Positions 1-64,000 are shown, counted from the stretch's first letter. The stretch is 64,000 bases of DNA from Candidatus Omnitrophota bacterium (GCA_029261035.1 JAJDCD010000022.1:1-64000); one strand, 5' to 3'. Translations and numbers: made by a program. The notes: generated by a model from the sequence alone, not told the origin.

Positions 1-1560
1 AATAGAAGTAGGAGAATGGGAGTTTAGATTTAAGTATCAGGGAGAAAGCGTAAAGATTGGAGATGGCACTCTTTATTGGAATGGTAAGGAATATGAAAGA
101 GAGAAGGAGAGAGTGGAGAGAAAGATAAGAGAAGCGTTTAAGGAGTTAGAAGAAGGAGAGGTGAGAAGAATCGGGAAAGTGAATGAGCTTATTTTATTGT
201 CTCATGGACAAATAAAGCCAAAAACACTTCCGCAACCGGATGGAGGAATTCGTGAGAAGCAAATGAGTTTTGGAGCAGGAAGAAATTTAGAATGGGTGGA
301 ATTAGAGGTAGAAAGAATAGAAGGAGGAGAATGGGAGTTGAGATTTAAGTATCAGGGAGAAAGCGGAAAGATTGGAGATGGCACGCTTTATTGGAATGGG
401 AAGTAATATGAATGAGAGAAGGAGAGACTGGAGAGAAAGATAAGAGAAGTGTTTGAAGAGTTAGAAGAAGGAGAGGAAAGAAGAATAGGGAAAGTGAATG
501 CGCTTATTTTATTGTCTGGTGGTCAAATAAAGGAAAAAACACTTCCACAACCTAATGGAGGAATTCGTCAGAAGCCAATGAGTTTTGGAGCAGTAATGAA
601 TTTAGAGTCAGTGGAATTAGAGGTAGAAAGAATAGAAGGAGGAGAATGGGAGTTGAGATTTAAGTATCAGGGAGAAGGGGGAAAGGTTGGAGAGAGCAAG
701 CTTTATTGGAATGGGAAGAAATATGAAAGAGAGAAGGCGAGAGTGGAGAGAAAGATAAGAGAAGTGTTTGAAGAGTTAGAAGAAGGAGAGCAAACAAGAA
801 TAGGGAAAGTGAATGAGCTTATTATATTGTCTGGTGGACAAATAAAGAAAAAAACACTTCCACAACCTAATGGAGGAGTTCGTGAGAAGAAAATGAATTT
901 TGGGGCAGGAAAGAATTTAGAGTCAGTGGAATTAGAGGTAGAAAGACTAGAAGGGGGAGAATGGGAGTTGAGGTTTAAGTATCAGGGAGAAAGCGGAAAT
1001 GTTGGAGAGAGCAAGCTTTATTGGAATGGGAAGGAATATGAAGGAGAGAAGGAGAGAATGGAGAGAAAGATAAGAGAAGTGTTTAAGGAGTTAGAAGAAG
1101 GAGAGGAAAGAAGAATAGGGAAAGTGAATGAGCTTATTAACTTGTCTCTAGGACAAATAAAGGCAAAAACACTTCCGCAACCGGATGGAGGAATTCGTGA
1201 GAAGGGAATGAGTTTTGGAGCGGTAAATAATTTAGAGTGGGTGGAATTAGAGGTAGAAAGAATAGAAGGGGGAGAATGGGAGTTGAGATTTAAGTATCAG
1301 GGAGAAGGGGGAAAGGTTGGAGAGAGCACGCTTTATTGGAATGGGAAGAAATATGAAGGAGAGAAGGAGAGAGTGGAGAGAAAGATAAGAGAAGTGTTTA
1401 AGGAGTTAGAAGAAGGAGAGGAAAGAAGAATCGGGAAAGTGAATGAGCTTATTATATTGTCTAGTGGACAAATAAAGGTAAAAACACTTCCACAACCGGA
1501 TGGAGGAGTTCGTGAGAAGTTAATGAGTTTTGGAGCAGGAAAGAATTTAGAAGAAGTTGA
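1..1560 (+). repeat. 315-bp near-identical tandem repeat array
   Basis: The same landmark (the T of the tct codon before GGACAAATAAAG) falls at 200, 515, 830, 1145 and 1460, giving an exact 315-bp (105-codon) period. The copies differ by scattered substitutions only, with no indels, so the array amplified recently or is kept uniform by recombination. The coding strand is very purine-rich (long GAGAAGGAGAGA-type runs). Downstream copies in the same ORF keep the period only approximately and are highly diverged. Confidence 0.9.
2..406 (+). CDS. 3' fragment of giant tandem-repeat protein, cut by in-frame stops
   Basis: The frame is open from base 2 and is the same frame as the large ORF downstream, so this is the tail of a gene that begins outside the window. 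It encodes the end of one ~105-residue repeat and one complete repeat with the FPQPDG-like (here LPQPDG) and LYWNG landmarks. It stops at TAA 404-406, with a second in-frame stop, TGA, at 413-415. The matching positions in the next copies read GAA and GGA, so both stops look like G-to-T changes in a repeat unit that was once read through. It could be a decayed junction in one giant gene or the real end of a separate paralogue. I do not recognise the repeat, and function is unknown. Confidence 0.6.
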   Translation: MEVGEWEFRFKYQGESVKIGDGTLYWNGKEYEREKERVERKIREAFKELEEGEVRRIGKVNELILLSHGQIKPKTLPQPDGGIREKQMSFGAGRNLEWVELEVERIEGGEWELRFKYQGESGKIGDGTLYWNGK

Positions 1561-4500
1561 TCTCACTATCCATAACGAAAACGGGAAATGGGTTTTAGAA
1601 TTTAGATACAAAAAAGAAGGGGAAGAAGACTTTCGCCCCGAACCTGTCCGCCTTCAATGGAACCCTGAAACAGAAGAATATGAACGTTACGTAAAAGACA
1701 CCCGACAAGAAGTATACGAATTTGATCCGGAAGCGGAAGGGTTTAGTTTGGGAGAGGACAGAGGTCAGAAGACTGAAGTCGGAAGCCCAAACACCACCCC
1801 ACACCAAGAAGGTGTAGGGCAGGCAAGGGTGCATGGCAAGCAGAATATTGTCACCCCCGACTTGATCGATGGATCCCTGCCTACCGGTAGGCAGGCAGAG
1901 TCTTCAGATAAACAGGATTCCCGCTTTCGCGGGAATGACAGTGCTAAAAGCCAAGAGCCAAAAACTATTGATCCATCGACAGCTCAGAGCTTGGGCGTAC
2001 AGATGAATAAAGAGATTCAAATGATGAAAATATCAAAAGTATTTCAGGAATTACGAGACGGTGAAAGTAGGGATGTTGGAGATATTAGCCTTCTCATTAA
2101 TAGGACTTCGGGACAATTAAAGAAAAATATTTTCCCACTTCCCAATGGAAAGAAGGTAGCTACACATCAGAATGTGGGGCTTGGAAAAAAATTGGAAGAA
2201 GTTAGGATGACCATACATAAGAAGGCAGGATATTGGATTTTAGATATAGTTCGGAAGAAAGAAGGAAAAGTAAAGTTTAGAGAAGATTTAGTTCAGTTAC
2301 GATGGAGTCCTGAAACAAAGCTTTATGAAGTTATAAAAGAAGAAACTATGAGTGATCAAATTTGGAAAGCATTTAGAGAACTAAAGCAAGGTCAAAGTAG
2401 AAGTTTTGATGATATAGGCTCTTTAATTTTATTTAATTCGGGACAAGTAGCGCAAACATTTCCACAACCTGATGGCATAAAGATTGGAAAAGGCAAAAGT
2501 TTTGGCGCTAAAACAGGTCTGACAAAGGTTTCCTTAACAGTAGAAAAATTAAAAGGTGAGTATTGGAAGCTGACAATGCCTTATGTCAAGAAAGATGGTA
2601 GTAAAGGTGTTGGAATGCTTTATTGGAATGGAAGAGAATATGAAACAGAAAAGGAAAGAGTATCAAGAAAGATTTTAAAATCTTATTCACAGCTGCAAGT
2701 TGGAGAAGTAACTAGGATTGGGGATGTAAGTGCTCTTATAAATTTATCTCTAGGGAGTCTCTTGAAAGCATTTCCTCAACCGGACGGAGCAATAATTTCA
2801 AATAGTAAAGGTTTTGGAATGAAAACGGATTTAGTGAAAGTTTTACTGGGTATTAAGAGGTTGAATGAAGTGGAATGGGAGCTGAGTTTCAATTATCTAA
2901 CTAAAAATGGTGAAAGTGGGCAAGCGAAACTTTATTGGAATGGAAGTGAATATGAATCAGAGAAAGAGCATACTTCCAGAAAAATCAGAGAAGCTTACGA
3001 AGGACTTATGGTAGGAGAGGAAAGGCATTTTGAAAATATCAATTCGCTTATTCAATTATCAGGAGGTTCCTTGTTGGGTATTTTTCCTCAGCCTAACGGA
3101 ACGAATATTGGGAAATATAAAGCGTTGCAATCGGGAGGAGGTTTAGAAAAGGTTGATTTAGCTTTAAGAAAGCTGACAAATAGGGAGTGGGAGCTAAATT
3201 TTAATTATAAAAAACATAGTGGAGAAATTGGGCAGAGTCAGCTTTACTGGAGCGGAACAGCTTTTGAAACAAAACAAGAAGGAGTTGTCCGTAAGATTTT
3301 AGAGGCGTTTCAGGATCTTAATGAAGAAGAGTCTTTAGATATAGGAGATGTGGGCCCAGTGCTTAATTTAACCGCAGGAAGCTTGAGCTCTAGATTTCCT
3401 CAGCCAGACGGTGATTTTCTAAGTGGAAATTTTGCAATAGGAGCTGGGAACAATTTAGAAGATGTGAGTTTGAGAATGAGTAAAATTAAGGATGAACCAT
3501 GGCAATTGGAATTTACGTATAAGCAAAAAGGCGGAAAGGAAGGAAAGGTTAATCTTTATTGGAATGGACGTACTTATGAAACTCCTAAAGAGCAAAAATA
3601 TCGAAAAATCAGTGAAGCTTTTGCTGAGCTTAAAATAGGTGAGATTGAATCCATCGGAAGGGTTGATTCGATAATCAATATGTCTAATGGACAACTTTAT
3701 ATTGGGGCACCATTTCCTGATGGAAATACGCTAAAAAAGCCAAAGGGCTTCGGGTTGGGAGGCTCCTTAGAACAGGTTTTTCTGGATGTAGAAAGAAAAG
3801 AAATGGGTGGGTGGCAGTTAAAGTTTACAAGTTATCAAAAAGAACGAAAAAAGACAGAGCAAGTTCTTTATTGGAATGGAAGTGAATATGAGACTTATCA
3901 AGAAAGAACGATCCGAAAAATAAAAGAAATTTTTAAGAAATCTGGTATAGGAGAGAGGCAAGCTATTCAGGATGTAAGCAGTCTGATGAATATGACAAAA
4001 GGACAGTTGAGCGTTTTATTTCCTCAGCCAGAAGGCGGTGTTATAAACGAGTCTAAGGGGTTAAGGCTAGGCGGGACTTTAGATAGTGTGAATTTAGAGA
4101 TAATAAGATTAAATAAAACAGAGTGGAAGTTAAATTTTATTGCCCTTAAAGAGAATGGAGAGTTAAAAGAGGGGAGTCTTTATTGGAATGGAGTAGAGTA
4201 TGAAACGGAAAAGGAAAGAGTCTTAAGAAAAATTAAAGCTGTGTTTCGAGATTTGGGAGTGGGTGAAGGGGTAAATGTAGTGGATGTCAGTTCGCTTGTC
4301 TCTATGACTTATGGAGACTTGCAATCATCGTTTCCTCAACCAGATATGAAGCCTGTTGGCAGGGTTTTGAGCTTAGGCGGAGTACAGAATTTAAAGCAAA
4401 TCGATTTAAAAATAAAAAAATTAGATGAACAAAGTTGGGAGTTGACCTTTGAGTACGTGAATGAATTTGATGTTGTTGGTGAAAGTGTATTGTTGTGGAA

Positions 4501-7354
4501 CGGAAGTTTTTATGATGTTACTAAAAAACAAGAATCAGCTGTTGTTTTGTCCACACAAGGGCAAGTAAAAAGAACGGAAATAAGTAAAGAACTAAGTAAT
4601 TTCTTTAAAAACATGAATGAAGACGAAAGTAGAGACGTGGGAAATGTTAATTATTTAATAAATATGGATTCGGGACGATTGGCAAGCATATTTCCTCAAC
4701 CTGATGGTAAATCAATTAATGCTTCAAAAAATTTAGTTTCTGGAATTAGATTGAAGGACGTTGTTTTGAGGTTAACGAAATTACCTAACCAAGAGTGGGA
4801 ACTTAATTTTAATTATGTGGACCGCAAAGGGCGAAAGGGGGAAGTTAAACTCTATTGGAATGGAGAAATATATCAAACGGTTAAAGAAAGAAAAGCCGAA
4901 ATGATTAGAAAAGCATTTCGCCGATTGAGCGAAGGAGAGAGTGAAGTTATTGCAGACATTAATCAATTAGTTTCTTTGTCTTATGGGGCTCTTTCTGAAT
5001 TGTTTCCTCAGCCTGATGAAACGAAGTTGCAGAAACGAATACATTTAGGTGTTCGAAAAGGTTTGAAACAAGTTGGTTTAGAAGTTACAAAATTGGAGGG
5101 TGAAGAGTGGTTATTAATCTTTGATTACAAACAAAATGATGGGGTGAAAGATAAGGTAGAAATTTATTGGAATGGAAACGAGTATGAAAGCAAGAAGCAA
5201 AGAGTTGCTAGAAAGGTTGTTCAAGCATATTCAGAATTAAGAGAAGGGGAAGGGATGCAAATTGGAAATGTAAACCCTTTAATATTGCTATCCGGTGGCG
5301 CTTTACTGCGAATTTTCCCAAGGCCTGATGGAAGTAAAATAGAAAAAGAAACAGGTTTTGGAGTTGGGAATGACTTAACAGAGGTTGAATTGGAGATTGT
5401 GAGACTTCAGTATGGAGAGTGGAAATTTAATTTTAAATACAAGAGTAAAACAGTTTCTGAAGGAGAAGCGAACCTTTATTGGAATGGAGAAGAGTTTGAA
5501 ACAGAGGATGAAAGGTTACGAAGAGTTGTTAGCGAAGTTTTTCAAAAAATTAAAGTGGGTGAGATTGTAAAGGTAGGAAATATTAATTCTTTGGTTACTC
5601 TTTCTATAGCCCAGTTAGTAGGCACTTTTCCTACCCCTGACGGAGGGGTTTTGGGATATAGAATGAGTTTCGGAGCAAAAGCAAAATTAAGAGATGTTGA
5701 TTTGGAAATAAGGAAGTCGGGAGAGAGAGTCTATGAGTTAGTTTTTAATTTTGAACAACAGGATGGGGAGAAAGGATCCACTCTTTTGTATTGGGATGGA
5801 ATAAGATATGAGACGGAAAAGCATAAAAAAATAAGAGAAATTAAAGAAGTATTTTCTAACTTAAATATGGGAGAGAGTACAGATGTTGGAGACATAACAT
5901 CTTTAATTACGCTGTATGGACCTCAGATTCGATGGTCTTTTCCTCAGCCAAATGGTAAAAATATTGGAGAACAAACAAGTTTTGGCGGAGAGAAAGGGCT
6001 TACCAAAGTAGCGCTTATTATTAAAAAAATTAACTCAGAAGAATGGCGGCTTGATTTTATTTATAAACGTAAAGAAGGGGATGAAAGAACAGCGCAAATG
6101 TATTGGAACGGAAGTAAGTATGAAAGAGAAGATCTGAGAGCGATAAGAAAAATGAAGCAGGCCTTCTTAGAATTAAAAGACGGCGAAAGTAGAGAGATTG
6201 GCAGAGTGAATAAACTTTTTCACCTATCTGCAGGACAATTAAAAAAGCGTTTTCCAACCCCTATAAACACGGTTATAGGAGAGATACAAACAATAGGTTT
6301 AGGGCACTCTGTAGAAGAAGTTAATCTCACTATCCATAACGAAAACAGAAAATGGGTCTTGGAATTCGAATACAAAAAAGAAGGAGAAGAAGGCTTTCGC
6401 CCCGAGCCCGTCCGCCTGCAATGGAATCCTGAAACAGAAAAATACGAACCCTACGTAAAAGACATCCAACAAGCAGTGTACGAATTTGATCCCGATGCAG
6501 AAGGCTTTAGTTTGGGAGAGGACAGAGGTCAGAGGACTGAAGTCGGAAGACAGAATATTGTCATCCCCGACTTGATCGGGGATCCAGTGTCTTTAAAGCA
6601 AATGGATTTCGGCCTTCGCGGGAATGACATCACTATAGATCAGGTGATACAAAAATATCCAATTGAAATTCAAAGGGCATTGCAGTTAGCGTTTTTAATG
6701 AAACAGTTAAAAGAAGAAGGTGTTTCTAAGGATTCTTTTTTGAGTTCTGTGAATTTAGTTTCAAGTCAGAGAGCTAATGTGCAAACAACAAAGCTGGTTT
6801 ATCAAATTATGGATTTTGTGACATTTAGAGATCGATTAAAAAATTTAGAGGGGTTGGTTGGGTTTATGGAAGAAGGTGGTTTGTTAGAAGTGGCTTTTTC
6901 TTCTGATCAAAAACAAGAGGTGATGCAGTTGTTGGGAAGGAAAAGTGTGATACCTCAGAAATATCGTTATCTTTTTCAAAATGCTTTTAAACAGTATGGA
7001 GATGTTGGAAAGCAAAAGTTTGACGGCAGTGTTCGGGTAATACTGATGAATCAAGAAAATATAGACAAGGTTCCTGGGAAAATTGCCAAAGAATTTTTAA
7101 GTACTTCTTATGAGTCTCGGTACTTAAAATTTGTTCCTGGAGCAAGTGAGAAGCTTTCTGTGTGGGCGATTCAGGCGGCGCAACTAAGAGAAGAAGCAGG
7201 GGATGCTTTTCAGGAACAATTCACTTATAATGTGTTAGGTTTTTATTCTGAAGGTGATGTGGTTCGATTTAAGGATGGGAAATTAATCTTTAATTTAGTT
7301 GAGATATTGACGTTAAATTATGAAGCTCAACAGCAGGTGTTGATTGCGGCTTAG
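449..7354 (+). CDS. Giant protein of about 18 copies of an unrecognised ~105-residue repeat
   Basis: This 2301-residue ORF is built almost entirely of one domain repeated about 18 times. Each unit begins RKI..xF..L..GE, continues through IG.VN.LI.LS.GQL, FPQPDG, SFG and a V.L.I.R...EW.L.F.Y strand, and ends LYWNG..YE..KER. Units 1-4 are nearly identical, while units 5-18 share only the landmarks. Units 4 and 18 end in an almost identical alternative module (TIHNENGKW ... EGFSLGEDRG), each followed by a palindromic element read in frame. The last ~230 residues are a different helical region with no family I can name. No signal peptide or membrane segment is visible, but the true N-terminus may lie upstream of the stops at 404-415. 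The GTG start at 449 is only the first start codon after those stops and has no convincing ribosome site. The function may be structural or adhesive; that is a guess. Confidence 0.7.
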   Translation: MFEELEEGEERRIGKVNALILLSGGQIKEKTLPQPNGGIRQKPMSFGAVMNLESVELEVERIEGGEWELRFKYQGEGGKVGESKLYWNGKKYEREKARVERKIREVFEELEEGEQTRIGKVNELIILSGGQIKKKTLPQPNGGVREKKMNFGAGKNLESVELEVERLEGGEWELRFKYQGESGNVGESKLYWNGKEYEGEKERMERKIREVFKELEEGEERRIGKVNELINLSLGQIKAKTLPQPDGGIREKGMSFGAVNNLEWVELEVERIEGGEWELRFKYQGEGGKVGESTLYWNGKKYEGEKERVERKIREVFKELEEGEERRIGKVNELIILSSGQIKVKTLPQPDGGVREKLMSFGAGKNLEEVDLTIHNENGKWVLEFRYKKEGEEDFRPEPVRLQWNPETEEYERYVKDTRQEVYEFDPEAEGFSLGEDRGQKTEVGSPNTTPHQEGVGQARVHGKQNIVTPDLIDGSLPTGRQAESSDKQDSRFRGNDSAKSQEPKTIDPSTAQSLGVQMNKEIQMMKISKVFQELRDGESRDVGDISLLINRTSGQLKKNIFPLPNGKKVATHQNVGLGKKLEEVRMTIHKKAGYWILDIVRKKEGKVKFREDLVQLRWSPETKLYEVIKEETMSDQIWKAFRELKQGQSRSFDDIGSLILFNSGQVAQTFPQPDGIKIGKGKSFGAKTGLTKVSLTVEKLKGEYWKLTMPYVKKDGSKGVGMLYWNGREYETEKERVSRKILKSYSQLQVGEVTRIGDVSALINLSLGSLLKAFPQPDGAIISNSKGFGMKTDLVKVLLGIKRLNEVEWELSFNYLTKNGESGQAKLYWNGSEYESEKEHTSRKIREAYEGLMVGEERHFENINSLIQLSGGSLLGIFPQPNGTNIGKYKALQSGGGLEKVDLALRKLTNREWELNFNYKKHSGEIGQSQLYWSGTAFETKQEGVVRKILEAFQDLNEEESLDIGDVGPVLNLTAGSLSSRFPQPDGDFLSGNFAIGAGNNLEDVSLRMSKIKDEPWQLEFTYKQKGGKEGKVNLYWNGRTYETPKEQKYRKISEAFAELKIGEIESIGRVDSIINMSNGQLYIGAPFPDGNTLKKPKGFGLGGSLEQVFLDVERKEMGGWQLKFTSYQKERKKTEQVLYWNGSEYETYQERTIRKIKEIFKKSGIGERQAIQDVSSLMNMTKGQLSVLFPQPEGGVINESKGLRLGGTLDSVNLEIIRLNKTEWKLNFIALKENGELKEGSLYWNGVEYETEKERVLRKIKAVFRDLGVGEGVNVVDVSSLVSMTYGDLQSSFPQPDMKPVGRVLSLGGVQNLKQIDLKIKKLDEQSWELTFEYVNEFDVVGESVLLWNGSFYDVTKKQESAVVLSTQGQVKRTEISKELSNFFKNMNEDESRDVGNVNYLINMDSGRLASIFPQPDGKSINASKNLVSGIRLKDVVLRLTKLPNQEWELNFNYVDRKGRKGEVKLYWNGEIYQTVKERKAEMIRKAFRRLSEGESEVIADINQLVSLSYGALSELFPQPDETKLQKRIHLGVRKGLKQVGLEVTKLEGEEWLLIFDYKQNDGVKDKVEIYWNGNEYESKKQRVARKVVQAYSELREGEGMQIGNVNPLILLSGGALLRIFPRPDGSKIEKETGFGVGNDLTEVELEIVRLQYGEWKFNFKYKSKTVSEGEANLYWNGEEFETEDERLRRVVSEVFQKIKVGEIVKVGNINSLVTLSIAQLVGTFPTPDGGVLGYRMSFGAKAKLRDVDLEIRKSGERVYELVFNFEQQDGEKGSTLLYWDGIRYETEKHKKIREIKEVFSNLNMGESTDVGDITSLITLYGPQIRWSFPQPNGKNIGEQTSFGGEKGLTKVALIIKKINSEEWRLDFIYKRKEGDERTAQMYWNGSKYEREDLRAIRKMKQAFLELKDGESREIGRVNKLFHLSAGQLKKRFPTPINTVIGEIQTIGLGHSVEEVNLTIHNENRKWVLEFEYKKEGEEGFRPEPVRLQWNPETEKYEPYVKDIQQAVYEFDPDAEGFSLGEDRGQRTEVGRQNIVIPDLIGDPVSLKQMDFGLRGNDITIDQVIQKYPIEIQRALQLAFLMKQLKEEGVSKDSFLSSVNLVSSQRANVQTTKLVYQIMDFVTFRDRLKNLEGLVGFMEEGGLLEVAFSSDQKQEVMQLLGRKSVIPQKYRYLFQNAFKQYGDVGKQKFDGSVRVILMNQENIDKVPGKIAKEFLSTSYESRYLKFVPGASEKLSVWAIQAAQLREEAGDAFQEQFTYNVLGFYSEGDVVRFKDGKLIFNLVEILTLNYEAQQQVLIAA
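1846..1941 (+). repeat. Palindromic element read in frame inside the giant gene
   Basis: The stretch starts ATTGTCACCCCCGACTTGAT and ends GCTTTCGCGGGAATGACA. It is the same family as intergenic elements in this window (outer arms TGTCATcccc / ggggATGACA, inner GATCC). Here it also contains a short palindrome CTGCCTACCGGTAGGCAG. It is translated without breaking the frame, giving the peptide SRFRGND near its end. It lies in a linker between repeat units 4 and 5, so it is probably a mobile or dispersed palindrome tolerated as coding sequence. Confidence 0.75.
6557..6629 (+). repeat. Second in-frame palindromic element in the giant gene
   Basis: ATTGTCATCCCCGACTTGAT begins the element and GCGGGAATGACA ends it, with the usual CGGGGATCCAG inner hairpin. 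It gives the peptide fragments PDLIGDP and LRGND. It follows the duplicated EGFSLGEDRG module exactly as the copy at 1846 does, and separates the repeat array from the C-terminal domain. Confidence 0.75.
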
Positions 7355-7454
7355 TGACTGTCATATGCCTGCGGAAACGCAGAGCTATGTGACTGTCACT
7401 AAAGTTTAGATTGTTTAAATAAAATAGTGACAGTCACGCAAGGTGACAGTCACT
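7353..7454 (+). repeat. GTGACTGTCAC / GTGACAGTCAC palindrome cluster
   Basis: AGTGACTGTCA (7353-7363) and GTGACTGTCAC (7389-7399) are followed by the inverse-orientation pair AGTGACAGTCAC (7426-7437) and GTGACAGTCACT (7443-7454). The two halves form one large inverted repeat. A small hairpin with a GAAA loop (CTGCG-GAAA-CGCAG, 7368-7381) lies in the left half. The first copy overlaps the stop codon of the giant gene. The right half matches 8620-8648 except for one base, so this is a dispersed element. It may help terminate transcription of the giant gene. Confidence 0.8.
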
Positions 7455-7475
7455 ATTTTCTGATATGGAGACGAA

Positions 7476-8195
7476 ATGACGGATAAAAAGATTGCGATTG
7501 TTACGGGCGGTAATCGGGGGATTGGTTTTGAGATTTGTCGGCAGTTAGCTCGAGAGAAAGACATTCAAGTCCTTTTGACCAGTAGAGATAAAGATAAGGG
7601 TAAAGATGCTTGTGCTCAGCTGAAGAAAGAAGGTTTGGAGGTTTTGTCCTACGAATTGGATGTTACGGATGAAAACGAGATTTTTCGTTTTAGAGATTAT
7701 TTAAAGAAAGAATATGGGCGTGTAGATATTTTAGTAAATAATGCGGGGATTTTTATTGATAGTCATGACCATACAGAAGCGAGCGTTTTTTCTGTAGATA
7801 TCAAAACGATAAGAAAGACAATGAAGACGAATGCTTATGGATCTCTTTTTATGTGTCAGGCCTTAGTTCCTTTGATGAATAAAAATAATTATGGTCGTAT
7901 TGTGAATATTTCCAGTGGGATGGGGCAGCTTTCGGAAATGAATGGGGGCTCTGTTGGGTATCGTTTATCGAAAGTAGCCTTGAACGGTTTAACACGCATT
8001 TGGGCCGATGAGCTTAAGGGAACTAATGTTTTAATTAATTCGATGTGCCCGGGTTGGGTGAAGACAGGGATGGGAGGTGCTAATGCCACGCGTTCTGTGG
8101 AAGAAGGAGCGGATACAGCTATTTGGTTAGCGACACTCCCTGATGATGGCCCTAGTGGTGGATTTTTTAGAGATCGAAAAGAAATTGCTTGGTAG
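7476..8195 (+). CDS. Short-chain dehydrogenase/reductase (SDR)
   Basis: A 239-residue classical SDR with one Rossmann domain. It shows TGGNRGIG near residue 11 (NAD(P) binding), the NNAG strand motif, an active-site serine in NISSGMG, and YRLSK as the catalytic Tyr-x-x-x-Lys, followed by PGWVKT. Overall it resembles carbonyl-reductase-like SDRs that reduce ketones or aldehydes using NADPH. The substrate cannot be told from sequence. ATG 7476 follows GGAGACGAA, a fair ribosome site. It stands alone between palindromic repeats, with no pathway neighbours. Confidence 0.88.
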   Translation: MTDKKIAIVTGGNRGIGFEICRQLAREKDIQVLLTSRDKDKGKDACAQLKKEGLEVLSYELDVTDENEIFRFRDYLKKEYGRVDILVNNAGIFIDSHDHTEASVFSVDIKTIRKTMKTNAYGSLFMCQALVPLMNKNNYGRIVNISSGMGQLSEMNGGSVGYRLSKVALNGLTRIWADELKGTNVLINSMCPGWVKTGMGGANATRSVEEGADTAIWLATLPDDGPSGGFFRDRKEIAW

Positions 8196-8219
8196 GGAAG
8201 AGCTCGTGAAGCGTTATGC

Positions 8220-8308
8220 GTGAAGAGTGAAGCGAAATCCAAAGTGCCAGGCCTTAAGGCCTGGCACACCTAAGACAAATGGTTTACGAAATGCGCTTCA
8301 CTCTTCAC
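8220..8308 (+). repeat. Nested inverted repeat with GTGCCAGGC palindrome
   Basis: Outer arms GTGAAGAGTGAAGCG (8220-8234) and CGCTTCACTCTTCAC (8294-8308) are perfect 15-bp complements. Inside lies a perfect 24-bp palindrome at 8244-8267 whose half is GTGCCAGGCCTT. The core GTGCCAGGC/GCCTGGCAC recurs at 10948-10992. It lies just after the SDR stop and could fold on the mRNA, but there is no T-run, so it is not a typical terminator. Confidence 0.8.
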
Positions 8309-8335
8309 GAAATACGATAGATAAAGGAAGGTGTT

Positions 8336-8491
8336 ATGCCCAGAACATTCCGATTTAAATGTAAATTTAAATGTAAAAAGTGCGGAAAGACTTTTCCTAA
8401 AATGGGGAGTTGTGAGCCTAAGAGTTGCCCTTTTTGTTCTGCTAAAAAAGGTTCTTTCATTCTTGTTGAGAAGATAGATCTGAAGAAGTGA
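8336..8491 (+). CDS. 51-residue zinc-ribbon protein
   Basis: ATG 8336 is preceded by AAAGGAAGG, a good ribosome site, and the frame ends at TGA 8489-8491. The protein is basic and carries a C-x2-C-G knuckle (CKKCG) and a second C-x2-C (CPFC), with two further cysteines nearby, so it probably binds one zinc ion as a ribbon. Such small ribbons are often nucleic-acid or protein interaction modules. I can assign no specific family or partner. It sits alone between two palindromic repeats. Confidence 0.6.
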   Translation: MPRTFRFKCKFKCKKCGKTFPKMGSCEPKSCPFCSAKKGSFILVEKIDLKK

Positions 8492-8619
8492 TTAATGGTT
8501 TTTGGCTATTAGTCTTTAGCTTTTAGTGAGCAGTGATGTCATTCCCTCGAAGGAGGGTATCCAGTATGTCTTTCTACTTCTGTTGTTCTGTATTATAATA
8601 ATGTCTTCGATTAAACATA

Positions 8620-8648
8620 AGTGACAGTCACACAAGGTGACAGTCACT
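8620..8648 (+). repeat. GTGACAGTCAC doublet
   Basis: AGTGACAGTCAC, five bases, then GTGACAGTCACT. Same 29-bp unit as 7426-7454 with a single base difference, placed just upstream of the MscS gene. A GTG inside it would extend the MscS frame upstream, but that is judged accidental. Confidence 0.8.
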
Positions 8649-8674
8649 TTTTTTGTGACGGAAAGAGATGTGTT

Positions 8675-9946
8675 ATGAAAAAAATGTATAAATATTTAGT
8701 GGTTTTATTAGTGGTTTTAGGTTCTTTTTCTGTATTGAGTTATGCTCAAGAAGCACAAAATACTGAAAAAGCTCAAGATCCTTTGATTCCTATTGTTGCA
8801 AACATCCAATCAGAAGCAGATGCAGTATTAAAAGAGTCAAAGAGTGTTGAAAGAGAAGCGTTACTGAAAACGCAAGCTGCTGAAGTAGCTAAGGAAGAGT
8901 ACGAAGGGCTCAAGAAACAAGCTAAAGAGGGTGACAAAGAAGCAAAGGGAAAGCTCCCTACGTTAGAAGAAAAATTTAAAACATTGCAAAAAGAAGCTAA
9001 TAATTTGATGGATAAAGCTCAATTGGCTAAGAAAAAGGCAGAGTTGTATCAAACGATTAAAGCGGAGCAGCGTGCGAACGAAAATTTTCAAAGTCGTTTG
9101 ATTAAAGCGGCTATTGTTATTGGTATTGGATTTGCTTTTTTTTTGGTGTTGAAACTGATTATGGTTCAGTTAAATCGATTTATTACTAAGTCAAATGAAA
9201 ATAGTCTACATGAAAGTGATACGGTTCAGAGACTAAGAACTTTTTCTCGTCTTATTTATTGGGTTGGTAGTATTATTATTGTAGGAACAGTGATTTATTT
9301 AACGCTGGATTATTTTGGTTTTAATTTAACACCCTTGCTGGCAGGTGCTGGAATTGTGGGTTTAAGTTTTGGTTTTGGCGGTCAGTATTTAATTCGAGAT
9401 ATTATTAGTGGTATTTTTATTTTAGCGGAAGGACAGTTTCATATTAATGATGTGATTAAAATTAACGATTTGGGTGGTTTGGTAGAAGATGTTAATTTGA
9501 GAGTCACTAAATTGAGGGACTTAGAAGGACGTGTTATTTATATTCCTAATGGTGAAATTAAAGCAGTTATCAATTATACGCAAGAATGGTCTAGGGCTTT
9601 GTTTAATGTAGGTGTTGCCTATAAGGAAAATGTGGATCATGTAATGGAAGTTATTGTTAGTTTAGGTAAAGAAATGAGAGAAGATAAGGAATTTGGCAAA
9701 TATCTCTTAGAAGATTTAGATATGTTGGGAGTGGATGATTTTGGATCCTCTCAAGTAACTATTAAATTTTTTATTAAGACGCTTCCACTCAAACAATGGA
9801 CGGTTGCTCGAGAATTTAAAAGAAGAATTAAAAACAAATTTGACGAGTTGGGTATTGAGATTCCATTTCCACATCAAACGATGTATTGGGGAACGGGACA
9901 AGATAACGATTTTTTTAAAAATTATTTTGAGCAGAGTACTAAGTAA
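8675..9946 (+). CDS. MscS-family mechanosensitive channel
   Basis: A 423-residue inner-membrane channel that would open on osmotic downshock. Residues 1-24 form a signal peptide or first membrane segment. Residues ~30-125 are a Lys/Glu/Ala-rich periplasmic coiled coil. Membrane segments follow at ~143-165, ~192-214 and the pore-lining helix ~220-240 (AGAGIVGLSFGFGGQ). The MscS beta domain then shows FHINDVIKI, GLVEDVNLR and YIPNGEI, with a C-terminal alpha/beta cage. I start at ATG 8675, where the signal peptide begins; a GTG 54 bases upstream lies inside a dispersed repeat. The coiled-coil front domain makes it longer than minimal MscS (~286 residues). Confidence 0.9.
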   Translation: MKKMYKYLVVLLVVLGSFSVLSYAQEAQNTEKAQDPLIPIVANIQSEADAVLKESKSVEREALLKTQAAEVAKEEYEGLKKQAKEGDKEAKGKLPTLEEKFKTLQKEANNLMDKAQLAKKKAELYQTIKAEQRANENFQSRLIKAAIVIGIGFAFFLVLKLIMVQLNRFITKSNENSLHESDTVQRLRTFSRLIYWVGSIIIVGTVIYLTLDYFGFNLTPLLAGAGIVGLSFGFGGQYLIRDIISGIFILAEGQFHINDVIKINDLGGLVEDVNLRVTKLRDLEGRVIYIPNGEIKAVINYTQEWSRALFNVGVAYKENVDHVMEVIVSLGKEMREDKEFGKYLLEDLDMLGVDDFGSSQVTIKFFIKTLPLKQWTVAREFKRRIKNKFDELGIEIPFPHQTMYWGTGQDNDFFKNYFEQSTK

Positions 9947-9951
9947 GGGTT

Positions 9952-10166
9952 GTGTCATTGCGCCTGCCCGCCATCTTGTTGGGTGGGAGGCTTTGATTTA
10001 TTGGGCCGCGGCAATTTAAGGGTAGAGAGAAGTGTTTTATTCTTTTTGTCTGAGCTTGCCGCGGCTCTTTTTTTGTCTACCTCGCAATGACGCTCTTTCT
10101 TTTACCATCCCCGAATGACAGATGCTGGTTTGTCATCCTGAGAGTAGCGAAGGATCTAGGCGGGTG
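9952..10166 (+). repeat. Composite palindromic elements; possible terminator
   Basis: The region runs from GTCATTG (9954) to CCTCGCAATGAC (ends 10091), the same outer arms as the element at 13872. Inside, GCCGCGGCAA (10005-10014) pairs with TTGCCGCGGC (10056-10065), which is followed by TCTTTTTTT and could end the MscS transcript. Fragments of the other element family follow (CCCCGAATGACA at 10109-10120 and TGTCATCCTGAGAGTAGCGA from 10131). This fills the MscS-lplA gap. Confidence 0.6.
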
Positions 10167-10173
10167 AAGAGTG

Positions 10174-10899
10174 TTACAATTTGTAATTCCATTCTTTTCT
10201 ACTATATTTATCTTCCACTAATTTTTTTATTATTTCTGTTGGAACATCTGTAAATTCTTTTTCTGCTTTCCAATGACGAATAAATTGATCTTTAATTTGT
10301 TTATTGTCTAACTGTGTATTCATAACAAAATCAAGATGGGTTCGGTTTTCACGGTACTCGGGTCGAATCTCTGGAAGGAGTAATGTTTTTTCTATCAGGG
10401 ATAAATCAAAATGAGTGAGAATGGTCCCGTGAAATAAATAGTAATTCTTTTTTCTTTTCTGAGCATTTCCAGAAAATTTACGTTGGCCCACACATAAATC
10501 TGTGATCCCTTGAATTAGAATCTCATCCTTAAAGAGAGGGGATAAGGCTTTTTTATTTTCTGCCATCACAAATTGGTTTGCTTGAGTGATGTCCTTGGAA
10601 GAAATTTCATCTTTAATTTTAAGGATTAGAGAATAATTAAAACAACCCGGTCCTTGAAGAACGGTGCCACCCCCCGAAGCTCTTCTGAGAATAGGAATTC
10701 CTTGAGTTTCACAGAAATTCTGTTGGGTTTCTTCGGTAACCTTTTTAGATAGGCCTAGGACAACGAAAGGTCTTTGAGATTCCCAAAAACGGAGTATTTC
10801 AGGCCCTAAATCCTGCTCACGGTGCTCTAGAAGGGCCTCATCGCAAGCGAGGTTCTCTTCAGGGGTATTAAAACTAAGGTCGAGTAGATGCATTGTCAT
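10174..10899 (-). CDS. lplA: Lipoate-protein ligase A-like protein
   Basis: A 241-residue BPL/LplA-fold protein expected to attach lipoate (or transfer an octanoyl/lipoyl group) to lipoyl domains. It shows RRASGGGTVLQGPG, the family's substrate-binding loop, and KFSGNAQ with the conserved lysine that contacts the lipoyl-AMP. The start is ATG 10897-10899 (MTMHLLDLS). The longer frame begins at a GTG inside a palindromic repeat and would add an implausible tail. No clear ribosome site precedes the ATG. It is divergent from the pyruvate dehydrogenase genes, whose E2 needs lipoylation, so the pairing makes sense. A biotin-ligase role is less likely. Confidence 0.8.
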   Translation of the reverse strand: MTMHLLDLSFNTPEENLACDEALLEHREQDLGPEILRFWESQRPFVVLGLSKKVTEETQQNFCETQGIPILRRASGGGTVLQGPGCFNYSLILKIKDEISSKDITQANQFVMAENKKALSPLFKDEILIQGITDLCVGQRKFSGNAQKRKKNYYLFHGTILTHFDLSLIEKTLLLPEIRPEYRENRTHLDFVMNTQLDNKQIKDQFIRHWKAEKEFTDVPTEIIKKLVEDKYSRKEWNYKL

Positions 10900-10947
10900 A
10901 GAGGGAATGGTACTGAAAAGAGGAGAGAAAGTAAAGCTCGTCCATCC

Positions 10948-10992
10948 CCCTCTAAGGTGCCAGGCTCCCCAGGAGCCTGGCACCTTAGAGGG
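10948..10992 (+). repeat. 21-bp perfect inverted repeat with GTGCCAGGC core
   Basis: Arms 10948-10968 and 10972-10992 are complementary over 21 bp with a 3-base loop. The core GGTGCCAGGCTCC shares GTGCCAGGC with the palindrome at 8244-8267. It lies between the divergent lplA and aceE genes, upstream of both. Confidence 0.85.
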
Positions 10993-11090
10993 TCCTATAA
11001 CCTGATTTTAAGGAATTACCTTGACCAAAGCAGCTGATTTATATAAATTACTAGGCTTTAGTAACCCAATTTAACCAACCTTATAAAATC

Positions 11091-13838
11091 GTGAGTAATA
11101 TATTGGCTAAAAAATCGACTTCAAATCAAGATGCTTCCTCAGAGGGAGTAAATCAATCTGATGTATCTGGTGTAAGTAATTCGTCTGCATCTGATTCAGA
11201 ACAATGGTTTAAATCATTTGAGTTTGTCTTAGAAGATATTCTTAAGAGAAGAGACTCAGAGCAAGCAGCCCTTTTATTAGATAAGTTAACATCAAGTCTT
11301 AGAGAGTCTGGTCACAAAATTCCTACAATCGTAGGCACTCCTTATTTTAATACAATTCGAGTAGAGGAAGAGGTTGAATATCCAGGAGACCGAGAAATCG
11401 AAAGAAAAATTAAAAGTTATATTCGTTGGAATGCAATGTCTATGGTGGTTAAAGCAAACCGAGATCCCGGCGGAGTGGGTGGTCATATTTCTACCTTTGC
11501 TTCTAGTGCCACTCTATATGAAGTAGGGTTCAATCATTTTTTTAGAGGGGGTGACGGAGATCGTCCAGGAGATCTTGTTTTCTTTCAAGGGCATGCAGCT
11601 CCAGGTAATTATGCGCGCGCTTTTTTAGAAGGGCGTTTAGAAGCTAAGAAGCTTCATAATTTTCGTCAAGAACTAGCAGAGGGTGGTGGTCTTTCCTCTT
11701 ATCCGCACCCTTACTTAATGCCAGACTTCTGGCAGTTCCCAACCGTTTCTATGGGCTTAGGTCCTATTATGTCGATTTACCAAGCTCGTTTTATGCGTTA
11801 TATGAGTGCCCGAGGTCTTTTGAAAAAAGAACCTAGAGTTTGGGCGTATATTGGAGACGGAGAAATTGATGAAGTGGAATCGTTGGGTGCTATTTCGTTA
11901 CCCGCCCGTGAGAAATTAGATAATTTAACTTGGATTGTAAACTGTAACTTGCAGCGTTTGGATGGACCTGTTCGTGGTAATGGAAAAATCATACAAGAGC
12001 TCGAAGGTATTTTTAGAGGTGCTGGTTGGAATGTGATTAAAGTGATTTGGGGTTCTGGTTGGGATCGTTTGTTTAAGAAAGATAAGTCGGGTTTATTGGC
12101 TAAGCGTATGGGAGAAGCTCTTGATGGAGATTATCAAAAGTACTCTGTTGCTCCAGGAAGTTATACGCGTAAACATTTCTTTGGAAAATATCCTGAGTTG
12201 TTAGATCTTGTTAACGATATGACAGATGACCAAATTAGCAAATTACTTCGTGGGGGGCATGATCCTCAGAAGGTTTATAACGCTTATAAACAAGCGGTGG
12301 AACACAAAGGTCAGCCTACTGTTATTTTAGCTAAGACCATTAAGGGTTACGGATTGGGTGAAGCTGGAGAAGGTCGTAATATTACGCATCAGCAAAAGAA
12401 GATGAATGAAAAAGAGCTGCGAGAGTTTCGGTCTCGATTTAATGTGCCTATTGCAGATGAAGAGATTGTAGAAGCTCCTTTTTATCGTCCTCCAACGGAT
12501 AGTACAGAATATAAGTATTTAATTGAGCGGAGAAAGAAGTTGGATGGGTTTTTACCCGCTAGAAAAGTAACGGCAGAACCTGTGCCAATGCCTAGCTTGG
12601 ATTATTATAAAGAATTTTTTAAAGGAACAGGGGACATGGAACAAGCAACAACAATGTCGTTTGTTCGCGTATTGACTAAGTTGATGAGAGATAAAAATTT
12701 TGGGAAACAAATTGTTCCGATTATTCCAGATGAAGCGCGTACGTTTGGTATGGATGCTTTGTTTAGACAAGTAGGTATATACAATCCAAAAGGACAACAG
12801 TACGAACCCGTAGATAAAGAGAATCTTCTTTATTATCAAGAGTCGGAAGATGGCCAGATTTTAGAAGAGGGAATTAATGAAGCGGGTGCCATATCCTCTT
12901 TTATAGCAGCGGGTACAAGTTATGCTAATTATGGCGTGCACATGATGCCTTTTTATATTTACTACTCCATGTTTGGTTTTCAAAGAGTGGGAGACTCGAT
13001 TTGGCTGGCTGGAGATATTAGAGCAAAAGGATTTCTTTTAGGTGCGACGGCAGGTCGAACCACACTTTCGGGTGAAGGTTTACAGCATCAGGATGGTCAT
13101 AGTCATTTAATGGCCAGCACCGTACCGACCGTGATGGCGTATGATCCAGCGTTTGCTTATGAAATTGCTGTGATTATTCAAGACGGAATGCGTCGCATGT
13201 ATCAAGACAATGAAGATCTTTTTTATTATATGACTGTTTATAACGAGAACTATCCAATGCCGGTAATGCCTGAAGGCGAAAAAGTAGTAGAAGGTATTTT
13301 GAAAGGTCTTTATCGTTTTAAAGAAGGGGCCTCTGGTAAAAAACATAAAGCACATATTTTTGGAAGTGGATCTATTATTGGTTCTGCACTTAAAGCACAA
13401 CAGATATTAGAAGATAAGTATGATGTGAGTTGTGATGTTTGGAGTGCGACGAGTTACAAGCATTTGAGAACCGATGCAGTTAATATGAAGCGTTGGAATA
13501 TGTTGCATCCAGAAGAAACTCCTAAGAAATCTTACATCGAAACATTGTTAGAAAATGAAAAAGGTGTTTTTGTTTCTGTTTCAGATAATATGAAGTTAGT
13601 TGCGGACCAGATTGCTCCTTGGGTTCCAGGTGGACTTATGACTTTAGGAACGGACGGATTTGGTCGAAGTGATACTCGAGAAAAATTACGTCGATTTTTT
13701 GAAATTGATGCAGAATCGACGGTTATTGCGACTCTTTATCAGTTAAGTGAAAAAGGCGAGATCGATAGAAAAGTAGTTTCTCAAGCTATTAAGGATTTGG
13801 GTGTGGACCCAGAAAAAATCTTTCCAGAAATACTGTAA
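11091..13838 (+). CDS. aceE: Pyruvate dehydrogenase E1, homodimeric AceE type
   Basis: A 915-residue TPP-dependent E1 that decarboxylates pyruvate and acetylates the lipoyl group of E2. It follows the AceE layout: NTIRVEEEVEYPGD near residue 85, IRWNAM, GGHISTFASSATLYEVGFNHFF, HGHAAPG-like QGHAAPG, the TPP motif GDGEIDE...NCNLQRLDGPVRGN around residues 262-300, and a transketolase C-terminal half. It is slightly longer than E. coli AceE (~887) because of a Ser-rich N-terminal stretch. The GTG start at 11091 has no obvious ribosome site, so the real start may be downstream (TTG 11103). It heads the E1-E2-E3 cluster. Confidence 0.93.
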   Translation: MSNILAKKSTSNQDASSEGVNQSDVSGVSNSSASDSEQWFKSFEFVLEDILKRRDSEQAALLLDKLTSSLRESGHKIPTIVGTPYFNTIRVEEEVEYPGDREIERKIKSYIRWNAMSMVVKANRDPGGVGGHISTFASSATLYEVGFNHFFRGGDGDRPGDLVFFQGHAAPGNYARAFLEGRLEAKKLHNFRQELAEGGGLSSYPHPYLMPDFWQFPTVSMGLGPIMSIYQARFMRYMSARGLLKKEPRVWAYIGDGEIDEVESLGAISLPAREKLDNLTWIVNCNLQRLDGPVRGNGKIIQELEGIFRGAGWNVIKVIWGSGWDRLFKKDKSGLLAKRMGEALDGDYQKYSVAPGSYTRKHFFGKYPELLDLVNDMTDDQISKLLRGGHDPQKVYNAYKQAVEHKGQPTVILAKTIKGYGLGEAGEGRNITHQQKKMNEKELREFRSRFNVPIADEEIVEAPFYRPPTDSTEYKYLIERRKKLDGFLPARKVTAEPVPMPSLDYYKEFFKGTGDMEQATTMSFVRVLTKLMRDKNFGKQIVPIIPDEARTFGMDALFRQVGIYNPKGQQYEPVDKENLLYYQESEDGQILEEGINEAGAISSFIAAGTSYANYGVHMMPFYIYYSMFGFQRVGDSIWLAGDIRAKGFLLGATAGRTTLSGEGLQHQDGHSHLMASTVPTVMAYDPAFAYEIAVIIQDGMRRMYQDNEDLFYYMTVYNENYPMPVMPEGEKVVEGILKGLYRFKEGASGKKHKAHIFGSGSIIGSALKAQQILEDKYDVSCDVWSATSYKHLRTDAVNMKRWNMLHPEETPKKSYIETLLENEKGVFVSVSDNMKLVADQIAPWVPGGLMTLGTDGFGRSDTREKLRRFFEIDAESTVIATLYQLSEKGEIDRKVVSQAIKDLGVDPEKIFPEIL

Positions 13839-13871
13839 AAAAGACTGAGGTCGGAAAAATACGAAAAAACT

Positions 13872-13977
13872 GTCATTGCGAGGCAGGGACATAATGAGCT
13901 GTGGTAACCTCAGGTAAGGTTCTCATGATTACTATCCGAGATTGCTTCGGTTCGCTTGTTAAATACCTCGCAATGAC
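13872..13977 (+). repeat. GTCATTGCGAGG / CCTCGCAATGAC element
   Basis: Perfect 12-bp inverted ends (13872-13883 and 13966-13977) enclose GATTGCTTCGGTTCGCT and an imperfect internal hairpin. It is a dispersed REP-like element between E1 and E2; related ends occur at 9952-10091 and 57275-57286. Confidence 0.8.
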
Positions 13978-14014
13978 TTAAGTTCTTTACTCTTCAACAA
14001 AGGGAAATTAAAAC

Positions 14015-15280
14015 ATGGATATCAAAGTTCCTCATTTAGCAGAAAATATTAATACAGGCATTGTTGCCAGTATCTTGGTTCAAGAAGGTGATGTCGTTGA
14101 GAAGGATCAAACTGTAATGGAGTTGGATACTGAAAAAGCGGTTGCTCCGATTCCTGCTGAAGGCCCGGGTAAAGTGAGTAAGATTTTTGTTTCTGAAGGC
14201 GATTCGGTTAATGTAGGACAAGTGGTTGTTCAGCTTGATGGAGCAGGTGGAGCTTCTGCAGCGCCTAAAACCCCATCAGAGCCTCAGCAAGCAGCGGCTC
14301 CTATTCAGAAGCCTGTTGTTCAACAGCAACCTACATCTCAGGCTGGGTACCAGTATCAGTCGCCTAGTGGCTTTCCGCCTCCAGCGTCTCCAACTTTAAG
14401 AAGGATGGCTAGAGAGCTTGGGATTGATTTGTCTCGTATTCGTGGAAGCGAAGAGGGTGGCCGTATTGTTGTTGCCGACCTTCGTGATTACATTCAGTTT
14501 TTACAAGCAGGAGGAGCAAGTAGTGCTCCCCAGCAGGTTGAGGCGTCAGGTCCTAAACCGATCGATACTGATTTTTCTAAATGGGGTGAGATTGAAAAGA
14601 AACCTATGACTACATTGAGAAAAAAGATCAGTGAAAAAATGGTCGAATCGTGGACAACAGTTCCTCATGTGACCCAATACGAAGAAGCGGATATCACAGG
14701 GTTAATGGAATTAAGAAAAAAACATAAATCAAAATATGAGAAGGAAGGCGTTAAGTTAACGTTAACCTCTTTTATTTTGAAAGCTGTGATTCAAGTATTG
14801 CAGAAGCATCCGATTTTTAATGCCACGATTGATGTGGCTCGTGGAGAAATTATCATAAAGAAATATATTAATATGGGCATTGCTGTAGATACAGAAAATG
14901 GCTTAATAGTTCCAGTGATCAAAAATATTGATAAGAAAAATTTAAAAGAGCTTTCGCTTGAATTAGCGGAACTTGCTACCAAAACCAGAGATCGAAAAGT
15001 GGGCATTGATGATTTGGTTGGTGGAACATTTACGATTTCAAATCAAGGGGGTATTGGGGGAACGCATTTTACTCCTATTATCAATACGCCTGAAGTTGCT
15101 ATTTTGGGATTGGGAAGAGGTGTTCAAAAGCCTGCAGCAGTTAATGGGAAAGTTGAGGTGCGTACGTTGCTTCCGCTTTGTCTTTCTTACGACCATCGTT
15201 TGATTGATGGTGGCAGTGCTGCGCGTTTCATTAAAGATCTCTTAGAAACACTAGAAAATTTCAAAGACAAAGACATTTGA
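14015..15280 (+). CDS. aceF: Pyruvate dehydrogenase E2, dihydrolipoyl acetyltransferase
   Basis: A 421-residue E2 that transfers acetyl from its lipoyl arm to CoA and forms the complex core. One lipoyl domain covers ~1-80 with the modified lysine in DTEKA (K41). An Ala/Pro/Gln-rich hinge follows. Next is a peripheral subunit-binding domain ~125-160 (SPTLRRMARELGIDLSRIRG), then a second hinge and the catalytic domain from ~190. That domain ends with SYDHRLIDGG, which carries the HxxxDG catalytic His and Asp. A single lipoyl domain is fewer than E. coli's three, as in many other bacteria. Lipoylation is probably supplied by the adjacent lplA-like gene. Confidence 0.93.
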   Translation: MDIKVPHLAENINTGIVASILVQEGDVVEKDQTVMELDTEKAVAPIPAEGPGKVSKIFVSEGDSVNVGQVVVQLDGAGGASAAPKTPSEPQQAAAPIQKPVVQQQPTSQAGYQYQSPSGFPPPASPTLRRMARELGIDLSRIRGSEEGGRIVVADLRDYIQFLQAGGASSAPQQVEASGPKPIDTDFSKWGEIEKKPMTTLRKKISEKMVESWTTVPHVTQYEEADITGLMELRKKHKSKYEKEGVKLTLTSFILKAVIQVLQKHPIFNATIDVARGEIIIKKYINMGIAVDTENGLIVPVIKNIDKKNLKELSLELAELATKTRDRKVGIDDLVGGTFTISNQGGIGGTHFTPIINTPEVAILGLGRGVQKPAAVNGKVEVRTLLPLCLSYDHRLIDGGSAARFIKDLLETLENFKDKDI

Positions 15281-15300
15281 CAAACTGAGATGATGAAAGT

Positions 15301-15390
15301 TTGTCATCCCGCACTTGATGCGGGATCCAGGTAGGTTAAGGATATCATTTAAAAAAGACACTAGATCCCCGATCAAGTCGGGGATGACAA
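15301..15390 (+). repeat. TTGTCATCCC palindromic element between E2 and E3
   Basis: TTGTCATCCCGCACTTGATG opens and GTCGGGGATGACAA closes it, with inner GGGATCCAG / CTAGATCCCC hairpins. Outer arms are complementary over 10 bp. Same family as the in-frame elements at 1846 and 6557. Confidence 0.85.
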
Positions 15391-15408
15391 TGAATAAAGG
15401 ACAGACTC

Positions 15409-16842
15409 ATGAGTGAGATGAATACGGATGTTGTTGTTATAGGTGCTGGACCGGGTGGTTATGCTGCTGCTTTTGCTGCGGCAGATAAAGGCCATAAAGT
15501 TATTTTGGTGGATAAAGGAAAGAACCTGGGGGGTGTTTGTTTGAACCGAGGGTGTATCCCGTCAAAAGCACTTCTGCATGCAACAAAACTAATTAAAGAA
15601 GCTAAAGAGTCTGAGTTTAGAGGGATTATTTTTGCTGAACCAAAAGTAGATCTTAAAAAAATGAAAGAATGGAAAGAGTCTATTATTGAAAAGCTTTCTC
15701 AAGGGATCGGTTTTATTGCGAAGCAACGCAATGTTGAAGTTTTGAATGGTCGGGGTTATTTTGAAGATTCCAATACCATTCGTGTTGAGACTGAAAAAGG
15801 GCAACAGTTTGTAAAGTTTAAAAAAGCCATTGTTGCTGTTGGATCTAAACCGGCAATGCCAAAAGCTTTTGATTTAGGAAACAAACGTATTATGACATCG
15901 ACAGAAGCTTTGGAAATTGAAGATGTTCCTAAAGATCTTTTGGTCGTGGGTGGTGGTTATATCGGAATGGAATTAAGTACGGTTTATTCTGTTTTAGGAA
16001 GTAACGTTGTGGTTGTTGAGGCTATGAAATCCATATTAATGGGTGCTGATCCAGATATGGCTCGTTATGTGATGGATTATGCTCGAGAAAATTTTAAAGA
16101 GGTTCGTTTGGAAACAAAAGTATTAGAAATGGCAACCAGCGGAAAGAAAATTAAAGTTACTTTCGAGATAGATGGAAAGCCGGTGGATGAGCTTTATGAC
16201 AAAGTATTAGTTTCTGTTGGAAGAGCGCCTAACTGTGAAGATATGGGTCTTGAAAACACAAAGATTGAAAAAGACGAAAAAGGATTTATTAAAGTAAACG
16301 AAAAACAACAAACAGCAGACGAAAATATATTTGCTATTGGTGATGTTGTGGGTGGTTTGATGTTGGCACACAAAGCATCGAAAGAAGCACGAATTGCTGT
16401 TGATGTATTGAGTGGGGAATATAACGAATTTAAAGATATTATTATTCCAGCTGTGGTTTTTACAGACCCTGAAGTTGCTTGGGCTGGTTTGACAGAATCG
16501 GAAGCCAAACAACAAGGGATAAAAGTTGAAGTGGCTCGTTTTCCATGGGCGGCTTCGGGTCGAGCATTAAGTTTTGACCGCACGGATGGTTTAACCAAAT
16601 TGATTGTTGAGCCAGAAACAGAAAGAGTTTTAGGGATTGGTGTTGTCGGGCATGGAGCAGGAGAGCTTGTGAGTGAAGGCGCTTTTGCTATTGAGATGGG
16701 TGCCACAGTTCGCGATTTGGCAGAAACAGTTCATCCTCATCCAACTTTGTCTGAGACTCTGATGGAATGCGCTGAGGTTTTCTATGGTCATTGTACGCAT
16801 ATGGCACCTAGAAAAAAGTCTCAGGCTGTAAAGCAGGAGTAG
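15409..16842 (+). CDS. lpdA: Dihydrolipoyl dehydrogenase (E3)
   Basis: A 477-residue FAD/NAD disulfide oxidoreductase that reoxidises the dihydrolipoyl arm of E2. It has GAGPGGYAAA for FAD, the redox-active pair GGVCLNRGCIPSKAL, a second Rossmann motif GGGYIGMEL for NAD, the FAD motif IFAIGDVVGG, and the C-terminal HPHPTLSE with the catalytic His-Glu pair. It is the last gene of the PDH cluster and could also serve other 2-oxoacid complexes or glycine cleavage, none of which is in the window. ATG 15409 follows AAAGGACAGACTC. Confidence 0.95.
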   Translation: MSEMNTDVVVIGAGPGGYAAAFAAADKGHKVILVDKGKNLGGVCLNRGCIPSKALLHATKLIKEAKESEFRGIIFAEPKVDLKKMKEWKESIIEKLSQGIGFIAKQRNVEVLNGRGYFEDSNTIRVETEKGQQFVKFKKAIVAVGSKPAMPKAFDLGNKRIMTSTEALEIEDVPKDLLVVGGGYIGMELSTVYSVLGSNVVVVEAMKSILMGADPDMARYVMDYARENFKEVRLETKVLEMATSGKKIKVTFEIDGKPVDELYDKVLVSVGRAPNCEDMGLENTKIEKDEKGFIKVNEKQQTADENIFAIGDVVGGLMLAHKASKEARIAVDVLSGEYNEFKDIIIPAVVFTDPEVAWAGLTESEAKQQGIKVEVARFPWAASGRALSFDRTDGLTKLIVEPETERVLGIGVVGHGAGELVSEGAFAIEMGATVRDLAETVHPHPTLSETLMECAEVFYGHCTHMAPRKKSQAVKQE

Positions 16843-16967
16843 TTGCTTTGGGAGGCTCGAAAAGGCCTCTGTTAAAGGAAAAACGAGAAAAGATCGATAA
16901 TTAATAAAGGCGTTTTATTAATGTTTTCAGTGAGAAACGCTGAGAACCTATACCAGGAGGAATCAAC

Positions 16968-17231
16968 ATGCCAAGAGGAAATCCAGCAATTAACAAACCG
17001 TTAAAGCTAAGTGCAGATTTAGAAGCTGTTATCGGAAAAGGTCCAATACCTCGTGGACAAGTAATGAAGAAAATATGGGAATACATTAAAGGGAAAGACC
17101 TTCAAGATCCAAACAATAAAAGAGATATTATTGCAGACGATAAGTTAAGACCTCTTTTTGATGGAAAAGATAAGGTTAATATGTTTGAAATGACCAAATT
17201 GCTTTCTAAGCATTTGACAAAAATCGATTAA
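16968..17231 (+). CDS. SWIB/MDM2-domain mini-protein
   Basis: An 87-residue protein that is essentially one SWIB domain. It shows a short basic lead, then LSADLEAVIGKGPIPRGQV, a KKIWEYIKGKDLQDPNNKR helix-turn, and IIADDKLRPLF..KDKVNMFEMTKLLSKHL. SWIB domains are best known in eukaryotic chromatin remodellers. Stand-alone or topoisomerase-fused forms occur in bacteria, including chlamydiae, where a DNA-associated role is suspected. It has a strong ribosome site (CAGGAGGAATCAAC) and its own terminator, which suggests abundant expression. The exact role is unknown. Confidence 0.88.
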   Translation: MPRGNPAINKPLKLSADLEAVIGKGPIPRGQVMKKIWEYIKGKDLQDPNNKRDIIADDKLRPLFDGKDKVNMFEMTKLLSKHLTKID

Positions 17232-17238
17232 TTTTTAA

Positions 17239-17270
17239 GGGCAGCTCATAATTTGAGCTGCCCTTTTTTT
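17239..17270 (+). terminator. Rho-independent terminator after SWIB gene
   Basis: GGGCAGCTCA (17239-17248) pairs perfectly with TGAGCTGCCC (17254-17263), followed by seven Ts. A weaker stem (AGGCTGC / GCAGCTT, 17298-17316) with a T-rich tail lies just beyond. Confidence 0.9.
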
Positions 17271-17330
17271 ATCTCCTTTATTTACAACGGGTTACATAGG
17301 CTGCTAAATGCAGCTTATTTTTTTGTTTCT

Positions 17331-17363
17331 AAACTGGACTAAATCAGTCCAGTTTGGTAGAAT
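17331..17363 (+). promoter_or_regulatory. Palindromic operator overlapping a promoter for rrf2-suf
   Basis: AAACTGGACT (17331-17340) and AGTCCAGTTT (17346-17355) form a perfect 10-bp inverted repeat with a 5-bp spacer. TGGACT could serve as -35, and TAGAAT (17358-17363), 17 bp away, as -10. A protein bound here would block the promoter, as expected for autoregulation by the Rrf2 protein encoded next. The leader to ATG 17503 is ~130 nt. Inference from position and symmetry only. Confidence 0.5.
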
Positions 17364-17502
17364 TGAGTATGGAAGGAGTAATGGGCCTATTGTCTATGGC
17401 AGTAGATAAGGCGTATTCAAGCCGTAGTGTCTTCAGTAGTAATCCTATCTCTATCACTCTTTCCAATAAGTTTGAAGTTTGTAATCGGATTGGAGAGGTC
17501 CA

Positions 17503-17967
17503 ATGAAATTTACAACAAAAACAGAATATGGGCTTGTTTGTTTAATTTATATGGCTCGTAATAAACAATTGCAGCCGGTGACGGTTAAAGAGATTGTGAG
17601 TGAAGAGCATTTTTCTGTTACGTTTACAGAAAAAATTTTACAACAACTCAGAAAAGCAAATATTATTGAATCGCATCAGGGGCATGGCGGTGGTTATGTT
17701 CTTGCGCGAAACCCTTCAGAGATTACTTTTAAAGAAGTGATCGAGTGTTTAGAAGGGCAGACGTTTGATGTTTTTTGTGCACCAAAGGTAAGGGAAGATA
17801 TTGTTTGTAACCACTTTTCTTTGTGTGGTCTTAAACCTGTTTGGTCTAAGACAAAGCAATTGTTGGATGAATTTTACAGTGAAGTAACTTTGGATATGAT
17901 TGTAAATAAAGAGACAAATATGAATGTTGTGAATGACTTTCATGTGTTAAAGGAGGCGAATGGGTAA
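17503..17967 (+). CDS. Rrf2-family Fe-S-sensing regulator of the SUF operon
   Basis: A 154-residue winged-helix regulator. The N-terminal [13 protein letters not shown], the recognition region [17 protein letters not shown] and the wing [10 protein letters not shown] are typical of IscR/SufR-type Rrf2 proteins. Three cysteines (C92, C102, C108) in a C-x9-C-x5-C arrangement match the usual cluster ligands. It would sense Fe-S supply and repress the operon it heads. Its stop overlaps the sufB start by one base. The palindrome at 17331-17355 is its likely operator. GGAGAGG precedes the ATG. Confidence 0.9.
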
Positions 17968-19421
17968 TGAGTAAAGAGAAGACGGTTACGATTGATGAAA
18001 TTGTAAACCGAGAATACAAATACGGATTTAAGACAGACATTAAACCTGGGATGACTATTAAAGGTTTGTCTGAGGATACGATTCGCTTTATCTCTGCTCA
18101 TAAAGAGGAGCCCGAGTGGATGCTTGAGTTTCGTCTTAAAGCATTTCGTCATTGGCAAACGATGAAAGAACCGGAATGGGCTAATGTCCATTACCCACCT
18201 ATTGATTTCCAAGAAGTGATTTATTATTCGGAACCTGAGTTAGAGAAGAAAAAATTGCAGAGTATGGATGAGGTAGATCCTGAACTTAAAAGAACGTTTG
18301 ATAAATTAGGTATATCTTTGGTCGAGCAAAAAAAATTAGCAAATGTCGCTGTGGACGCTATTTTTGACAGCGTTTCTGTTGCGACAACGTTTAAAGAAAA
18401 GTTAAAAGAAGCAGGGGTTATTTTTTGCTCTTTCTCAGAGGCGGTTAAAGAGTATCCGGAACTTATAAAGAAATATATGGGAACAGTGGTTCCTTATACG
18501 GATAATTATTATGCCGCATTGAACTCCGCTGTTTTTACCGATGGTTCCTTTGTTTACATTCCAAAAAACACAAGATGTCCTATGGAGCTTTCGAGTTACT
18601 TTAGAATTAACACAGAAAATTCAGGTCAGTTTGAGAGAACGTTAATTATTTGTGAAGACAACAGCCATGTCAGCTATCTTGAAGGGTGTACTGCTCCTAA
18701 GTTTGATACAAACCAATTGCATGCAGCTATTGTAGAACTTGTTGCGATGGAGAGTTCTGAAATTAAATATTCAACTGTTCAGAATTGGTATGCTGGAGAT
18801 AAAGAGACGGGTAAGGGTGGGATTTATAACTTTGTAACGAAGCGAGGGAAGTGTCAGGGAGCTTATTCAAAAATTTCCTGGACTCAAATAGAAACTGGAT
18901 CGGCTATTACTTGGAAGTATCCAAGTTGTATTCTTTTAGGTGATCATTCTGTTGGTGAGTTCTATTCTGTTGCTCTTACTGTAGGTTATCAGCAAGCAGA
19001 TACAGGAACGAAGATGATTCATGTTGGAAAAAATACACGTAGTCGTATTATTTCAAAAGGGATTTCTGCAGGTAAATCGAGTAACAGTTATCGTGGGTTG
19101 GTTCAGATTGGAAAAAATGCAGAAAATGCTAGGAACTTTACGCAATGCGACTCTTTGCTTATTGGAGACACGTGTGGGGCTCATACCTTTCCATATATTG
19201 ATGTTCAAAACTCTTCGGCACAGCTAGAGCATGAGGCAACAACATCCACTATTAGTGATGACCAATTATTTTATTTTCTTTCCAGAGGAATTGGGTCAGA
19301 GGATGCGATGACAACGATTATTAATGGATTTTGCAAATCTGTATTTAAGGAGTTGCCGATGGAGTTTGCTGTAGAAGCAACTCAACTTTTAGGACTTAAA
19401 TTAGAAGGTACGGTAGGGTAA
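17967..19421 (+). CDS. sufB: SUF scaffold subunit SufB
   Basis: A 484-residue SufB, the core of the SufBC2D Fe-S assembly scaffold in the cytoplasm. It carries the typical N-terminal EYKYGF, the [14 protein letters not shown] segment, [22 protein letters not shown], and the SufB/D beta-helix ending [23 protein letters not shown]. The conserved C-terminal cysteine lies in [13 protein letters not shown]. Length is normal for the family (~470-495). It is translationally coupled to the Rrf2 gene. Confidence 0.96.
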
Positions 19422-19488
19422 AGACAGTTTTTGGCTTTTAATAAAAACCAATTACTAATAGCTAAGAACAATGACAAAGGGGAAAGAC

Positions 19489-20232
19489 ATGTTAAGCATT
19501 AAAGATTTAACTGCTACGATTGCAGACAAGCAGATTTTGAAGGGGATTAATTTAGAGGTGAAGGCAGGAGAGGTTCATGCCATTATGGGGCCTAACGGTT
19601 CTGGAAAGAGCACTTTAGCTAAGGTTTTGGCTGGAGCACCGCATATTCAAGAAGCAAAAGGTGAGGTTTTGTTTGAAGGAAAACCTTTGCTGGATATGGC
19701 TCCGGAAGACCGAGCTTTGGCAGGTGTGTTTATGGCATTTCAATATCCGGTGGAAGTGCCCGGGGTGAACAATGCCTCATTTCTAAGAATGGCATATAAC
19801 GCAAGGTTAAAAGCGGCAGGAAAAGAAGAAGTGGATCCATTGGAGTTTGATGAGTTGCTTATTGAAAAATCAAAAATAGTTGAAATTCCAGAACACTTTT
19901 TGGATCGGGCTGTAAATCACGGTTTTTCTGGTGGTGAGAAAAAAAGAAATGAAATTTTACAAATGGCTGTTCTGGACCCTAAGTTAGCTTTGTTAGATGA
20001 AACAGATTCAGGGTTAGATGTAGATGCGCTTCGCATTGTTGCTGGAGGAATTAATAGACTTCGATCTAAAGATAAAGCTATTATTTTAGTGACGCATTAT
20101 CAAAGAATCTTAGATTATATTCAACCGGACTTCGTTCATATTTTATTTGATGGACGCATTATAAAGTCGGGAGATAAAAGTTTGGCTTTAGAAGTAGAAG
20201 AACAAGGTTTTGAGAACATAAAAGCGGGATAG
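19489..20232 (+). CDS. sufC: SUF ATPase SufC
   Basis: A 247-residue ABC-type ATPase of the SufBCD complex. Walker A is GPNGSGKST, signature FSGGEKKRN, Walker B LALLDETDSGLD, then VTHYQRILDYI; all are characteristic of SufC rather than transporter ATPases. I choose ATG 19489 (MLSIKDLTA), which matches the family N-terminus and is preceded by AAGGGGAAAGAC. An ATG 18 bases upstream overlaps that ribosome site. Confidence 0.95.
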   Translation: MLSIKDLTATIADKQILKGINLEVKAGEVHAIMGPNGSGKSTLAKVLAGAPHIQEAKGEVLFEGKPLLDMAPEDRALAGVFMAFQYPVEVPGVNNASFLRMAYNARLKAAGKEEVDPLEFDELLIEKSKIVEIPEHFLDRAVNHGFSGGEKKRNEILQMAVLDPKLALLDETDSGLDVDALRIVAGGINRLRSKDKAIILVTHYQRILDYIQPDFVHILFDGRIIKSGDKSLALEVEEQGFENIKAG

Positions 20233-20237
20233 GAGCC

Positions 20238-20313
20238 TTGTCATCCTGAATGTAACGAAGTATATCAGGTAAAAGATTTTTCAGCTCATTTTTTAAAATG
20301 CCTCAGAATGACA
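20238..20313 (+). repeat. TTGTCATCCTGA element between sufC and sufD
   Basis: Begins TTGTCATCCTGAATGTAACG and ends CCTCAGAATGACA. It belongs to the TGTCAT...ATGACA dispersed family but has the CCTGA..TCAG arm variant. It lies within the operon and may affect mRNA stability. Confidence 0.75.
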
Positions 20314-20343
20314 TGTGTAAGATATTTTTTTTGGAGAATAAAG

Positions 20344-21681
20344 ATGACGGATATAAAACAGAAATCACAGTTTAAAGAGTGCTTTAATGATAAAAAGCTT
20401 TCTTTTGAAAGTTTAGATTGGGTGAAATCTGTCCAAGAGAGGGCATGGACTCAGTTTCAGAGTTTGGGATTTCCGACTCAAAAGGATGAAGGGTGGAAAT
20501 ATTTTAATATAGAGTCACTTCTTAAGAATTCTTATGAGAGTGAAAGAAATTTTGAGCTTACTTCAGAGATGACGACGCGTATTCAACGTTATTTCTATGA
20601 AGAATCAGCTGCGAGTCGATTAACTTTTTTGAATGGAAAAAAAGAAAGTGGTATGACAAGCTTAAAAGATTTGCCTGCTGGAGTGGAGTTTCTTCCTTTG
20701 TCTGAAGCATTAAAAACGAAAGAAAGTAAAATAAAGCCTTATTTAGGTCTGAATATTGAAAAAGAAGAAAATGCTTTCAGCGCTTTAAATGCGGCACAGT
20801 TTGAAGAAGGCATCTTTTTATACGTACCTAGAGATACGGTTGTTGATATTCCGATTCATTTGTTGTTTTTTAATTTAAGTTCAGATTCCACACCTTGGAT
20901 TGCTCATCCGCGTAATATTATTGTTGTCGACGAAGGAGCTAAGCTTAATTTGGTTTATGAACAAGTAGGATTGGATGTGAATAGTACTTTAATTAATGTA
21001 TTTAACCAAATTCATTGTGAGAAAAACTCTTCGGTTCATTATCTTGGGATACAAAGAGAATCTCTTGGATCTTATCATTTAATGAATTCTCATGTTTATC
21101 TTCAAGAGGGAAGTAGCTTTGAAGGGGTTTTGTTTGCTCAGGGTGGTTCTGCAAGAAGAGATGAATTTCAGTTCTACATTGAAGGAGAAAATACGCACTG
21201 CTCTTTGAAGGGGTTAGGGGTTTTGGCAGGAGAGTCCAAGTTGTTTTCTCATGTGACCGTGCATCACCAAAAGCCTCATGGTAGCAGTAAGCAGTTATTT
21301 AAAAATATTTTAGCGGACAAAGCTCAATCAGAGTTTAATAGTTTGGTTCATGTATATCCGCAAGCGCAGAAGTCGGACACACATCAGCTAAATAGAAACC
21401 TTTTAGTTTCTGATAAAGCTCGAGCGTATTCTAGGCCGCAGCTTAAGATTGAAGCGGATGATGTTCAGTGTGCTCACGGCTCTTCCATAGGTCAAATGGA
21501 AGAAGATGAGTTGTTTTATTTGCAAAGTCGTGGATTGAATAAACAACTAGCACGCTTTGTGATGACATTTGGATTTGCAGAAGAGGTTTTAGAAGGAATT
21601 CAGATTCCAACCTTAAAAAGAGATTTGGAATGTGCGCTTCGAATAGAGTTGGAAACAATACTGAATAAGCATCAAGTGTAA
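20344..21681 (+). CDS. sufD: SUF scaffold subunit SufD
   Basis: A 445-residue SufD, a paralogue of SufB that completes the SufBC2D scaffold and helps iron entry. It shows the N-terminal DEGWKYFNIESLL motif, NAAQFEEGIFLYVPRDT, and the C-terminal beta-helix with DDVQCAHGSSIGQMEEDELFYLQSRGL, the conserved C-A-H-G segment. I start at ATG 20344, preceded by TTGGAGAATAAAG; the longer frame begins within repeat sequence. Family length is ~420-450. Confidence 0.94.
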   Translation: MTDIKQKSQFKECFNDKKLSFESLDWVKSVQERAWTQFQSLGFPTQKDEGWKYFNIESLLKNSYESERNFELTSEMTTRIQRYFYEESAASRLTFLNGKKESGMTSLKDLPAGVEFLPLSEALKTKESKIKPYLGLNIEKEENAFSALNAAQFEEGIFLYVPRDTVVDIPIHLLFFNLSSDSTPWIAHPRNIIVVDEGAKLNLVYEQVGLDVNSTLINVFNQIHCEKNSSVHYLGIQRESLGSYHLMNSHVYLQEGSSFEGVLFAQGGSARRDEFQFYIEGENTHCSLKGLGVLAGESKLFSHVTVHHQKPHGSSKQLFKNILADKAQSEFNSLVHVYPQAQKSDTHQLNRNLLVSDKARAYSRPQLKIEADDVQCAHGSSIGQMEEDELFYLQSRGLNKQLARFVMTFGFAEEVLEGIQIPTLKRDLECALRIELETILNKHQV

Positions 21682-21685
21682 TAAG

Positions 21686-21774
21686 TTTGTCATCCTGAGC
21701 GTAGCGAAGGATCTCTGGCAAAGGAGTAAAGTTTTTCGGAAGATTCTTCGTCGCAAAGTTCCTCAGAATGACAG
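21686..21774 (+). repeat. TTTGTCATCCTGAGC element between sufD and sufS
   Basis: Begins TTTGTCATCCTGAGCGTAGC, a form also seen at 10131, and ends TTCCTCAGAATGACAG. Same family as 20238-20313; the central parts differ, but both keep CTTCG/CGAAG-type inner arms. Confidence 0.75.
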
Positions 21775-21794
21775 TAAGAGGTAGGTGAATAATC

Positions 21795-23027
21795 ATGTTA
21801 ACAAAAGACATAATCAACGTAGAAAAAATCAGAAAAGATTTCCCCGTTCTTTCTACTACCATGCACAAACATCCTCTAGCTTATTTAGATAATGCAGCAA
21901 CCACACAAAAACCCCTAGTTGTTATTGATAGAATCAACCGTTTCTTAAAAGAAGAGTATGCAACCGTAAGTCGTGGTGTTTATATTCTGAGTCAAAATGC
22001 AACTCAAGAATGTCATGAGGTTAGGGAAAAGTGTCAGAAGTTTTTGAATGCAGAGAAATTAGAAGAGATTATTTTTGTTCGAGGTACGACAGAGGCGATT
22101 AATTTAGTGGCAGCATCTTATGGTAGGAAGTTTTTAAAATCAGGAGATGAAATTATCATTTCTGAGATTGAGCATCACGCAAATATTGTTCCCTGGAAAC
22201 GATTGAGTGATGAAAAGGGTTTGGTTTTAAAAGTGATTCCTGTTAATGATGAGGGAGAGCTTATTCTTGAAGAATACAAAAAAATGCTTACAGAAAAGAC
22301 CAAATTAGTTGCTGTGGGCCATATTTCGAATGCGTTAGGAACCGTGCATCCGATTAAGCAAATTATTAAATGGGCCCATGAAGTAGGGGCGAAGGTCCTT
22401 ATTGATGGAGCTCAAGGAGCGCCTCATACCAAGGTAGATGTTCAGGAATTAGATTGTGATTTTTACTGTTTTTCAGGCCATAAGATTTATGGTCCAACTG
22501 GGATTGGTATCTTATACGGAAAATATGACTTACTTGATTCTATGGATCCATATCAAGGTGGAGGTGAGATGATCGAATTGGTGACTTTTGAGAAAATCAC
22601 CTATGCTAAGCCTCCAAGTCGCTTTGAAGCTGGAACTATTGCTATAGCTGAGATAGTAGGTTTGGGCCCAGCCTTAGACTATATCGAGAAAATTGGTCTA
22701 GAAAAAATAGCTGCTTATGAAGATGAGTTATTGAGAGTAGCAACAGAAAAATTGAAAGAAATGGACGATATTACTTTGATTGGAACAGCAAAAGAAAAAG
22801 CTGGAATTATTTCTTTTGAGATGGATGAGGTGCATCCGCATGATATAGGCACTATTTTAGATCAAGAAGGCGTAGCTATTCGGACGGGGCATCATTGCGC
22901 TCAGCCAACGATGAAACGGTTTGGTGTGCCTGCAACAGCTCGCGCCTCGTTTTCGTTTTATAATAACCAACAAGATCTAGAGGCTCTTTTTAGAGGGTTG
23001 GACAAGGTGAGGGAGGTGTTTAAATGA
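21795..23027 (+). CDS. sufS: Cysteine desulfurase SufS
   Basis: A 410-residue group II cysteine desulfurase that removes sulfur from cysteine as persulfide. PLP is bound by the lysine in FSGHKIYGPTG. EHHANIVPW near residue 125 and the catalytic cysteine in RTGHHCAQP (~residue 365) place it in the SufS/CsdA group. The persulfide would go to SufU, whose gene overlaps the stop by four bases, the common arrangement in SufU-containing bacteria. Confidence 0.95.
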   Translation: MLTKDIINVEKIRKDFPVLSTTMHKHPLAYLDNAATTQKPLVVIDRINRFLKEEYATVSRGVYILSQNATQECHEVREKCQKFLNAEKLEEIIFVRGTTEAINLVAASYGRKFLKSGDEIIISEIEHHANIVPWKRLSDEKGLVLKVIPVNDEGELILEEYKKMLTEKTKLVAVGHISNALGTVHPIKQIIKWAHEVGAKVLIDGAQGAPHTKVDVQELDCDFYCFSGHKIYGPTGIGILYGKYDLLDSMDPYQGGGEMIELVTFEKITYAKPPSRFEAGTIAIAEIVGLGPALDYIEKIGLEKIAAYEDELLRVATEKLKEMDDITLIGTAKEKAGIISFEMDEVHPHDIGTILDQEGVAIRTGHHCAQPTMKRFGVPATARASFSFYNNQQDLEALFRGLDKVREVFK

Positions 23028-23473
23028 ACATCCCAGAACCTAAGTTAGATCATCTATATCAAGAAACCATTCTTGAACATAATAAGAATCCGAGAAACTT
23101 TAAAGAGTTAGAGAGTCCAACGCTTTATTCTCATGGTCATAACCCTGTTTGTGGTGATGACTATCATTTATATTTAAATACAGATACAAATAAAGTGATT
23201 ACTGATATTGCTTTTCATGGCTCAGGATGTGCGATATCAAAATCATGCGCGTCTATCATGACGACTCTTGTTAAAGGAAAGACCTTAGAAGAAGCTCAGG
23301 AGTTGGAGGAAAACTTTTCTTCTTTTATGACCGATAAAGAAGTGAGTGAAATTACAAAAGAAAAAGTGGGGCGTTTAAAAATGTTTGAAGGAGTACGAGA
23401 GTTTCCTATTCGCATTAAATGCGCCACTTTAATTTGGCATGCACTGAAGGATGCAATCAAAGATAGCAAATAG
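23024..23473 (+). CDS. sufU: SufU sulfurtransferase
   Basis: A 149-residue IscU-like SufU that accepts sulfur from SufS through a zinc-bound site. The three ligand cysteines lie in NPVCGDDYHLYL, GSGCAISKSCAS and IRIKCATLIWHAL. The ~20-residue insert between the second and third (MTTLVKGKTLEEAQELEE region) is typical of SufU rather than IscU. HNKNPRNF near the start is also a SufU hallmark. The start overlaps the sufS stop (ATGA). Confidence 0.94.
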   Translation: MNIPEPKLDHLYQETILEHNKNPRNFKELESPTLYSHGHNPVCGDDYHLYLNTDTNKVITDIAFHGSGCAISKSCASIMTTLVKGKTLEEAQELEENFSSFMTDKEVSEITKEKVGRLKMFEGVREFPIRIKCATLIWHALKDAIKDSK

Positions 23474-23502
23474 CTATTAGCCTTTAGCCACTAGCCATTG
23501 AA

Positions 23503-23577
23503 TTGTCATCCCCGACCTGATCGGGGATCCAGTTTTTTAATTACCTGGATTCCCGACAAAAGATTTCTGGAATGACA
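23503..23577 (+). repeat. TTGTCATCCCCGACC element between sufU and sufT
   Basis: Begins TTGTCATCCCCGACCTGATC with the CGGGGATCCAG hairpin and ends GGATTCCCG ... GGAATGACAG. It is the same type as the two copies inside the giant gene. Confidence 0.85.
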
Positions 23578-23651
23578 GTTGTTCTGGTTAGGAGGTTTTT
23601 TCTATCCGCTAAACGCTCTATGCTGAACGCTAATAAACAGAGGATAATAAC

Positions 23652-24197
23652 ATGGAACCAGGAACAGTAATTGAATTAACTCGAGATTGTGAAGTGACCC
23701 TCATCCCTGAGGGTACCAAAGCAACCATTGCAAAAGGAACCAGTGTGCGTGTTACACAGTCATTAGGAGGGACTCATACTGTGGTTACAGAGCAGGGGCC
23801 TATGGTAAGTATTTCTAGTGAAAATGCAGATGCTTTAGGGGTTGAGGCAGCAGGTTCTGAGAATCAATATGATGAAAATATGGATAAAGATGAATTTGAA
23901 AAGTGCGTTTGGGAAAAATTGAAAACTTGTTATGACCCTGAGATTCCTCATAATATTGTTGATTTGGGTTTGATTTATGGATGTAATATTATTGAGAAAG
24001 ACGGGCTTAGAACCGTGGGTATTACGATGACTCTTACAGCTCCTGGTTGTGGGATGGGCGACTGGCTCGCTCAAGATATTAGAACCAAAGTAAGTGTTCT
24101 TCCAAAAGTGGAGAAAGTCCATGTGGAAGTTGTTTTTGACCCTCCTTGGGATAAAGAAAAAATGTCCCCAGCTTTACGTCGCCAAATGAACTTATAA
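23652..24197 (+). CDS. sufT: SufT, MIP18/DUF59 Fe-S maturation factor
   Basis: A 181-residue SufT. The N-terminal part (ELTRDCEVTLIPEGTKATI ... TQSLGGTHTV) is the SufT-specific extension. From ~residue 80 the MIP18/DUF59 domain shows CYDPEIPHNIVDLGLIY and TLTAPGCGMGDWL with the conserved cysteine, and VVFDPPWDKEKMS near the end. SufT helps mature Fe-S proteins, particularly when demand is high. It closes the suf operon after a repeat element. Confidence 0.92.
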   Translation: MEPGTVIELTRDCEVTLIPEGTKATIAKGTSVRVTQSLGGTHTVVTEQGPMVSISSENADALGVEAAGSENQYDENMDKDEFEKCVWEKLKTCYDPEIPHNIVDLGLIYGCNIIEKDGLRTVGITMTLTAPGCGMGDWLAQDIRTKVSVLPKVEKVHVEVVFDPPWDKEKMSPALRRQMNL

Positions 24198-24208
24198 TTT
24201 ATCTAACC

Positions 24209-24236
24209 TTGATCCTTTTTATAGCTAAGGTATACT
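24209..24236 (+). promoter_or_regulatory. Candidate sigma-70 promoter for the ferritin-like pair
   Basis: TTGATC (24209-24214) and TATACT (24231-24236) are separated by 16 bp; a TATAAT overlaps at 24236-24241. It lies ~35-60 bases before ATG 24271 and after the sufT stop. Recognised by eye only. Confidence 0.45.
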
Positions 24237-24270
24237 ATAATTATATTAACCTTTAACGGTAGTGGTGGAT

Positions 24271-24519
24271 ATGTCTTCAGAAAAAGAAAATATTAAAAAT
24301 ATAATAGACTTATTGTTAGTGGATATAGAAGAAGAGGAAGTGGGGATTAGTCTGCTTTCAACCTTTTATCAAAACGAAGAAGAGCTTACTCTTTTTTCCA
24401 ACGGAAATAAAAAGACTGTAATGCGCATTTTGAAACGATTAGCGGATGACAGTATGCGCCACAAGCAAATAGTAGAAGAAATTATAGATCTTCTAAGTAA
24501 GGAATATCATGGAAAATGA
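24271..24519 (+). CDS. Small ferritin-like helical protein, first of a pair
   Basis: An 82-residue, entirely helical protein with an acidic first helix (DIEEEEVGISLLSTFY) and a second long helix containing DDSMRHKQIVEEI. That E...EE then xxRH..xxE pattern resembles one half of a rubrerythrin/bacterioferritin-type di-iron four-helix bundle. ATG 24271 is favoured over the upstream GTG at 24262. The stop overlaps the next gene by 11 bases. Two such hairpins could pair as a hetero- or homodimer to make a metal site. The assignment is structural inference from motif spacing. Confidence 0.5.
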   Translation: MSSEKENIKNIIDLLLVDIEEEEVGISLLSTFYQNEEELTLFSNGNKKTVMRILKRLADDSMRHKQIVEEIIDLLSKEYHGK

Positions 24520-24751
24520 GTTCTTAAAGAATTTGTGGCAGCTTCGTTTTGAGAAGATGAAAAAGAACGAAGAAGAAGCGGCTTGGGCTTATCAAGAAGT
24601 TCTAGATCTTTGTCTTGTTCTTTTTGGTGGAGCACACCCTGTTATTGAAAAACTTCAAACGCTTGTTAAAGAAGAAAGAATGCACGAAAAATTAGCAGAA
24701 GAATTGATCGAAATTGGTCGGATGACCCACCCCGAATGTGGTGGCCTTTAA
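24509..24751 (+). CDS. Small ferritin-like helical protein, second of a pair
   Basis: An 80-residue helical hairpin. Helix 1 has MKKNEEEAAWAYQEVLDLC with the E......Y spacing of ferritin-like proteins. Helix 2 has VKEERMHEKLAEEL, a clear E-x-x-H motif that usually supplies di-iron ligands. It overlaps the first small protein, so the two are translationally coupled and probably work together. They may store iron or handle peroxide, which would suit their place behind the SUF operon. A role is not proven by sequence alone. Confidence 0.55.
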   Translation: MENEFLKNLWQLRFEKMKKNEEEAAWAYQEVLDLCLVLFGGAHPVIEKLQTLVKEERMHEKLAEELIEIGRMTHPECGGL

Positions 24752-24784
24752 CTTTCTGTTGCTCTCAACTTTAAAAAGGGAGAT

Positions 24785-26521
24785 ATGGAACAGCCTACTT
24801 TTTTTACGGAATTTCTACTTGTTATCGTTGTTGCTACCTGGGTAGCGGTTATCTTTGACCGCCTTCGCTTGCCCGCAGTTCTTGGGTTTCTCTTGGCTGG
24901 CCTTGTTATTGGTCCTCAAGGTTTTTCACTTCTTTCAAGCACTGAAAATATTCATCATTTAGCAGAAATGGGTGTTGTTCTTTTGATGTTTACCATTGGG
25001 CTTGAGTTTTCTGTAGATCACCTTAGGGGTGTTAAAAACATTGCTATTTGGGGCGGCTCTCTCCAAATTTTAATTTCAATTGGTTTGAGCTTATTGTTTA
25101 CTTTGTGGTCTTCACTCACATTGTATCAAGGGTTTGTGTTGGGTTCTGTGATTGCGTTAAGTTCAACAGCCCTGGTTTTAAAATACTTAATCGATAGAGG
25201 AGAGGTCGGAACAGAGCATGGGCGTATTGCTATCTCTATTCTTATCTTTCAAGATTTGGCTATATTGCCCCTAATGATTTTTACTTCAGGGCTTAGTTTA
25301 TCTACGGATCAGTTAGCTCAAAATTTGTTTTTTGCTTTTCTGAAAACTTCAGGATTAATTCTCTTTGTGATTGTCTTTTCTCGATATGTTCTTCCTCATT
25401 TATTAAGGCAAATTGCAATGAGTCGAAGTCGTGAGATTTTTTTCTTAACCTCTATTGTAATTTGTTTAGGGATGGCTTGGGTGAGTGGACAGTTAGGTCT
25501 TTCTTTTGCTGTAGGGGCTTTTATCGCGGGGTTTATGTTTGCTAATACGGATTATAAGAGTCAGATTATGGGAGATGTTATCCCTTTTAGACATGTTTTT
25601 GTCAGTATTTTCTTTGTATCCATTGGACTTTTATTTGATATTCATTTTGCGATAGAACATATCCTTACTGTGGTTACTGTATTCAGTTTTGTTTTGTTTA
25701 TTAACTTTGTGTTGATGAGTTTGTTGATTGTCGCTTTTGGTTACCCTCCGCGAGTAGCATTAGCCGCTGGAATTATGTTATCTCAAATTGGTGAGTTCTC
25801 TTTTCTTATCATTGAATCTGCAAGAAATGCGCAAGGAATAGATGAATACTTGTATCAGTTATTATTATCTGTCGCTTTTATGACTCTTTTGATTACACCT
25901 TTTTTATTTTCTTTAGTTCCTGTGGTGCTGAGAATTTCAGAAAACATTCCGTTTTTTGGTTTACCACCCCGCAATTGGAAGAAAAGCAAATTAGAGAAAA
26001 ACATTGCACTGAAAAATCATTATATTATTTGTGGTTTTGGAAAAGCGGGCGAAGATTTAGCGATGACCTTAAAAGAAGAAAAAGTACCTTTTTTGATTAT
26101 TGAGATGAACCCTCAGAAAGTAAAGAAAGCAAAGAAGTTAAGAATGAAAGCTATTTATGGAGATGCTGCTAATGAAGAGGTGATTAAAAGGGCAGGGATT
26201 AAAAAGGCGAAGGCCCTTATTGTTAGCTATGTGGACCCCTTTGGTGTGGGGCAAATGATTCGAATTTCTCAGGGTTTAAATGAGGATGCGGAGATTGTTG
26301 TTAGAACACGCTATGAACGGGATGTGGCCAAACTCTATGATTTAGGGGCAGATACCGTTATTATTGAAGAGTGGCAATCGAGTTATGAGCTGAATCGTAT
26401 TATTTTGAGTCAGCTAGAAATTTCTGAGAAAAAAATTAATCATCATTTAGATCGAATACAATCCCGTAAAGAACTGCTTGTAGAAGAAGCTATTTTGAAA
26501 AAAGATACGGAAGGCTTTTAG
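24785..26521 (+). CDS. CPA2-family K+/H+ antiporter with TrkA-N domain (KefB-like)
   Basis: A 578-residue inner-membrane cation/proton antiporter. Residues ~1-390 contain about 12 membrane segments, with GFLLAGLVIGPQG, FTIGLEFSV, SSTALVLKYL and FQDLAILPL, all typical of Kef/YbaL exchangers. Residues ~410-530 form a TrkA-N (RCK) Rossmann domain beginning YIICGFGKAGEDLA, with the YGDAANEEVI motif, for nucleotide gating. A short charged tail follows. It would exchange K+ (or Na+) for H+. The glutathione-control residues of true KefB/C cannot be judged by eye. Confidence 0.9.
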   Translation: MEQPTFFTEFLLVIVVATWVAVIFDRLRLPAVLGFLLAGLVIGPQGFSLLSSTENIHHLAEMGVVLLMFTIGLEFSVDHLRGVKNIAIWGGSLQILISIGLSLLFTLWSSLTLYQGFVLGSVIALSSTALVLKYLIDRGEVGTEHGRIAISILIFQDLAILPLMIFTSGLSLSTDQLAQNLFFAFLKTSGLILFVIVFSRYVLPHLLRQIAMSRSREIFFLTSIVICLGMAWVSGQLGLSFAVGAFIAGFMFANTDYKSQIMGDVIPFRHVFVSIFFVSIGLLFDIHFAIEHILTVVTVFSFVLFINFVLMSLLIVAFGYPPRVALAAGIMLSQIGEFSFLIIESARNAQGIDEYLYQLLLSVAFMTLLITPFLFSLVPVVLRISENIPFFGLPPRNWKKSKLEKNIALKNHYIICGFGKAGEDLAMTLKEEKVPFLIIEMNPQKVKKAKKLRMKAIYGDAANEEVIKRAGIKKAKALIVSYVDPFGVGQMIRISQGLNEDAEIVVRTRYERDVAKLYDLGADTVIIEEWQSSYELNRIILSQLEISEKKINHHLDRIQSRKELLVEEAILKKDTEGF

Positions 26522-26574
26522 TTCTTCTCTCAAAGAATTCCTCCTTAGAAAAAATTCATCCAATAAAACTCTTT

Positions 26575-26590
26575 AGTGATCTAAGTCACT
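26575..26590 (+). promoter_or_regulatory. CRP-like palindrome upstream of the desaturase
   Basis: AGTGA-TCTAAG-TCACT is a perfect inverted repeat with the 6-bp spacing of CRP-type sites. A -10-like CATTAT (26612-26617) lies 29.5 bp from its centre, giving a predicted operator position near -41.5. Part of a set of four (see the finding). Confidence 0.55.
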
Positions 26591-26642
26591 GTAAGAACTG
26601 AATTTCAATGTCATTATGCTCCAAATTAAAAGGAGAATCATA

Positions 26643-27815
26643 ATGAAGCCACCATCGCCGCCTATTCGTAAAATAATTTGGGTCAATGTTATTTTTTTTG
26701 CGATAACCACTTTTGTAGCACTCATAGGAGCTCCTACTTATATCTACAAATATGGGCTTTCTTTTTTTGATATTACTTTATTTGTATTTTTTATGATAGC
26801 AACGGGTTTGTCTGTAACTGCTGGATATCATCGTTTGTTTGCACATACGACTTATCAAACAAATCCGATTATTCGTTTTTTGTTCTTGTTTTTTGGAGCA
26901 GCTGCTTTTGAGCAACCTGTACTGGATTGGGCATCTCAACATCGAGATCATCATCAATATGTTGATACGGATGAGGACCCTTATAATATTAATAAAGGAT
27001 TCTTTTATGCACATATGGGGTGGTTGATGTTTTGGGAGCATGATGTAGATCACTCTAATGTGAAAGATTTACAGAAAGATCCGATGGTAATGCATCAATC
27101 TAAATACTACATGTTGTGGGCTGCCGGTTCTGGGATTATTCTCCCTGTTCTTATTGGAGCCTTTGCAGGTCATGCTTTGGCAGCTTTTATTTTTGCTGTT
27201 TGCTTAAGGCTTACCTTGGTGTATCACGCAACTTTCTTTATCAATTCCATTTGCCACATGTTTGGGAAATCCACATATGATATTCATCAAACAGCAAGGG
27301 ACCATTGGTTTATAGCATTTTTAACCTATGGAGAAGGCTATCATAATTTTCATCACGCCTTTCCAAATGACTACCGTAACGGAGTGCGTTGGTACCAATA
27401 TGACCCATGTAAATGGTTGATTGCATCTATGAATTATATTGGGATGGCACGGGGTTTGAAGAGGGCTTCTCGTTTTCGTATTTTGGAAAAACGGTTAGCT
27501 GCTGAGAATCAACGAACAAACGAATTGTTGGAGTCTCTGATAAAAGATCCTCGTCTGGCAAATGCACTTTCGGTTTTTCAAACGCATTATCAGAAGGTGA
27601 AAAATAGTTTGCTGGCTTGGGAGGAAACAGCCAAGGAATATAAGCGTATTTTACGTAAACATGTGAGCCTAAATAACTTTAATTTGCGTTCAAAAGCATT
27701 TAAAGAGATGAAGTCGACACGATCCCTGTTTCAAAGAAAATATCAGAAGTGGAATCGTCTTACGAACAAAGACCCTATTCTTCTGACGCAGTTTCTCTTA
27801 TCTAAAGCAGCTTAA
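26643..27815 (+). CDS. Membrane fatty-acid desaturase (delta-9 acyl type)
   Basis: A 390-residue membrane di-iron desaturase that introduces a double bond into acyl chains using O2. The three histidine boxes are HRLFAH (~63), HRDHH (~100) and HNFHH (~234), in the order and spacing of acyl-CoA/acyl-lipid delta-9 desaturases. Four or more membrane segments surround them. The last ~110 residues (from EKRLAAENQRTN) are a charged helical extension not usual in the family. I start at ATG 26643 after AAAAGGAGAATCATA; the upstream ATG 26616 overlaps the likely -10. An oxygen-dependent enzyme next to nitrate respiration suggests facultative growth. Confidence 0.92.
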   Translation: MKPPSPPIRKIIWVNVIFFAITTFVALIGAPTYIYKYGLSFFDITLFVFFMIATGLSVTAGYHRLFAHTTYQTNPIIRFLFLFFGAAAFEQPVLDWASQHRDHHQYVDTDEDPYNINKGFFYAHMGWLMFWEHDVDHSNVKDLQKDPMVMHQSKYYMLWAAGSGIILPVLIGAFAGHALAAFIFAVCLRLTLVYHATFFINSICHMFGKSTYDIHQTARDHWFIAFLTYGEGYHNFHHAFPNDYRNGVRWYQYDPCKWLIASMNYIGMARGLKRASRFRILEKRLAAENQRTNELLESLIKDPRLANALSVFQTHYQKVKNSLLAWEETAKEYKRILRKHVSLNNFNLRSKAFKEMKSTRSLFQRKYQKWNRLTNKDPILLTQFLLSKAA

Positions 27816-27843
27816 TTTATTTTGACCCCGATGAGGTGTTTGT

Positions 27844-28005
27844 ATGCACGAAAATGAAATAAATTTCGAAATTAATGAAATCGTTAATATTAAAGGTTTG
27901 ATCTTTAAGATTGCACTTGTCGATGCTGGAACTCGAAAGATGTGCCTTAAACAAATTTCCAAAGAAGAAGCAGCTGTCCTTAAAGAAGAAAGTGAAAAGG
28001 GCTAA
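27844..28005 (+). CDS. 53-residue small protein of unknown function
   Basis: ATG 27844 follows GATGAGGTGTTTGT and the frame ends at TAA 28003-28005. The product is a compact, acidic sequence (INEIVNIKGLIFKIALVDAG, one cysteine, then a charged helix). I recognise no family; the beta-rich first half could be a small barrel. It lies 28 bases after the desaturase and 23 bases before the cyclic-nucleotide-fold protein, so it is probably co-transcribed with them. Confidence 0.5.
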   Translation: MHENEINFEINEIVNIKGLIFKIALVDAGTRKMCLKQISKEEAAVLKEESEKG

Positions 28006-28028
28006 GCTTTAAGCTGGAGGAGAATATT

Positions 28029-28481
28029 ATGGAAGAAATTCAAAAAGTTGTTTCTAAACATCCATTTTTTGAAGGTTTGGATGAATGGTATTTGGAACAA
28101 CTGGCAAGGTATGGCACGTTCGCAGAATATGCTTCGAATGAATTTTTGATTCGTGAGTGTGGAGAAGCGGACCAGTTCTTTTTGATTCTAGAAGGAAAAG
28201 TCGCTGTGGGTTTTGAGAGTGATGGAGGAAACTTTTCAGCAGTGCAGGAGTTAACAGAGAAGGACATTTTAGGGTGGTCTTGGCTGATTCCGCCTCACCG
28301 GTGGCACTTTGATGCTATGGCTAAGACAGAAGTTAAAGTTATTGTCTTTGATGCGAAATACCTAAGAACTAAGTGCGAGGAAGATCCTAAATTAGGCTAT
28401 GAAATGCTTAAGCGATTGACGCACTTCATTACCCAGAGGCTATTAGCAACTCGACTTCAGCTAGCAACTCCTCCTGTATAG
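28029..28481 (+). CDS. Cyclic-nucleotide-binding-fold protein without DNA-binding domain
   Basis: A 150-residue protein that is only the cupin-like sensor domain of the Crp/Fnr family. It has HPFFEGLDEWYLEQLARY, IRECGEADQFFLILEGKVAV and ILGWSWLIPPHRWHFDAMA, and ends after the long dimer helix. No helix-turn-helix follows. It could bind a ligand and signal through another protein, or form mixed dimers with the complete Crp/Fnr regulator encoded immediately downstream. GGAGGAGAATATT precedes the ATG. Confidence 0.85.
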   Translation: MEEIQKVVSKHPFFEGLDEWYLEQLARYGTFAEYASNEFLIRECGEADQFFLILEGKVAVGFESDGGNFSAVQELTEKDILGWSWLIPPHRWHFDAMAKTEVKVIVFDAKYLRTKCEEDPKLGYEMLKRLTHFITQRLLATRLQLATPPV

Positions 28482-28534
28482 GATGAAAGAACATGATTTT
28501 AATTTCTTATATATAGAAATGGGGGGTTTTTTGC

Positions 28535-28540
28535 TATACT
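28535..28540 (+). promoter_or_regulatory. -10 element predicting a leaderless Crp/Fnr mRNA
   Basis: TATACT lies seven bases before ATG 28548, so a transcript from it would begin at or next to the start codon. No Shine-Dalgarno sequence is visible between it and the ATG, and no good -35 is seen. Tentative. Confidence 0.35.
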
Positions 28541-28547
28541 CCTACCT

Positions 28548-29210
28548 ATGCTTAAAGACATTCCATTATTCCAAGATTTAACAGCTGATGAAAGAAAGAT
28601 TCTCGAGACTTGTTTGCATGAGAAGACCTACGAAAAAGGGGAGGTTCTCTTTTTGGCAGGAACTATGTGTAAGCGAGTTTTCTTTGTTGCATCTGGAAAA
28701 ATTAAGCTTTACAGAACCTCTGCTTCTGGAAAAGAACAGGTTTTAGAAGTTCTGGGTGGAGGTGAAACATGTGCTTGTAATGCTGAAGCTCAAGCCTTTA
28801 GTTGTGCTTCTACGGGAGAGGCCCTTATGCCGACAACAGTCTGGTACTTGTCAAAACCAGATTATCTCCGCTTAGTACATGAAAATCCTAATATTGCCCG
28901 CAAATTGCTTCAAATCTTAACAGATAAGTTATTTAATATTGGGGGTTTAGTTGAAGAAATTTCTTTGATGAACGTCAAAGAGCGTCTTGTTAAGTTTCTA
29001 TTAGATATGCTTAAAGATCAGACGAAGGGCGAAGGTAAAGATGAAGTTTTGATATTACCTTTCACCCGAGAAGAAATAGCTCACCAACTAGGTTCTGCAA
29101 GGGAAACGGTAGCGAGAAACCTTCATCAACTGAAGCAAGACAAGCTTATTGATATAAAACCTCATCAAATCGTTATTCTTGATAAAAATGGATTAGAAAG
29201 TCTCTTGTAA
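28548..29210 (+). CDS. Crp/Fnr-family transcriptional regulator
   Basis: A 220-residue activator with an N-terminal effector domain (~1-120, FLAGTMCKRVFFVASGKIKL) and a C-terminal winged helix. The recognition helix reads SARETVARNL. Its R-E-T-V matches the Arg-Glu of E. coli CRP that reads TGTGA half-sites, which fits the TGTGA-type palindromes found upstream of four operons here. Several cysteines (C46, C85, C87, C95) are scattered, but the N-terminal Fnr cluster signature is absent. It sits ~195 bases before the nitrate operon, whose promoter carries a perfect site, so it is the likely nitrate/anaerobic activator. The effector is unknown. Confidence 0.88.
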   Translation: MLKDIPLFQDLTADERKILETCLHEKTYEKGEVLFLAGTMCKRVFFVASGKIKLYRTSASGKEQVLEVLGGGETCACNAEAQAFSCASTGEALMPTTVWYLSKPDYLRLVHENPNIARKLLQILTDKLFNIGGLVEEISLMNVKERLVKFLLDMLKDQTKGEGKDEVLILPFTREEIAHQLGSARETVARNLHQLKQDKLIDIKPHQIVILDKNGLESLL

Positions 29211-29309
29211 CTCTACTTATTTATCTTCTGTTTTTCATCTCATTTCATTGAAAATCCTACAAATACGACAATTTCTGCCTAAAACTTAAAAATAGTTAAT
29301 TTACCTGTG

Positions 29310-29352
29310 TGTGACCCATGTCACAAACAGTTTTAAGTAATGGAGCTATACT
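29310..29352 (+). promoter_or_regulatory. Perfect CRP-type site and -10 of the nitrate operon
   Basis: TGTGA-CCCATG-TCACA (29310-29325) is a perfect palindrome. TATACT (29347-29352) is the -10, 29.5 bp from the site centre, which predicts a start near 29359 and a site at about -41.5, the class II activation position. No -35 is needed at such promoters. Confidence 0.7.
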
Positions 29353-29406
29353 ATTTTACGAGTTTGCACTATTCACCCAATTCTTTAGACTCTACGAAGG
29401 TGTGTA

Positions 29407-30198
29407 ATGAAGATAAATTTGTTGAGATTCTCAATTTCTCTATTTGTTTTGCTGGTATGTTTTCATTCTGGTAAGGCATTTGCTATCGATGAAGATATGG
29501 TGGATATTGACACGTCGGTTCAACTTTATGTACAGAACTGTTCTGGCTGTCATACCGTTGGAGGAGGAGAGCTGACGGGCCCTGACTTAAAGGATGTTTC
29601 TACATGGTCCCAGAATGATCTATTTCCGGCAGTAAAGAGAATGGAGAAAGAGGTAGGGCCTTTAACGGATGAAGAAATTCAGAGTTTGGTAGATTTCTTA
29701 AAGACTCCAGATGCGGGAGAACGTGTAAAAGCAGAAGAAGCAAAGGTTTCTATGAAGTTCCTGTCCCAGATGTCACCCGCAGATTCGGAGTTAGGAAAAG
29801 AATTATTTTTTGGCGAGAAAAGTTTTGAGAATAAAGGCTTAGCTTGCATTTCCTGCCACGGGATATCGGATTACCAAGGAGGCCATTTAGGTCCCGACTT
29901 AACAGGGATTTACAAGAAAATGGGTGAAACGGCTTTAGTTTCTGCTAATGAAAAAGCTAGCTTTAAGATTATGCGAGCGGCTTATAAAGATCACGCTATT
30001 ACAAAACAAGAAGCGCTCCACTTAACCGAGTTTATGAAAAAAGTTTCTGAAGATCCAAAAACGGCATCGGAGTTTAATCCTGTTGTATGGATAGGCTCAG
30101 GGTTAGCCTTATTATTTTTTATTGTTCTTTTATTTATACGACCTAAAAGAAAAAAAAGCACAAGACATAATTTAATTAAAAAAACGAAAAAAGGGTAA
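29407..30198 (+). CDS. Membrane-anchored dihaem cytochrome c
   Basis: A 263-residue exported cytochrome. A signal peptide (LLRFSISLFVLLVCFHSGKAFA) is followed by two haem-binding motifs, CSGCH (~residues 45-49) and CISCH (~147-151). Each sits in a class I cytochrome c domain with later P-D-L motifs (TGPDL, LGPDL). A single membrane helix near 226-245 (SGLALLFFIVLLFI) and a basic cytoplasmic tail anchor it. It is the first gene of the nitrate operon, four bases before narG, so it probably carries electrons between the Rieske/cytochrome b module and a periplasmic partner. Confidence 0.88.
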   Translation: MKINLLRFSISLFVLLVCFHSGKAFAIDEDMVDIDTSVQLYVQNCSGCHTVGGGELTGPDLKDVSTWSQNDLFPAVKRMEKEVGPLTDEEIQSLVDFLKTPDAGERVKAEEAKVSMKFLSQMSPADSELGKELFFGEKSFENKGLACISCHGISDYQGGHLGPDLTGIYKKMGETALVSANEKASFKIMRAAYKDHAITKQEALHLTEFMKKVSEDPKTASEFNPVVWIGSGLALLFFIVLLFIRPKRKKSTRHNLIKKTKKG

Positions 30199-30201
30199 AT
30201 C

Positions 30202-33200
30202 ATGAGTTGGATAAAAGATATTTTTTCACCTAAAGAAAGATCCTGGGAAGATTTTTATCGCAATCGTTGGGCTTATGACAAGATTGTTCGGAGTACTCAT
30301 GGTGTAAACTGCACCGGATCTTGTAGTTGGAATATTCATGTAAAGCAGGGGATTGTTACGTGGGAAATGCAAGCTTTGGACTACCCTCAAATTGATAAAC
30401 AAATTCCTCCTTACGAACCTCGAGGATGTCAGAGAGGGATTTCTTACTCTTGGTATATCTATAGCCCTTTAAGAATTAAGTATCCATTAGTGAGAGGGGT
30501 TCTTTTTGATTTGTGGAGAGAAGCTAAAAGAAAATATCCAACGGATCCTGTCAAAGCCTGGGAATCCATTGTAACGAATGAAAAGTCTAGAAAAGAATAC
30601 CAACAAGCTCGAGGCAAGGGAGGTTTTAGAAGAGTTTCTTGGGATGAAGTCAGTGAGATTATGGCTGCAGCTAATCTTTATACAGTGAAAAAATATGGGC
30701 CAGACCGATTGGTTGGATTTTCTCCAATTCCGGCGATGTCTATGATTAGTTATGCCGCAGGAGCTCGTTTTATGCAGCTTATGGGTGGTGTGGCTATGTC
30801 TTTTTATGATTGGTATTGTGATTTACCCCCTGCTTCTCCAGAAGTTTGGGGTGAGCAGACCGACGTGGCTGAAAGTGCGGATTGGTATCAATCTAGAATG
30901 ATCGCTGTTGTGGGATCTAATGTATTGATGACGCGTACGCCCGATGCGCATTACTTAGTCGAAGTGAGGCATCGTGGAAGTAAAGTTGTTGTTTTTTCTC
31001 CAGATTTTAGTCAAACCTCAAAAATTGCTGACGAATGGGTTCCAATTCACCAAGGACAAGATGGTGCTTTTTGGCTTGCTGTAGGGCATGTTATTTTGAA
31101 AGAGTATTTTGTTGATCAAAAAACGGATTTCTTTTTGGATTATCAAAAGAAGTATACGGATGGACCTTTTCTTGTGGTTCTAAACAAGGGTGATGACGGA
31201 GTTTTTAAAGCGGGGTCTTTTTTAAGAGCTTCTGACTTTAAAGAAACACAAGATGAAGAAAATGGAGAATGGAAACTTTTTGTTTGGGATCAAAAAACAA
31301 ATAAACCGGCTATGCCAACAGGAACTGTAGGACATCGTTGGCAGGAAAAGAAAGGGGAATGGAATCTTAAAATGGAAGATTCTAAAACAGGAGAAAAACT
31401 GGATCCTGTTTTGTTTTTTGAAGGAAAAAATGCGGAGCAGGTTTCTGTTCATATGGACGATTTCTCTCAAGGGTTTGAAACGCAAAGTTTAGAACGTTCT
31501 ATGTGTGCTCGGAAAATCAAAACGAAAGATGGGGAAGTGTATGTAACCACTTCTATGGAGCTGATGTTGGCTCAATATGGTGTTAAAAGATCAGAAAATG
31601 CTGAAGGGTTATGGCCAGATAGTTATGAGAATGATCTGGTGTATACGCCTGCTTGGCAAGAAAAGTTTACAGGCATCAAATCTTCAGTAGTGATTAATTT
31701 TGCAAGGGATTGGGCTCAGACGGCTATAGAAAGTGAAGGTCGTTGCAGTATTATTATTGGGGCTGGCGCAAATCACTGGTATCACAATAATCTGATTTAT
31801 AGAGCGTGTATTAATGCACTCATCTTTTGTGGATGTGTTGGTAAGAACGGTGGTGGTTGGAACCATTATGTAGGGCAAGAAAAACTGGCCCCAATGGCTT
31901 CTTGGTCTCCTATTGCATTTGGTACGGATTGGGGCGGTCCTCCTCGGCTTCAAAACTCTCCTTCATTTCACTATATTCATTCGGATCAATGGCGTTATGA
32001 GAAAGCATTTGATGAGGTTTGTGCTGTGAGTGAAAAAGATCATCCTATGACAACAGGACATACGGCAGATAAGCAGGCTTTGGCTGTTCGTAACGGTTGG
32101 CTTCCATGTTTTCCTCAATTTAATAAAAGTAATTTTGATTTAATTAAAGAAGCTCGAGAGGATGGAGCAGACGATCCTGGAAAAATAAAAAATTATGTAG
32201 TTAAACAATTAAAAGAGCGTAAGCTTTTATTTTCTATGGAAGATCCAGATAACCCCACGAGCTTTCCTCGTGTTTGGTACATTTGGCGTGGTAATGCTTT
32301 GATGTCTTCTGCTAAGGGGCATGAATATTTTTTAAAACATTATTTAGGAACACATTCCAATGCGATTTCTGAAGAAGTGGCGAAAGAAGATATTAAAGAG
32401 GTTGTTTGGCATGACAAGGTAGAGCTTGGAAAAATGGATTTAGTTGTGGATTTAAATTATCGTATGGATTCCTCTGCACTTTACTCCGATATTGTATTGC
32501 CGGCAGCCACTTATTATGAAAAAGATGATTTAAACTCTACGGACATGCATTCTTTTATCCATCCTTTACAAGCGGCGGTTCAGCCTTGTTGGGAATCTAA
32601 AAGCGACTGGGCTATTTTTCGAGATTTAGCAAAAGCAACTTCTGAAATGTCGGAACAATATTTTTCAGAACCTGTTGAGGATATTGTTGTAACTCCTTTA
32701 CTTCATGATACGCCACAGGAAATCACACAGCCCACCGTGAAAGATTGGGCTAAGGGAGAGTGTGAACCTATTCCGGGAAAAACAATGCCTAATATTCAAG
32801 TTGTTCAGCGGCATTATCCTGATGTGTATAAGAAATTTATTTCTTTAGGGCCTAACTATCGAAATAAGGGGTTGTCAGCTCATGGGTTGAGTTATATGGC
32901 AGATGATGAATATGATCGCTTTTGTGAAGAAGAGCCCGTAGAAAAGTGGGATGGAAAGGTCTACCCATCTCTTAAAGAAGATAGAGGTGTTTGTGAGATT
33001 ATTTTAGCTTTTGCTCCAGAAACGAATGGAGAAATGGCTTGTCGCGCTTATGAGGCGGAATCTAAAAAAACAGGTTTGGATCTCACTCATCTAGCTGAAG
33101 ACAGCCGTTCCATTAAATATAATTTTAACGATTTAATCGCTTCTCCTAAGAGGGTATTGACGACACCTTATTGGACAGGGGTAACACGAGACAATCGAAC

Positions 33201-33837
33201 GTATAGTGCCTTTTGTCAGAATATAGAACAGTTGATTCCATGGAGAACTTTGACAGGAAGGCAGCACTTTTATATGGATCATGAGGCGTATCGGGCTTTT
33301 GGGGAACATGTTCCTACCTTTAAAATTAGAATGGATGAAAAACAAAGTCGTGATTTGGTTCAAACAAAAAAAGAACCAGACAGTCTAACTCTAAATTATT
33401 TAACTCCACATGGTAAATGGCATATCCATAGTACTTATGGAGACACGCTTCGTATGAAGACGTTGTCACGAGGAATTGAACCTATATGGTTGAATGATCG
33501 AGATGCTGGTTTAGTGGGTGTTTGTGATAATGATTGGGTCGAGGTGACGAATGATCACGGGTCTGTTGTTACGAGAGCGTGTGTGAGCGCTCGAATTCCA
33601 AGAGGTATTTGTTTTATTTATCATGCAGTGGAAAGAACGGTTGGAGTTCCTAAATCACCGTCGCGTAATTTTAAACGAGCAGGAGGACATAACAGTTTAA
33701 CTCGAGCTCGATTGAAGCCTTTGTTTATGATTGGGGGATATGCTCAATTTTCATACTTTTTTAACTATTGGGGTCCTCAAGGAGTTAATAGAGATACTTT
33801 TATAAAAATACGCAAACTAGGCAAATTGGTCTGGTAA
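30202..33837 (+). CDS. narG: Respiratory nitrate reductase alpha subunit NarG
   Basis: A 1211-residue molybdenum-bis-MGD catalytic subunit reducing nitrate to nitrite. HGVNCTGSCSW (H33, C37, C41) with a later cysteine in EPRGCQRG (C76) gives the His/Cys-ligated FS0 cluster of NarG. YCDLPPASPEVWGEQTDV supplies the Asp that binds Mo (~D207). The N-terminus lacks a twin-arginine signal, so it should face the cytoplasm. NarJ, a NarI-like subunit and NarK carriers follow, which favours nitrate reduction over nitrite oxidation. Length is close to E. coli NarG (~1247). Confidence 0.95.
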   Translation: MSWIKDIFSPKERSWEDFYRNRWAYDKIVRSTHGVNCTGSCSWNIHVKQGIVTWEMQALDYPQIDKQIPPYEPRGCQRGISYSWYIYSPLRIKYPLVRGVLFDLWREAKRKYPTDPVKAWESIVTNEKSRKEYQQARGKGGFRRVSWDEVSEIMAAANLYTVKKYGPDRLVGFSPIPAMSMISYAAGARFMQLMGGVAMSFYDWYCDLPPASPEVWGEQTDVAESADWYQSRMIAVVGSNVLMTRTPDAHYLVEVRHRGSKVVVFSPDFSQTSKIADEWVPIHQGQDGAFWLAVGHVILKEYFVDQKTDFFLDYQKKYTDGPFLVVLNKGDDGVFKAGSFLRASDFKETQDEENGEWKLFVWDQKTNKPAMPTGTVGHRWQEKKGEWNLKMEDSKTGEKLDPVLFFEGKNAEQVSVHMDDFSQGFETQSLERSMCARKIKTKDGEVYVTTSMELMLAQYGVKRSENAEGLWPDSYENDLVYTPAWQEKFTGIKSSVVINFARDWAQTAIESEGRCSIIIGAGANHWYHNNLIYRACINALIFCGCVGKNGGGWNHYVGQEKLAPMASWSPIAFGTDWGGPPRLQNSPSFHYIHSDQWRYEKAFDEVCAVSEKDHPMTTGHTADKQALAVRNGWLPCFPQFNKSNFDLIKEAREDGADDPGKIKNYVVKQLKERKLLFSMEDPDNPTSFPRVWYIWRGNALMSSAKGHEYFLKHYLGTHSNAISEEVAKEDIKEVVWHDKVELGKMDLVVDLNYRMDSSALYSDIVLPAATYYEKDDLNSTDMHSFIHPLQAAVQPCWESKSDWAIFRDLAKATSEMSEQYFSEPVEDIVVTPLLHDTPQEITQPTVKDWAKGECEPIPGKTMPNIQVVQRHYPDVYKKFISLGPNYRNKGLSAHGLSYMADDEYDRFCEEEPVEKWDGKVYPSLKEDRGVCEIILAFAPETNGEMACRAYEAESKKTGLDLTHLAEDSRSIKYNFNDLIASPKRVLTTPYWTGVTRDNRTYSAFCQNIEQLIPWRTLTGRQHFYMDHEAYRAFGEHVPTFKIRMDEKQSRDLVQTKKEPDSLTLNYLTPHGKWHIHSTYGDTLRMKTLSRGIEPIWLNDRDAGLVGVCDNDWVEVTNDHGSVVTRACVSARIPRGICFIYHAVERTVGVPKSPSRNFKRAGGHNSLTRARLKPLFMIGGYAQFSYFFNYWGPQGVNRDTFIKIRKLGKLVW

Positions 33838-33875
33838 ATCGAAGAAATATTTTTACATAACAAAGGAAAAACATA

Positions 33876-35372
33876 ATGGATGTAAGAGCTCAAACAGCAA
33901 TGGTATTTCATTTGGATAAATGTATTGGATGCCATACCTGTAGTGTGGCATGTAAGAACATTTGGACTGATCGCCCAGGTGCAGAATATATGTGGTGGAA
34001 TAATGTAGAAACAAAACCTGGAACGGGTTACCCCACGCTTTGGGAAGATCAGGTTAATTATAAAGGTGGGTGGGAAGTTACAGACAAGAGAGAACTAAAA
34101 CTTAAAAGTCAAAACAAGAAAAATTTTTGGCTGAAGATGTTCTATAACCCTAACCAACCTACATTGGATGATTATTACGAACCATGGACTTATGAATATA
34201 AGCATTTAACAGATGCTAAGCTAGGAGATGATCAGCCTACAGCTAGACCGATTTCTCAAATCACTGGGGAGCCTATTGATATTGAAGCGGGGCCCAACTG
34301 GGATGATGATTTATCCGGTTCTCCTATCTATGCCGAAAATGATCCTAATTTAAGCCAATTGTCAGAAGATGAGAAAAGAATGCTTTTTGAAATCGAAAGT
34401 ATTTCAATGATGTACTTACCCCGCATTTGTAATCACTGTGCAAACCCAAGTTGTGTAGCTGCTTGTCCTTCTGGGGCATTGTATAAGCGAGGGGAAGATG
34501 GGATTGTACTTGTGAATCAAGATGTTTGTCGTGGTTGGAGAAATTGTGTAGCCGCATGCCCATATAAGAAAATTTATTTTAATTGGAAAACAGGAAAATC
34601 TGAAAAATGTATTTTGTGTTACCCCCGAATAGAAACGGGGCAGCCTCCAGCATGTTTTCATAGTTGTGTTGGGAGAATCCGTTATATGGGTGTTTTGCTT
34701 TATGATGCAGATCGTGTTGAAGAAGCGATGAAAGCGCCTTTAAATTCTCTTGTGGAGTCGCAAAGAAGTGTTTTGTTAGATCCTTTTGACCCTGAAGTTA
34801 TTAAAGGAGCTAAAGAAAACAATATTAGTCCTGAAATGATTGACTCTGCACAGAATTCACCTGTATGGAATTATGTGATGAAGTGGAAATTAGCCTTACC
34901 TCTTCACCCGGAGTTTCGCACACTTCCTATGTTGTACTACGTTCCACCGTTACTTCCTGTAATGGGGAAAATAGGGGACGGTATTTACGAGCATAAAACG
35001 GAAGACTTTTTTGCTTCAATAGAACAAGCGAGGCTTCCTATGAAGTTTTTGGCTTCTCTTTTCAGTGCGGGGAACTTAAATGAAATTAGAAGTGTCATGA
35101 AAAAACTTTTAGCGATACGACATTTCAAAAGAGCGGAATCTAGAAAAGAATTGGGCTCTGACAAGATAAGAAAGATTCTTCATGAATCAAGAATGGACCC
35201 AGAAGAAGCAGAAGCAATCTATCAATTAACTTCTTGCCCTGGACCTTACGAGCGATTTGTTTTACCGCCTCTTCAAAGAGAAGAAGCGATGGAGGGTGGG
35301 GAAGAATGCCCTGAGTCTTGTAAAGGGAGTTGTGGCTTAGGAGATGTTCAAACACCAAAGCGAGGGTTATAA
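33876..35372 (+). CDS. narH: Nitrate reductase beta subunit NarH
   Basis: A 498-residue iron-sulfur subunit that wires NarG to the membrane subunit. Four cysteine groups are visible: CIGCHTCSVACKNIW (from C16), CNHCANPSCVAACP, CRGWRNCVAACP, where Trp replaces a cysteine as expected for the [3Fe-4S] cluster, and CILCYPR...CFHSC. The C-terminal tail ends in a Cys-rich piece (ECPESCKGSCG) not needed for the standard clusters. Thirty-eight bases separate it from narG. Confidence 0.95.
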   Translation: MDVRAQTAMVFHLDKCIGCHTCSVACKNIWTDRPGAEYMWWNNVETKPGTGYPTLWEDQVNYKGGWEVTDKRELKLKSQNKKNFWLKMFYNPNQPTLDDYYEPWTYEYKHLTDAKLGDDQPTARPISQITGEPIDIEAGPNWDDDLSGSPIYAENDPNLSQLSEDEKRMLFEIESISMMYLPRICNHCANPSCVAACPSGALYKRGEDGIVLVNQDVCRGWRNCVAACPYKKIYFNWKTGKSEKCILCYPRIETGQPPACFHSCVGRIRYMGVLLYDADRVEEAMKAPLNSLVESQRSVLLDPFDPEVIKGAKENNISPEMIDSAQNSPVWNYVMKWKLALPLHPEFRTLPMLYYVPPLLPVMGKIGDGIYEHKTEDFFASIEQARLPMKFLASLFSAGNLNEIRSVMKKLLAIRHFKRAESRKELGSDKIRKILHESRMDPEEAEAIYQLTSCPGPYERFVLPPLQREEAMEGGEECPESCKGSCGLGDVQTPKRGL

Positions 35373-35375
35373 GTC

Positions 35376-35903
35376 ATGAGCGAAAAAAATGATTATATAC
35401 AACTAGCAAAGCTTTTGGATTATCCAGATAAAAATTATATCAGTCAGCTAAGAACCATCATTAATTACTTTCAAGAAAAAAGCCCCGCAACTTCTCGTTT
35501 CTTAGAGGACTTTTTATCTCAACTTCTAGATCTGTCTTTGGAGCAAATACAAGAGATACAGACAGCAACTTTTGATGTCAATCCTATCTGTGTGCCTTAT
35601 GTGAGTGTGCATTTGTTTGGAGAAGAAAGTTTTAAGCGTTCTCAGCTTATGGCGGGTTTGGCGATGGCATATGCAGATGAGGAGTTTGATTCAGGTAAAG
35701 AATTAGCAGATCATTTAAGAAATATTCTTAATTTTGCACCTTACTTTAAAGCCGAAGAATGGGATGAGCTTGTTAGTTTTGTTTTGTTGGATTCAGTTGA
35801 AAAGATGCAAGGTAAACTAAAACAGCCGGATCATGTTTTCTTACCCTTATTGAATGCAATTTTAGAAAGACTGCGTCAAGATTCGCTTATAGGAGTTCTT
35901 TAA
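35376..35903 (+). CDS. narJ: Nitrate reductase assembly chaperone NarJ
   Basis: A 175-residue all-helical TorD/NarJ-family chaperone that guides Mo cofactor insertion into NarG and docking of NarGH. It shows LLDYPDKNYI near the N-terminus, FGEESFKRSQLMAGL and the acidic ELADHLRNILNFAPYF segment typical of the family. It lies 3 bases after narH and overlaps the next gene by one base, so the order narGHJI is conserved. Confidence 0.85.
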   Translation: MSEKNDYIQLAKLLDYPDKNYISQLRTIINYFQEKSPATSRFLEDFLSQLLDLSLEQIQEIQTATFDVNPICVPYVSVHLFGEESFKRSQLMAGLAMAYADEEFDSGKELADHLRNILNFAPYFKAEEWDELVSFVLLDSVEKMQGKLKQPDHVFLPLLNAILERLRQDSLIGVL

Positions 35904-37216
35904 TGATGAACCAAATGTTTTTTGTGGGATTGCCTTATTTAGCTTTATTTCTTTTAGTGGCAGGCTCTATCCTCCGATATGTGTGGAATCCTTTTAGTTA
36001 TTCTGCGTTGTCGTCTCAGTTTTTAGAGAAAAATGCATTGTTGTGGGGGACGCTTTCTTGGCATATAGGAATTTTAATTATTTTGCTTGGTCATCTTCCA
36101 GCATTCTTAGTACCCGAACTATGGAAAAGTTTAACTTCCAATTTTGTATTTCTTCTAACAGTAGAAACTGTGGGAGTGATGGCTTCCATTCTTTGTATTG
36201 CAGGACTTATTATTTTAATTGTTAGAAGAGTTGTTTCTGGAAAATTACAGCAAGTAACGACGGTTATTGATATTCTCTTACTCGTACTTATTTTGTTACA
36301 AGTGGTCATTGGTCTTTCGATGGCTCTGATGCATCGGTGGGGAGCTGTATGGTCTACAGGAACAACAACACCCTATCTTTGGAGTATTCTTACCTTTCGT
36401 CCTGACATTTCTTATATAGAAGAAATGCCTCTTTTAGTTCAAGCTCATATTGTGATGGCCTGGATTATATTAATGCTCGTTCCTTTCTCAAGATTGGTTC
36501 ACATATTTTCATTCCCTTTCCAATATTTCTTTCGTCCTCCCCAAAAGGTGGTTTGGGTCAGCGAGAGGAGGAAAGAACATGATGATTCACTTGTGGTGGT
36601 TCAAGAGAGTCGTAGAGACTTTGTTAAAGGGGCTTTGGGATTGTCTGTGGCTGGAGCTTTATTGTCCGTAGGGGTTTTGGATAAATTGGCAGGTTTCTTT
36701 TATAAACCAGAAGTTTCTGTTGAAGAAGAAAGTAAACTGTTAGAGCAAAAACTAAAACGATTAGAACAAACAGCAGAAGAACGCACTTATCAGTTAGAAA
36801 GAATGAAGAAAGAGTTTATTTACGTATCGCGTCTAAATCAACTGGACATAGAAAAAGGGAAATATTTTATTGATTACTTAATGCGTCCTGCTTTAGCGTT
36901 TTTGGGTAAGGATGGGCTTCCTATTCTCATATCTGCAAAATGCACCCATTTAGGATGTACCGTGGGGAGTGAGTTAGATAATCAAGGACGCATATTGTGC
37001 CCTTGCCATGTTTCTTATTTTAATATTAATACAGGGATGCCTAATCAAGGGGCTCCAGCTTTAGATCCTTTGCCTCATTTAGGCTGGGTGATCATGAATG
37101 CGAATAACGAGATTATTCTGGAGCAAGATCCATCCGGAAAGAGATATGGAAATGTGAATGTCAGTAGTATAGACAAAAGCAATCGTGTGTTTATAGCTAA
37201 GAAACATAAGGAGTAA
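35903..37216 (+). CDS. narI: NarI cytochrome b fused to a Rieske iron-sulfur protein
   Basis: A 437-residue fusion. Residues ~1-225 are NarI-like: five membrane segments with SWHIGILIILLGH, MHRWGAVW and QAHIVMAWIILMLVPFSRLVH, providing haem b histidines. A cytoplasmic linker then leads to a twin-arginine-like motif (SRRDFVKGALGLSVAGALL, ~236-254), a sixth membrane helix, a coiled coil (~265-310) and a Rieske domain with CTHLGC (~346) and CPCHVSYF (~366) binding a 2Fe-2S cluster. Followed by a full cytochrome b, it suggests a nitrate reductase physically tied to a bc-type complex. The frame is continuous, so this is not an annotation artefact. Confidence 0.88.
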   Translation: MMNQMFFVGLPYLALFLLVAGSILRYVWNPFSYSALSSQFLEKNALLWGTLSWHIGILIILLGHLPAFLVPELWKSLTSNFVFLLTVETVGVMASILCIAGLIILIVRRVVSGKLQQVTTVIDILLLVLILLQVVIGLSMALMHRWGAVWSTGTTTPYLWSILTFRPDISYIEEMPLLVQAHIVMAWIILMLVPFSRLVHIFSFPFQYFFRPPQKVVWVSERRKEHDDSLVVVQESRRDFVKGALGLSVAGALLSVGVLDKLAGFFYKPEVSVEEESKLLEQKLKRLEQTAEERTYQLERMKKEFIYVSRLNQLDIEKGKYFIDYLMRPALAFLGKDGLPILISAKCTHLGCTVGSELDNQGRILCPCHVSYFNINTGMPNQGAPALDPLPHLGWVIMNANNEIILEQDPSGKRYGNVNVSSIDKSNRVFIAKKHKE

Positions 37217-37219
37217 TCT

Positions 37220-38326
37220 GTGGCTAAGCAAAGTCGTTTAAAGTATGTAATTGATGCCTTGTCTGAAAGGCTGCCTATGGAGAAATTAAGCTTTGAATCT
37301 ATGGTGCAGAAGAAAGAGGTTCCTCTGCATAAAATGAGCTGGGCTTACTATATGGGTGGGTTGGCGCTCTTTTTCTTTTTGACACAGTTGATTACAGGGG
37401 TGATGTTGTTGTTTTACTATGAACCTACGGTTAGTGATGCGCATGCTTCTGTAGAGTATATTACGCAACATGTGGTTTGGGGTGATTTGATTCGAAATTT
37501 ACATACTTGGTCCTCTAGTCTTATGATTCTTTGTGTGATGGTCCATTTGTTAACAACATTTGCGATGAAGGCATTTGAAGCTCCTCGCGAGTTAACTTGG
37601 CTTACCGGTGTTGGCCTTTTAATTATTACTTTTATGTTTGGTTTCACTGGGTATTTACTTCCTTGGCATCAAATTGCAGTCAATGCGACTAAGGTGGGGT
37701 TGCAATCTATTGAATATTTAGGCAATTATCTACCCGGGTTTTTGGCAGAGTGGCCTACGATGATTAAAGAGATTATTCAGGGAGGCCCTACTGTAGGACA
37801 GGCTACTTTAAGCCGTTTTTATGCGCTTCATGTTGTGATTTTACCTTTATGTTTATTTGGTTTGTTGGGTCTTCATTTGCTTTCAGTTCAACTTCACGGA
37901 ATGAGCCAGGGGATTGATAAGCCTTCAAAAAAACAAGAACGCTTTTTTCCATTTTTTGTACTCAAAGATTTTTCTCTTTGGGGGATTGTGTTTTTAATTA
38001 CCTTTATTTTGGCTCTCTGTCTTCCGTTTGAATCATTTTTTTCTTTTCCTCTATTTGAACCTTATGACCCACTGGGATCAACGCCTGATGGAATTAAGCC
38101 AGAGTGGTATTTCTTATTTCTTTTTTATCCTCTAGAACTCCTTCCTTTTTGGGTTGTTCTTTTGGGGTTGATGATTGTGATGGGTGTCTTAACATTTACA
38201 CCCTGGATTTTCAAAAGTACTTCCAGAAAGATATTAACAATTATTTCACTGTTGTCAGCAGCATACCTCATTATTATGACTTTGTTTGGAGGCATAATTT
38301 ATGAATGGGTTAAAGGGGGACACTGA
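37220..38326 (+). CDS. Cytochrome b (b6/subunit IV type) of a bc-like complex
   Basis: A 368-residue membrane cytochrome b. Haem-ligand pairs are H~94/H~108 (HTWSSSLMILCVMVH) and H~203/H~218 (HVVILPLCLFGLLGLH). The 14 and 15 residue offsets match the b6 pattern. A C-terminal part carries KPEWYF, the Qo-site PEWY motif, near residue 293, so the b6 and subunit IV halves are in one chain. It would oxidise quinol with the Rieske domain of the preceding fusion and pass electrons to c-type cytochromes in this operon. It starts three bases after the fusion gene. Confidence 0.9.
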   Translation: MAKQSRLKYVIDALSERLPMEKLSFESMVQKKEVPLHKMSWAYYMGGLALFFFLTQLITGVMLLFYYEPTVSDAHASVEYITQHVVWGDLIRNLHTWSSSLMILCVMVHLLTTFAMKAFEAPRELTWLTGVGLLIITFMFGFTGYLLPWHQIAVNATKVGLQSIEYLGNYLPGFLAEWPTMIKEIIQGGPTVGQATLSRFYALHVVILPLCLFGLLGLHLLSVQLHGMSQGIDKPSKKQERFFPFFVLKDFSLWGIVFLITFILALCLPFESFFSFPLFEPYDPLGSTPDGIKPEWYFLFLFYPLELLPFWVVLLGLMIVMGVLTFTPWIFKSTSRKILTIISLLSAAYLIIMTLFGGIIYEWVKGGH

Positions 38327-38328
38327 TA

Positions 38329-38967
38329 ATGAGATGGATTAAGGTTTTATCATTAGTAAGTTTTCTATTAGGAATCTCTTTTTTATTCCAAGACAACCTT
38401 TGTGCTTACCCTGAGTTTCAAGAGTTCTCACAGAAAAATTCAGGACGTTATGTTAACTGTGCTCTTTGTCATGCCCATCCTGATGGTCCTGAGGGAATTA
38501 AGCCAGGGCAGGTAGGTAGTTTGGATGAGGAGGAAAGGCAGTTGTTGAATCAGGCACGAGCAGCCGTTCAGCCTGGATTTGAAGTTAATAGCCCCATTCT
38601 AAATGAGTTTGGCAATGACATTATGAAGCAATTAGGAAAGAAAGAATTTTTATTGTACCGCAAGTTTCCAGAACGTTTATCTGAAGTGTTAGATCCAAAT
38701 AGCGATTTAGATAACGATGGAATTTCAGATAGGCAAGAATATTTAGATGGAACTCATCCTTTAAATAATCAACACGGAAATCCATGGAAGTTATTTAACC
38801 ATCGATTTTGGAATAATCGTTTTGATATTTTAATTATTGTTTTAGCCACTTTTTTTGGGCTTTATGGTTTTAAGCATTTGCTTCATTGGCTACATTTTAA
38901 GACATCCTCTTTTAATAAGGATGAGGATGAAAGCGAAGATGAGGACAAGGATTCTTATTCCATATAA
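38329..38967 (+). CDS. Monohaem cytochrome c-like protein with calcium-loop motif
   Basis: A 212-residue exported membrane protein. A signal peptide ends near LCAYP. One haem motif, CALCH, lies at ~44-48, with HPDGPEG just after it. Residues ~123-142 (DPNSDLDNDGISDRQEYLDG) form a D-x-D-x-D-G..D..E calcium-binding loop like those of thrombospondin-type repeats. A membrane helix follows (~165-185), then a very acidic cytoplasmic tail. It lies two bases after the cytochrome b gene and so probably is a subunit of the complex. I know no family with this exact arrangement. Confidence 0.75.
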   Translation: MRWIKVLSLVSFLLGISFLFQDNLCAYPEFQEFSQKNSGRYVNCALCHAHPDGPEGIKPGQVGSLDEEERQLLNQARAAVQPGFEVNSPILNEFGNDIMKQLGKKEFLLYRKFPERLSEVLDPNSDLDNDGISDRQEYLDGTHPLNNQHGNPWKLFNHRFWNNRFDILIIVLATFFGLYGFKHLLHWLHFKTSSFNKDEDESEDEDKDSYSI

Positions 38968-38979
38968 GGAGTTATCGTC

Positions 38980-40467
38980 ATGCAAACACAAGCAACTTTT
39001 GATTCCCACAAGGCACTTTTTTTAAATACGTTTGCTTTTACTGTGTGTTTTGCCGTTTGGATGTTAAACGGGGTGCTCGTAACCTTTTTAGTAGCAAATC
39101 AGGTCTTTGACTGGGGTCCTGTTGAAATAGGTTGGTTGTTGGGGATTCCTGTCTTAACGGGTTCTCTTTTTCGTTTGCCTGCAGGTATGCTTACGGATAA
39201 GTTTGGAGGCAAGCCCATTTATGGAGCTTTGCTTTTAATATGCGCTGTACCTATGTACTTATTATCGTACGCTAATGATTTTACCAGTTTTGCTTTATGC
39301 AGTTTTGGATTTGGATTAGCAGGGGTTAGTTTTTCTATTGGAATTGCGTTTTCTTCTGTTTGGTATCCTAAAAATATTCAAGGAACAGTACTCGGCATTT
39401 TTGGTGCAGGAAATGCTGGAGCAGCGCTCACAACATTGTTTGCTCCTACCATCTTAAATAAATTAACACAAAATGGAATCAATATAGAAGGTTGGAGAAT
39501 GTTACCAAAGTATTATGCTTTGGTATTGATTGCCACTGCTATTGTGTTTTTTATCTTTTCTAAAAACAAAAAACCTGCTTCGAGTGGCTTGGGTTGGATT
39601 GAGATGTTGAAGCCATTAAAAAATATTCGAGTATGGCGATTTGGGCTTTATTACTTTTTGGTGTTTGGGTGTTTTGTGGCTTTTTCTCAATGGCTAGTAC
39701 CTTATTTTGTAAATGTTTATTACTTACCTTTAGTTACAGCAGGAATCTTTGCTTCGCTATTTAGTTTGCCTTCAGGTGTTATTCGAGCTTTAGGAGGGTG
39801 GATGTCGGATAAGTTTGGAGCAAGGAAAGTGATGTATTGGATCCTAGCATCTTCAACCATTATTTGCTTCTTGTTAATTGTTCCCAAAATGGATATTTAC
39901 TCCCCAGGGCAGGGGATTATGGCTAAAAGAGCGGGAGAGGTTGTTGGGGTGACTGATGGTGCAATTAAAGTAGATACTAAGACTTACACCATGGTTAAAG
40001 CCCAGAATAAATTTGATGATTTGGATGATCAAGTTTTGGTATTTCCTTCAAAAGAAGTGTGGCAAGAAGCAGTTGTTGAGGTGGGTCAAAAAGTAAAACG
40101 AAAAGAGTTGTTAGCAAAAGGAATAACCCGAATTCATTTTCAGGCGAATGTATGGATTTTTACCGTTCTGGTTATTGCATTAGGGGCTATCTGGGGGATT
40201 GGAAAAGCAGCCGTTTATAAACATATTCCTGATTATTTTCCTAACGAAGTGGGTGTTGTCGGAGGGATGGTCGGAGTTCTTGGCGGGTTAGGCGGGTTTT
40301 TCTGCCCGATTATTTTTGGTTATTTGCTAAAAGGAACAGGGCTTTGGACGAGTTGTTGGATTTTTATGTTCTTTTTATCTTTTCTCTGTCTGTGGTGGAT
40401 GCATCATGTCATTAGTCATATGTTGAGAAAGAAACAACCCGAATTAGAACATCGAATTGACCATTAA
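38980..40467 (+). CDS. narK: NarK-family nitrate/nitrite carrier with extra soluble insert
   Basis: A 495-residue MFS transporter with ~12 membrane segments. The family signatures are FRLPAGMLTDKFGGK in the 2-3 loop and FGAGNAGAALTT on helix 5. Unusually, about 85 residues (~304-389, from MDIYSPGQG to RIHFQANVW) of beta-rich, hydrophilic sequence are inserted between membrane segments of the second half. The segment includes GVTDGAIKVDTKTYTMVKA. It would import nitrate, by proton symport or antiport for nitrite. A second carrier follows 27 bases later. Confidence 0.9.
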   Translation: MQTQATFDSHKALFLNTFAFTVCFAVWMLNGVLVTFLVANQVFDWGPVEIGWLLGIPVLTGSLFRLPAGMLTDKFGGKPIYGALLLICAVPMYLLSYANDFTSFALCSFGFGLAGVSFSIGIAFSSVWYPKNIQGTVLGIFGAGNAGAALTTLFAPTILNKLTQNGINIEGWRMLPKYYALVLIATAIVFFIFSKNKKPASSGLGWIEMLKPLKNIRVWRFGLYYFLVFGCFVAFSQWLVPYFVNVYYLPLVTAGIFASLFSLPSGVIRALGGWMSDKFGARKVMYWILASSTIICFLLIVPKMDIYSPGQGIMAKRAGEVVGVTDGAIKVDTKTYTMVKAQNKFDDLDDQVLVFPSKEVWQEAVVEVGQKVKRKELLAKGITRIHFQANVWIFTVLVIALGAIWGIGKAAVYKHIPDYFPNEVGVVGGMVGVLGGLGGFFCPIIFGYLLKGTGLWTSCWIFMFFLSFLCLWWMHHVISHMLRKKQPELEHRIDH

Positions 40468-40494
40468 CAACGAGTAAAGTTTAAGGAGTGGAAG

Positions 40495-42090
40495 ATGTCA
40501 AAAATTAATATTCCCGATTGGGATGTCGAAAATAATGAGTTTTGGAATAATAAGGGTAAAAAACTTGCTTCTAAGAACCTTTGGCTTTCTATTCCTGCAT
40601 TGCTACTGGCTTTTTCTGTCTGGTTGATGTGGGGGATGGTTATTGTTCAGATGAAAAAGCTGGGATTTAACTTAGGGCTTCCTGCGGAAACTCCGGAGCA
40701 TTTAAGGCGAATTAACGAACTTTTATGGACGCTTCCTGCGATTGCAGGTTTGTCTGGAGCAACATTGAGGATTCCCAATTCTTTTTTAATTGCTGTTGGG
40801 GGTGGACGTAATGTTATTTTCTTAACGACAGCACTTCTTCTAATTCCAACAGTGGCTGCAGGGGTAGCGTTACAGGATGTGAATACGCCTTTTTTCATTT
40901 TTGCTTTATTAGCGGCCTTATCCGGGTTTGGGGGAGGTAACTTTGCTTCTTCCATGTCTAACATTAGTTTTTTCTTTCCTAAAAGAGTCCAGGGAACTTC
41001 ATTGGGTTTGAATGCAGGTCTTGGTAATTTAGGTGTGAGTGTTATGCAGTTTGTGATTCCTATTGTTATTGCAGGAGGAGTCTTTGGAGCTGTGGCAGGT
41101 GGAGGTTTACCCTTAGTGGAGGTGGATGGCTCTAAAGCTGTGGGAACTTTGGTGTATATTCAGAACGCGGCATGGGTTTGGGTGCCTCTCTTAATCATTT
41201 CTGTTATCGCTGCTTTCTTCGGTATGAACAATTTGAAGTTTGCAACCCCTGCATTAGGTAATTATTTTTTAGAGTTTAGTAAAATTATATTATTGATTTT
41301 TTTCGGAGTAGTCGCTGCTGGTTTTGGAGGTTGGTTACTAATTGGTTTAAAATTGAATATGTGGCTTGTGTTGCCCATTACAATTTTGATAACCGTTCTC
41401 TTGATGAAATTCTTATCTCCTGGGGAGTTGAAGGAAAATTTAAATAGGCAGTTTTCAATCTTTAAAAGTAAGCATAACTGGATTATGACGATTATCTATA
41501 CGATGACTTTTGGCTCTTTTATTGGATACTCTGCTTCTTTCCCAAAATTAATTCAGGATGTGTTTGGATACCTACCCGATGGAGGGGTGAACCCAAATGC
41601 GCCAAACCCTATGACATGGGCTTTTTTAGGCCCCATGTTAGGCGCTTTAATTAGACCCTTAGGGGGATGGCTTTCTGATAAAGTCAATAGTGGGTCTAAA
41701 GTGACGACATGGAGTACGATTGCTCAGGTAGGTGCGGCGCTTGGAGTTGCTTACTTTATAGTTCAGGCAAAAGGGGTTGAAACTCCTGAAACTTATTGGT
41801 GGCCATTTTTTGTACTATTTATGATTTTATTCATTGCTACGGGCGTTGGAAATGGATCTACGTTTAGAAGTATTCCATATATTTTTAGTAAAGAGCAAGC
41901 GGGCCCTGTACTAGGATGGACCTCAGCCATTGCTGCTTATGGGGCATTTATTATTCCCAAAGTTTTTGGACAACAAATTAAAGCGGGCCATGCGGAATAT
42001 GCGCTTTATGGATTTACGGCTTATTATTTGATTTGCTTGCTCCTGAATTGGTATTACTATGACCGAAAAAATTCGCTCATTAAATGTTAG
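40495..42090 (+). CDS. narK2: Second NarK-family nitrate/nitrite carrier
   Basis: A 531-residue MFS carrier. It shows AGLSGATLRIPNSFLIAVGG, the long conserved GGGNFASSMSNISFFFPKR, and NAGLGNLGVSVMQF, the nitrate signature. In the second half PLGGWLSDKVN is clear. It resembles NarK2/NarU-type nitrite/nitrate antiporters more than the first carrier does. Pairs of unequal NarK proteins (or NarK1-NarK2 fusions) are common in denitrifiers. It is the last gene of the operon. Confidence 0.9.
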   Translation: MSKINIPDWDVENNEFWNNKGKKLASKNLWLSIPALLLAFSVWLMWGMVIVQMKKLGFNLGLPAETPEHLRRINELLWTLPAIAGLSGATLRIPNSFLIAVGGGRNVIFLTTALLLIPTVAAGVALQDVNTPFFIFALLAALSGFGGGNFASSMSNISFFFPKRVQGTSLGLNAGLGNLGVSVMQFVIPIVIAGGVFGAVAGGGLPLVEVDGSKAVGTLVYIQNAAWVWVPLLIISVIAAFFGMNNLKFATPALGNYFLEFSKIILLIFFGVVAAGFGGWLLIGLKLNMWLVLPITILITVLLMKFLSPGELKENLNRQFSIFKSKHNWIMTIIYTMTFGSFIGYSASFPKLIQDVFGYLPDGGVNPNAPNPMTWAFLGPMLGALIRPLGGWLSDKVNSGSKVTTWSTIAQVGAALGVAYFIVQAKGVETPETYWWPFFVLFMILFIATGVGNGSTFRSIPYIFSKEQAGPVLGWTSAIAAYGAFIIPKVFGQQIKAGHAEYALYGFTAYYLICLLLNWYYYDRKNSLIKC

Positions 42091-42093
42091 TTT

Positions 42094-42134
42094 TGTGATT
42101 TGAATCACTGTTTTATTGTACGGCACATGATAAT
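42094..42134 (+). promoter_or_regulatory. CRP-type site and -10 before the radical SAM gene
   Basis: TGTGA-TTTGAA-TCACT (42094-42109) is followed by GATAAT (42129-42134), 27.5 bp from the site centre. Fourth member of the set. Confidence 0.55.
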
Positions 42135-42197
42135 TTAAACTCGTGATCGATTAATTTTTTATTAATAAACCAAAGTCTATTAGCGAGTTTAAATTAT
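42130..42197 (+). repeat. 14-bp inverted repeat ending at the start codon
   Basis: ATAATTTAAACTCG (42130-42143) and CGAGTTTAAATTAT (42184-42197) are perfect complements 40 bases apart. The right arm ends one base before ATG 42199, where a Shine-Dalgarno sequence would be expected but is absent. The left arm overlaps the predicted -10 and start of transcription. Confidence 0.75.
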
Positions 42198-42198
42198 T

Positions 42199-42966
42199 AT
42201 GCCGATTCCACTACAACCCTCAGTCGTTTATGGCCCTATATACTCTCGACGGTTAAATACATCCCTAGGGATTAACATTCTGCCAACTGATAGAAAATAC
42301 TGTTTTTCTAATTGCTTATATTGTCAATATGGCTTTACGGACTTTCTCTCTTTGTCTCAGAGAAAGCTCAGTTCGATCGATTTTCTAATTAAAAGAATAG
42401 AACAAGGCTTTGAAGAACATAAGAAAAAAGGGCTGAAGCCTCATTCCATAACGTTTAGCGGGAATGGAGAACCTACGGTTCATCCAGAACTTTTCTTTAT
42501 AGTAAAAGAAGTTAAGAATTTAAGAGATATTTATTTTCCACAAACTCCCATTTCAATTCTCTCTGATTCTTCAAGGGTTCACTTTAAGAGTGTTCAAAAA
42601 GCTCTATCTCAATTTGATTTATGTTATATGAAGCTGGATTCAGGAGATGATGAAATGATGAAGGTTATTAATGATTCTCGATTTCAGGTTCCTTGGAATA
42701 AGAAACTAACGGGTTTGAAAGAAATTTCGAACCTAGCTATTCAAAGTATGTTTTTTTCTACTCCAGTTAATAATGCTTCTGAAGAGCAGGTAGAGCTTTG
42801 GCTTAACAAATTAGAGCAAGTAGCACCAAGCGAAGCTCATTTATACACGATTGACCGTTCTCCAGCGCATGAGAAAGCAACAGCTGTAAGCAAACAAACG
42901 CTTAACAAAATAGCTAAATCAGTAAAGAAAAGAATGGGTGGGGTAGATGTGAAGGTATTTAAATAG
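42199..42966 (+). CDS. Radical SAM protein, COG0731-like
   Basis: A 255-residue radical SAM enzyme with the SAM-cluster cysteines in CFSNCLYC (C-x3-C-x2-C). It opens YGPIYSRRLNTSLGINILP, as in the COG0731 group related to wyosine-base synthases. TFSGNGEPTVHPEL is the GNGEPT form of the SAM-binding GGE motif. The substrate is unknown. Members of this group often lie near molybdenum or anaerobic genes, which fits a predicted Crp/Fnr-type promoter here. It has no ribosome site that I can see. Confidence 0.85.
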   Translation: MPIPLQPSVVYGPIYSRRLNTSLGINILPTDRKYCFSNCLYCQYGFTDFLSLSQRKLSSIDFLIKRIEQGFEEHKKKGLKPHSITFSGNGEPTVHPELFFIVKEVKNLRDIYFPQTPISILSDSSRVHFKSVQKALSQFDLCYMKLDSGDDEMMKVINDSRFQVPWNKKLTGLKEISNLAIQSMFFSTPVNNASEEQVELWLNKLEQVAPSEAHLYTIDRSPAHEKATAVSKQTLNKIAKSVKKRMGGVDVKVFK

Positions 42967-43011
42967 AGCATTAAAATCTTAGGGTTGTAATTTATATAAG
43001 GTGGTGATGGC

Positions 43012-44445
43012 ATGAAGATAATATATGTACTTTTAATTGTTGTTATGGGAGTGACAACAAATTTATATGCAGAGAATGTAAAAGAACAATTTGCTGTTGA
43101 TTCTGGAGTTGCCCAACAAGAGAGCGTTGCAAGGTTGCTCGATCGTTCTCTTCAATCGGTTGATGATTCTGTAGGAGTTTTGGCAAAACCTTTGGATGTT
43201 CTTTTTCAGCCCATTTCCATTTGGGATGAAAATATTACTTTTCAATTAAGTGGCCAATATCGGTATCGTTTGGAGTTGAGAGATGATTTTAATTTTAATG
43301 ATGCTCGATTTGAAGATGATGATATTCATTTAATGAGGACTCGTTTAAATGGAAAACTTCAAATAGGCCCTTATTTGAAAATTTTTGCACAAGCTCAAGA
43401 TGCAGAGAGTTTTGCAGGTCGCCAGGCTCATAAATCAAGAGCATTTGTAAACCGATTGGATTTGAGACAACTTTATGGAGAAGTCATTAGTCCATGGGAA
43501 GATATTCCTGTGAGTGTCAAAGTGGGACGTCAGGAGTTGTCTTATGGGGATCAGCGGTTTGTGGGAGCTTTTAATTGGTCTAATGTTGCAAGGGTATTTG
43601 ATGCGGTTAAAGTGACAGTGACCCCTGTTTCTTGGTTTAACTTTGATATTTTTCTAAGCCAAGTTGTTCAAGTTAATCGCAGTCAGCCGGACTCTTCAAA
43701 TCATAATGATAATTTTTATGGTATTTATAGCACGTTAAAACCATTCCAAGAACACCTGATCGACACATTCTTGTTTATACGCCACAATCAGAATCGTGGA
43801 ATTGTGGGGGAAGTTCCGGGAAGGTTAGGACAGTTAAAAGAGTATACGTTTGGCAACCGTTTTAAGGGTAAAAAATGGAATTTTGATTATGGATTGGAGT
43901 GGGCGTTGCAATTAGGTTCTCGAGCACATGATGAGATTAATGCGTGGGCTTTACACGTCGAAGCTGGATATACGTTTAAAGATTGCCCTTGGTCCCCGCG
44001 ATTGTCTTTTGAGTATAACCATGGGTCCGGAGACAGCGATCCTACAGATGGAAAAAATGAGAATTTTGATAATTTATTTCCTACAAACCACATGCACTAT
44101 GGTTATATGGACTTTGCTAGTTTGAGAAATATTGAAAATATCAAACTAGCATTTGATTTAAAGCCACATAAAAAAATCAAACTAACAACAGCATATCATT
44201 GGTTTTTCTTGGATACGACAAACAGTGCTTGGTTTAATGCGGGGCAGGGAGTTATTCGACCTCGTTCTCCAGGGGCAAGTAACACGATTGGACAAGAGTT
44301 AGATCTGACACTTAAGTGGAATATGAACGAACATCTTAATTTATTTGTAGGTTACTCGCATTTTAATGCAGGCGCTTTTATTAAAGATACAGGAGCAAGT
44401 GATAATGCGAATTTCTTCTATGTGCAGTCGACTATTAATTTCTAA
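43012..44445 (+). CDS. Outer-membrane beta-barrel porin, alginate-export-like
   Basis: A 477-residue exported barrel. A signal peptide (IIYVLLIVVMGVTTNLYAEN) is followed by a short helical region, then SGQYRYRLELRDDF, RTRLNGKLQIGPYLKIFAQAQD, KVGRQELSYGDQRFVG and alternating amphipathic strands. It ends in a C-terminal phenylalanine (TINF), the signature for outer-membrane insertion. The pattern matches the alginate_exp porin family, used widely for anionic solutes. Its position after nitrate genes hints at nitrate/nitrite passage, which is a guess. It is evidence for a diderm cell envelope. Confidence 0.88.
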   Translation: MKIIYVLLIVVMGVTTNLYAENVKEQFAVDSGVAQQESVARLLDRSLQSVDDSVGVLAKPLDVLFQPISIWDENITFQLSGQYRYRLELRDDFNFNDARFEDDDIHLMRTRLNGKLQIGPYLKIFAQAQDAESFAGRQAHKSRAFVNRLDLRQLYGEVISPWEDIPVSVKVGRQELSYGDQRFVGAFNWSNVARVFDAVKVTVTPVSWFNFDIFLSQVVQVNRSQPDSSNHNDNFYGIYSTLKPFQEHLIDTFLFIRHNQNRGIVGEVPGRLGQLKEYTFGNRFKGKKWNFDYGLEWALQLGSRAHDEINAWALHVEAGYTFKDCPWSPRLSFEYNHGSGDSDPTDGKNENFDNLFPTNHMHYGYMDFASLRNIENIKLAFDLKPHKKIKLTTAYHWFFLDTTNSAWFNAGQGVIRPRSPGASNTIGQELDLTLKWNMNEHLNLFVGYSHFNAGAFIKDTGASDNANFFYVQSTINF

Positions 44446-44487
44446 ATAAACAAGCAGCTAAACTTGGTTTTCTCTGCTTGTCCCGCC

Positions 44488-44521
44488 AAAAGGGCATGGT
44501 TTGGGTACTATGCCCTTTTTT
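44488..44521 (+). terminator. Rho-independent terminator after the porin gene
   Basis: AAAAGGGCAT (44488-44497) pairs with ATGCCCTTTT (44510-44519), and T residues continue to 44521. An additional stem CAAGCAG / CTGCTTG precedes it at about 44451-44480. Confidence 0.88.
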
Positions 44522-44554
44522 ACCTTAATGAGGCTCTATATCTAGGGGGATCAA

Positions 44555-44595
44555 TGTGATCTAGATCACATTTTTAACCTTAGATCTTGTATACA
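44555..44595 (+). promoter_or_regulatory. Perfect CRP-type site and -10 of the nrdD operon
   Basis: TGTGA-TCTAGA-TCACA (44555-44570) is a fully symmetric palindrome. TATACA (44590-44595) is the -10, 27.5 bp from its centre, which predicts a site near -40 as in the nar promoter. Confidence 0.7.
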
Positions 44596-44643
44596 ATATT
44601 TTCTACCTACGATATATAGACACTTTATTCCAAGGAGGGTTTT

Positions 44644-46674
44644 ATGGAGAAGATGTTTCCGGCTTGCCGAGTTGATGTTGTAAGAAAGAGAAGTGGAGAA
44701 ACGGTTTCTTTTGATGCGGAAAGAATTAGAAATGCAATTTTAAAAGCAGGGCAAGCAGCCGGTGAATTTGAAGAGGATGATGCAAATCTCTTAACACTTC
44801 AAGTGATTAAAGTTTTAGAAAATAGGTATGATCGAGGAACGTTAGAGATTGAAGAAATTCAGGATATTGTAGAACAGGTTTTGATTTCAGCAAACTTTTT
44901 GAAGACAGCAAGAGCCTATATTGTTTATAGAGAACAACACAAAAATTTAAGAAGAGCAAAAAAGACAGTTGTGGATGTTGTTTCTTCTGTAAATGAATAT
45001 TTAGATCGTTTGGATTGGCGTGTGAATGCAAATGCAAATCAAGGGTTTTCATTAGGAGGAATGATTCTTAATATTTCGGGGAAAGTCGTGGCGAATTATT
45101 GGTTAAGTCATGTCTACCCTCAAGAGGTAGGAGAGGCGCATCGTCAAGCGGATATTCATATTCATGACTTGGATATGCTTTCGGGTTATTGTGCTGGATG
45201 GTCCTTGAGATTGTTGCTTGAAGAAGGTTTTAATGGAGTTCCAGGAAAAATTGAGTCTGGGCCACCAAAGCATCTTTCTTCTGTCGTTGGTCAGATGGTT
45301 AACTTTTTGGGGACATTGCAAAATGAATGGGCGGGAGCTCAGGCGTTTTCTTCGTTTGATACTTACTTAGCTCCATATGTGCGTCAGGACCTTTTGACAT
45401 ACCCCGAAGTGAAACAGTGTGTTCAGGAGTTTATTTATAATTTAAATGTGCCTTCTCGTTGGGGGACTCAAACGCCTTTTACTAATGTTACTTTTGATTG
45501 GGTGTGTCCGGAAGATTTGAAAGACCAAGTGCCACAGATTGCAGGTGAGGAAATGCCGTTTACCTATGGGGAACTGCAACCTGAGATGGATATGATTAAT
45601 CGAGCTTATATTGATGTGATGTTGCAGGGAGATGCGAAAGGAAGAGTGTTTACGTTTCCTATTCCTACATACAATATCACTAAAGATTTTGATTGGGATC
45701 ATCCTAATTGCAATACTCTTTTTGAAATGACGGCCAAATATGGGCTTCCTTATTTTCAGAATTTTTTAAATTCGGATATGCAGCCCAACCAAATTCGATC
45801 GATGTGTTGCCGTCTGCAATTGGATTTAAGAGAATTGTTGAAGCGTGGAAATGGTTTGTTTGGTTCTGCGGAACAAACAGGATCTATTGGAGTTGTAACG
45901 ATTAATTGTGCTCGTCTTGGCTATTTGTATGCGGGTGATGAAAAAGCTTTGCTTAATAGAATTGATGAACTTGCTTTATTGGCTAAGGAGAGTTTGGAAA
46001 TTAAGAGAAAGGTGATTCAGCGTTATATTGATGCTGGACTTTTTCCTTATACCAAGCGTTATTTAGGCACTTTGAGAAATCATTTTTCTACGATTGGGGT
46101 TAATGGAGTTAATGAATGTGTTCGGAATTTTACAGAAGGAAAACAAGATATCACGCACCCAGAAGGTCACGCTTTTTCAGTGAGGATATTAGAATCCATC
46201 AGAGAACGGCTGAAGCAGTTTCAAGAAGAGACGGGTAATTTATATAACTTAGAAGCGACACCCGCAGAAGGAACTACTTATCGTTTTGCTAAAGAAGATA
46301 AGAAGCGTTTTCCTGAAATTTTGCAGGCAGGCACCAAAGAGAGACCTTATTACACGAACTCATCACAGCTGCCTGTTGGGTTTACAGATGATCCTTTTGA
46401 AGCCTTAGCGCAGCAAGATGAGCTTCAGACAAAATATACGGGTGGAACGGTACTTCATCTTTATATGGGGGAACGTATTTCAAGTTCAGATTCTTGTAAG
46501 AAGTTAGTAAAACGAGTTCTTGAGACACATAGGTTGCCTTATATTACGATTTCGCCCACGTTTTCTGTATGTCCTAATCATGGATATTTGGAAGGGGAGC
46601 ATAAGTATTGTCCTAAATGTGATATTGAAATTTTGAATCGTAAATCTCAATCGTCTGAACCGGTGACTGTATAA
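44644..46674 (+). CDS. nrdD: Class III ribonucleotide reductase, catalytic part without glycyl-radical tail
   Basis: A 676-residue NrdD body that reduces ribonucleotides anaerobically. An ATP-cone covers ~1-100 (VVRKRSGETVSFDAERIRNA). The ten-stranded barrel carries MCCRLQLDL near residue 386 with the thiyl cysteine region. The C-terminal zinc site is SVCPNHGYLEGEHKYCPKC. The protein then ends and lacks the R-V-x-G-Y glycyl-radical segment every active enzyme needs. That segment is encoded by the next small gene in the same frame, after two stops and a new ribosome site. Transcription probably starts at the CRP-type promoter upstream. Confidence 0.93.
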   Translation: MEKMFPACRVDVVRKRSGETVSFDAERIRNAILKAGQAAGEFEEDDANLLTLQVIKVLENRYDRGTLEIEEIQDIVEQVLISANFLKTARAYIVYREQHKNLRRAKKTVVDVVSSVNEYLDRLDWRVNANANQGFSLGGMILNISGKVVANYWLSHVYPQEVGEAHRQADIHIHDLDMLSGYCAGWSLRLLLEEGFNGVPGKIESGPPKHLSSVVGQMVNFLGTLQNEWAGAQAFSSFDTYLAPYVRQDLLTYPEVKQCVQEFIYNLNVPSRWGTQTPFTNVTFDWVCPEDLKDQVPQIAGEEMPFTYGELQPEMDMINRAYIDVMLQGDAKGRVFTFPIPTYNITKDFDWDHPNCNTLFEMTAKYGLPYFQNFLNSDMQPNQIRSMCCRLQLDLRELLKRGNGLFGSAEQTGSIGVVTINCARLGYLYAGDEKALLNRIDELALLAKESLEIKRKVIQRYIDAGLFPYTKRYLGTLRNHFSTIGVNGVNECVRNFTEGKQDITHPEGHAFSVRILESIRERLKQFQEETGNLYNLEATPAEGTTYRFAKEDKKRFPEILQAGTKERPYYTNSSQLPVGFTDDPFEALAQQDELQTKYTGGTVLHLYMGERISSSDSCKKLVKRVLETHRLPYITISPTFSVCPNHGYLEGEHKYCPKCDIEILNRKSQSSEPVTV

Positions 46675-46698
46675 AGGTTGCCTTAAAAAGGAGGGGCT

Positions 46699-46860
46699 AT
46701 GAGCAAGGAAGCTAATCTTAAAGATGAAGAACGACAAGAGTGTGAAGTTTGGACAAGAGTGATGGGGTACCATAGACCTGTTTCAGAGTATAACCTAGGA
46801 AAGAAAGGGGAGTACGATGAGAGGCAATGCTTTAGCGAACCTTGTGGAAAAAAGGAGTAG
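46699..46860 (+). CDS. Separate glycyl-radical domain of NrdD (53 residues)
   Basis: ATG 46699 follows AAAAAGGAGGGGCT, an excellent ribosome site. The product contains ECEVWTRVMGYHRPVSEYN and GKKGEYDERQCF, which is the extreme C-terminus of class III ribonucleotide reductases. The radical-bearing glycine is G23 in VMGY. The larger NrdD protein stops before this segment, so the two must assemble to make an active enzyme, much as the spare domain GrcA/YfiD repairs pyruvate formate-lyase. It is in the same frame as nrdD, but two stops (46672-46674 and 46684-46686) separate them. It overlaps nrdG by 44 bases. A sequencing error would have to create two stops and a ribosome site, so a true split is favoured. 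Confidence 0.88.
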   Translation: MSKEANLKDEERQECEVWTRVMGYHRPVSEYNLGKKGEYDERQCFSEPCGKKE

Positions 46861-47575
46861 TGTTTCTGTAGACAAAAATTGGTGTCGGCTTCCGGTGGGT
46901 GGGATTACCCCATTTACCACTATCGATTTCCCTAATCGTCTAGCAGCAGTAATTTATACCCATGGTTGTTCTTGGAGTTGTCGGTATTGCCATAATGCAG
47001 AGTTGAGAGGCTCTTCGGATCACCCTTTCGATTTTGAGAAATTAATTCAATTTCTTGAAGACAGAAAAGGGAAGTTGGATGGAGTTGTTTTCTCTGGAGG
47101 AGAACCTAGTATTCATGATTCTTTATCCACTTGGATGCGTTATGCAAAAACGCTTGGGTATGAAGTTGGGTTGCACACTAGCGGAATGTTTCCAGAGCGC
47201 TTAAAGAATTTGTTGCCTTTGTGTGATTGGGTGGGAATGGATATTAAAGCGCCTTTTAACAATTATGATAAAGTTACGCTTGTTGAAGAAAGTGGCATTG
47301 AAGCGAAAAAAAGTGCGCGTTTACTTTTGGATAGTGGTGTAGATTATGAATTTAGAACAACAGTTCATCCAAATCTTCTTTCAGAGAATGATATTAAAAA
47401 TATAGCTAGAGAGCTTGAGGAGATGGGTGCGAAACGTTTTGTAATTCAAGCTTTTCAGCCCGAAGGATGTGAGGATGAAGAGTTGAGCCAAGTGAAGATG
47501 CCGGTACCTATTATATCGGAAGAGCTTTATCATTTTTTAGATTGTAAGTTTGATTTTGTGGATGTAAGGCAGTAG
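46817..47575 (+). CDS. nrdG: Anaerobic ribonucleotide reductase activase NrdG
   Basis: A 252-residue radical SAM activase that generates the glycyl radical on the NrdD tail. CSWSCRYC (C51, C55, C58) binds the 4Fe-4S cluster. FSGGEPSIH is the GGE motif, and MDIKAPFNNY follows. PVGGITPFTTIDFPNRLAAV is the N-terminal motif of the longer NrdG2-type activases. The start overlaps the radical-domain gene by 44 bases, which couples activase and radical-domain synthesis. GGGGAG lies just upstream. Confidence 0.93.
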   Translation: MRGNALANLVEKRSSVSVDKNWCRLPVGGITPFTTIDFPNRLAAVIYTHGCSWSCRYCHNAELRGSSDHPFDFEKLIQFLEDRKGKLDGVVFSGGEPSIHDSLSTWMRYAKTLGYEVGLHTSGMFPERLKNLLPLCDWVGMDIKAPFNNYDKVTLVEESGIEAKKSARLLLDSGVDYEFRTTVHPNLLSENDIKNIARELEEMGAKRFVIQAFQPEGCEDEELSQVKMPVPIISEELYHFLDCKFDFVDVRQ

Positions 47576-47602
47576 TTTTTAATTTTAAAAATAAAAATCT
47601 CC

Positions 47603-47722
47603 GATTTTAGTGACCTAAGACCCCTCAGGGTTATGGAAGCTAAAGCGTTTAGGGTTATTTGAGAAATCATTTAGCCTTCCGAAGATTTAAAGATCAGCCC
47701 AGTTAGGGATGATTTCTAAATC
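47603..47722 (+). promoter_or_regulatory. Structured leader of the moa operon, candidate Moco riboswitch
   Basis: CCTAAG (47614-47619), a 4-bp hairpin (ACCC-CTCA-GGGT) and TATGG (47632-47636) make the exact 11-nt GAAA-tetraloop receptor. A second hairpin at 47653-47676 has a 10-pair stem with a 2x2 U-U internal loop and a GAAA tetraloop. GATTTTAG (47603-47610) pairs with CTAAATC (47716-47722) with one bulge, closing a ~120-nt domain just before the moaA ribosome site. An alternative stem AGAAATCAT / ATGATTTCT (47662-47670 with 47709-47717) would break the GAAA hairpin. The gene context suggests the Moco RNA motif. Class membership is unverified. Confidence 0.6.
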
Positions 47723-47743
47723 CGAATTGAGAAGGAGAAGGAA

Positions 47744-48760
47744 ATGAACCATCAAGACTATCTTGTTGACTCATACGGTCGACGACTATCTTATCTTAGA
47801 CTTTCATTAACCGAATTGTGTAATTTTCGTTGCATCTATTGCATGCCTGAAGAAGGTGTGCCTGTGGTGCCTCCCTCAAAATATCTAACCCGAGATGAAA
47901 TCTTACGTTTTACTAAAATTATAGGCCGCTTAGGTGTTCACCGTATTCGATTAACCGGTGGAGAGCCTTTGTTGCGGGAAGATATTCTGGATATTGTCCG
48001 AGCTCTTAAAAGTATTGAGACCGTAAAAGAGCTTTCTTTAACAACCAACGCGAGCCGTTTGGGACCTCTCGTAAATTCTCTTAAAGAGGCGGGACTAGAC
48101 CGGATTAATATTAGTTTGGATAGTCTAGACCCAGAGAGGTTTAAAGAAATCACCTTAAAGGATGTTTATTATGAAGTGTTAGATGCTACTTTTTCTGCGC
48201 TTCGAGCAGGATTTCCAGTAAAACTCAACATGGTTGTTTTGAAAGGAATTAGCGATGAGGAGATTCTAGAGTTTGCCAAGATGGCTTATGACTTTCCATT
48301 GGATGTTCGTTTCTTAGAGTTTATGCCTTTGTGTGGAACAGGTTGGAAACCAGAGTGGGTTCTTCCTATTGAACATGTTCGTCAAGTGATTCATCAGCAT
48401 TTTGAGCTGACAGAGGAAAAGAATCGAAAGGACGATGTTGCTCAGAATTATATGATTCACGGAGGAAAGGGCAAGATTGGTTTAATTGCTTCTCTAACAG
48501 AATCTTTTTGTGACCAATGTTCTCGAATCCGTTTGAGTGCAGATGGAAGTCTTTACCCGTGCCTTTTTTCAGACAAAGAGGTGTCTGTTAAAGATTTGCT
48601 TCGCAGTCATGCATCCGATGAAGCAATTATTGAAGCGATTCGTTATGCGGCTTCGATTAAACCTAAGGGCAATTGGTTTTATGAAAACAAATTTAATGAA
48701 AAAGAGTCTCCTATTGAACAATTACAGTCTCATCCAATGATTCGTTCTATAGGCGGATAA
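47744..48760 (+). CDS. moaA: GTP 3',8-cyclase MoaA
   Basis: A 338-residue radical SAM enzyme that starts molybdopterin synthesis from GTP. The N-terminal cluster is bound by CNFRCIYC (C26, C30, C33), followed by LTGGEPLL. The C-terminal substrate-binding cluster uses CDQCSRIRLSADGSLYPC. The chain ends in Gly-Gly, needed for activity in MoaA. A strong ribosome site GAGAAGGAGAAGGAA precedes the ATG, directly after the structured leader. It heads the Moco operon, which supplies NarG. Confidence 0.96.
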   Translation: MNHQDYLVDSYGRRLSYLRLSLTELCNFRCIYCMPEEGVPVVPPSKYLTRDEILRFTKIIGRLGVHRIRLTGGEPLLREDILDIVRALKSIETVKELSLTTNASRLGPLVNSLKEAGLDRINISLDSLDPERFKEITLKDVYYEVLDATFSALRAGFPVKLNMVVLKGISDEEILEFAKMAYDFPLDVRFLEFMPLCGTGWKPEWVLPIEHVRQVIHQHFELTEEKNRKDDVAQNYMIHGGKGKIGLIASLTESFCDQCSRIRLSADGSLYPCLFSDKEVSVKDLLRSHASDEAIIEAIRYAASIKPKGNWFYENKFNEKESPIEQLQSHPMIRSIGG

Positions 48761-48773
48761 AAGGAGAGTATCA

Positions 48774-49676
48774 ATGAAGTCTGTTACAGAAAAAATAAAT
48801 ACGTTACGTATTGCAACAGCGACAAGTACTTTGGTAGCAAAACCAGAAACAATTGTGCGAATGAAAGAGAATGATTTGCCAAAGAAAGATGTGTTGATTG
48901 TCGCTAGGGTTGCTGCTGTAAATGCGGTGAAGAAAACGCCAGATTTAATTCCTTACTGTCATCCATTGCCAGTAGATTCAGTGAAGGTAGAGTTTGAAGT
49001 TAAAAGGGATAGCGTGATTGCAACAGTAACCGTTGAAGCGATTTGGAAGACAGGGGTAGAGATAGAAGCTTTGGCCGGAGCTCAAATGGCAACGTTGACG
49101 ATCTATGATATGTTGAAGCCTGTAGATAAAGAGATGGAAATAACGACGACTAAACTACTCAGTAAAAAAGGTGGAAAAACATCTTTTAATGAAAAATTGC
49201 CGGCTGGTTTTAAAGCAGCTGTAATCGTTAGTTCGGATGGTACTGCAAGTGGAAAGCGAGAGGATAAGTCAGGTAAAATAATCAAAGAACGTTTAGAGAG
49301 TTTTGGGATAGAACCTGCTTATGAGATTCTTCCAGATGAAAAAGAGTTGATACAGGCAAAGATTAAAGAGCTTTGTGATGAGGGAGTTCTTCTTATTTTA
49401 ACAACTGGAGGCACTGGATTGGGGCCTCGAGATGTAACTGTTGAAGCAACTCAAGAAATGATTGATCGAGAAATTCCAGGAATCGTAGAAGCGGCACGGA
49501 GTTATGGTCAACAGAGAACGCCCTATGCGATGCTTTCCAGAGGATTGGCAGGACAAAGAGGGAATACGATTATCATTAATTTACCGGGTTCTTCAAATGG
49601 TGTTCGGGAAAGCTTGAATGCCATTTTTCCAGCGATTTTACATTCTTATAAAATGATGAAAGGCTTAGGTCATTAA
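48774..49676 (+). CDS. moaC: MoaC-MogA/MoaB fusion
   Basis: A 300-residue two-domain protein. Residues ~1-140 are MoaC: IVARVAAVNAVKKTPDLIPYCHPLP, then EIEALAGAQMATLTIYDMLK, which converts the MoaA product to cyclic pyranopterin monophosphate. Residues ~150-300 are MogA/MoaB: LTTGGTGLGPRDVTVEAT and NLPGSSNGVRESL, which adenylates molybdopterin. MoaC-MoaB fusions are known in several bacteria. Adenylation and metal insertion by MoeA (two genes on) are thus encoded together. It overlaps the next gene by one base. Confidence 0.94.
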   Translation: MKSVTEKINTLRIATATSTLVAKPETIVRMKENDLPKKDVLIVARVAAVNAVKKTPDLIPYCHPLPVDSVKVEFEVKRDSVIATVTVEAIWKTGVEIEALAGAQMATLTIYDMLKPVDKEMEITTTKLLSKKGGKTSFNEKLPAGFKAAVIVSSDGTASGKREDKSGKIIKERLESFGIEPAYEILPDEKELIQAKIKELCDEGVLLILTTGGTGLGPRDVTVEATQEMIDREIPGIVEAARSYGQQRTPYAMLSRGLAGQRGNTIIINLPGSSNGVRESLNAIFPAILHSYKMMKGLGH

Positions 49677-50407
49677 TGTTACCGGTTTATTTTTTTCTTA
49701 TTGCTTTGTTTTATTCCATGGTTGGGTTTGGAGGAGGGTCTTCTTATATTGCGCTTCTCGCGTTGATGGGAATGCCTTACCAAACGATACCGCCTATTGC
49801 TTTAGTTTGTAATCTGATTGTAGTCGTGGGTGGCTGTTGGCATTTTTATCGAGCGGGTTATTTAAAATTAAAATTAATATTACCCTTTGTTTTACTCTCT
49901 ATTCCGATGGCTTATTTAGGGGGTAGGATTCCAATTTCAAATACAGCTTTTTGTTTTGTTTTAGGGTTTTCTCTTTTGTGTGTTGCTATTCGGATGTTTG
50001 TGCCAGATAAATGGTTTGAAAATCCAAAAGAAATTTCATGGAAAGCAGCTTGGTTTCTAGGGGTTCCCATGGGAGGGTTTTTAGGTTTTTTGGCTGGATT
50101 GGTCGGTATTGGCGGGGGAATTTTATTGAGCCCACTTCTTTTGTTTTTGCGTTGGGGGCATGTTAAAGAGGTTGCTGCTACAGCCAGCTTTTTTATTTTA
50201 GTCAACTCTGCTTCAGGGTTGCTTGGGCAAATGCAAAAAGGGGGAGCTGATTTTAGTTTGCTTCTGCCTTTAGCTGTTGCTGTATTTTTAGGTGGGCAAA
50301 TAGGTTCTCGTTTAGGGGCTTATCAACTGCCAAAATTACGTTTACAACAACTATTAGCTCTACTGGTACTTTATATTTCAGTTCGATTGATAGGAATAGC
50401 CATATGA
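49676..50407 (+). CDS. TSUP (TauE/SafE) family membrane transporter
   Basis: A 243-residue inner-membrane protein with about eight helices in two pseudo-repeats. Each begins with a glycine-rich motif: MVGFGGGSSYIALLAL near residue 15 and LAGLVGIGGGILLSPLLLFL near 140. This is the TauE/SafE signature, whose members move sulfite, sulfonates or other sulfur anions. It lies inside the Moco operon, overlapping the genes on both sides, so it may handle a sulfur or oxyanion compound linked to cofactor synthesis. No modABC genes are in the window, so molybdate transport cannot be excluded. Confidence 0.85.
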   Translation: MLPVYFFLIALFYSMVGFGGGSSYIALLALMGMPYQTIPPIALVCNLIVVVGGCWHFYRAGYLKLKLILPFVLLSIPMAYLGGRIPISNTAFCFVLGFSLLCVAIRMFVPDKWFENPKEISWKAAWFLGVPMGGFLGFLAGLVGIGGGILLSPLLLFLRWGHVKEVAATASFFILVNSASGLLGQMQKGGADFSLLLPLAVAVFLGGQIGSRLGAYQLPKLRLQQLLALLVLYISVRLIGIAI

Positions 50408-51624
50408 TTACTGTTAAACAAGCAAAACAATTAATACAAAAGAATGTACCTCAACCTTTGAGAAAAATAGTTTCACTGAAGGAAGCGTTAGGTTTGGTAT
50501 TAGCAAAGGACATAAGCTCTCCATTTCCATTACCTTTATATGATAATTCTGCAATGGATGGTTTTGTTCTAAATAGTAAAAACACATTAACAGCGACGAA
50601 GTTAGCGCCTATTAAATTAAAGCTCGGATTACCTATTAAGGCAGGGGATACTAAAAGAAGAATGCTAGATAAGTTTTCTGCGACACCTATTATGACAGGC
50701 GCTGTTATCCCGGGTGGAGCAGATACCGTGTTGATGAAAGAATATGCTGAAATAAAAGAGGGTTACTTAATTTTTAAAGCTCCTTATAAAAATAACAGAC
50801 ATATTCGTTATCGTGGAGAAGAGGTTGAAAAAGGAGAGGTACTTCTTAGTAAGAATGAAGTTATTCATTCAGGAACCATGGGTGTGTTAGCTTCTATAGG
50901 GAAGGGGCAAGTTCCTATTTTTAAAGCGCCACAAATTTCGTTGATGGCAACAGGCACAGAGCTTGTATCTCCAGGGAAACCGCTACGTTTTGGTAAAATT
51001 TATGACAGTAATTCAACGATGATTCGGTCTGCCTTAAATCAAATGGGCATTCACTCTGTTGATGTTACTCGAAGCAGTGACCGATTGGAGTTGTTAAATC
51101 AGCGGGTTAAACAAGCGCTTAATCAATCGGATATGTTAATTTTGATGGGGGGCGTTTCTGTAGGAGACTACGACTTTGTTAAAGATGTTTTAAATCATTT
51201 GGGAGTTAAGACGATTTTTTGGAAAGTGAGTCAAAAACCAGGAAAGCCTATTTATTTTGGAAAAAAGGGAAAGAAACTTATTTTTGGACTTCCGGGTAAC
51301 CCAGCAAGTGTTTTTACCTGCTTTTATGAGTATGTGTATCCAGCAATTCGACAATGGATGGGATTCTCTAAAACAGAATTACCCAAGAAAAAACTTTCAT
51401 TAGGAACAGAAGTTAAAGGAGATCCATTTAAGACGATCTTTCTAAAAGGAAGGATTGTTGAAAATAAGGTTCAGCTCTTGTCGAAGCAAGGTTCTCATAT
51501 GTTATCTTCTTTGGCTGATGCGCACTGTTTTATTGTGTTGCCTCCAAGGCAAAGAGTTTATAAAAAAAATGAGATTGTGGAAGTACATCAATTTTTTTCT
51601 GACGAGAGAGGAGTGTTACTATGA
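50404..51624 (+). CDS. moeA: Molybdopterin molybdenumtransferase MoeA
   Basis: A 406-residue MoeA that inserts molybdate into adenylated molybdopterin. LPLYDNSAMDGFVL is the N-terminal hallmark. TGAVIPGGADTVLMKE, MATGTELVSPG, GKIYDSNS, LMGGVSVGDYDFVK and FGLPGNPASVFTCFYEYV cover domains I-IV in order. Length is typical (~400). It overlaps the transporter stop by four bases and moaD by four. Confidence 0.95.
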   Translation: MITVKQAKQLIQKNVPQPLRKIVSLKEALGLVLAKDISSPFPLPLYDNSAMDGFVLNSKNTLTATKLAPIKLKLGLPIKAGDTKRRMLDKFSATPIMTGAVIPGGADTVLMKEYAEIKEGYLIFKAPYKNNRHIRYRGEEVEKGEVLLSKNEVIHSGTMGVLASIGKGQVPIFKAPQISLMATGTELVSPGKPLRFGKIYDSNSTMIRSALNQMGIHSVDVTRSSDRLELLNQRVKQALNQSDMLILMGGVSVGDYDFVKDVLNHLGVKTIFWKVSQKPGKPIYFGKKGKKLIFGLPGNPASVFTCFYEYVYPAIRQWMGFSKTELPKKKLSLGTEVKGDPFKTIFLKGRIVENKVQLLSKQGSHMLSSLADAHCFIVLPPRQRVYKKNEIVEVHQFFSDERGVLL

Positions 51625-51857
51625 CGGTTAAAGTTTTGTTTTTTGCAGGCCTCAAAGATTATTTTGGAGAGTCCGAAAAGCAAGTGGAGATTAAGGAAAG
51701 CGTTACGGTAATTGATTTATGGAAGCGGCTATCTTCTTCGATAAACTCTGTTTCTGTTCCTCTTTTATTTGCTGTAAACGAAAATTACGTGAAGGGGAGT
51801 TATGTTTTAAAAGATAAAGATACCGTGGCTTTTATGACTCCGGTTGCGGGAGGATAG
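51621..51857 (+). CDS. moaD: Molybdopterin synthase small subunit MoaD
   Basis: A 78-residue ubiquitin-like sulfur carrier. It begins VKVLFFAGLKDYFGESEKQV and ends PVAGG, the C-terminal Gly-Gly that carries the thiocarboxylate. With MoaE it adds two sulfurs to precursor Z. A MoeB-type activating enzyme is not in the window. Confidence 0.93.
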   Translation: MTVKVLFFAGLKDYFGESEKQVEIKESVTVIDLWKRLSSSINSVSVPLLFAVNENYVKGSYVLKDKDTVAFMTPVAGG

Positions 51858-51859
51858 AA

Positions 51860-52288
51860 ATGATTACAGAACAGAGTATTGATTTAAATACATTTTTAGC
51901 TCATCAACCTGACACCTCTTGCGGTGGGGTGGCAACATTTACGGGCATTGTTCGAAACCATCATAAGGGACGATCTGTTGAAAAGCTATACTATGAATGT
52001 TATACCTCGATGGCAGAGAAAGAGATGGGTCGGATTACTCAAGAAGTGAAGTTGGAATTTGGGGTTCATGAACTGAGGGTTCTTCACCGAGTTGGATGGC
52101 TGGATGTTGGTGAAGCGGCTATTGCTATTTGGGTGAGTGCGGCACATCGCAAAGAAGCTTTTAGTGCTTGCAGGGCAACGATTGATCGAATTAAAGCACG
52201 TGTACCTATTTGGAAGAAAGAAATTTATGTCGACGGAACAAGTGATTGGGTTCTGTGCACCCATCAAGAGGTGGAAGTTTTATCATGA
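51860..52288 (+). CDS. moaE: Molybdopterin synthase large subunit MoaE
   Basis: A 142-residue MoaE, catalytic partner of MoaD. GGVATFTGIVRNHHKGRSVEKLYYECYTSMAEKEM is the family core. HRVGWLDVGEAAIAIWVSAAHR and RIKARVPIWKKEIYVDG contain the conserved lysines of the active site. It begins two bases after moaD and overlaps mobA by four. Confidence 0.95.
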   Translation: MITEQSIDLNTFLAHQPDTSCGGVATFTGIVRNHHKGRSVEKLYYECYTSMAEKEMGRITQEVKLEFGVHELRVLHRVGWLDVGEAAIAIWVSAAHRKEAFSACRATIDRIKARVPIWKKEIYVDGTSDWVLCTHQEVEVLS

Positions 52289-52851
52289 AGATCCAAGGGG
52301 TTGTTTTGGCGGGGGGGAGAAGTACTCGATTTGGTTCTGATAAGGCCCATGCAAAAATTGGAAGTATATCTTTAGCTCAAAAAGCGATAAACTTACTTAA
52401 AGATATAAATTTAAATCCTTTACTGGTTTCTAATAACGATCAAGACTTTTCGTATTTATCTTGTCCTGTGGTTGTGGATCAAATACCGAACCAAGGACCT
52501 TTGGGTGGGTTGCAAACCGCGTTAACCTTAACAGATGCAGATGCTGTTCTCGTTTTGGTTTGTGATATGCCCGGAGTTACAAACGAACTGTTGAACCACT
52601 TGTTAGAGGAGCATCATTTCTCTCAATTATTGACACACTTTGCTTTTGGGAGAGAGATGGAACAGCCTTTTCCGGGTATCTATGATAAAAAACTATTGGA
52701 TTTAGTTAATCAACAATTGAATCAAGGGAGGCGTTCTATGAAAGCGCTTTCAGAACAAGTGCAAAGTAAAAAAATAGTTCAGTTAGATCAAAATTTTGAT
52801 TGTTTTGTTAATGTGAATACTCAGGAAGATTGGAATAAGAAAAATGAGTAA
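52285..52851 (+). CDS. mobA: Molybdenum cofactor guanylyltransferase MobA
   Basis: A 188-residue nucleotidyltransferase that adds GMP to form the MGD cofactor required by NarG. LAGGRSTRFGSDKA binds GTP, VDQIPNQGPLGGLQTAL and VCDMPGVT supply the metal-binding region. I start at ATG 52285, which overlaps the moaE stop (ATGA) and gives the family N-terminus MKIQGVVLAGG. Its presence confirms that the cell makes bis-MGD. Confidence 0.92.
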   Translation: MKIQGVVLAGGRSTRFGSDKAHAKIGSISLAQKAINLLKDINLNPLLVSNNDQDFSYLSCPVVVDQIPNQGPLGGLQTALTLTDADAVLVLVCDMPGVTNELLNHLLEEHHFSQLLTHFAFGREMEQPFPGIYDKKLLDLVNQQLNQGRRSMKALSEQVQSKKIVQLDQNFDCFVNVNTQEDWNKKNE

Positions 52852-54277
52852 GCCATTTCGTATTACGATTGTAGGCAGCGGTGTTTCGGGTCTTGCGGCA
52901 GCTTACCGTTTAAAGGAGTTATCTCAAGAGAGAGGGATAGATATTCAAATCCAAGTTTTGGAGGCTTCTCCTGAGGTGGGTCCGGCAATTATGACCACAC
53001 ATCGCGAAGGTTTTTTGTTGGAGTCTGGACCAGACTCTTTTATTACAGAGAAACCATGGGCAATGGACTTATGCAAACGTTTGGGTATCGAGACTGAGGT
53101 GATTAGTACTCAGAATCAATTCAGAAAAAGCTATGTTGTACGAAACAAGGCTCTACTGCCTGTTCCGGAAGGTTTTTATCTAATGGCTCCGGTGAAAATC
53201 AGTTCTTTTCTATCCTCTAAAATCTTTAGTTTGATGGGAAAAACACGAATGGTTTTGGAGTATTTGATTCCAAAAAAGAAAAGTGATAAGGAAGAAAGTT
53301 TAACGCAATTTATTCATCGAAGGTTTGGAAAAGAAGCCTTAGAGCGTATTGTGCAACCTATGATTTCTGGGGTTTATGCGGCAGATCCGGACCAGTTAAG
53401 TTTAAGAGCTACATTTCCTAAGTTCTTAGAAATGGAAAAAAAGTATGGAAGTGTGATTAGAGGGTTGAGAAAGAAAAGAAGAGAAGAAAGTAGCGAAAAA
53501 GCAAGCGGCGCCCGATATAGTTTATTCGCTTCTTTTAAAGGTGGAATGAGAACCTTGGTGGATGCTCTAGTTAAAGCGTTGGGTTCAATGATGATTCGTA
53601 CAGAGTGCTGCGTTGAAAAAATTGAAAAGAAAACAGGCTCCACATCTTGGCAGGTGTATCTAAAAGGTGGAGAAGTTTTAGATACAGATTATGTTGTTTT
53701 AGCTTTACCGGCAAATCGATGTTCGGAGATTTTAAAAAGTGTCGATCTTTCATTGGTGGATGAACTATCTGAATTTTCGTTTGGTTCTGTGGCGACTGTT
53801 AACCTGGCTTATGCACGAGAAGATATTAAACATTCTTTAGATGGTTTTGGGTTTGTGGTTCCCGCGGCAGAAAATATTCCTCTGGTTGGATGTACTTTTT
53901 CAAACGTCAAATATGAGGGAAGAGCTCCAAAAGGATTTGCGTTATTGAGAGCTTTTGTGGGAGGTGTTCAGAAACCAGATTGTCTTAATATGAGTGATGA
54001 GGCCTTAGAATCTCTAGCCCATGAAGAACTGTCTAAGCTTTTAGGAATTAAAAAGAAACCCCATTTATCACAAATAGGACGTTATGATAAGGTAATGCCT
54101 CATTACTACTTAGGACATTTGGAGAGGGTGGAAAGAATAGAAAAGAGGGTTAGCCGCCACGAAGGATTAAGTCTAGTAGGCAACAGCTATCGAGGCGTTG
54201 GAATTCCAGATGCCATCCACAGCGGAGAACAAGCCGCAGAAGAAATTATAAAAAAATTAGCAATAAGCATCCAATAA
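52844..54277 (+). CDS. hemY: Oxygen-type protoporphyrinogen oxidase (HemY/PPOX)
   Basis: A 477-residue FAD enzyme oxidising (copro)protoporphyrinogen in haem synthesis. It shows the dinucleotide motif VGSGVSGLAAAYRL and LESGPDSFITEKPWA. Further conserved segments are QPMISGVYAADPDQLSLRATFPKFLEME and LVGNSYRGVGIPDAIHSGEQAAEEI at the FAD-binding end. It overlaps mobA by eight bases, linking haem and Moco supply in one operon. Whether it acts in the protoporphyrin or coproporphyrin branch cannot be told here. Confidence 0.93.
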   Translation: MSKPFRITIVGSGVSGLAAAYRLKELSQERGIDIQIQVLEASPEVGPAIMTTHREGFLLESGPDSFITEKPWAMDLCKRLGIETEVISTQNQFRKSYVVRNKALLPVPEGFYLMAPVKISSFLSSKIFSLMGKTRMVLEYLIPKKKSDKEESLTQFIHRRFGKEALERIVQPMISGVYAADPDQLSLRATFPKFLEMEKKYGSVIRGLRKKRREESSEKASGARYSLFASFKGGMRTLVDALVKALGSMMIRTECCVEKIEKKTGSTSWQVYLKGGEVLDTDYVVLALPANRCSEILKSVDLSLVDELSEFSFGSVATVNLAYAREDIKHSLDGFGFVVPAAENIPLVGCTFSNVKYEGRAPKGFALLRAFVGGVQKPDCLNMSDEALESLAHEELSKLLGIKKKPHLSQIGRYDKVMPHYYLGHLERVERIEKRVSRHEGLSLVGNSYRGVGIPDAIHSGEQAAEEIIKKLAISIQ

Positions 54278-54285
54278 ACCATAGC

Positions 54286-54341
54286 TTTTTATTTACAGCC
54301 TAAATTCTCTCATTTGGGCCCGGGCCTAAATGGAAGTTTTT
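54286..54341 (+). repeat. Left copy of the RAYT-flanking repeat
   Basis: TTTTTATTTACAGCCTAAAT at the left, then CATTTGGGCCCGGGCC and TGGAAGTTTT. It matches 55021-55075 in the same orientation with few differences. The inner CATTTGGGC / GCCTAAATG can form a hairpin followed by a T-run, so it may also terminate the hemY or transposase transcript. Confidence 0.8.
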
Positions 54342-54937
54342 TAAAATAAAGAACGTTTTATGTCGGAAAGATGTTCTTGCTCTTCTTTGTGAATAGGTTG
54401 TTCATGAAACTCTTTTATGTCGGATAAGGCATATGACATGTTTTCATTAAACATTGAAAGTCCTCCTGTTGTATCTAAGTAGTTCCATTCAGGTAAAGTT
54501 TTAACGTAACTTCCGTAACTGGACCATCTATAATTTTCTGGAGATGTAACAATATTTGCTTTTACTGGATTGTTATGGATATATCGAAGTAAAACTTTTC
54601 CATAGAGGTTTTCATTTACTAATCTATATTTGTATCTTCCCTGAAATAATGGTCCTATACGCTTATATTTCGTATTAAAAAAACGTGAGTACGTTGATGT
54701 AATATGCCAGATAGCCTCACTTAAATTAGGAGATACTGTTTGGATGAACAGGTGAAAGTGATTATCCATAAGGCAGAACGCAAATAGGTTTACGTTATAC
54801 TTTTTTACACTTTCCGAGGTTGCTTTGAGAAACATTTTTCTATCATAGTCGTCAAAAAATATTTCATGCTTATTTACACCTCTATTGTATATATGATAAT
54901 AAGCCCCTGGGTATTTGATTCTAGCAAAATGAGTCAT
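54341..54937 (-). CDS. REP-associated tyrosine transposase (RAYT, Y1/HUH family)
   Basis: A 198-residue single-domain Y1 transposase. YHIYNRGVNKHEIFFDDYDR opens the fold, MDNHFHLFI gives the HUH metal-binding pair (H60, H62), and RYIHNNPVKA near residue 118 carries the nucleophilic tyrosine. Proteins of this type act on REP-like hairpins rather than being classical IS transposases. Two ~55-bp direct repeats flank it closely. It lies between hemY and miaB and is AT-rich upstream. It could be the enzyme behind one of the many palindromic families in this window. Confidence 0.88.
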   Translation of the reverse strand: MTHFARIKYPGAYYHIYNRGVNKHEIFFDDYDRKMFLKATSESVKKYNVNLFAFCLMDNHFHLFIQTVSPNLSEAIWHITSTYSRFFNTKYKRIGPLFQGRYKYRLVNENLYGKVLLRYIHNNPVKANIVTSPENYRWSSYGSYVKTLPEWNYLDTTGGLSMFNENMSYALSDIKEFHEQPIHKEEQEHLSDIKRSLF

Positions 54938-55020
54938 AACGTATATTATTATAAATAATATATAAATTTCAAATAATAAAATAAAAAATTGATAAAATAT
55001 TCAAACAAGAGACCGATAAG

Positions 55021-55075
55021 TTTTTATTTTACAGTCTAAATTCTTGCATTTGGGCCCGGGCCTGTTTGGAAGGTT
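55021..55075 (+). repeat. Right copy of the RAYT-flanking repeat
   Basis: TTTTTATTTTACAGTCTAAA then CATTTGGGCCCGGGCC and TGGAAGGTTTT. Direct repeat of 54286-54341; one extra T and a few substitutions distinguish them. Confidence 0.8.
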
Positions 55076-55147
55076 TTGGGTGGTTTGGGTGTTTTAATTG
55101 AGGGGATAAGTAGCTAGTATGAAGGTTTTTTGCTAGAATGTGCGGCT

Positions 55148-56482
55148 ATGGATATAGTAAAAGAGAAAAATATAAAGGTTTCGATTAAGACTTTTGGTTG
55201 TCAGATGAATGAGTATGATACGGAGCTTGCTTCTGGTTTGTTGATGAAGCAGGGGTATCAGATGACTTCCGATGAGACTGAGGCGGATGTTGCTATCCTG
55301 AATACGTGCAGTGTACGGGAGCATGCGGAGACGCGTGTTTTTGGGCGTTTGAGTCGTTTATGCTTTGAGAAGTCTAAATTTGGTCGTAATGTTGTTGTGG
55401 GTGTTATGGGTTGTATGTCTGAGAATTATAAAGGAGAGCTATTTGAGCGCTATCCTCAGCTTGATTTTATTGTGGGAACTCGTAATGTTAAAGATGTTCC
55501 TCGTATCGTAAAACAAGTGATTTCAGATAAAAAACGAGTGATGCTTTTGGAAGAAGAGGGTTTGGGTATTGAGTTTTCTGAATTCACCCAGCGCAAACAC
55601 GCTTATCATGCATGGGTTCCTATCATGACAGGTTGTGATAAAGTTTGTACTTTTTGTATTGTGCCCAAAACTCGAGGTGCTGAAATTTCAAAGCCATCAA
55701 AGGATGTGATTGAAGAAGTTACGCGTCTTCGAGATCGAGGTTATAAATCGATTACGCTTCTTGGACAAAATGTAAATTCTTATGGTAAAGAGTTTGCTGA
55801 TGGGGTTGGATTTCCTCAGTTGTTAGAACGGTTAGCTCAAATTGATGGAATCGAAATGGTTTCGTTTACAACAAGTCATCCCAGTGATGCTATTCCAGAA
55901 CTTTTTGAAGTTATTCGAGATAATCCGGCTATTACGCGTCGTTTTCATTTACCTTTACAATCAGGCTCAGACCCTATTCTTAAAAAAATGAAACGACATC
56001 ATAATATGGATCAGTATTTAGAAAAAGTGGAGCAACTTCGGAGTACGGTTCCGGGTGTGGATATCACCACAGATATCATTGTTGGTTTTCCGGGCGAGAC
56101 GGAAGAGGATTATCAGGCGACAAAAGAAGCTCTACAGAAAATAGAGTTTGATGGGGCTTATATTTATAAATATTCTGCACGTCCTGGGACGCCTGCTGCT
56201 GAAAACTTTGAAGATGATGTTGCTCTTTCTGACAAAAAAAGAAGAAATAGCGAGCTTCTAGATATTCAAGATTGGATTTCTCAAAAGAAAAATCAAAATA
56301 GAATAGGCTCAACTCATAAAGTACTCGTGGAGAGAAAAAACTCTCGTGGGGAAGGTGAGGTTGTTGGGAGAACGTGGATTGATAAAAAGATCGTGTTTCC
56401 AGGAACAGAGGCTGTTGGAGATATTTGCGAAGTGAAAATTCAAAAGCTAGTGAATGACACCTTTTTCGGGGTGAAAGTATGA
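55148..56482 (+). CDS. miaB: tRNA methylthiotransferase MiaB
   Basis: A 444-residue radical SAM methylthiotransferase that modifies i6A37 of tRNA to ms2i6A. The N-terminal UPF0004 domain has the three auxiliary-cluster cysteines in FGCQMNEYD, NTCSVREHAE and MGCMSE. The radical SAM cluster is CDKVCTFC, then LLGQNVNSYG and HLPLQSGSDPILKKMKR. The last ~65 residues form a TRAM domain. ATG 55148 is chosen over a TTG 18 bases upstream that starts within the -10 region. MiaB rather than MtaB or RimO is supported by RGAEISKPSKDV and by HLPLQSGS followed by MKRHH. Confidence 0.92.
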   Translation: MDIVKEKNIKVSIKTFGCQMNEYDTELASGLLMKQGYQMTSDETEADVAILNTCSVREHAETRVFGRLSRLCFEKSKFGRNVVVGVMGCMSENYKGELFERYPQLDFIVGTRNVKDVPRIVKQVISDKKRVMLLEEEGLGIEFSEFTQRKHAYHAWVPIMTGCDKVCTFCIVPKTRGAEISKPSKDVIEEVTRLRDRGYKSITLLGQNVNSYGKEFADGVGFPQLLERLAQIDGIEMVSFTTSHPSDAIPELFEVIRDNPAITRRFHLPLQSGSDPILKKMKRHHNMDQYLEKVEQLRSTVPGVDITTDIIVGFPGETEEDYQATKEALQKIEFDGAYIYKYSARPGTPAAENFEDDVALSDKKRRNSELLDIQDWISQKKNQNRIGSTHKVLVERKNSRGEGEVVGRTWIDKKIVFPGTEAVGDICEVKIQKLVNDTFFGVKV

Positions 56483-57162
56483 GCGATCCTTCTTTCCCTA
56501 TTGTGACCCCGGCGCAGATGAAAGTGTTAGAACGACGATGCGTGGAAGATTATGGTATCCCCAGCTTGATATTGATGGAAAACGCGGGGCGGAGTGTTTT
56601 TGAAGTGACTTGTGAGATGCTTAAAGATTCAGGATCTGAAAGCCATGTTAGTATTTTTGTAGGATCTGGAAATAATGGAGGAGATGGGCTTGTTGCGGGT
56701 CGTCATTTATTGAACTTTAATCTTGAGGTTGATTTTTTTGTATTTGCTGAGGAAGAGTCTATTAAAGGAGATGCTTTAACAAATCTTCAAATTTTAAAGA
56801 AAATGAAAGCACCCATCCATTTTGTAAAAGATGTTGAAAGTGTAAAAGAAAAAGTTGCTGATTCCCATTTAATTATGGACGCGCTGTTTGGGACGGGGCT
56901 TTCGAGAATAATTGAAGAGCCTTATTTTTCAGTTATCCAATTTATGAATCATTCGAATAAACCTATTTTATCTGTTGATATTCCTTCAGGTCTTCATGGG
57001 GAGTTTGGAGAGGTTATGGGCTGTGCGGTAAAGGCAACTCGAACAGCGACACTCGGTCTTCCAAAAAAAGGTTTGTTTGAAAATGAAGGCCCTAAACATG
57101 TTGGAGACGTGATCTTGGGAGAGATTTCAATGCCCCGCGAGCTTTTTACGGGGTTTGAATAA
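56479..57162 (+). CDS. nnrE: NAD(P)H-hydrate epimerase (YjeF N-domain)
   Basis: A 227-residue YjeF_N protein that epimerises damaged NAD(P)HX so that the dehydratase can repair it. LILMENAGRSVFEV, FVGSGNNGGDGLVAGRHL, MDALFGTGLSR and SVDIPSGLHGE follow the family order, the last with the catalytic Asp region. The dehydratase (NnrD) domain with which it is often fused is absent here. It overlaps miaB by four bases. Confidence 0.92.
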   Translation: MSDPSFPIVTPAQMKVLERRCVEDYGIPSLILMENAGRSVFEVTCEMLKDSGSESHVSIFVGSGNNGGDGLVAGRHLLNFNLEVDFFVFAEEESIKGDALTNLQILKKMKAPIHFVKDVESVKEKVADSHLIMDALFGTGLSRIIEEPYFSVIQFMNHSNKPILSVDIPSGLHGEFGEVMGCAVKATRTATLGLPKKGLFENEGPKHVGDVILGEISMPRELFTGFE

Positions 57163-57200
57163 TGAAAGCAACTTTTAGCTTTTAAAAAAACGAAAAAAAC

Positions 57201-57286
57201 AGATCCTTCGCTTCGCTCAAGGGTGACAATTTGTCTGTTCTCTTTGTCGTTAGATTGCCGCAGTTATTTTTTTTCCTCGCAATGAC
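57201..57286 (+). repeat. Composite REP-like element after nnrE
   Basis: AGATCCTTCGCTTCGCTCAA with GGTGACAATTTGTC, then GATTGCCGCAG and CCTCGCAATGAC. It combines the right end of the GTCATTG family (as 13966-13977) with an inverted fragment of the TCATCCTGAGC..CGAAGGATCT type. Confidence 0.65.
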
Positions 57287-57294
57287 ACATGCGG

Positions 57295-57606
57295 TCATAA
57301 TTCCAAATATATTTTATCTTTCTCTATTTTCAGTTTATAAGTTTCGATGGGTGGGGCTGGCATGTTGAGACATTCGCCTGACTCTAAATTGAAGAGCCAT
57401 CCATGAAGAGGGCAGCGGACAGCAGGGCCATTTTCGGTTTCTCCACGATATAAAGGGCCTCCACGGTGAGGACAAAAGTTATTAATGGCATAGGCTTTTT
57501 CTTTGTGCCAAATAAGAGCAATTTCCTTATCCTCTAATTCAATACAAAGACCTTTGTTTGTTTTTAGTTCACTTAAATCAGCAATATATTGCCGCTCTTG
57601 GGACAT
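57295..57606 (-). CDS. Small Rieske [2Fe-2S] ferredoxin
   Basis: A 103-residue soluble Rieske protein. CPHRGGPLY (C45, H47) and CPLHGW (C65, H68) bind the cluster. No signal peptide or membrane helix is present, so it is a cytoplasmic ferredoxin of the NirD/dioxygenase type. It could serve an oxygenase or a reductase; no partner is adjacent. It is transcribed away from the giant gene, with a ~175-base shared upstream region. Confidence 0.9.
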   Translation of the reverse strand: MSQERQYIADLSELKTNKGLCIELEDKEIALIWHKEKAYAINNFCPHRGGPLYRGETENGPAVRCPLHGWLFNLESGECLNMPAPPIETYKLKIEKDKIYLEL

Positions 57607-57782
57607 TCTGAAATTCCTTATATTTTAAGTTCTTTAAGCATAAAGAGTTACATTTCTTCAATATACTAGGGTTTGATTTTTAGCTCTTTTTATGGTTTAC
57701 TTGTCGTCAATATTTGTCTGTAATCCCTTATTTTCGGACGTTTTACGGCAAATATTAATTACTTTCTTGCTTGGAGACTCAA

Positions 57783-60700
57783 TTGAATTCAGACTCAAAA
57801 TTAATAAAAGTTTTAGCATTTTTCATCTCTTTTTATTTTACACTTTTTTCAACCTTTTCTTATGCTAAGGCAATCCCTGTAGCTCAAGTGGGTTCTTATG
57901 GGGATAATCCTTTAAGCATTTCTATTCCTTCTGAATTAGGAATACTCCGTAATAGTACCCCTATTTTTCAAAAGAAGGGTATTATTTTTCATATTCAAGA
58001 CGCGCATGGGCAATTAGAAGCTCAAGAGAATATTGAGAAATTACTCCACTACTTAAATTCTGAGCACAATGTAAATCTAATTTTTATGGAAGGAGCTCTT
58101 CAGGGAAGTGTTTCAAAAGACTTACTTCGTTTTTACTCCGAGCCAAAAGCGAATGAAAATGTTGTGGAGCAATTACTTGAAAAAGGGTTGATTGGTGGTG
58201 CTGAAAAATTCTTAGTTAATTCGGATAAAGAAACAAAAGGTTTTGGGGTAGAAAATAGTTCTCTTTATAGAGAAAATTTAGAATTATTTAGAGATGTATA
58301 TAAATATCGAAAGATCACAGATATTTTCTTAAGCCAGTTTAGAAGTCGAATTGATTTGCTCTCCACTCATTATTTCAATTCGGACTTAAGAAAGTTTGTT
58401 ATGGAGTGGTTGAAATTTTCTCGGAAAGAAAATCTTCAATACCGTTTTATTCAATTTTTAAATAAATCATCAAAAAAATATCTAAACCTTGATTTAAATA
58501 ACCCTCGAACCCAACTCCGTTACCCCCAATTAACGCGCTTCTTCACACTAAAGAAACTTGAAGAAGAGTTGAAGGGTGAGGATGCTCAAAAAGATTTAAA
58601 GGTTGAGAAAGTAAAATTTAATAATTGGCTTACTAACAAAGATATTTCTTCTGAGACTCAAAATTTATTTAAACTGTTATTAGATTTTCATTCCTTATCT
58701 TCTGTTTCGAATATTAAATTTGATATTCGAAAAACTCTCGAAATCTTTTATACTCAAGCTTCTAAGAAAGGCTTTCAATTTCAAGATTATCCTCAGTTAA
58801 CACGTGTTATAGGCAGTCTAATGTTATCTCAAGAACTTCAAGCGACGCAGTTGTTTTTAGAAGTAGAAGGTGTGTCTGAAGCTATTCTGGGAAAGTTAAC
58901 GCAATCTGAGATAGAGAAAGATTTAGTCGGTTTAATCAAAAAATACTTATCCTTAAAAAAACTTTTTGCTTTGGAATTAACGCGTGAAGATTGGAGAAAG
59001 ATAAATTTATATGGAATTCATTTAATTGCACCTGAAGAATTAGTCTCTTCTATTCATGGAACGGTTGAGTCTAAACGTATTGAAGAGTTGAAAGTAGATT
59101 TTGAAATTAAAGAAGCTTTTGAGAAAGCGACGCAATTTTATGCAGTAGCTGAAAAGAGAGAGTCTGTGATTGTTGAGAGTGTTCTCATCAATACAAAAGA
59201 GAATCAAAATGCTGTTCTGGTTACCGGAGGTTTTCACTCTGGAGGTTTGAGAGACTTGGTGGAGAAGGGAAGAAAGACTTTTATTGAGATAACGCCTAAA
59301 GTCACTCATTTAAATTCGGATCATACCTATTTAAATCAGATGTTGCTCTCTGATGTGTCTACAGTTCCGTCCCTTTCTTTGGGGAAGCTATCATTACCTC
59401 AAATTGACCGTAATTTTGGGAGTGAGTCAGGACGATATGTGTTATCACAGCTTATGCCTATTCTTTCTCGTACAGATGGGAGATCAGGAATAGCCTTTGA
59501 TGTTCATGGTATTAAACCGACGCATCGGTTGGAGCAACCTCAATTACAGACTGTAAGTGTTGCAGCCTCTTTAGGGAATAACTATCTAGAAAATGCTTTC
59601 TTTAAGTCTGCTCGTTTTGTTTCTCGAATACTGCCAACAACTTGGAAAGAAGATATTAAGAGTGTAATTTTTAGAAGGTTAGCTAAAAACCTTAAGAAGG
59701 CTATAGTGGAGTTTGCGATTCAATATGAAGATTTACATCCAGGAGCTCAAATTGATAAACCAACGAAAGAGATGCAAGAAGCTTTCTTGAAAATTGCGAG
59801 ACCCTTAGTGGAGAAGTGGTCTTCTAAACTTAAAAATAAACTTCGTTATCGTTTTCTTTTACCTCTTGTTTTGAATTACCCTGAAGGGGATGAGGAGTAC
59901 CGTAGAAATTCTATTTTTATAGATAAGGATACGGGATTTGGAATTTTTACTCATGTTTGGAAAAAGGACGGAAAAACTTTAATTCATAATCATGATGGAA
60001 CTATGGCGCTGTTGATGCCTTTTACCAATGAGATGAAAGAGGAAGTGTATCAATTGGTAGAAAAACCCAAGTCTCCGGAGTGGGATAAACAAATACATGA
60101 CTTAGAGATGATTGAAGAAAGAAAATTAGGATTGGGTACCGTTGCAAGTTTTACAAGAGGTCAACGGTCGATTCATCGAGTGAAGAACTCTTCTCCTTCG
60201 AGAGAAGGGCTTGTGATGGAGATTTACGTTTGGATGGAAAGTAATCCTCCAAAACAAGTGAATGTTCCTATTCCTGTTTGGGGAGAAGAAAAAGCACATT
60301 TTATTTTGAGAGAAGAAGCCGGTAAATTAGCAGTTCCGTTACACCAGACTTTAAAACCGCACTCGGGACAGTTGATAAGACCGGAAATGGTAGGAGTTTT
60401 TGTTGATCATTTGAAGCTGCAAATGGAAGAGTATGCGCAGAAGGGGAAGGTGTACCCCATATTTATATTTGATGGAAAACAAATTTATGTTTTTGAAGAT
60501 GTAGAGAAAGCTTTTGAGTGGTATTACGAATTAGATCCCGCAAACAGACCTGATGTTTATATTAAGCTTACAGAAGAACAAGAGTATGCTTTTCTGGATG
60601 CCTCAAATGTGAATTTCCATCAAGAATCATTAGGCTCGAGTTTGGGGTTATCTGTTACAGAAGAAGTGCAAGAGAAGGCGGAGCTCTTTCGTACTTTGAA

Positions 60701-63700
60701 AGGTGTTGGAGATGTTGAATTCATTGATGCTTTTATACAGAATGTTTACTATTCTTTACTGGACTCACCTCCAAGTGAAATAGTTGTAGACCCCGAAAAT
60801 TATCAAGAGGGCCCTTCTTTGTTTGTTGACTATCGTGAGAAATGGTTAAAACACTTTGAAGGTTATTTTGATATAGCGACTCTTCTACAAGACGCTACTC
60901 CTGAATTTATCGACTACATGAAAGCTATTTTATTAAAGATGTTTTTTGAAAGATTTCCCGAGGTGGATAATCTGCCTGTTAGAGCTATTGAAGAGTTGGT
61001 GTATGAGTTCATTCGTTTGATTACTGGAATGCCAGAAGTAATGTCTTTCTTTAAAATGCGCGCACTTAGAGTCGGGGTGCACGAATTGCCTTTGCTTCAT
61101 TTGAATAGTTCTGCTACGAGTAACGCGAGAGAGATGGGACACTATCTGATGGGTTTTGCCGCTCAAGCAAACATAGCGACCTCAGATGATTTTCGAGCTG
61201 CTGGAATAGATATGTATGAAACAGAGCAAAGAATGAAAAGAAATACTACTTTTGATGAAGATCAAAAACAGGATTTAATTGAAGAGCCCTTTGCGAAATA
61301 TGCCATGAGAATTAGAGAGGTTCAACCTAAGTTTTCGATTGATGCTCGGAATCCTCTGTTAAACCGTTTGTTAGAAAGAAATGAGGAGGATGAGATTAAA
61401 TCAAAACAAATTCTCTACTTCTTAGATAATACCATGGAATCCATTTTTGATTTAGGTCTGATCCGTTGGATGATACAAATGGGTCATCAGGTTACTTTAG
61501 TAGCAAAAGAAAAAGAAGCTGATAATGATATGACTGTTGATGATGTTAATTTGCTATTAAGTTTAGAGCAAGTAAAAGACTTTTTCAAAGACATTGATAT
61601 TCAGGAAAAGATAAAAGTAATTTCAAGCGGTTCTGCAACTAGAGGAACAAACCTCAGAAGAGCAACTCCAGTCTTGGTAGAAGCATGGCAACAAGCAGAG
61701 ATTATTATTTCAAAGGGAGAGGGGAATAGAGGAACTCTTCAAGGTGTTAATAAGGATGTGTATCACTTCGTGATGGCAAAACAAGGACATGAAACTCCTG
61801 GGATCCATCAAGGAACCATAGCTGTTGAGCATGTTTTGGCAGCAAAGAAAACAGAAGCTTCAAGCTTAGGGGTTGAGAATGTTGATGACTCGATGCAGGA
61901 ATTTATCCTCCGCTATTTAGAGCCTAAATTACCATCGCCTCAAATTGTTGCAAAGCCTAAACAGTACCGAATGACATCAAATGTGTTTTCATCTACCCAT
62001 CCAGAGATTAAGGAAAAAAGAATCGCAAATACTTTTCTCTATTTAGAGATGATGATGCAAGGGCTGTCGGCAGAAACACAAGAGAAGAACAGATTGCTAC
62101 TAAAACGTTTCATGGATAGACCGGAATTGGAAGGGGTTAATTTAAGGCTCTTTTCTTTAATTGTTTATGATTTTATAAAAATTTTGACTGAAAGAAAAGA
62201 AGGTTTAAGTAATGCAAAAAAAGAAGCTTATTCTATTGTCCTAGACATTTTGCATATATCGAAACATGAGTTTGAAGGTTTGGAAAGCGCACGCGAACAA
62301 GGGGCTTTAGCTATTGATTTTGCTACGCGCGGAAATCAAACAACTTACCGTACTTTTTTAGAAATATCTCAAGGATCTATTCCAACGATAGGTTATCGTG
62401 CTCACATGATGGCGCTTACGAATGAACCTTTGGCTTGGTCTGTGGATGATCGTTCTGAATTGTTAGACCTCTTGTTAGAATCAGAAAAAGGAAAGGTGAA
62501 GTCGAAGCATGTACTTTATCTTCTGGATAATGTCATAGAAGATGTTTTTGATTTAATATTAGTTCAGTGGCTCCTTGAACAAGGCCACACAGTTACTCTT
62601 GTTGTTAAAGAATTAGAAGCTGGAAATGATACGACCTTTGAGGATATAAACTATTTAATTCAACAAGAAAAGGTTTTGGAGTATTTAAAACAGAGTGGAA
62701 ACGTTTTTAATATTAATATCGTTTCTAGTAAGTCTGCAACGCATGCAACAGATTTGCGTTTTGTGACAGAAGAAGATAATCTGGGGCTATATCATTCTTG
62801 GCTTGCTGCAGATGTGATTATAGCTAAGGGAGAAGGTAATCGTGGAGCTTTGCAGGGAATCCATAAAGATTTTTTTAGTTTAGTAAATTCAAAAGCAGGT
62901 TACGAAACTCCTGGAATCAAAAAAGGGACACGTGCTGTTGAAAGAAATTTAGGATACCAATCTAGAACAGCTCTCCGTTCTACTGTATTTCAACACATAA
63001 ACGGAATTGTTTTAGCTCCCGTGATGAACTCTTTAGCGAAGAGGGGTGTTTTTAATTTGTTCAGACCTTCAGAAGGTGGATATGAAGAGGTTTCGGAAAT
63101 GGGTGAAACTCGAGCTGAAACCATGGATGAAGATGAAGCGTTAGACGATGCAGGTCTTTCTAGAGTTTTAACTTTAAAACAAATCGCGGAAAGTCGATTT
63201 GCAAATCGTGCTATTGTTGAGGGTAACCCTGAGGATAATATGGGTAATCTTTATGGAGCTCTTCGGATGTTGGCTCTTCAAGGTTGGCTCACGATGGAAG
63301 GGGTCGATGAGGAGACAAAGTTTGCGTTAACAGAGCAAGGTTGGAAAGCTGTTGGCTTAGCTGAAAAAGGGACGTATATACCTTCAGTAGAAGCTGTGTC
63401 TAACTTAAATCAATTATATCGTTTAATCCGAGGTCCTCCCGCCGGCTTAGGAATGTTGTTTAGACAAAAATCTGAAAATGATGAGCAATTAAAAAGCTAT
63501 AAAAAATTAATCCAATTGAGTAAAAAGAATTGGGGTATAAGAGGTGCGAAGTACTCTATTGAAGAACGTGTTTACCAGCAAGTGGTTAAGCAGATGGACG
63601 GGATGTTGTTGGGGCCAACCTTTGTTGCTTTGGCTATGCCTTTATATGAAGAACGAGGCGAAAAAATAGAAAAAACGGGGCCCTCCTTTTTTGAGCACTT

Positions 63701-64000
63701 TGATCCAGAAACACACACGCTTGATTTAACAACGTTAAAGGGATCCTTTCACCCTGAGTTTTTAAATGAAGCATTAGGACTTTTGGAAAATAAAGGTTTT
63801 ATCGTTTTTGAAGGCACCGATAAAAAAGTTGTTCGTTTGACTGCTACGGGTCGAGTGATGGGAACGCGTCCTAGAAAAGGGAAGTCGGAGCTAGCTACAG
63901 CTTATGGTGTTACTAATTCTTATCTCGTCGGTTATCAATATGTGGATGAATGGTTGTTTGGTAATGGAGCTATTCTGGATTCAATTGAAGGGGATCGATT
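57783..64000 (+). CDS. Secreted giant multidomain protein, 5' part (at least 2072 residues)
   Basis: TTG 57783 is preceded by GGAG at 57773-57776 and begins a good signal peptide (LAFFISFYFTLFSTFSYAKA, cut after ~30); the frame stays open to the window end. Residues ~45-530 resemble the Tiki/ChaN fold (FHIQDAHGQLEAQENIEKLL, LIFMEGA, VTGGFHSGGLRDLV). Residues ~660-880 look like a cysteine-dioxygenase cupin (THVWKKDGKTLIHNHDG). Two DUF89-like phosphatase domains follow at ~1205-1370 and ~1575-1725, each with LDN..E..FD, ND.T..D and KGEGNRG.LQG. From ~1790 there is a winged-helix-like unit, then a region I do not recognise. Domain names rest on motifs read by eye. Confidence 0.8.
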   Translation, partial: MNSDSKLIKVLAFFISFYFTLFSTFSYAKAIPVAQVGSYGDNPLSISIPSELGILRNSTPIFQKKGIIFHIQDAHGQLEAQENIEKLLHYLNSEHNVNLIFMEGALQGSVSKDLLRFYSEPKANENVVEQLLEKGLIGGAEKFLVNSDKETKGFGVENSSLYRENLELFRDVYKYRKITDIFLSQFRSRIDLLSTHYFNSDLRKFVMEWLKFSRKENLQYRFIQFLNKSSKKYLNLDLNNPRTQLRYPQLTRFFTLKKLEEELKGEDAQKDLKVEKVKFNNWLTNKDISSETQNLFKLLLDFHSLSSVSNIKFDIRKTLEIFYTQASKKGFQFQDYPQLTRVIGSLMLSQELQATQLFLEVEGVSEAILGKLTQSEIEKDLVGLIKKYLSLKKLFALELTREDWRKINLYGIHLIAPEELVSSIHGTVESKRIEELKVDFEIKEAFEKATQFYAVAEKRESVIVESVLINTKENQNAVLVTGGFHSGGLRDLVEKGRKTFIEITPKVTHLNSDHTYLNQMLLSDVSTVPSLSLGKLSLPQIDRNFGSESGRYVLSQLMPILSRTDGRSGIAFDVHGIKPTHRLEQPQLQTVSVAASLGNNYLENAFFKSARFVSRILPTTWKEDIKSVIFRRLAKNLKKAIVEFAIQYEDLHPGAQIDKPTKEMQEAFLKIARPLVEKWSSKLKNKLRYRFLLPLVLNYPEGDEEYRRNSIFIDKDTGFGIFTHVWKKDGKTLIHNHDGTMALLMPFTNEMKEEVYQLVEKPKSPEWDKQIHDLEMIEERKLGLGTVASFTRGQRSIHRVKNSSPSREGLVMEIYVWMESNPPKQVNVPIPVWGEEKAHFILREEAGKLAVPLHQTLKPHSGQLIRPEMVGVFVDHLKLQMEEYAQKGKVYPIFIFDGKQIYVFEDVEKAFEWYYELDPANRPDVYIKLTEEQEYAFLDASNVNFHQESLGSSLGLSVTEEVQEKAELFRTLKGVGDVEFIDAFIQNVYYSLLDSPPSEIVVDPENYQEGPSLFVDYREKWLKHFEGYFDIATLLQDATPEFIDYMKAILLKMFFERFPEVDNLPVRAIEELVYEFIRLITGMPEVMSFFKMRALRVGVHELPLLHLNSSATSNAREMGHYLMGFAAQANIATSDDFRAAGIDMYETEQRMKRNTTFDEDQKQDLIEEPFAKYAMRIREVQPKFSIDARNPLLNRLLERNEEDEIKSKQILYFLDNTMESIFDLGLIRWMIQMGHQVTLVAKEKEADNDMTVDDVNLLLSLEQVKDFFKDIDIQEKIKVISSGSATRGTNLRRATPVLVEAWQQAEIIISKGEGNRGTLQGVNKDVYHFVMAKQGHETPGIHQGTIAVEHVLAAKKTEASSLGVENVDDSMQEFILRYLEPKLPSPQIVAKPKQYRMTSNVFSSTHPEIKEKRIANTFLYLEMMMQGLSAETQEKNRLLLKRFMDRPELEGVNLRLFSLIVYDFIKILTERKEGLSNAKKEAYSIVLDILHISKHEFEGLESAREQGALAIDFATRGNQTTYRTFLEISQGSIPTIGYRAHMMALTNEPLAWSVDDRSELLDLLLESEKGKVKSKHVLYLLDNVIEDVFDLILVQWLLEQGHTVTLVVKELEAGNDTTFEDINYLIQQEKVLEYLKQSGNVFNINIVSSKSATHATDLRFVTEEDNLGLYHSWLAADVIIAKGEGNRGALQGIHKDFFSLVNSKAGYETPGIKKGTRAVERNLGYQSRTALRSTVFQHINGIVLAPVMNSLAKRGVFNLFRPSEGGYEEVSEMGETRAETMDEDEALDDAGLSRVLTLKQIAESRFANRAIVEGNPEDNMGNLYGALRMLALQGWLTMEGVDEETKFALTEQGWKAVGLAEKGTYIPSVEAVSNLNQLYRLIRGPPAGLGMLFRQKSENDEQLKSYKKLIQLSKKNWGIRGAKYSIEERVYQQVVKQMDGMLLGPTFVALAMPLYEERGEKIEKTGPSFFEHFDPETHTLDLTTLKGSFHPEFLNEALGLLENKGFIVFEGTDKKVVRLTATGRVMGTRPRKGKSELATAYGVTNSYLVGYQYVDEWLFGNGAILDSIEGDR

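Follow-up and report, generated by a model that had tools for sequence, protein, structure and literature searches.

The last part of the stretch of DNA analysed here (64,000 nucleotides from a Candidatus Omnitrophota bacterium, GCA_029261035.1 JAJDCD010000022.1:1-64000; hereafter the window) is occupied by the beginning of a giant gene (57783..64000, + strand). The question raised by this locus is whether such a gene encodes one multifunctional enzyme or several proteins joined in one chain. In the available portions of two papers, giant open reading frames with mixed domains have been described from Omnitrophota, and a predatory or symbiotic role has been proposed for them (PMC10066038, PMC12419801). 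The accessible part of the 2023 paper emphasises adhesins and reports few annotated domains (PMC10066038), and that of the other lists methylases, histidine kinases and polysaccharide enzymes in giant Skillet-Lipocone proteins (PMC12419801). A predatory or scavenging role, as suggested for the protein of the window, is speculation. Our analysis indicates that this protein is probably a series of separable modules with a junction motif at their borders, rather than a single multifunctional enzyme.

The giant gene and its TIKI-like head

The original prediction described an open frame of at least 2072 residues with a TTG start. This frame is real, and retrieval of the rest of the gene showed that it is longer than claimed. 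On the window's contig of 87,241 bases it runs without internal stop from the TTG at 57783 to a stop at 67745 (L003:784-10746) and encodes 3,320 amino acids, with most of the methyltransferase and the helix-turn-helix module outside the window. The start is preceded by the Shine-Dalgarno sequence GGAGACTCAA, in which GGAG lies 6 nucleotides 5' of the TTG. The N-terminal signal peptide that had been noticed is of the Sec type (residues 1-30, KLIKVLAFFISFYFTLFSTFSYAKA; 57783..57872, + strand), with an h-region and A-K-A, and a signal-like hydrophobic segment also begins other members of the giant family.

The signal peptide is followed by a head domain (residues 31-530; 57873..59372, + strand), which had been described as Tiki-like. 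Its AlphaFold model (pLDDT 90.7, pTM 0.88) agrees with this description, and comparison of the model by VIA-align returned EreC (Z 9.1, 3.8 A over 157 amino acids), HopBA1 (8.6), ChaN (8.3) and BcR135 (8.1-8.3), all among the top seven rows. These four are either counted among the TIKI-superfamily structures (PMC6254334) or belong to the Ere family. The fold match alone is not conclusive, because an unrelated mitochondrial complex IV subunit from Tetrahymena reached Z 9.2 with the same model and VIA-align gives a warning for helical models; Foldseek returned weak E-values only. The assignment is strengthened by a conserved catalytic set, as none of H75, E103, R459 and H485 varies among 45 paralogues and 61 aligned homologues. 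Moreover, the spacing of 28 between H75 and E103 is that of H85 and E113 in BcR135 (PMC6254334). Two residues ahead of H75, 39 of the 45 paralogues have Asp, and the second acid of the superfamily's 2His/2Glu site is thus Asp here and not invariant. Of the 45 heads, six matched ChaN in Pfam (best 0.0051) and two matched TraB (0.083); the head of the window protein gave no Pfam match of its own, ChaN and TraB included, and the head profile had no match among PDB sequences. Overall, the head shares its fold and a His/Glu/His/Arg set with the TIKI superfamily (Tiki, TraB, EreA/EreC, BcR135, ChaN, HopBA1, RRSP; PMC6254334). Unlike the members of that superfamily, it has a helical insertion of about 300 residues between the core halves and is fused to giant strings of modules.

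The protein had appeared to be a one-off, but it is one of about 45 paralogous giants in the genome, and its family extends through Omnitrophota. When the 2.7 Mb genome, in 26 contigs, was queried with the head only, it yielded 45 stop-free open frames of 503 to 16,199 amino acids, which share the signal segment and an IQDAH...GGFH head and total 139,939 amino acids, about 15% of the genome. The C-terminal part of a second such giant lies in the window itself (416..7351, + strand; 2,312 amino acids, no cysteine, ending QQQVLIAA). For scanning a collection of about 85,000 species genomes 12 heads were used, the full set of 45 being too divergent in alignment; the best 80 of 288 confirmed matches were all from Candidatus Omnitrophota. 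The head is present in 44 of the 58 genomes of our Omnitrophota set. All 26 sampled genomes of the window's order have it, with 5 to 37 matches each, and outside this order there are 0 to 7 matches per genome, with one genome at 31. The longest open frame across the set reaches 24,618 amino acids. All 41 complete giants of the window's genome end with alanine, 33 of them with Ala-Ala, and a C-terminal alanine is likewise found in most complete giants from other genomes of the set.

Cargo modules and the junction motif

In the window protein the head is followed by a CDO-like cupin, two ARMT1-like modules, an AprA-type region, an unmatched module, a helix-turn-helix array and a tail. A first junction motif, AASLG (residues 594-598; 59562..59576, + strand), recognised from its enrichment in the family, precedes the cupin module (residues 599-950; 59577..60632, + strand), which is absent from the orthologue G028. 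The cupin was previously proposed to be a thiol dioxygenase or relative. Its HNHDG is present and, with IHRVKN, can be read as an HxH...HR pattern (here HNH...HR) of the cysteine-dioxygenase type, with a putative three-His metal site, but the CDO_I profile stays under its cut-off (18.5 bits versus 23, E 0.0015) and the module had no match in the PDB, which leaves it weakly CDO-like.

A second motif, GSSLG (residues 951-955; 60633..60647, + strand), leads into the first module like the ARMT1/DUF89 damage-control phosphatases (residues 956-1358; 60648..61856, + strand), which matches PF01937 at 3.4e-24 and PDB entry 2g8l at 4.4e-7. The second copy (residues 1364-1725; 61872..62957, + strand; PF01937 5.2e-20) starts after ASSLG (residues 1359-1363; 61857..61871, + strand), which aligns with an AASLG of G028. 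The duplication of a DUF89-like domain had been predicted correctly: the two motif sets are about 370 residues apart, the metal and catalytic motifs DN..E..D, ND..D and KG.GN can be read intact in both modules, and jointly these match PF01937 at 1.1e-42. The AprA-like region (AprA_N, winged helix, MT2-like methyltransferase) starts in the window (62973..64000, + strand) and runs to residue 2404 (64994). AprA_N (2.2e-9, 37.8 bits) and Methyltransf_36 (8.6e-34, 117.4 bits) both score above their cut-off of 27, and WH_AprA stayed under its cut-off on this region. Beyond the window the junction motif recurs at residues 2405, 2674 and 3065, and this part also holds the helix-turn-helix module (residues 2679-3064) and the family tail (residues 3070-3320, ending QIAQAA). 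In 47 genomes of the order, the pair of ARMT1 and AprA turned up in the genome of the window and in just one other, from the same family.

In the cargo of 19 further giants, a Pfam scan identified PEP synthase-like pieces, NUDIX, DUF218, UDP-glucose dehydrogenase (UGDH), macro domain, histidine phosphatase, rRNA-methylase-like domains, phosphoglucomutase (PGM), UDPGP, exonuclease, PAS-histidine kinase-receiver, LRR and TPR; one more giant carries beta-propellers, and many stretches of the giants are without any Pfam match.

The junction motif is strongly enriched. [AG]xSLG occurs 209 times in the 139,939 amino acids of the giants, where A[AS]SLG was observed 81 times versus 0.8 expected from local shuffles. 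Other frames of the window contain five [AG]xSLG in 16,452 amino acids, and the downstream haemagglutinin-like giant has none in 3,746. None of 57 tested motifs falls inside a Pfam domain (10.2 expected), the first motif after the head lies at residue 511-787 in 42 of the 45 giants, and the median spacing between motifs is 416 residues. The codons for A, L and G of the motif match genome usage, which indicates that selection acts on the protein, and Ser-3 is coded AGY in 65 of 81 copies, which suggests that motif copies descend from one another. A DNA repeat or recombination site was rejected as the origin of the motif, since apart from the AGY serine its codons vary like those of the genome. 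Internal translation starts after the motif are disfavoured, as Met is not enriched there (0.013 versus 0.019 overall). The junction motifs could also be binding sites, or linkers copied along with the modules, which would speak against processing.

Most of the other Omnitrophota genomes in the set have no AxSLG, and RSExR stands in its place. RSExR was found 34 times versus 0.5 expected in JAKLFP and 21 times versus 0.25 in JAUYMS, with no AxSLG in either, and JACROU has 17 A[AS]SLG versus 0.15 expected and no RSExR. If no factor recognised these motifs, it would be difficult to account for a replacement at about 200 scattered positions in each genome. The head itself does not need the motif, as RSExR is missing from nine head-bearing frames of other Omnitrophota classes or orders, which have a single AxSLG at chance level and mostly different ends. 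We are moderately confident that the gene belongs to a family of modular giant precursors, which would be exported and cut at the motif into separate proteins.

Module exchange, internal signals and cysteine content

Comparison with G028, the orthologue from a same-family genome (L164), suggests how such strings change. Its order is head-AASLG-ARMT1-AASLG-AprA-AASLG. Relative to it, the window protein has an additional CDO-like module, inserted precisely from one motif to another, and a second, motif-bounded ARMT1 module, and has lost the AASLG separating ARMT1 from AprA. Similarly, C21_131 (L036) differs from G042 (L165) by a UDPGP-containing module inserted from motif to motif, and the alignment blocks stop at the motifs.

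Some modules carry signal peptides of their own. With a simple scan made for this purpose we found four internal lipoprotein-type signals in the giants of the genome and two in those of other genomes, directly after a motif in cases such as ASSLG-KRRFGFGLLSLSLLTVVCLTSC and RSELR-GKFAKSIILGIIALAAGC. All six lie at most 18 residues after a motif, and zones so close to a motif cover about 6% of the sequence. The product of the coverages is about 3.5e-8, which is only a guide because some of the own-genome signals were known before the scan. Tat-like internal signals occur in L138, L121 and L087, the last touched by the Pfam TAT model at 0.002, under its cut-off. The position of these signals would suggest that cutting precedes export.

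One might regard such signals as debris of gene fusion, with whole genes captured together with their start regions and both motif and internal signals left as functionless relics. Relic-like methionines do precede some of the internal Tat-like signals, and the serine codon bias shows that linkers were copied. However, the motif has stayed constant although its flanks are fully diverged, and the internal signals seem to be selectively kept, since the near-complete loss of cysteine from these proteins spares catalytic and lipobox positions and a small number of others. We therefore consider this explanation very improbable.

The loss of cysteine is extreme. The 3,320-residue window protein has none in head and cargo, and across the giants cysteine makes up 0.02% of the cargo and 0.08% of the heads, versus 1.07% in 33 ordinary frames of the window. 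It amounts to 1.18% in 288 cytosolic-like neighbours, mostly of other genomes, and to 0.64% in ordinary exported proteins, a weak calibration with n=10. Giants of other lineages have 0.1%. Only 38 cysteines lie past residue 45 in the giants of the genome. Those in the cargo include what we take to be the UGDH nucleophile (GYGGSCFPKD) and the GAPDH site (SCASCTTN), and presumably also the PEP-synthase site, conserved cysteines of the macro domain and lipobox cysteines; those kept in other lineages appear to belong to UGDH, GAPDH, a deaminase, an Enzyme-I-like module and lipoboxes. Since catalytic and lipobox cysteines are spared, the cargo enzymes are probably active, and the internal lipoprotein signals are likely to be used.

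The purge also suggests that the modules leave the cytoplasm. The enzymes had been expected to act outside the inner membrane. This holds for the head, which follows a Sec signal peptide, and for the enzymes it is only favoured, by the near-absence of cysteine along the chain. Outside the cytoplasm, ATP- and NAD-dependent enzymes could work only within another cell. The purge, which would fit export of the whole chain, and the internal signals, which would fit cutting before export, are not simply compatible for all modules.

Cargo dependent on ATP, NAD or nucleotides (PEP synthase, UGDH, PGM, UDPGP, histidine kinase) would be at home in a polyprotein cut inside the cell like a fused operon, from which only the head and the signal-bearing modules leave while the rest remain cytosolic enzymes. 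It would also fit that lipoproteins and a sensor kinase start right after a motif, the histidine kinase after AASLG and oriented as for a free N-terminus. Nevertheless, the near-total absence of cysteine throughout the modules is unlike the ordinary cytosolic proteins of these genomes (1.07-1.18%), and we regard this possibility as improbable. Single-copy cargo enzymes were considered as proof of cytosolic function and are not decisive, as PGM has a second, ordinary copy.

The purge is compatible with multi-domain effectors or surface proteins that are exported uncut, in which the motif would act as a flexible linker or would bind a chaperone or a factor for secretion or surface anchoring. Most giants have one N-terminal signal peptide and no other transmembrane segment, and the flanks of the motif are linker-like, poor in bulky hydrophobics and rich in E/S/T, in keeping with this. 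Internal lipobox signals that keep their cysteine make little sense in an uncut chain, and the coordinated switch of motif from lineage to lineage suggests a trans-acting partner. Uncut export is in our view rather unlikely.

A proposed polyprotein reading and known systems

Under the reading that we favour, that of an exported precursor cut at the motif, each giant would consist of an exported TIKI-superfamily hydrolase head, variable independent modules and a tail ending in alanine. The linker motif ([AG]xSLG here, RSExR in related families) would be recognised in trans as the place of processing. It may be cut by a protease matched to the lineage, and this could be the TIKI-like head itself, so that one open reading frame would yield many proteins, most of which would be exported out of the cytoplasm and serve interaction with other cells. 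The head is a candidate because the TIKI superfamily includes RRSP, a sequence-specific endopeptidase (PMC6254334). Cleavage, the identity of the protease and the export of most modules are what we infer from these sequence patterns.

A precedent for such processing is the MARTX type of autoprocessing multi-effector protein, an exported chain from which several effector domains are freed by proteolysis between the domains (in part PMC6254334). The likeness concerns how processing might work and not family membership: unlike MARTX, the giants are without noted RTX repeats or cysteine protease domain, carry metabolic enzymes and occur in about 45 copies per genome. The Omnitrophota giants published so far come from the same phylum and are very long mixed-domain frames as here, whereas a shared TIKI-like head, the junction motif, the cysteine purge, the alanine end and a polyprotein reading are not described in the available portions of those papers. 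A literature search directed at sources other than preprints, several of them available in part, returned no bacterial or Omnitrophota polyproteins and no account of the head, the motif, the cysteine purge or the alanine tail.

Polyproteins are a viral and occasionally eukaryotic device, in which one open reading frame gives several proteins, sometimes with internal signal peptides at the new N-termini. The giants differ from these in lying on a bacterial chromosome, where they take up about 15% of the genome, and in that we infer their processing. In its widest form, our proposal is that one order expresses up to one sixth of the genome as exported polyproteins, which would be cut at a lineage-specific motif into cysteine-free but catalytically intact enzymes and into surface proteins, with a protease and some hundreds of sites per genome co-evolving; we hold this to be evenly balanced between right and wrong. 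The switch of motif between lineages makes the search for a matching protease tractable, and a purge from which catalytic and lipobox cysteines are exempt is a striking natural experiment. If the proposal is true, the long-puzzling giant frames of Omnitrophota would gain a concrete reading, with modules that can be delimited, annotated and expressed singly, and bacterial polyproteins for one sixth of a genome would represent a new organisation of gene expression.

Other giants and a transposase-like gene

Another giant lies at the start of the window, where its C-terminal 2,312 residues are encoded on the plus strand (window 416-7351); this part contains no cysteine, carries tandem repeats of about 105 aa and ends in QQQVLIAA. 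Contig C26 of the same genome breaks off inside a head-bearing frame that the repeats match, and therefore the two may be one gene, split by an assembly break. A gene on the minus strand near the studied giant (window 54341-54937) resembles, by sequence, REP-type (Y1) transposases.

A haemagglutinin-like repetitive giant is found on the minus strand of locus L004 (3-11240) and continues into L003 (18224-19000). Its length exceeds 3,746 aa, the contig breaking off inside the gene, and in the part available the junction motif was not found. Cysteine is absent here too.

Modules and ends across the phylum

Giants of both motif lineages, the AxSLG and the RSExR families, carry a phosphoglucomutase module (loci L036, L165 and L166). 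Some giants elsewhere in the phylum (L167, L168, L172 and L173) have another conserved C-terminal end in common, e.g. PKIRPVDMAEAVEAYKAAQAALKSL.

Serine codons of the junction motif

In the 45 giants of the window's own genome, 65 of the 81 motif copies use an AGY codon for their third residue, serine, versus a background of 33%. This excess bears a mark of the way in which the linkers spread.
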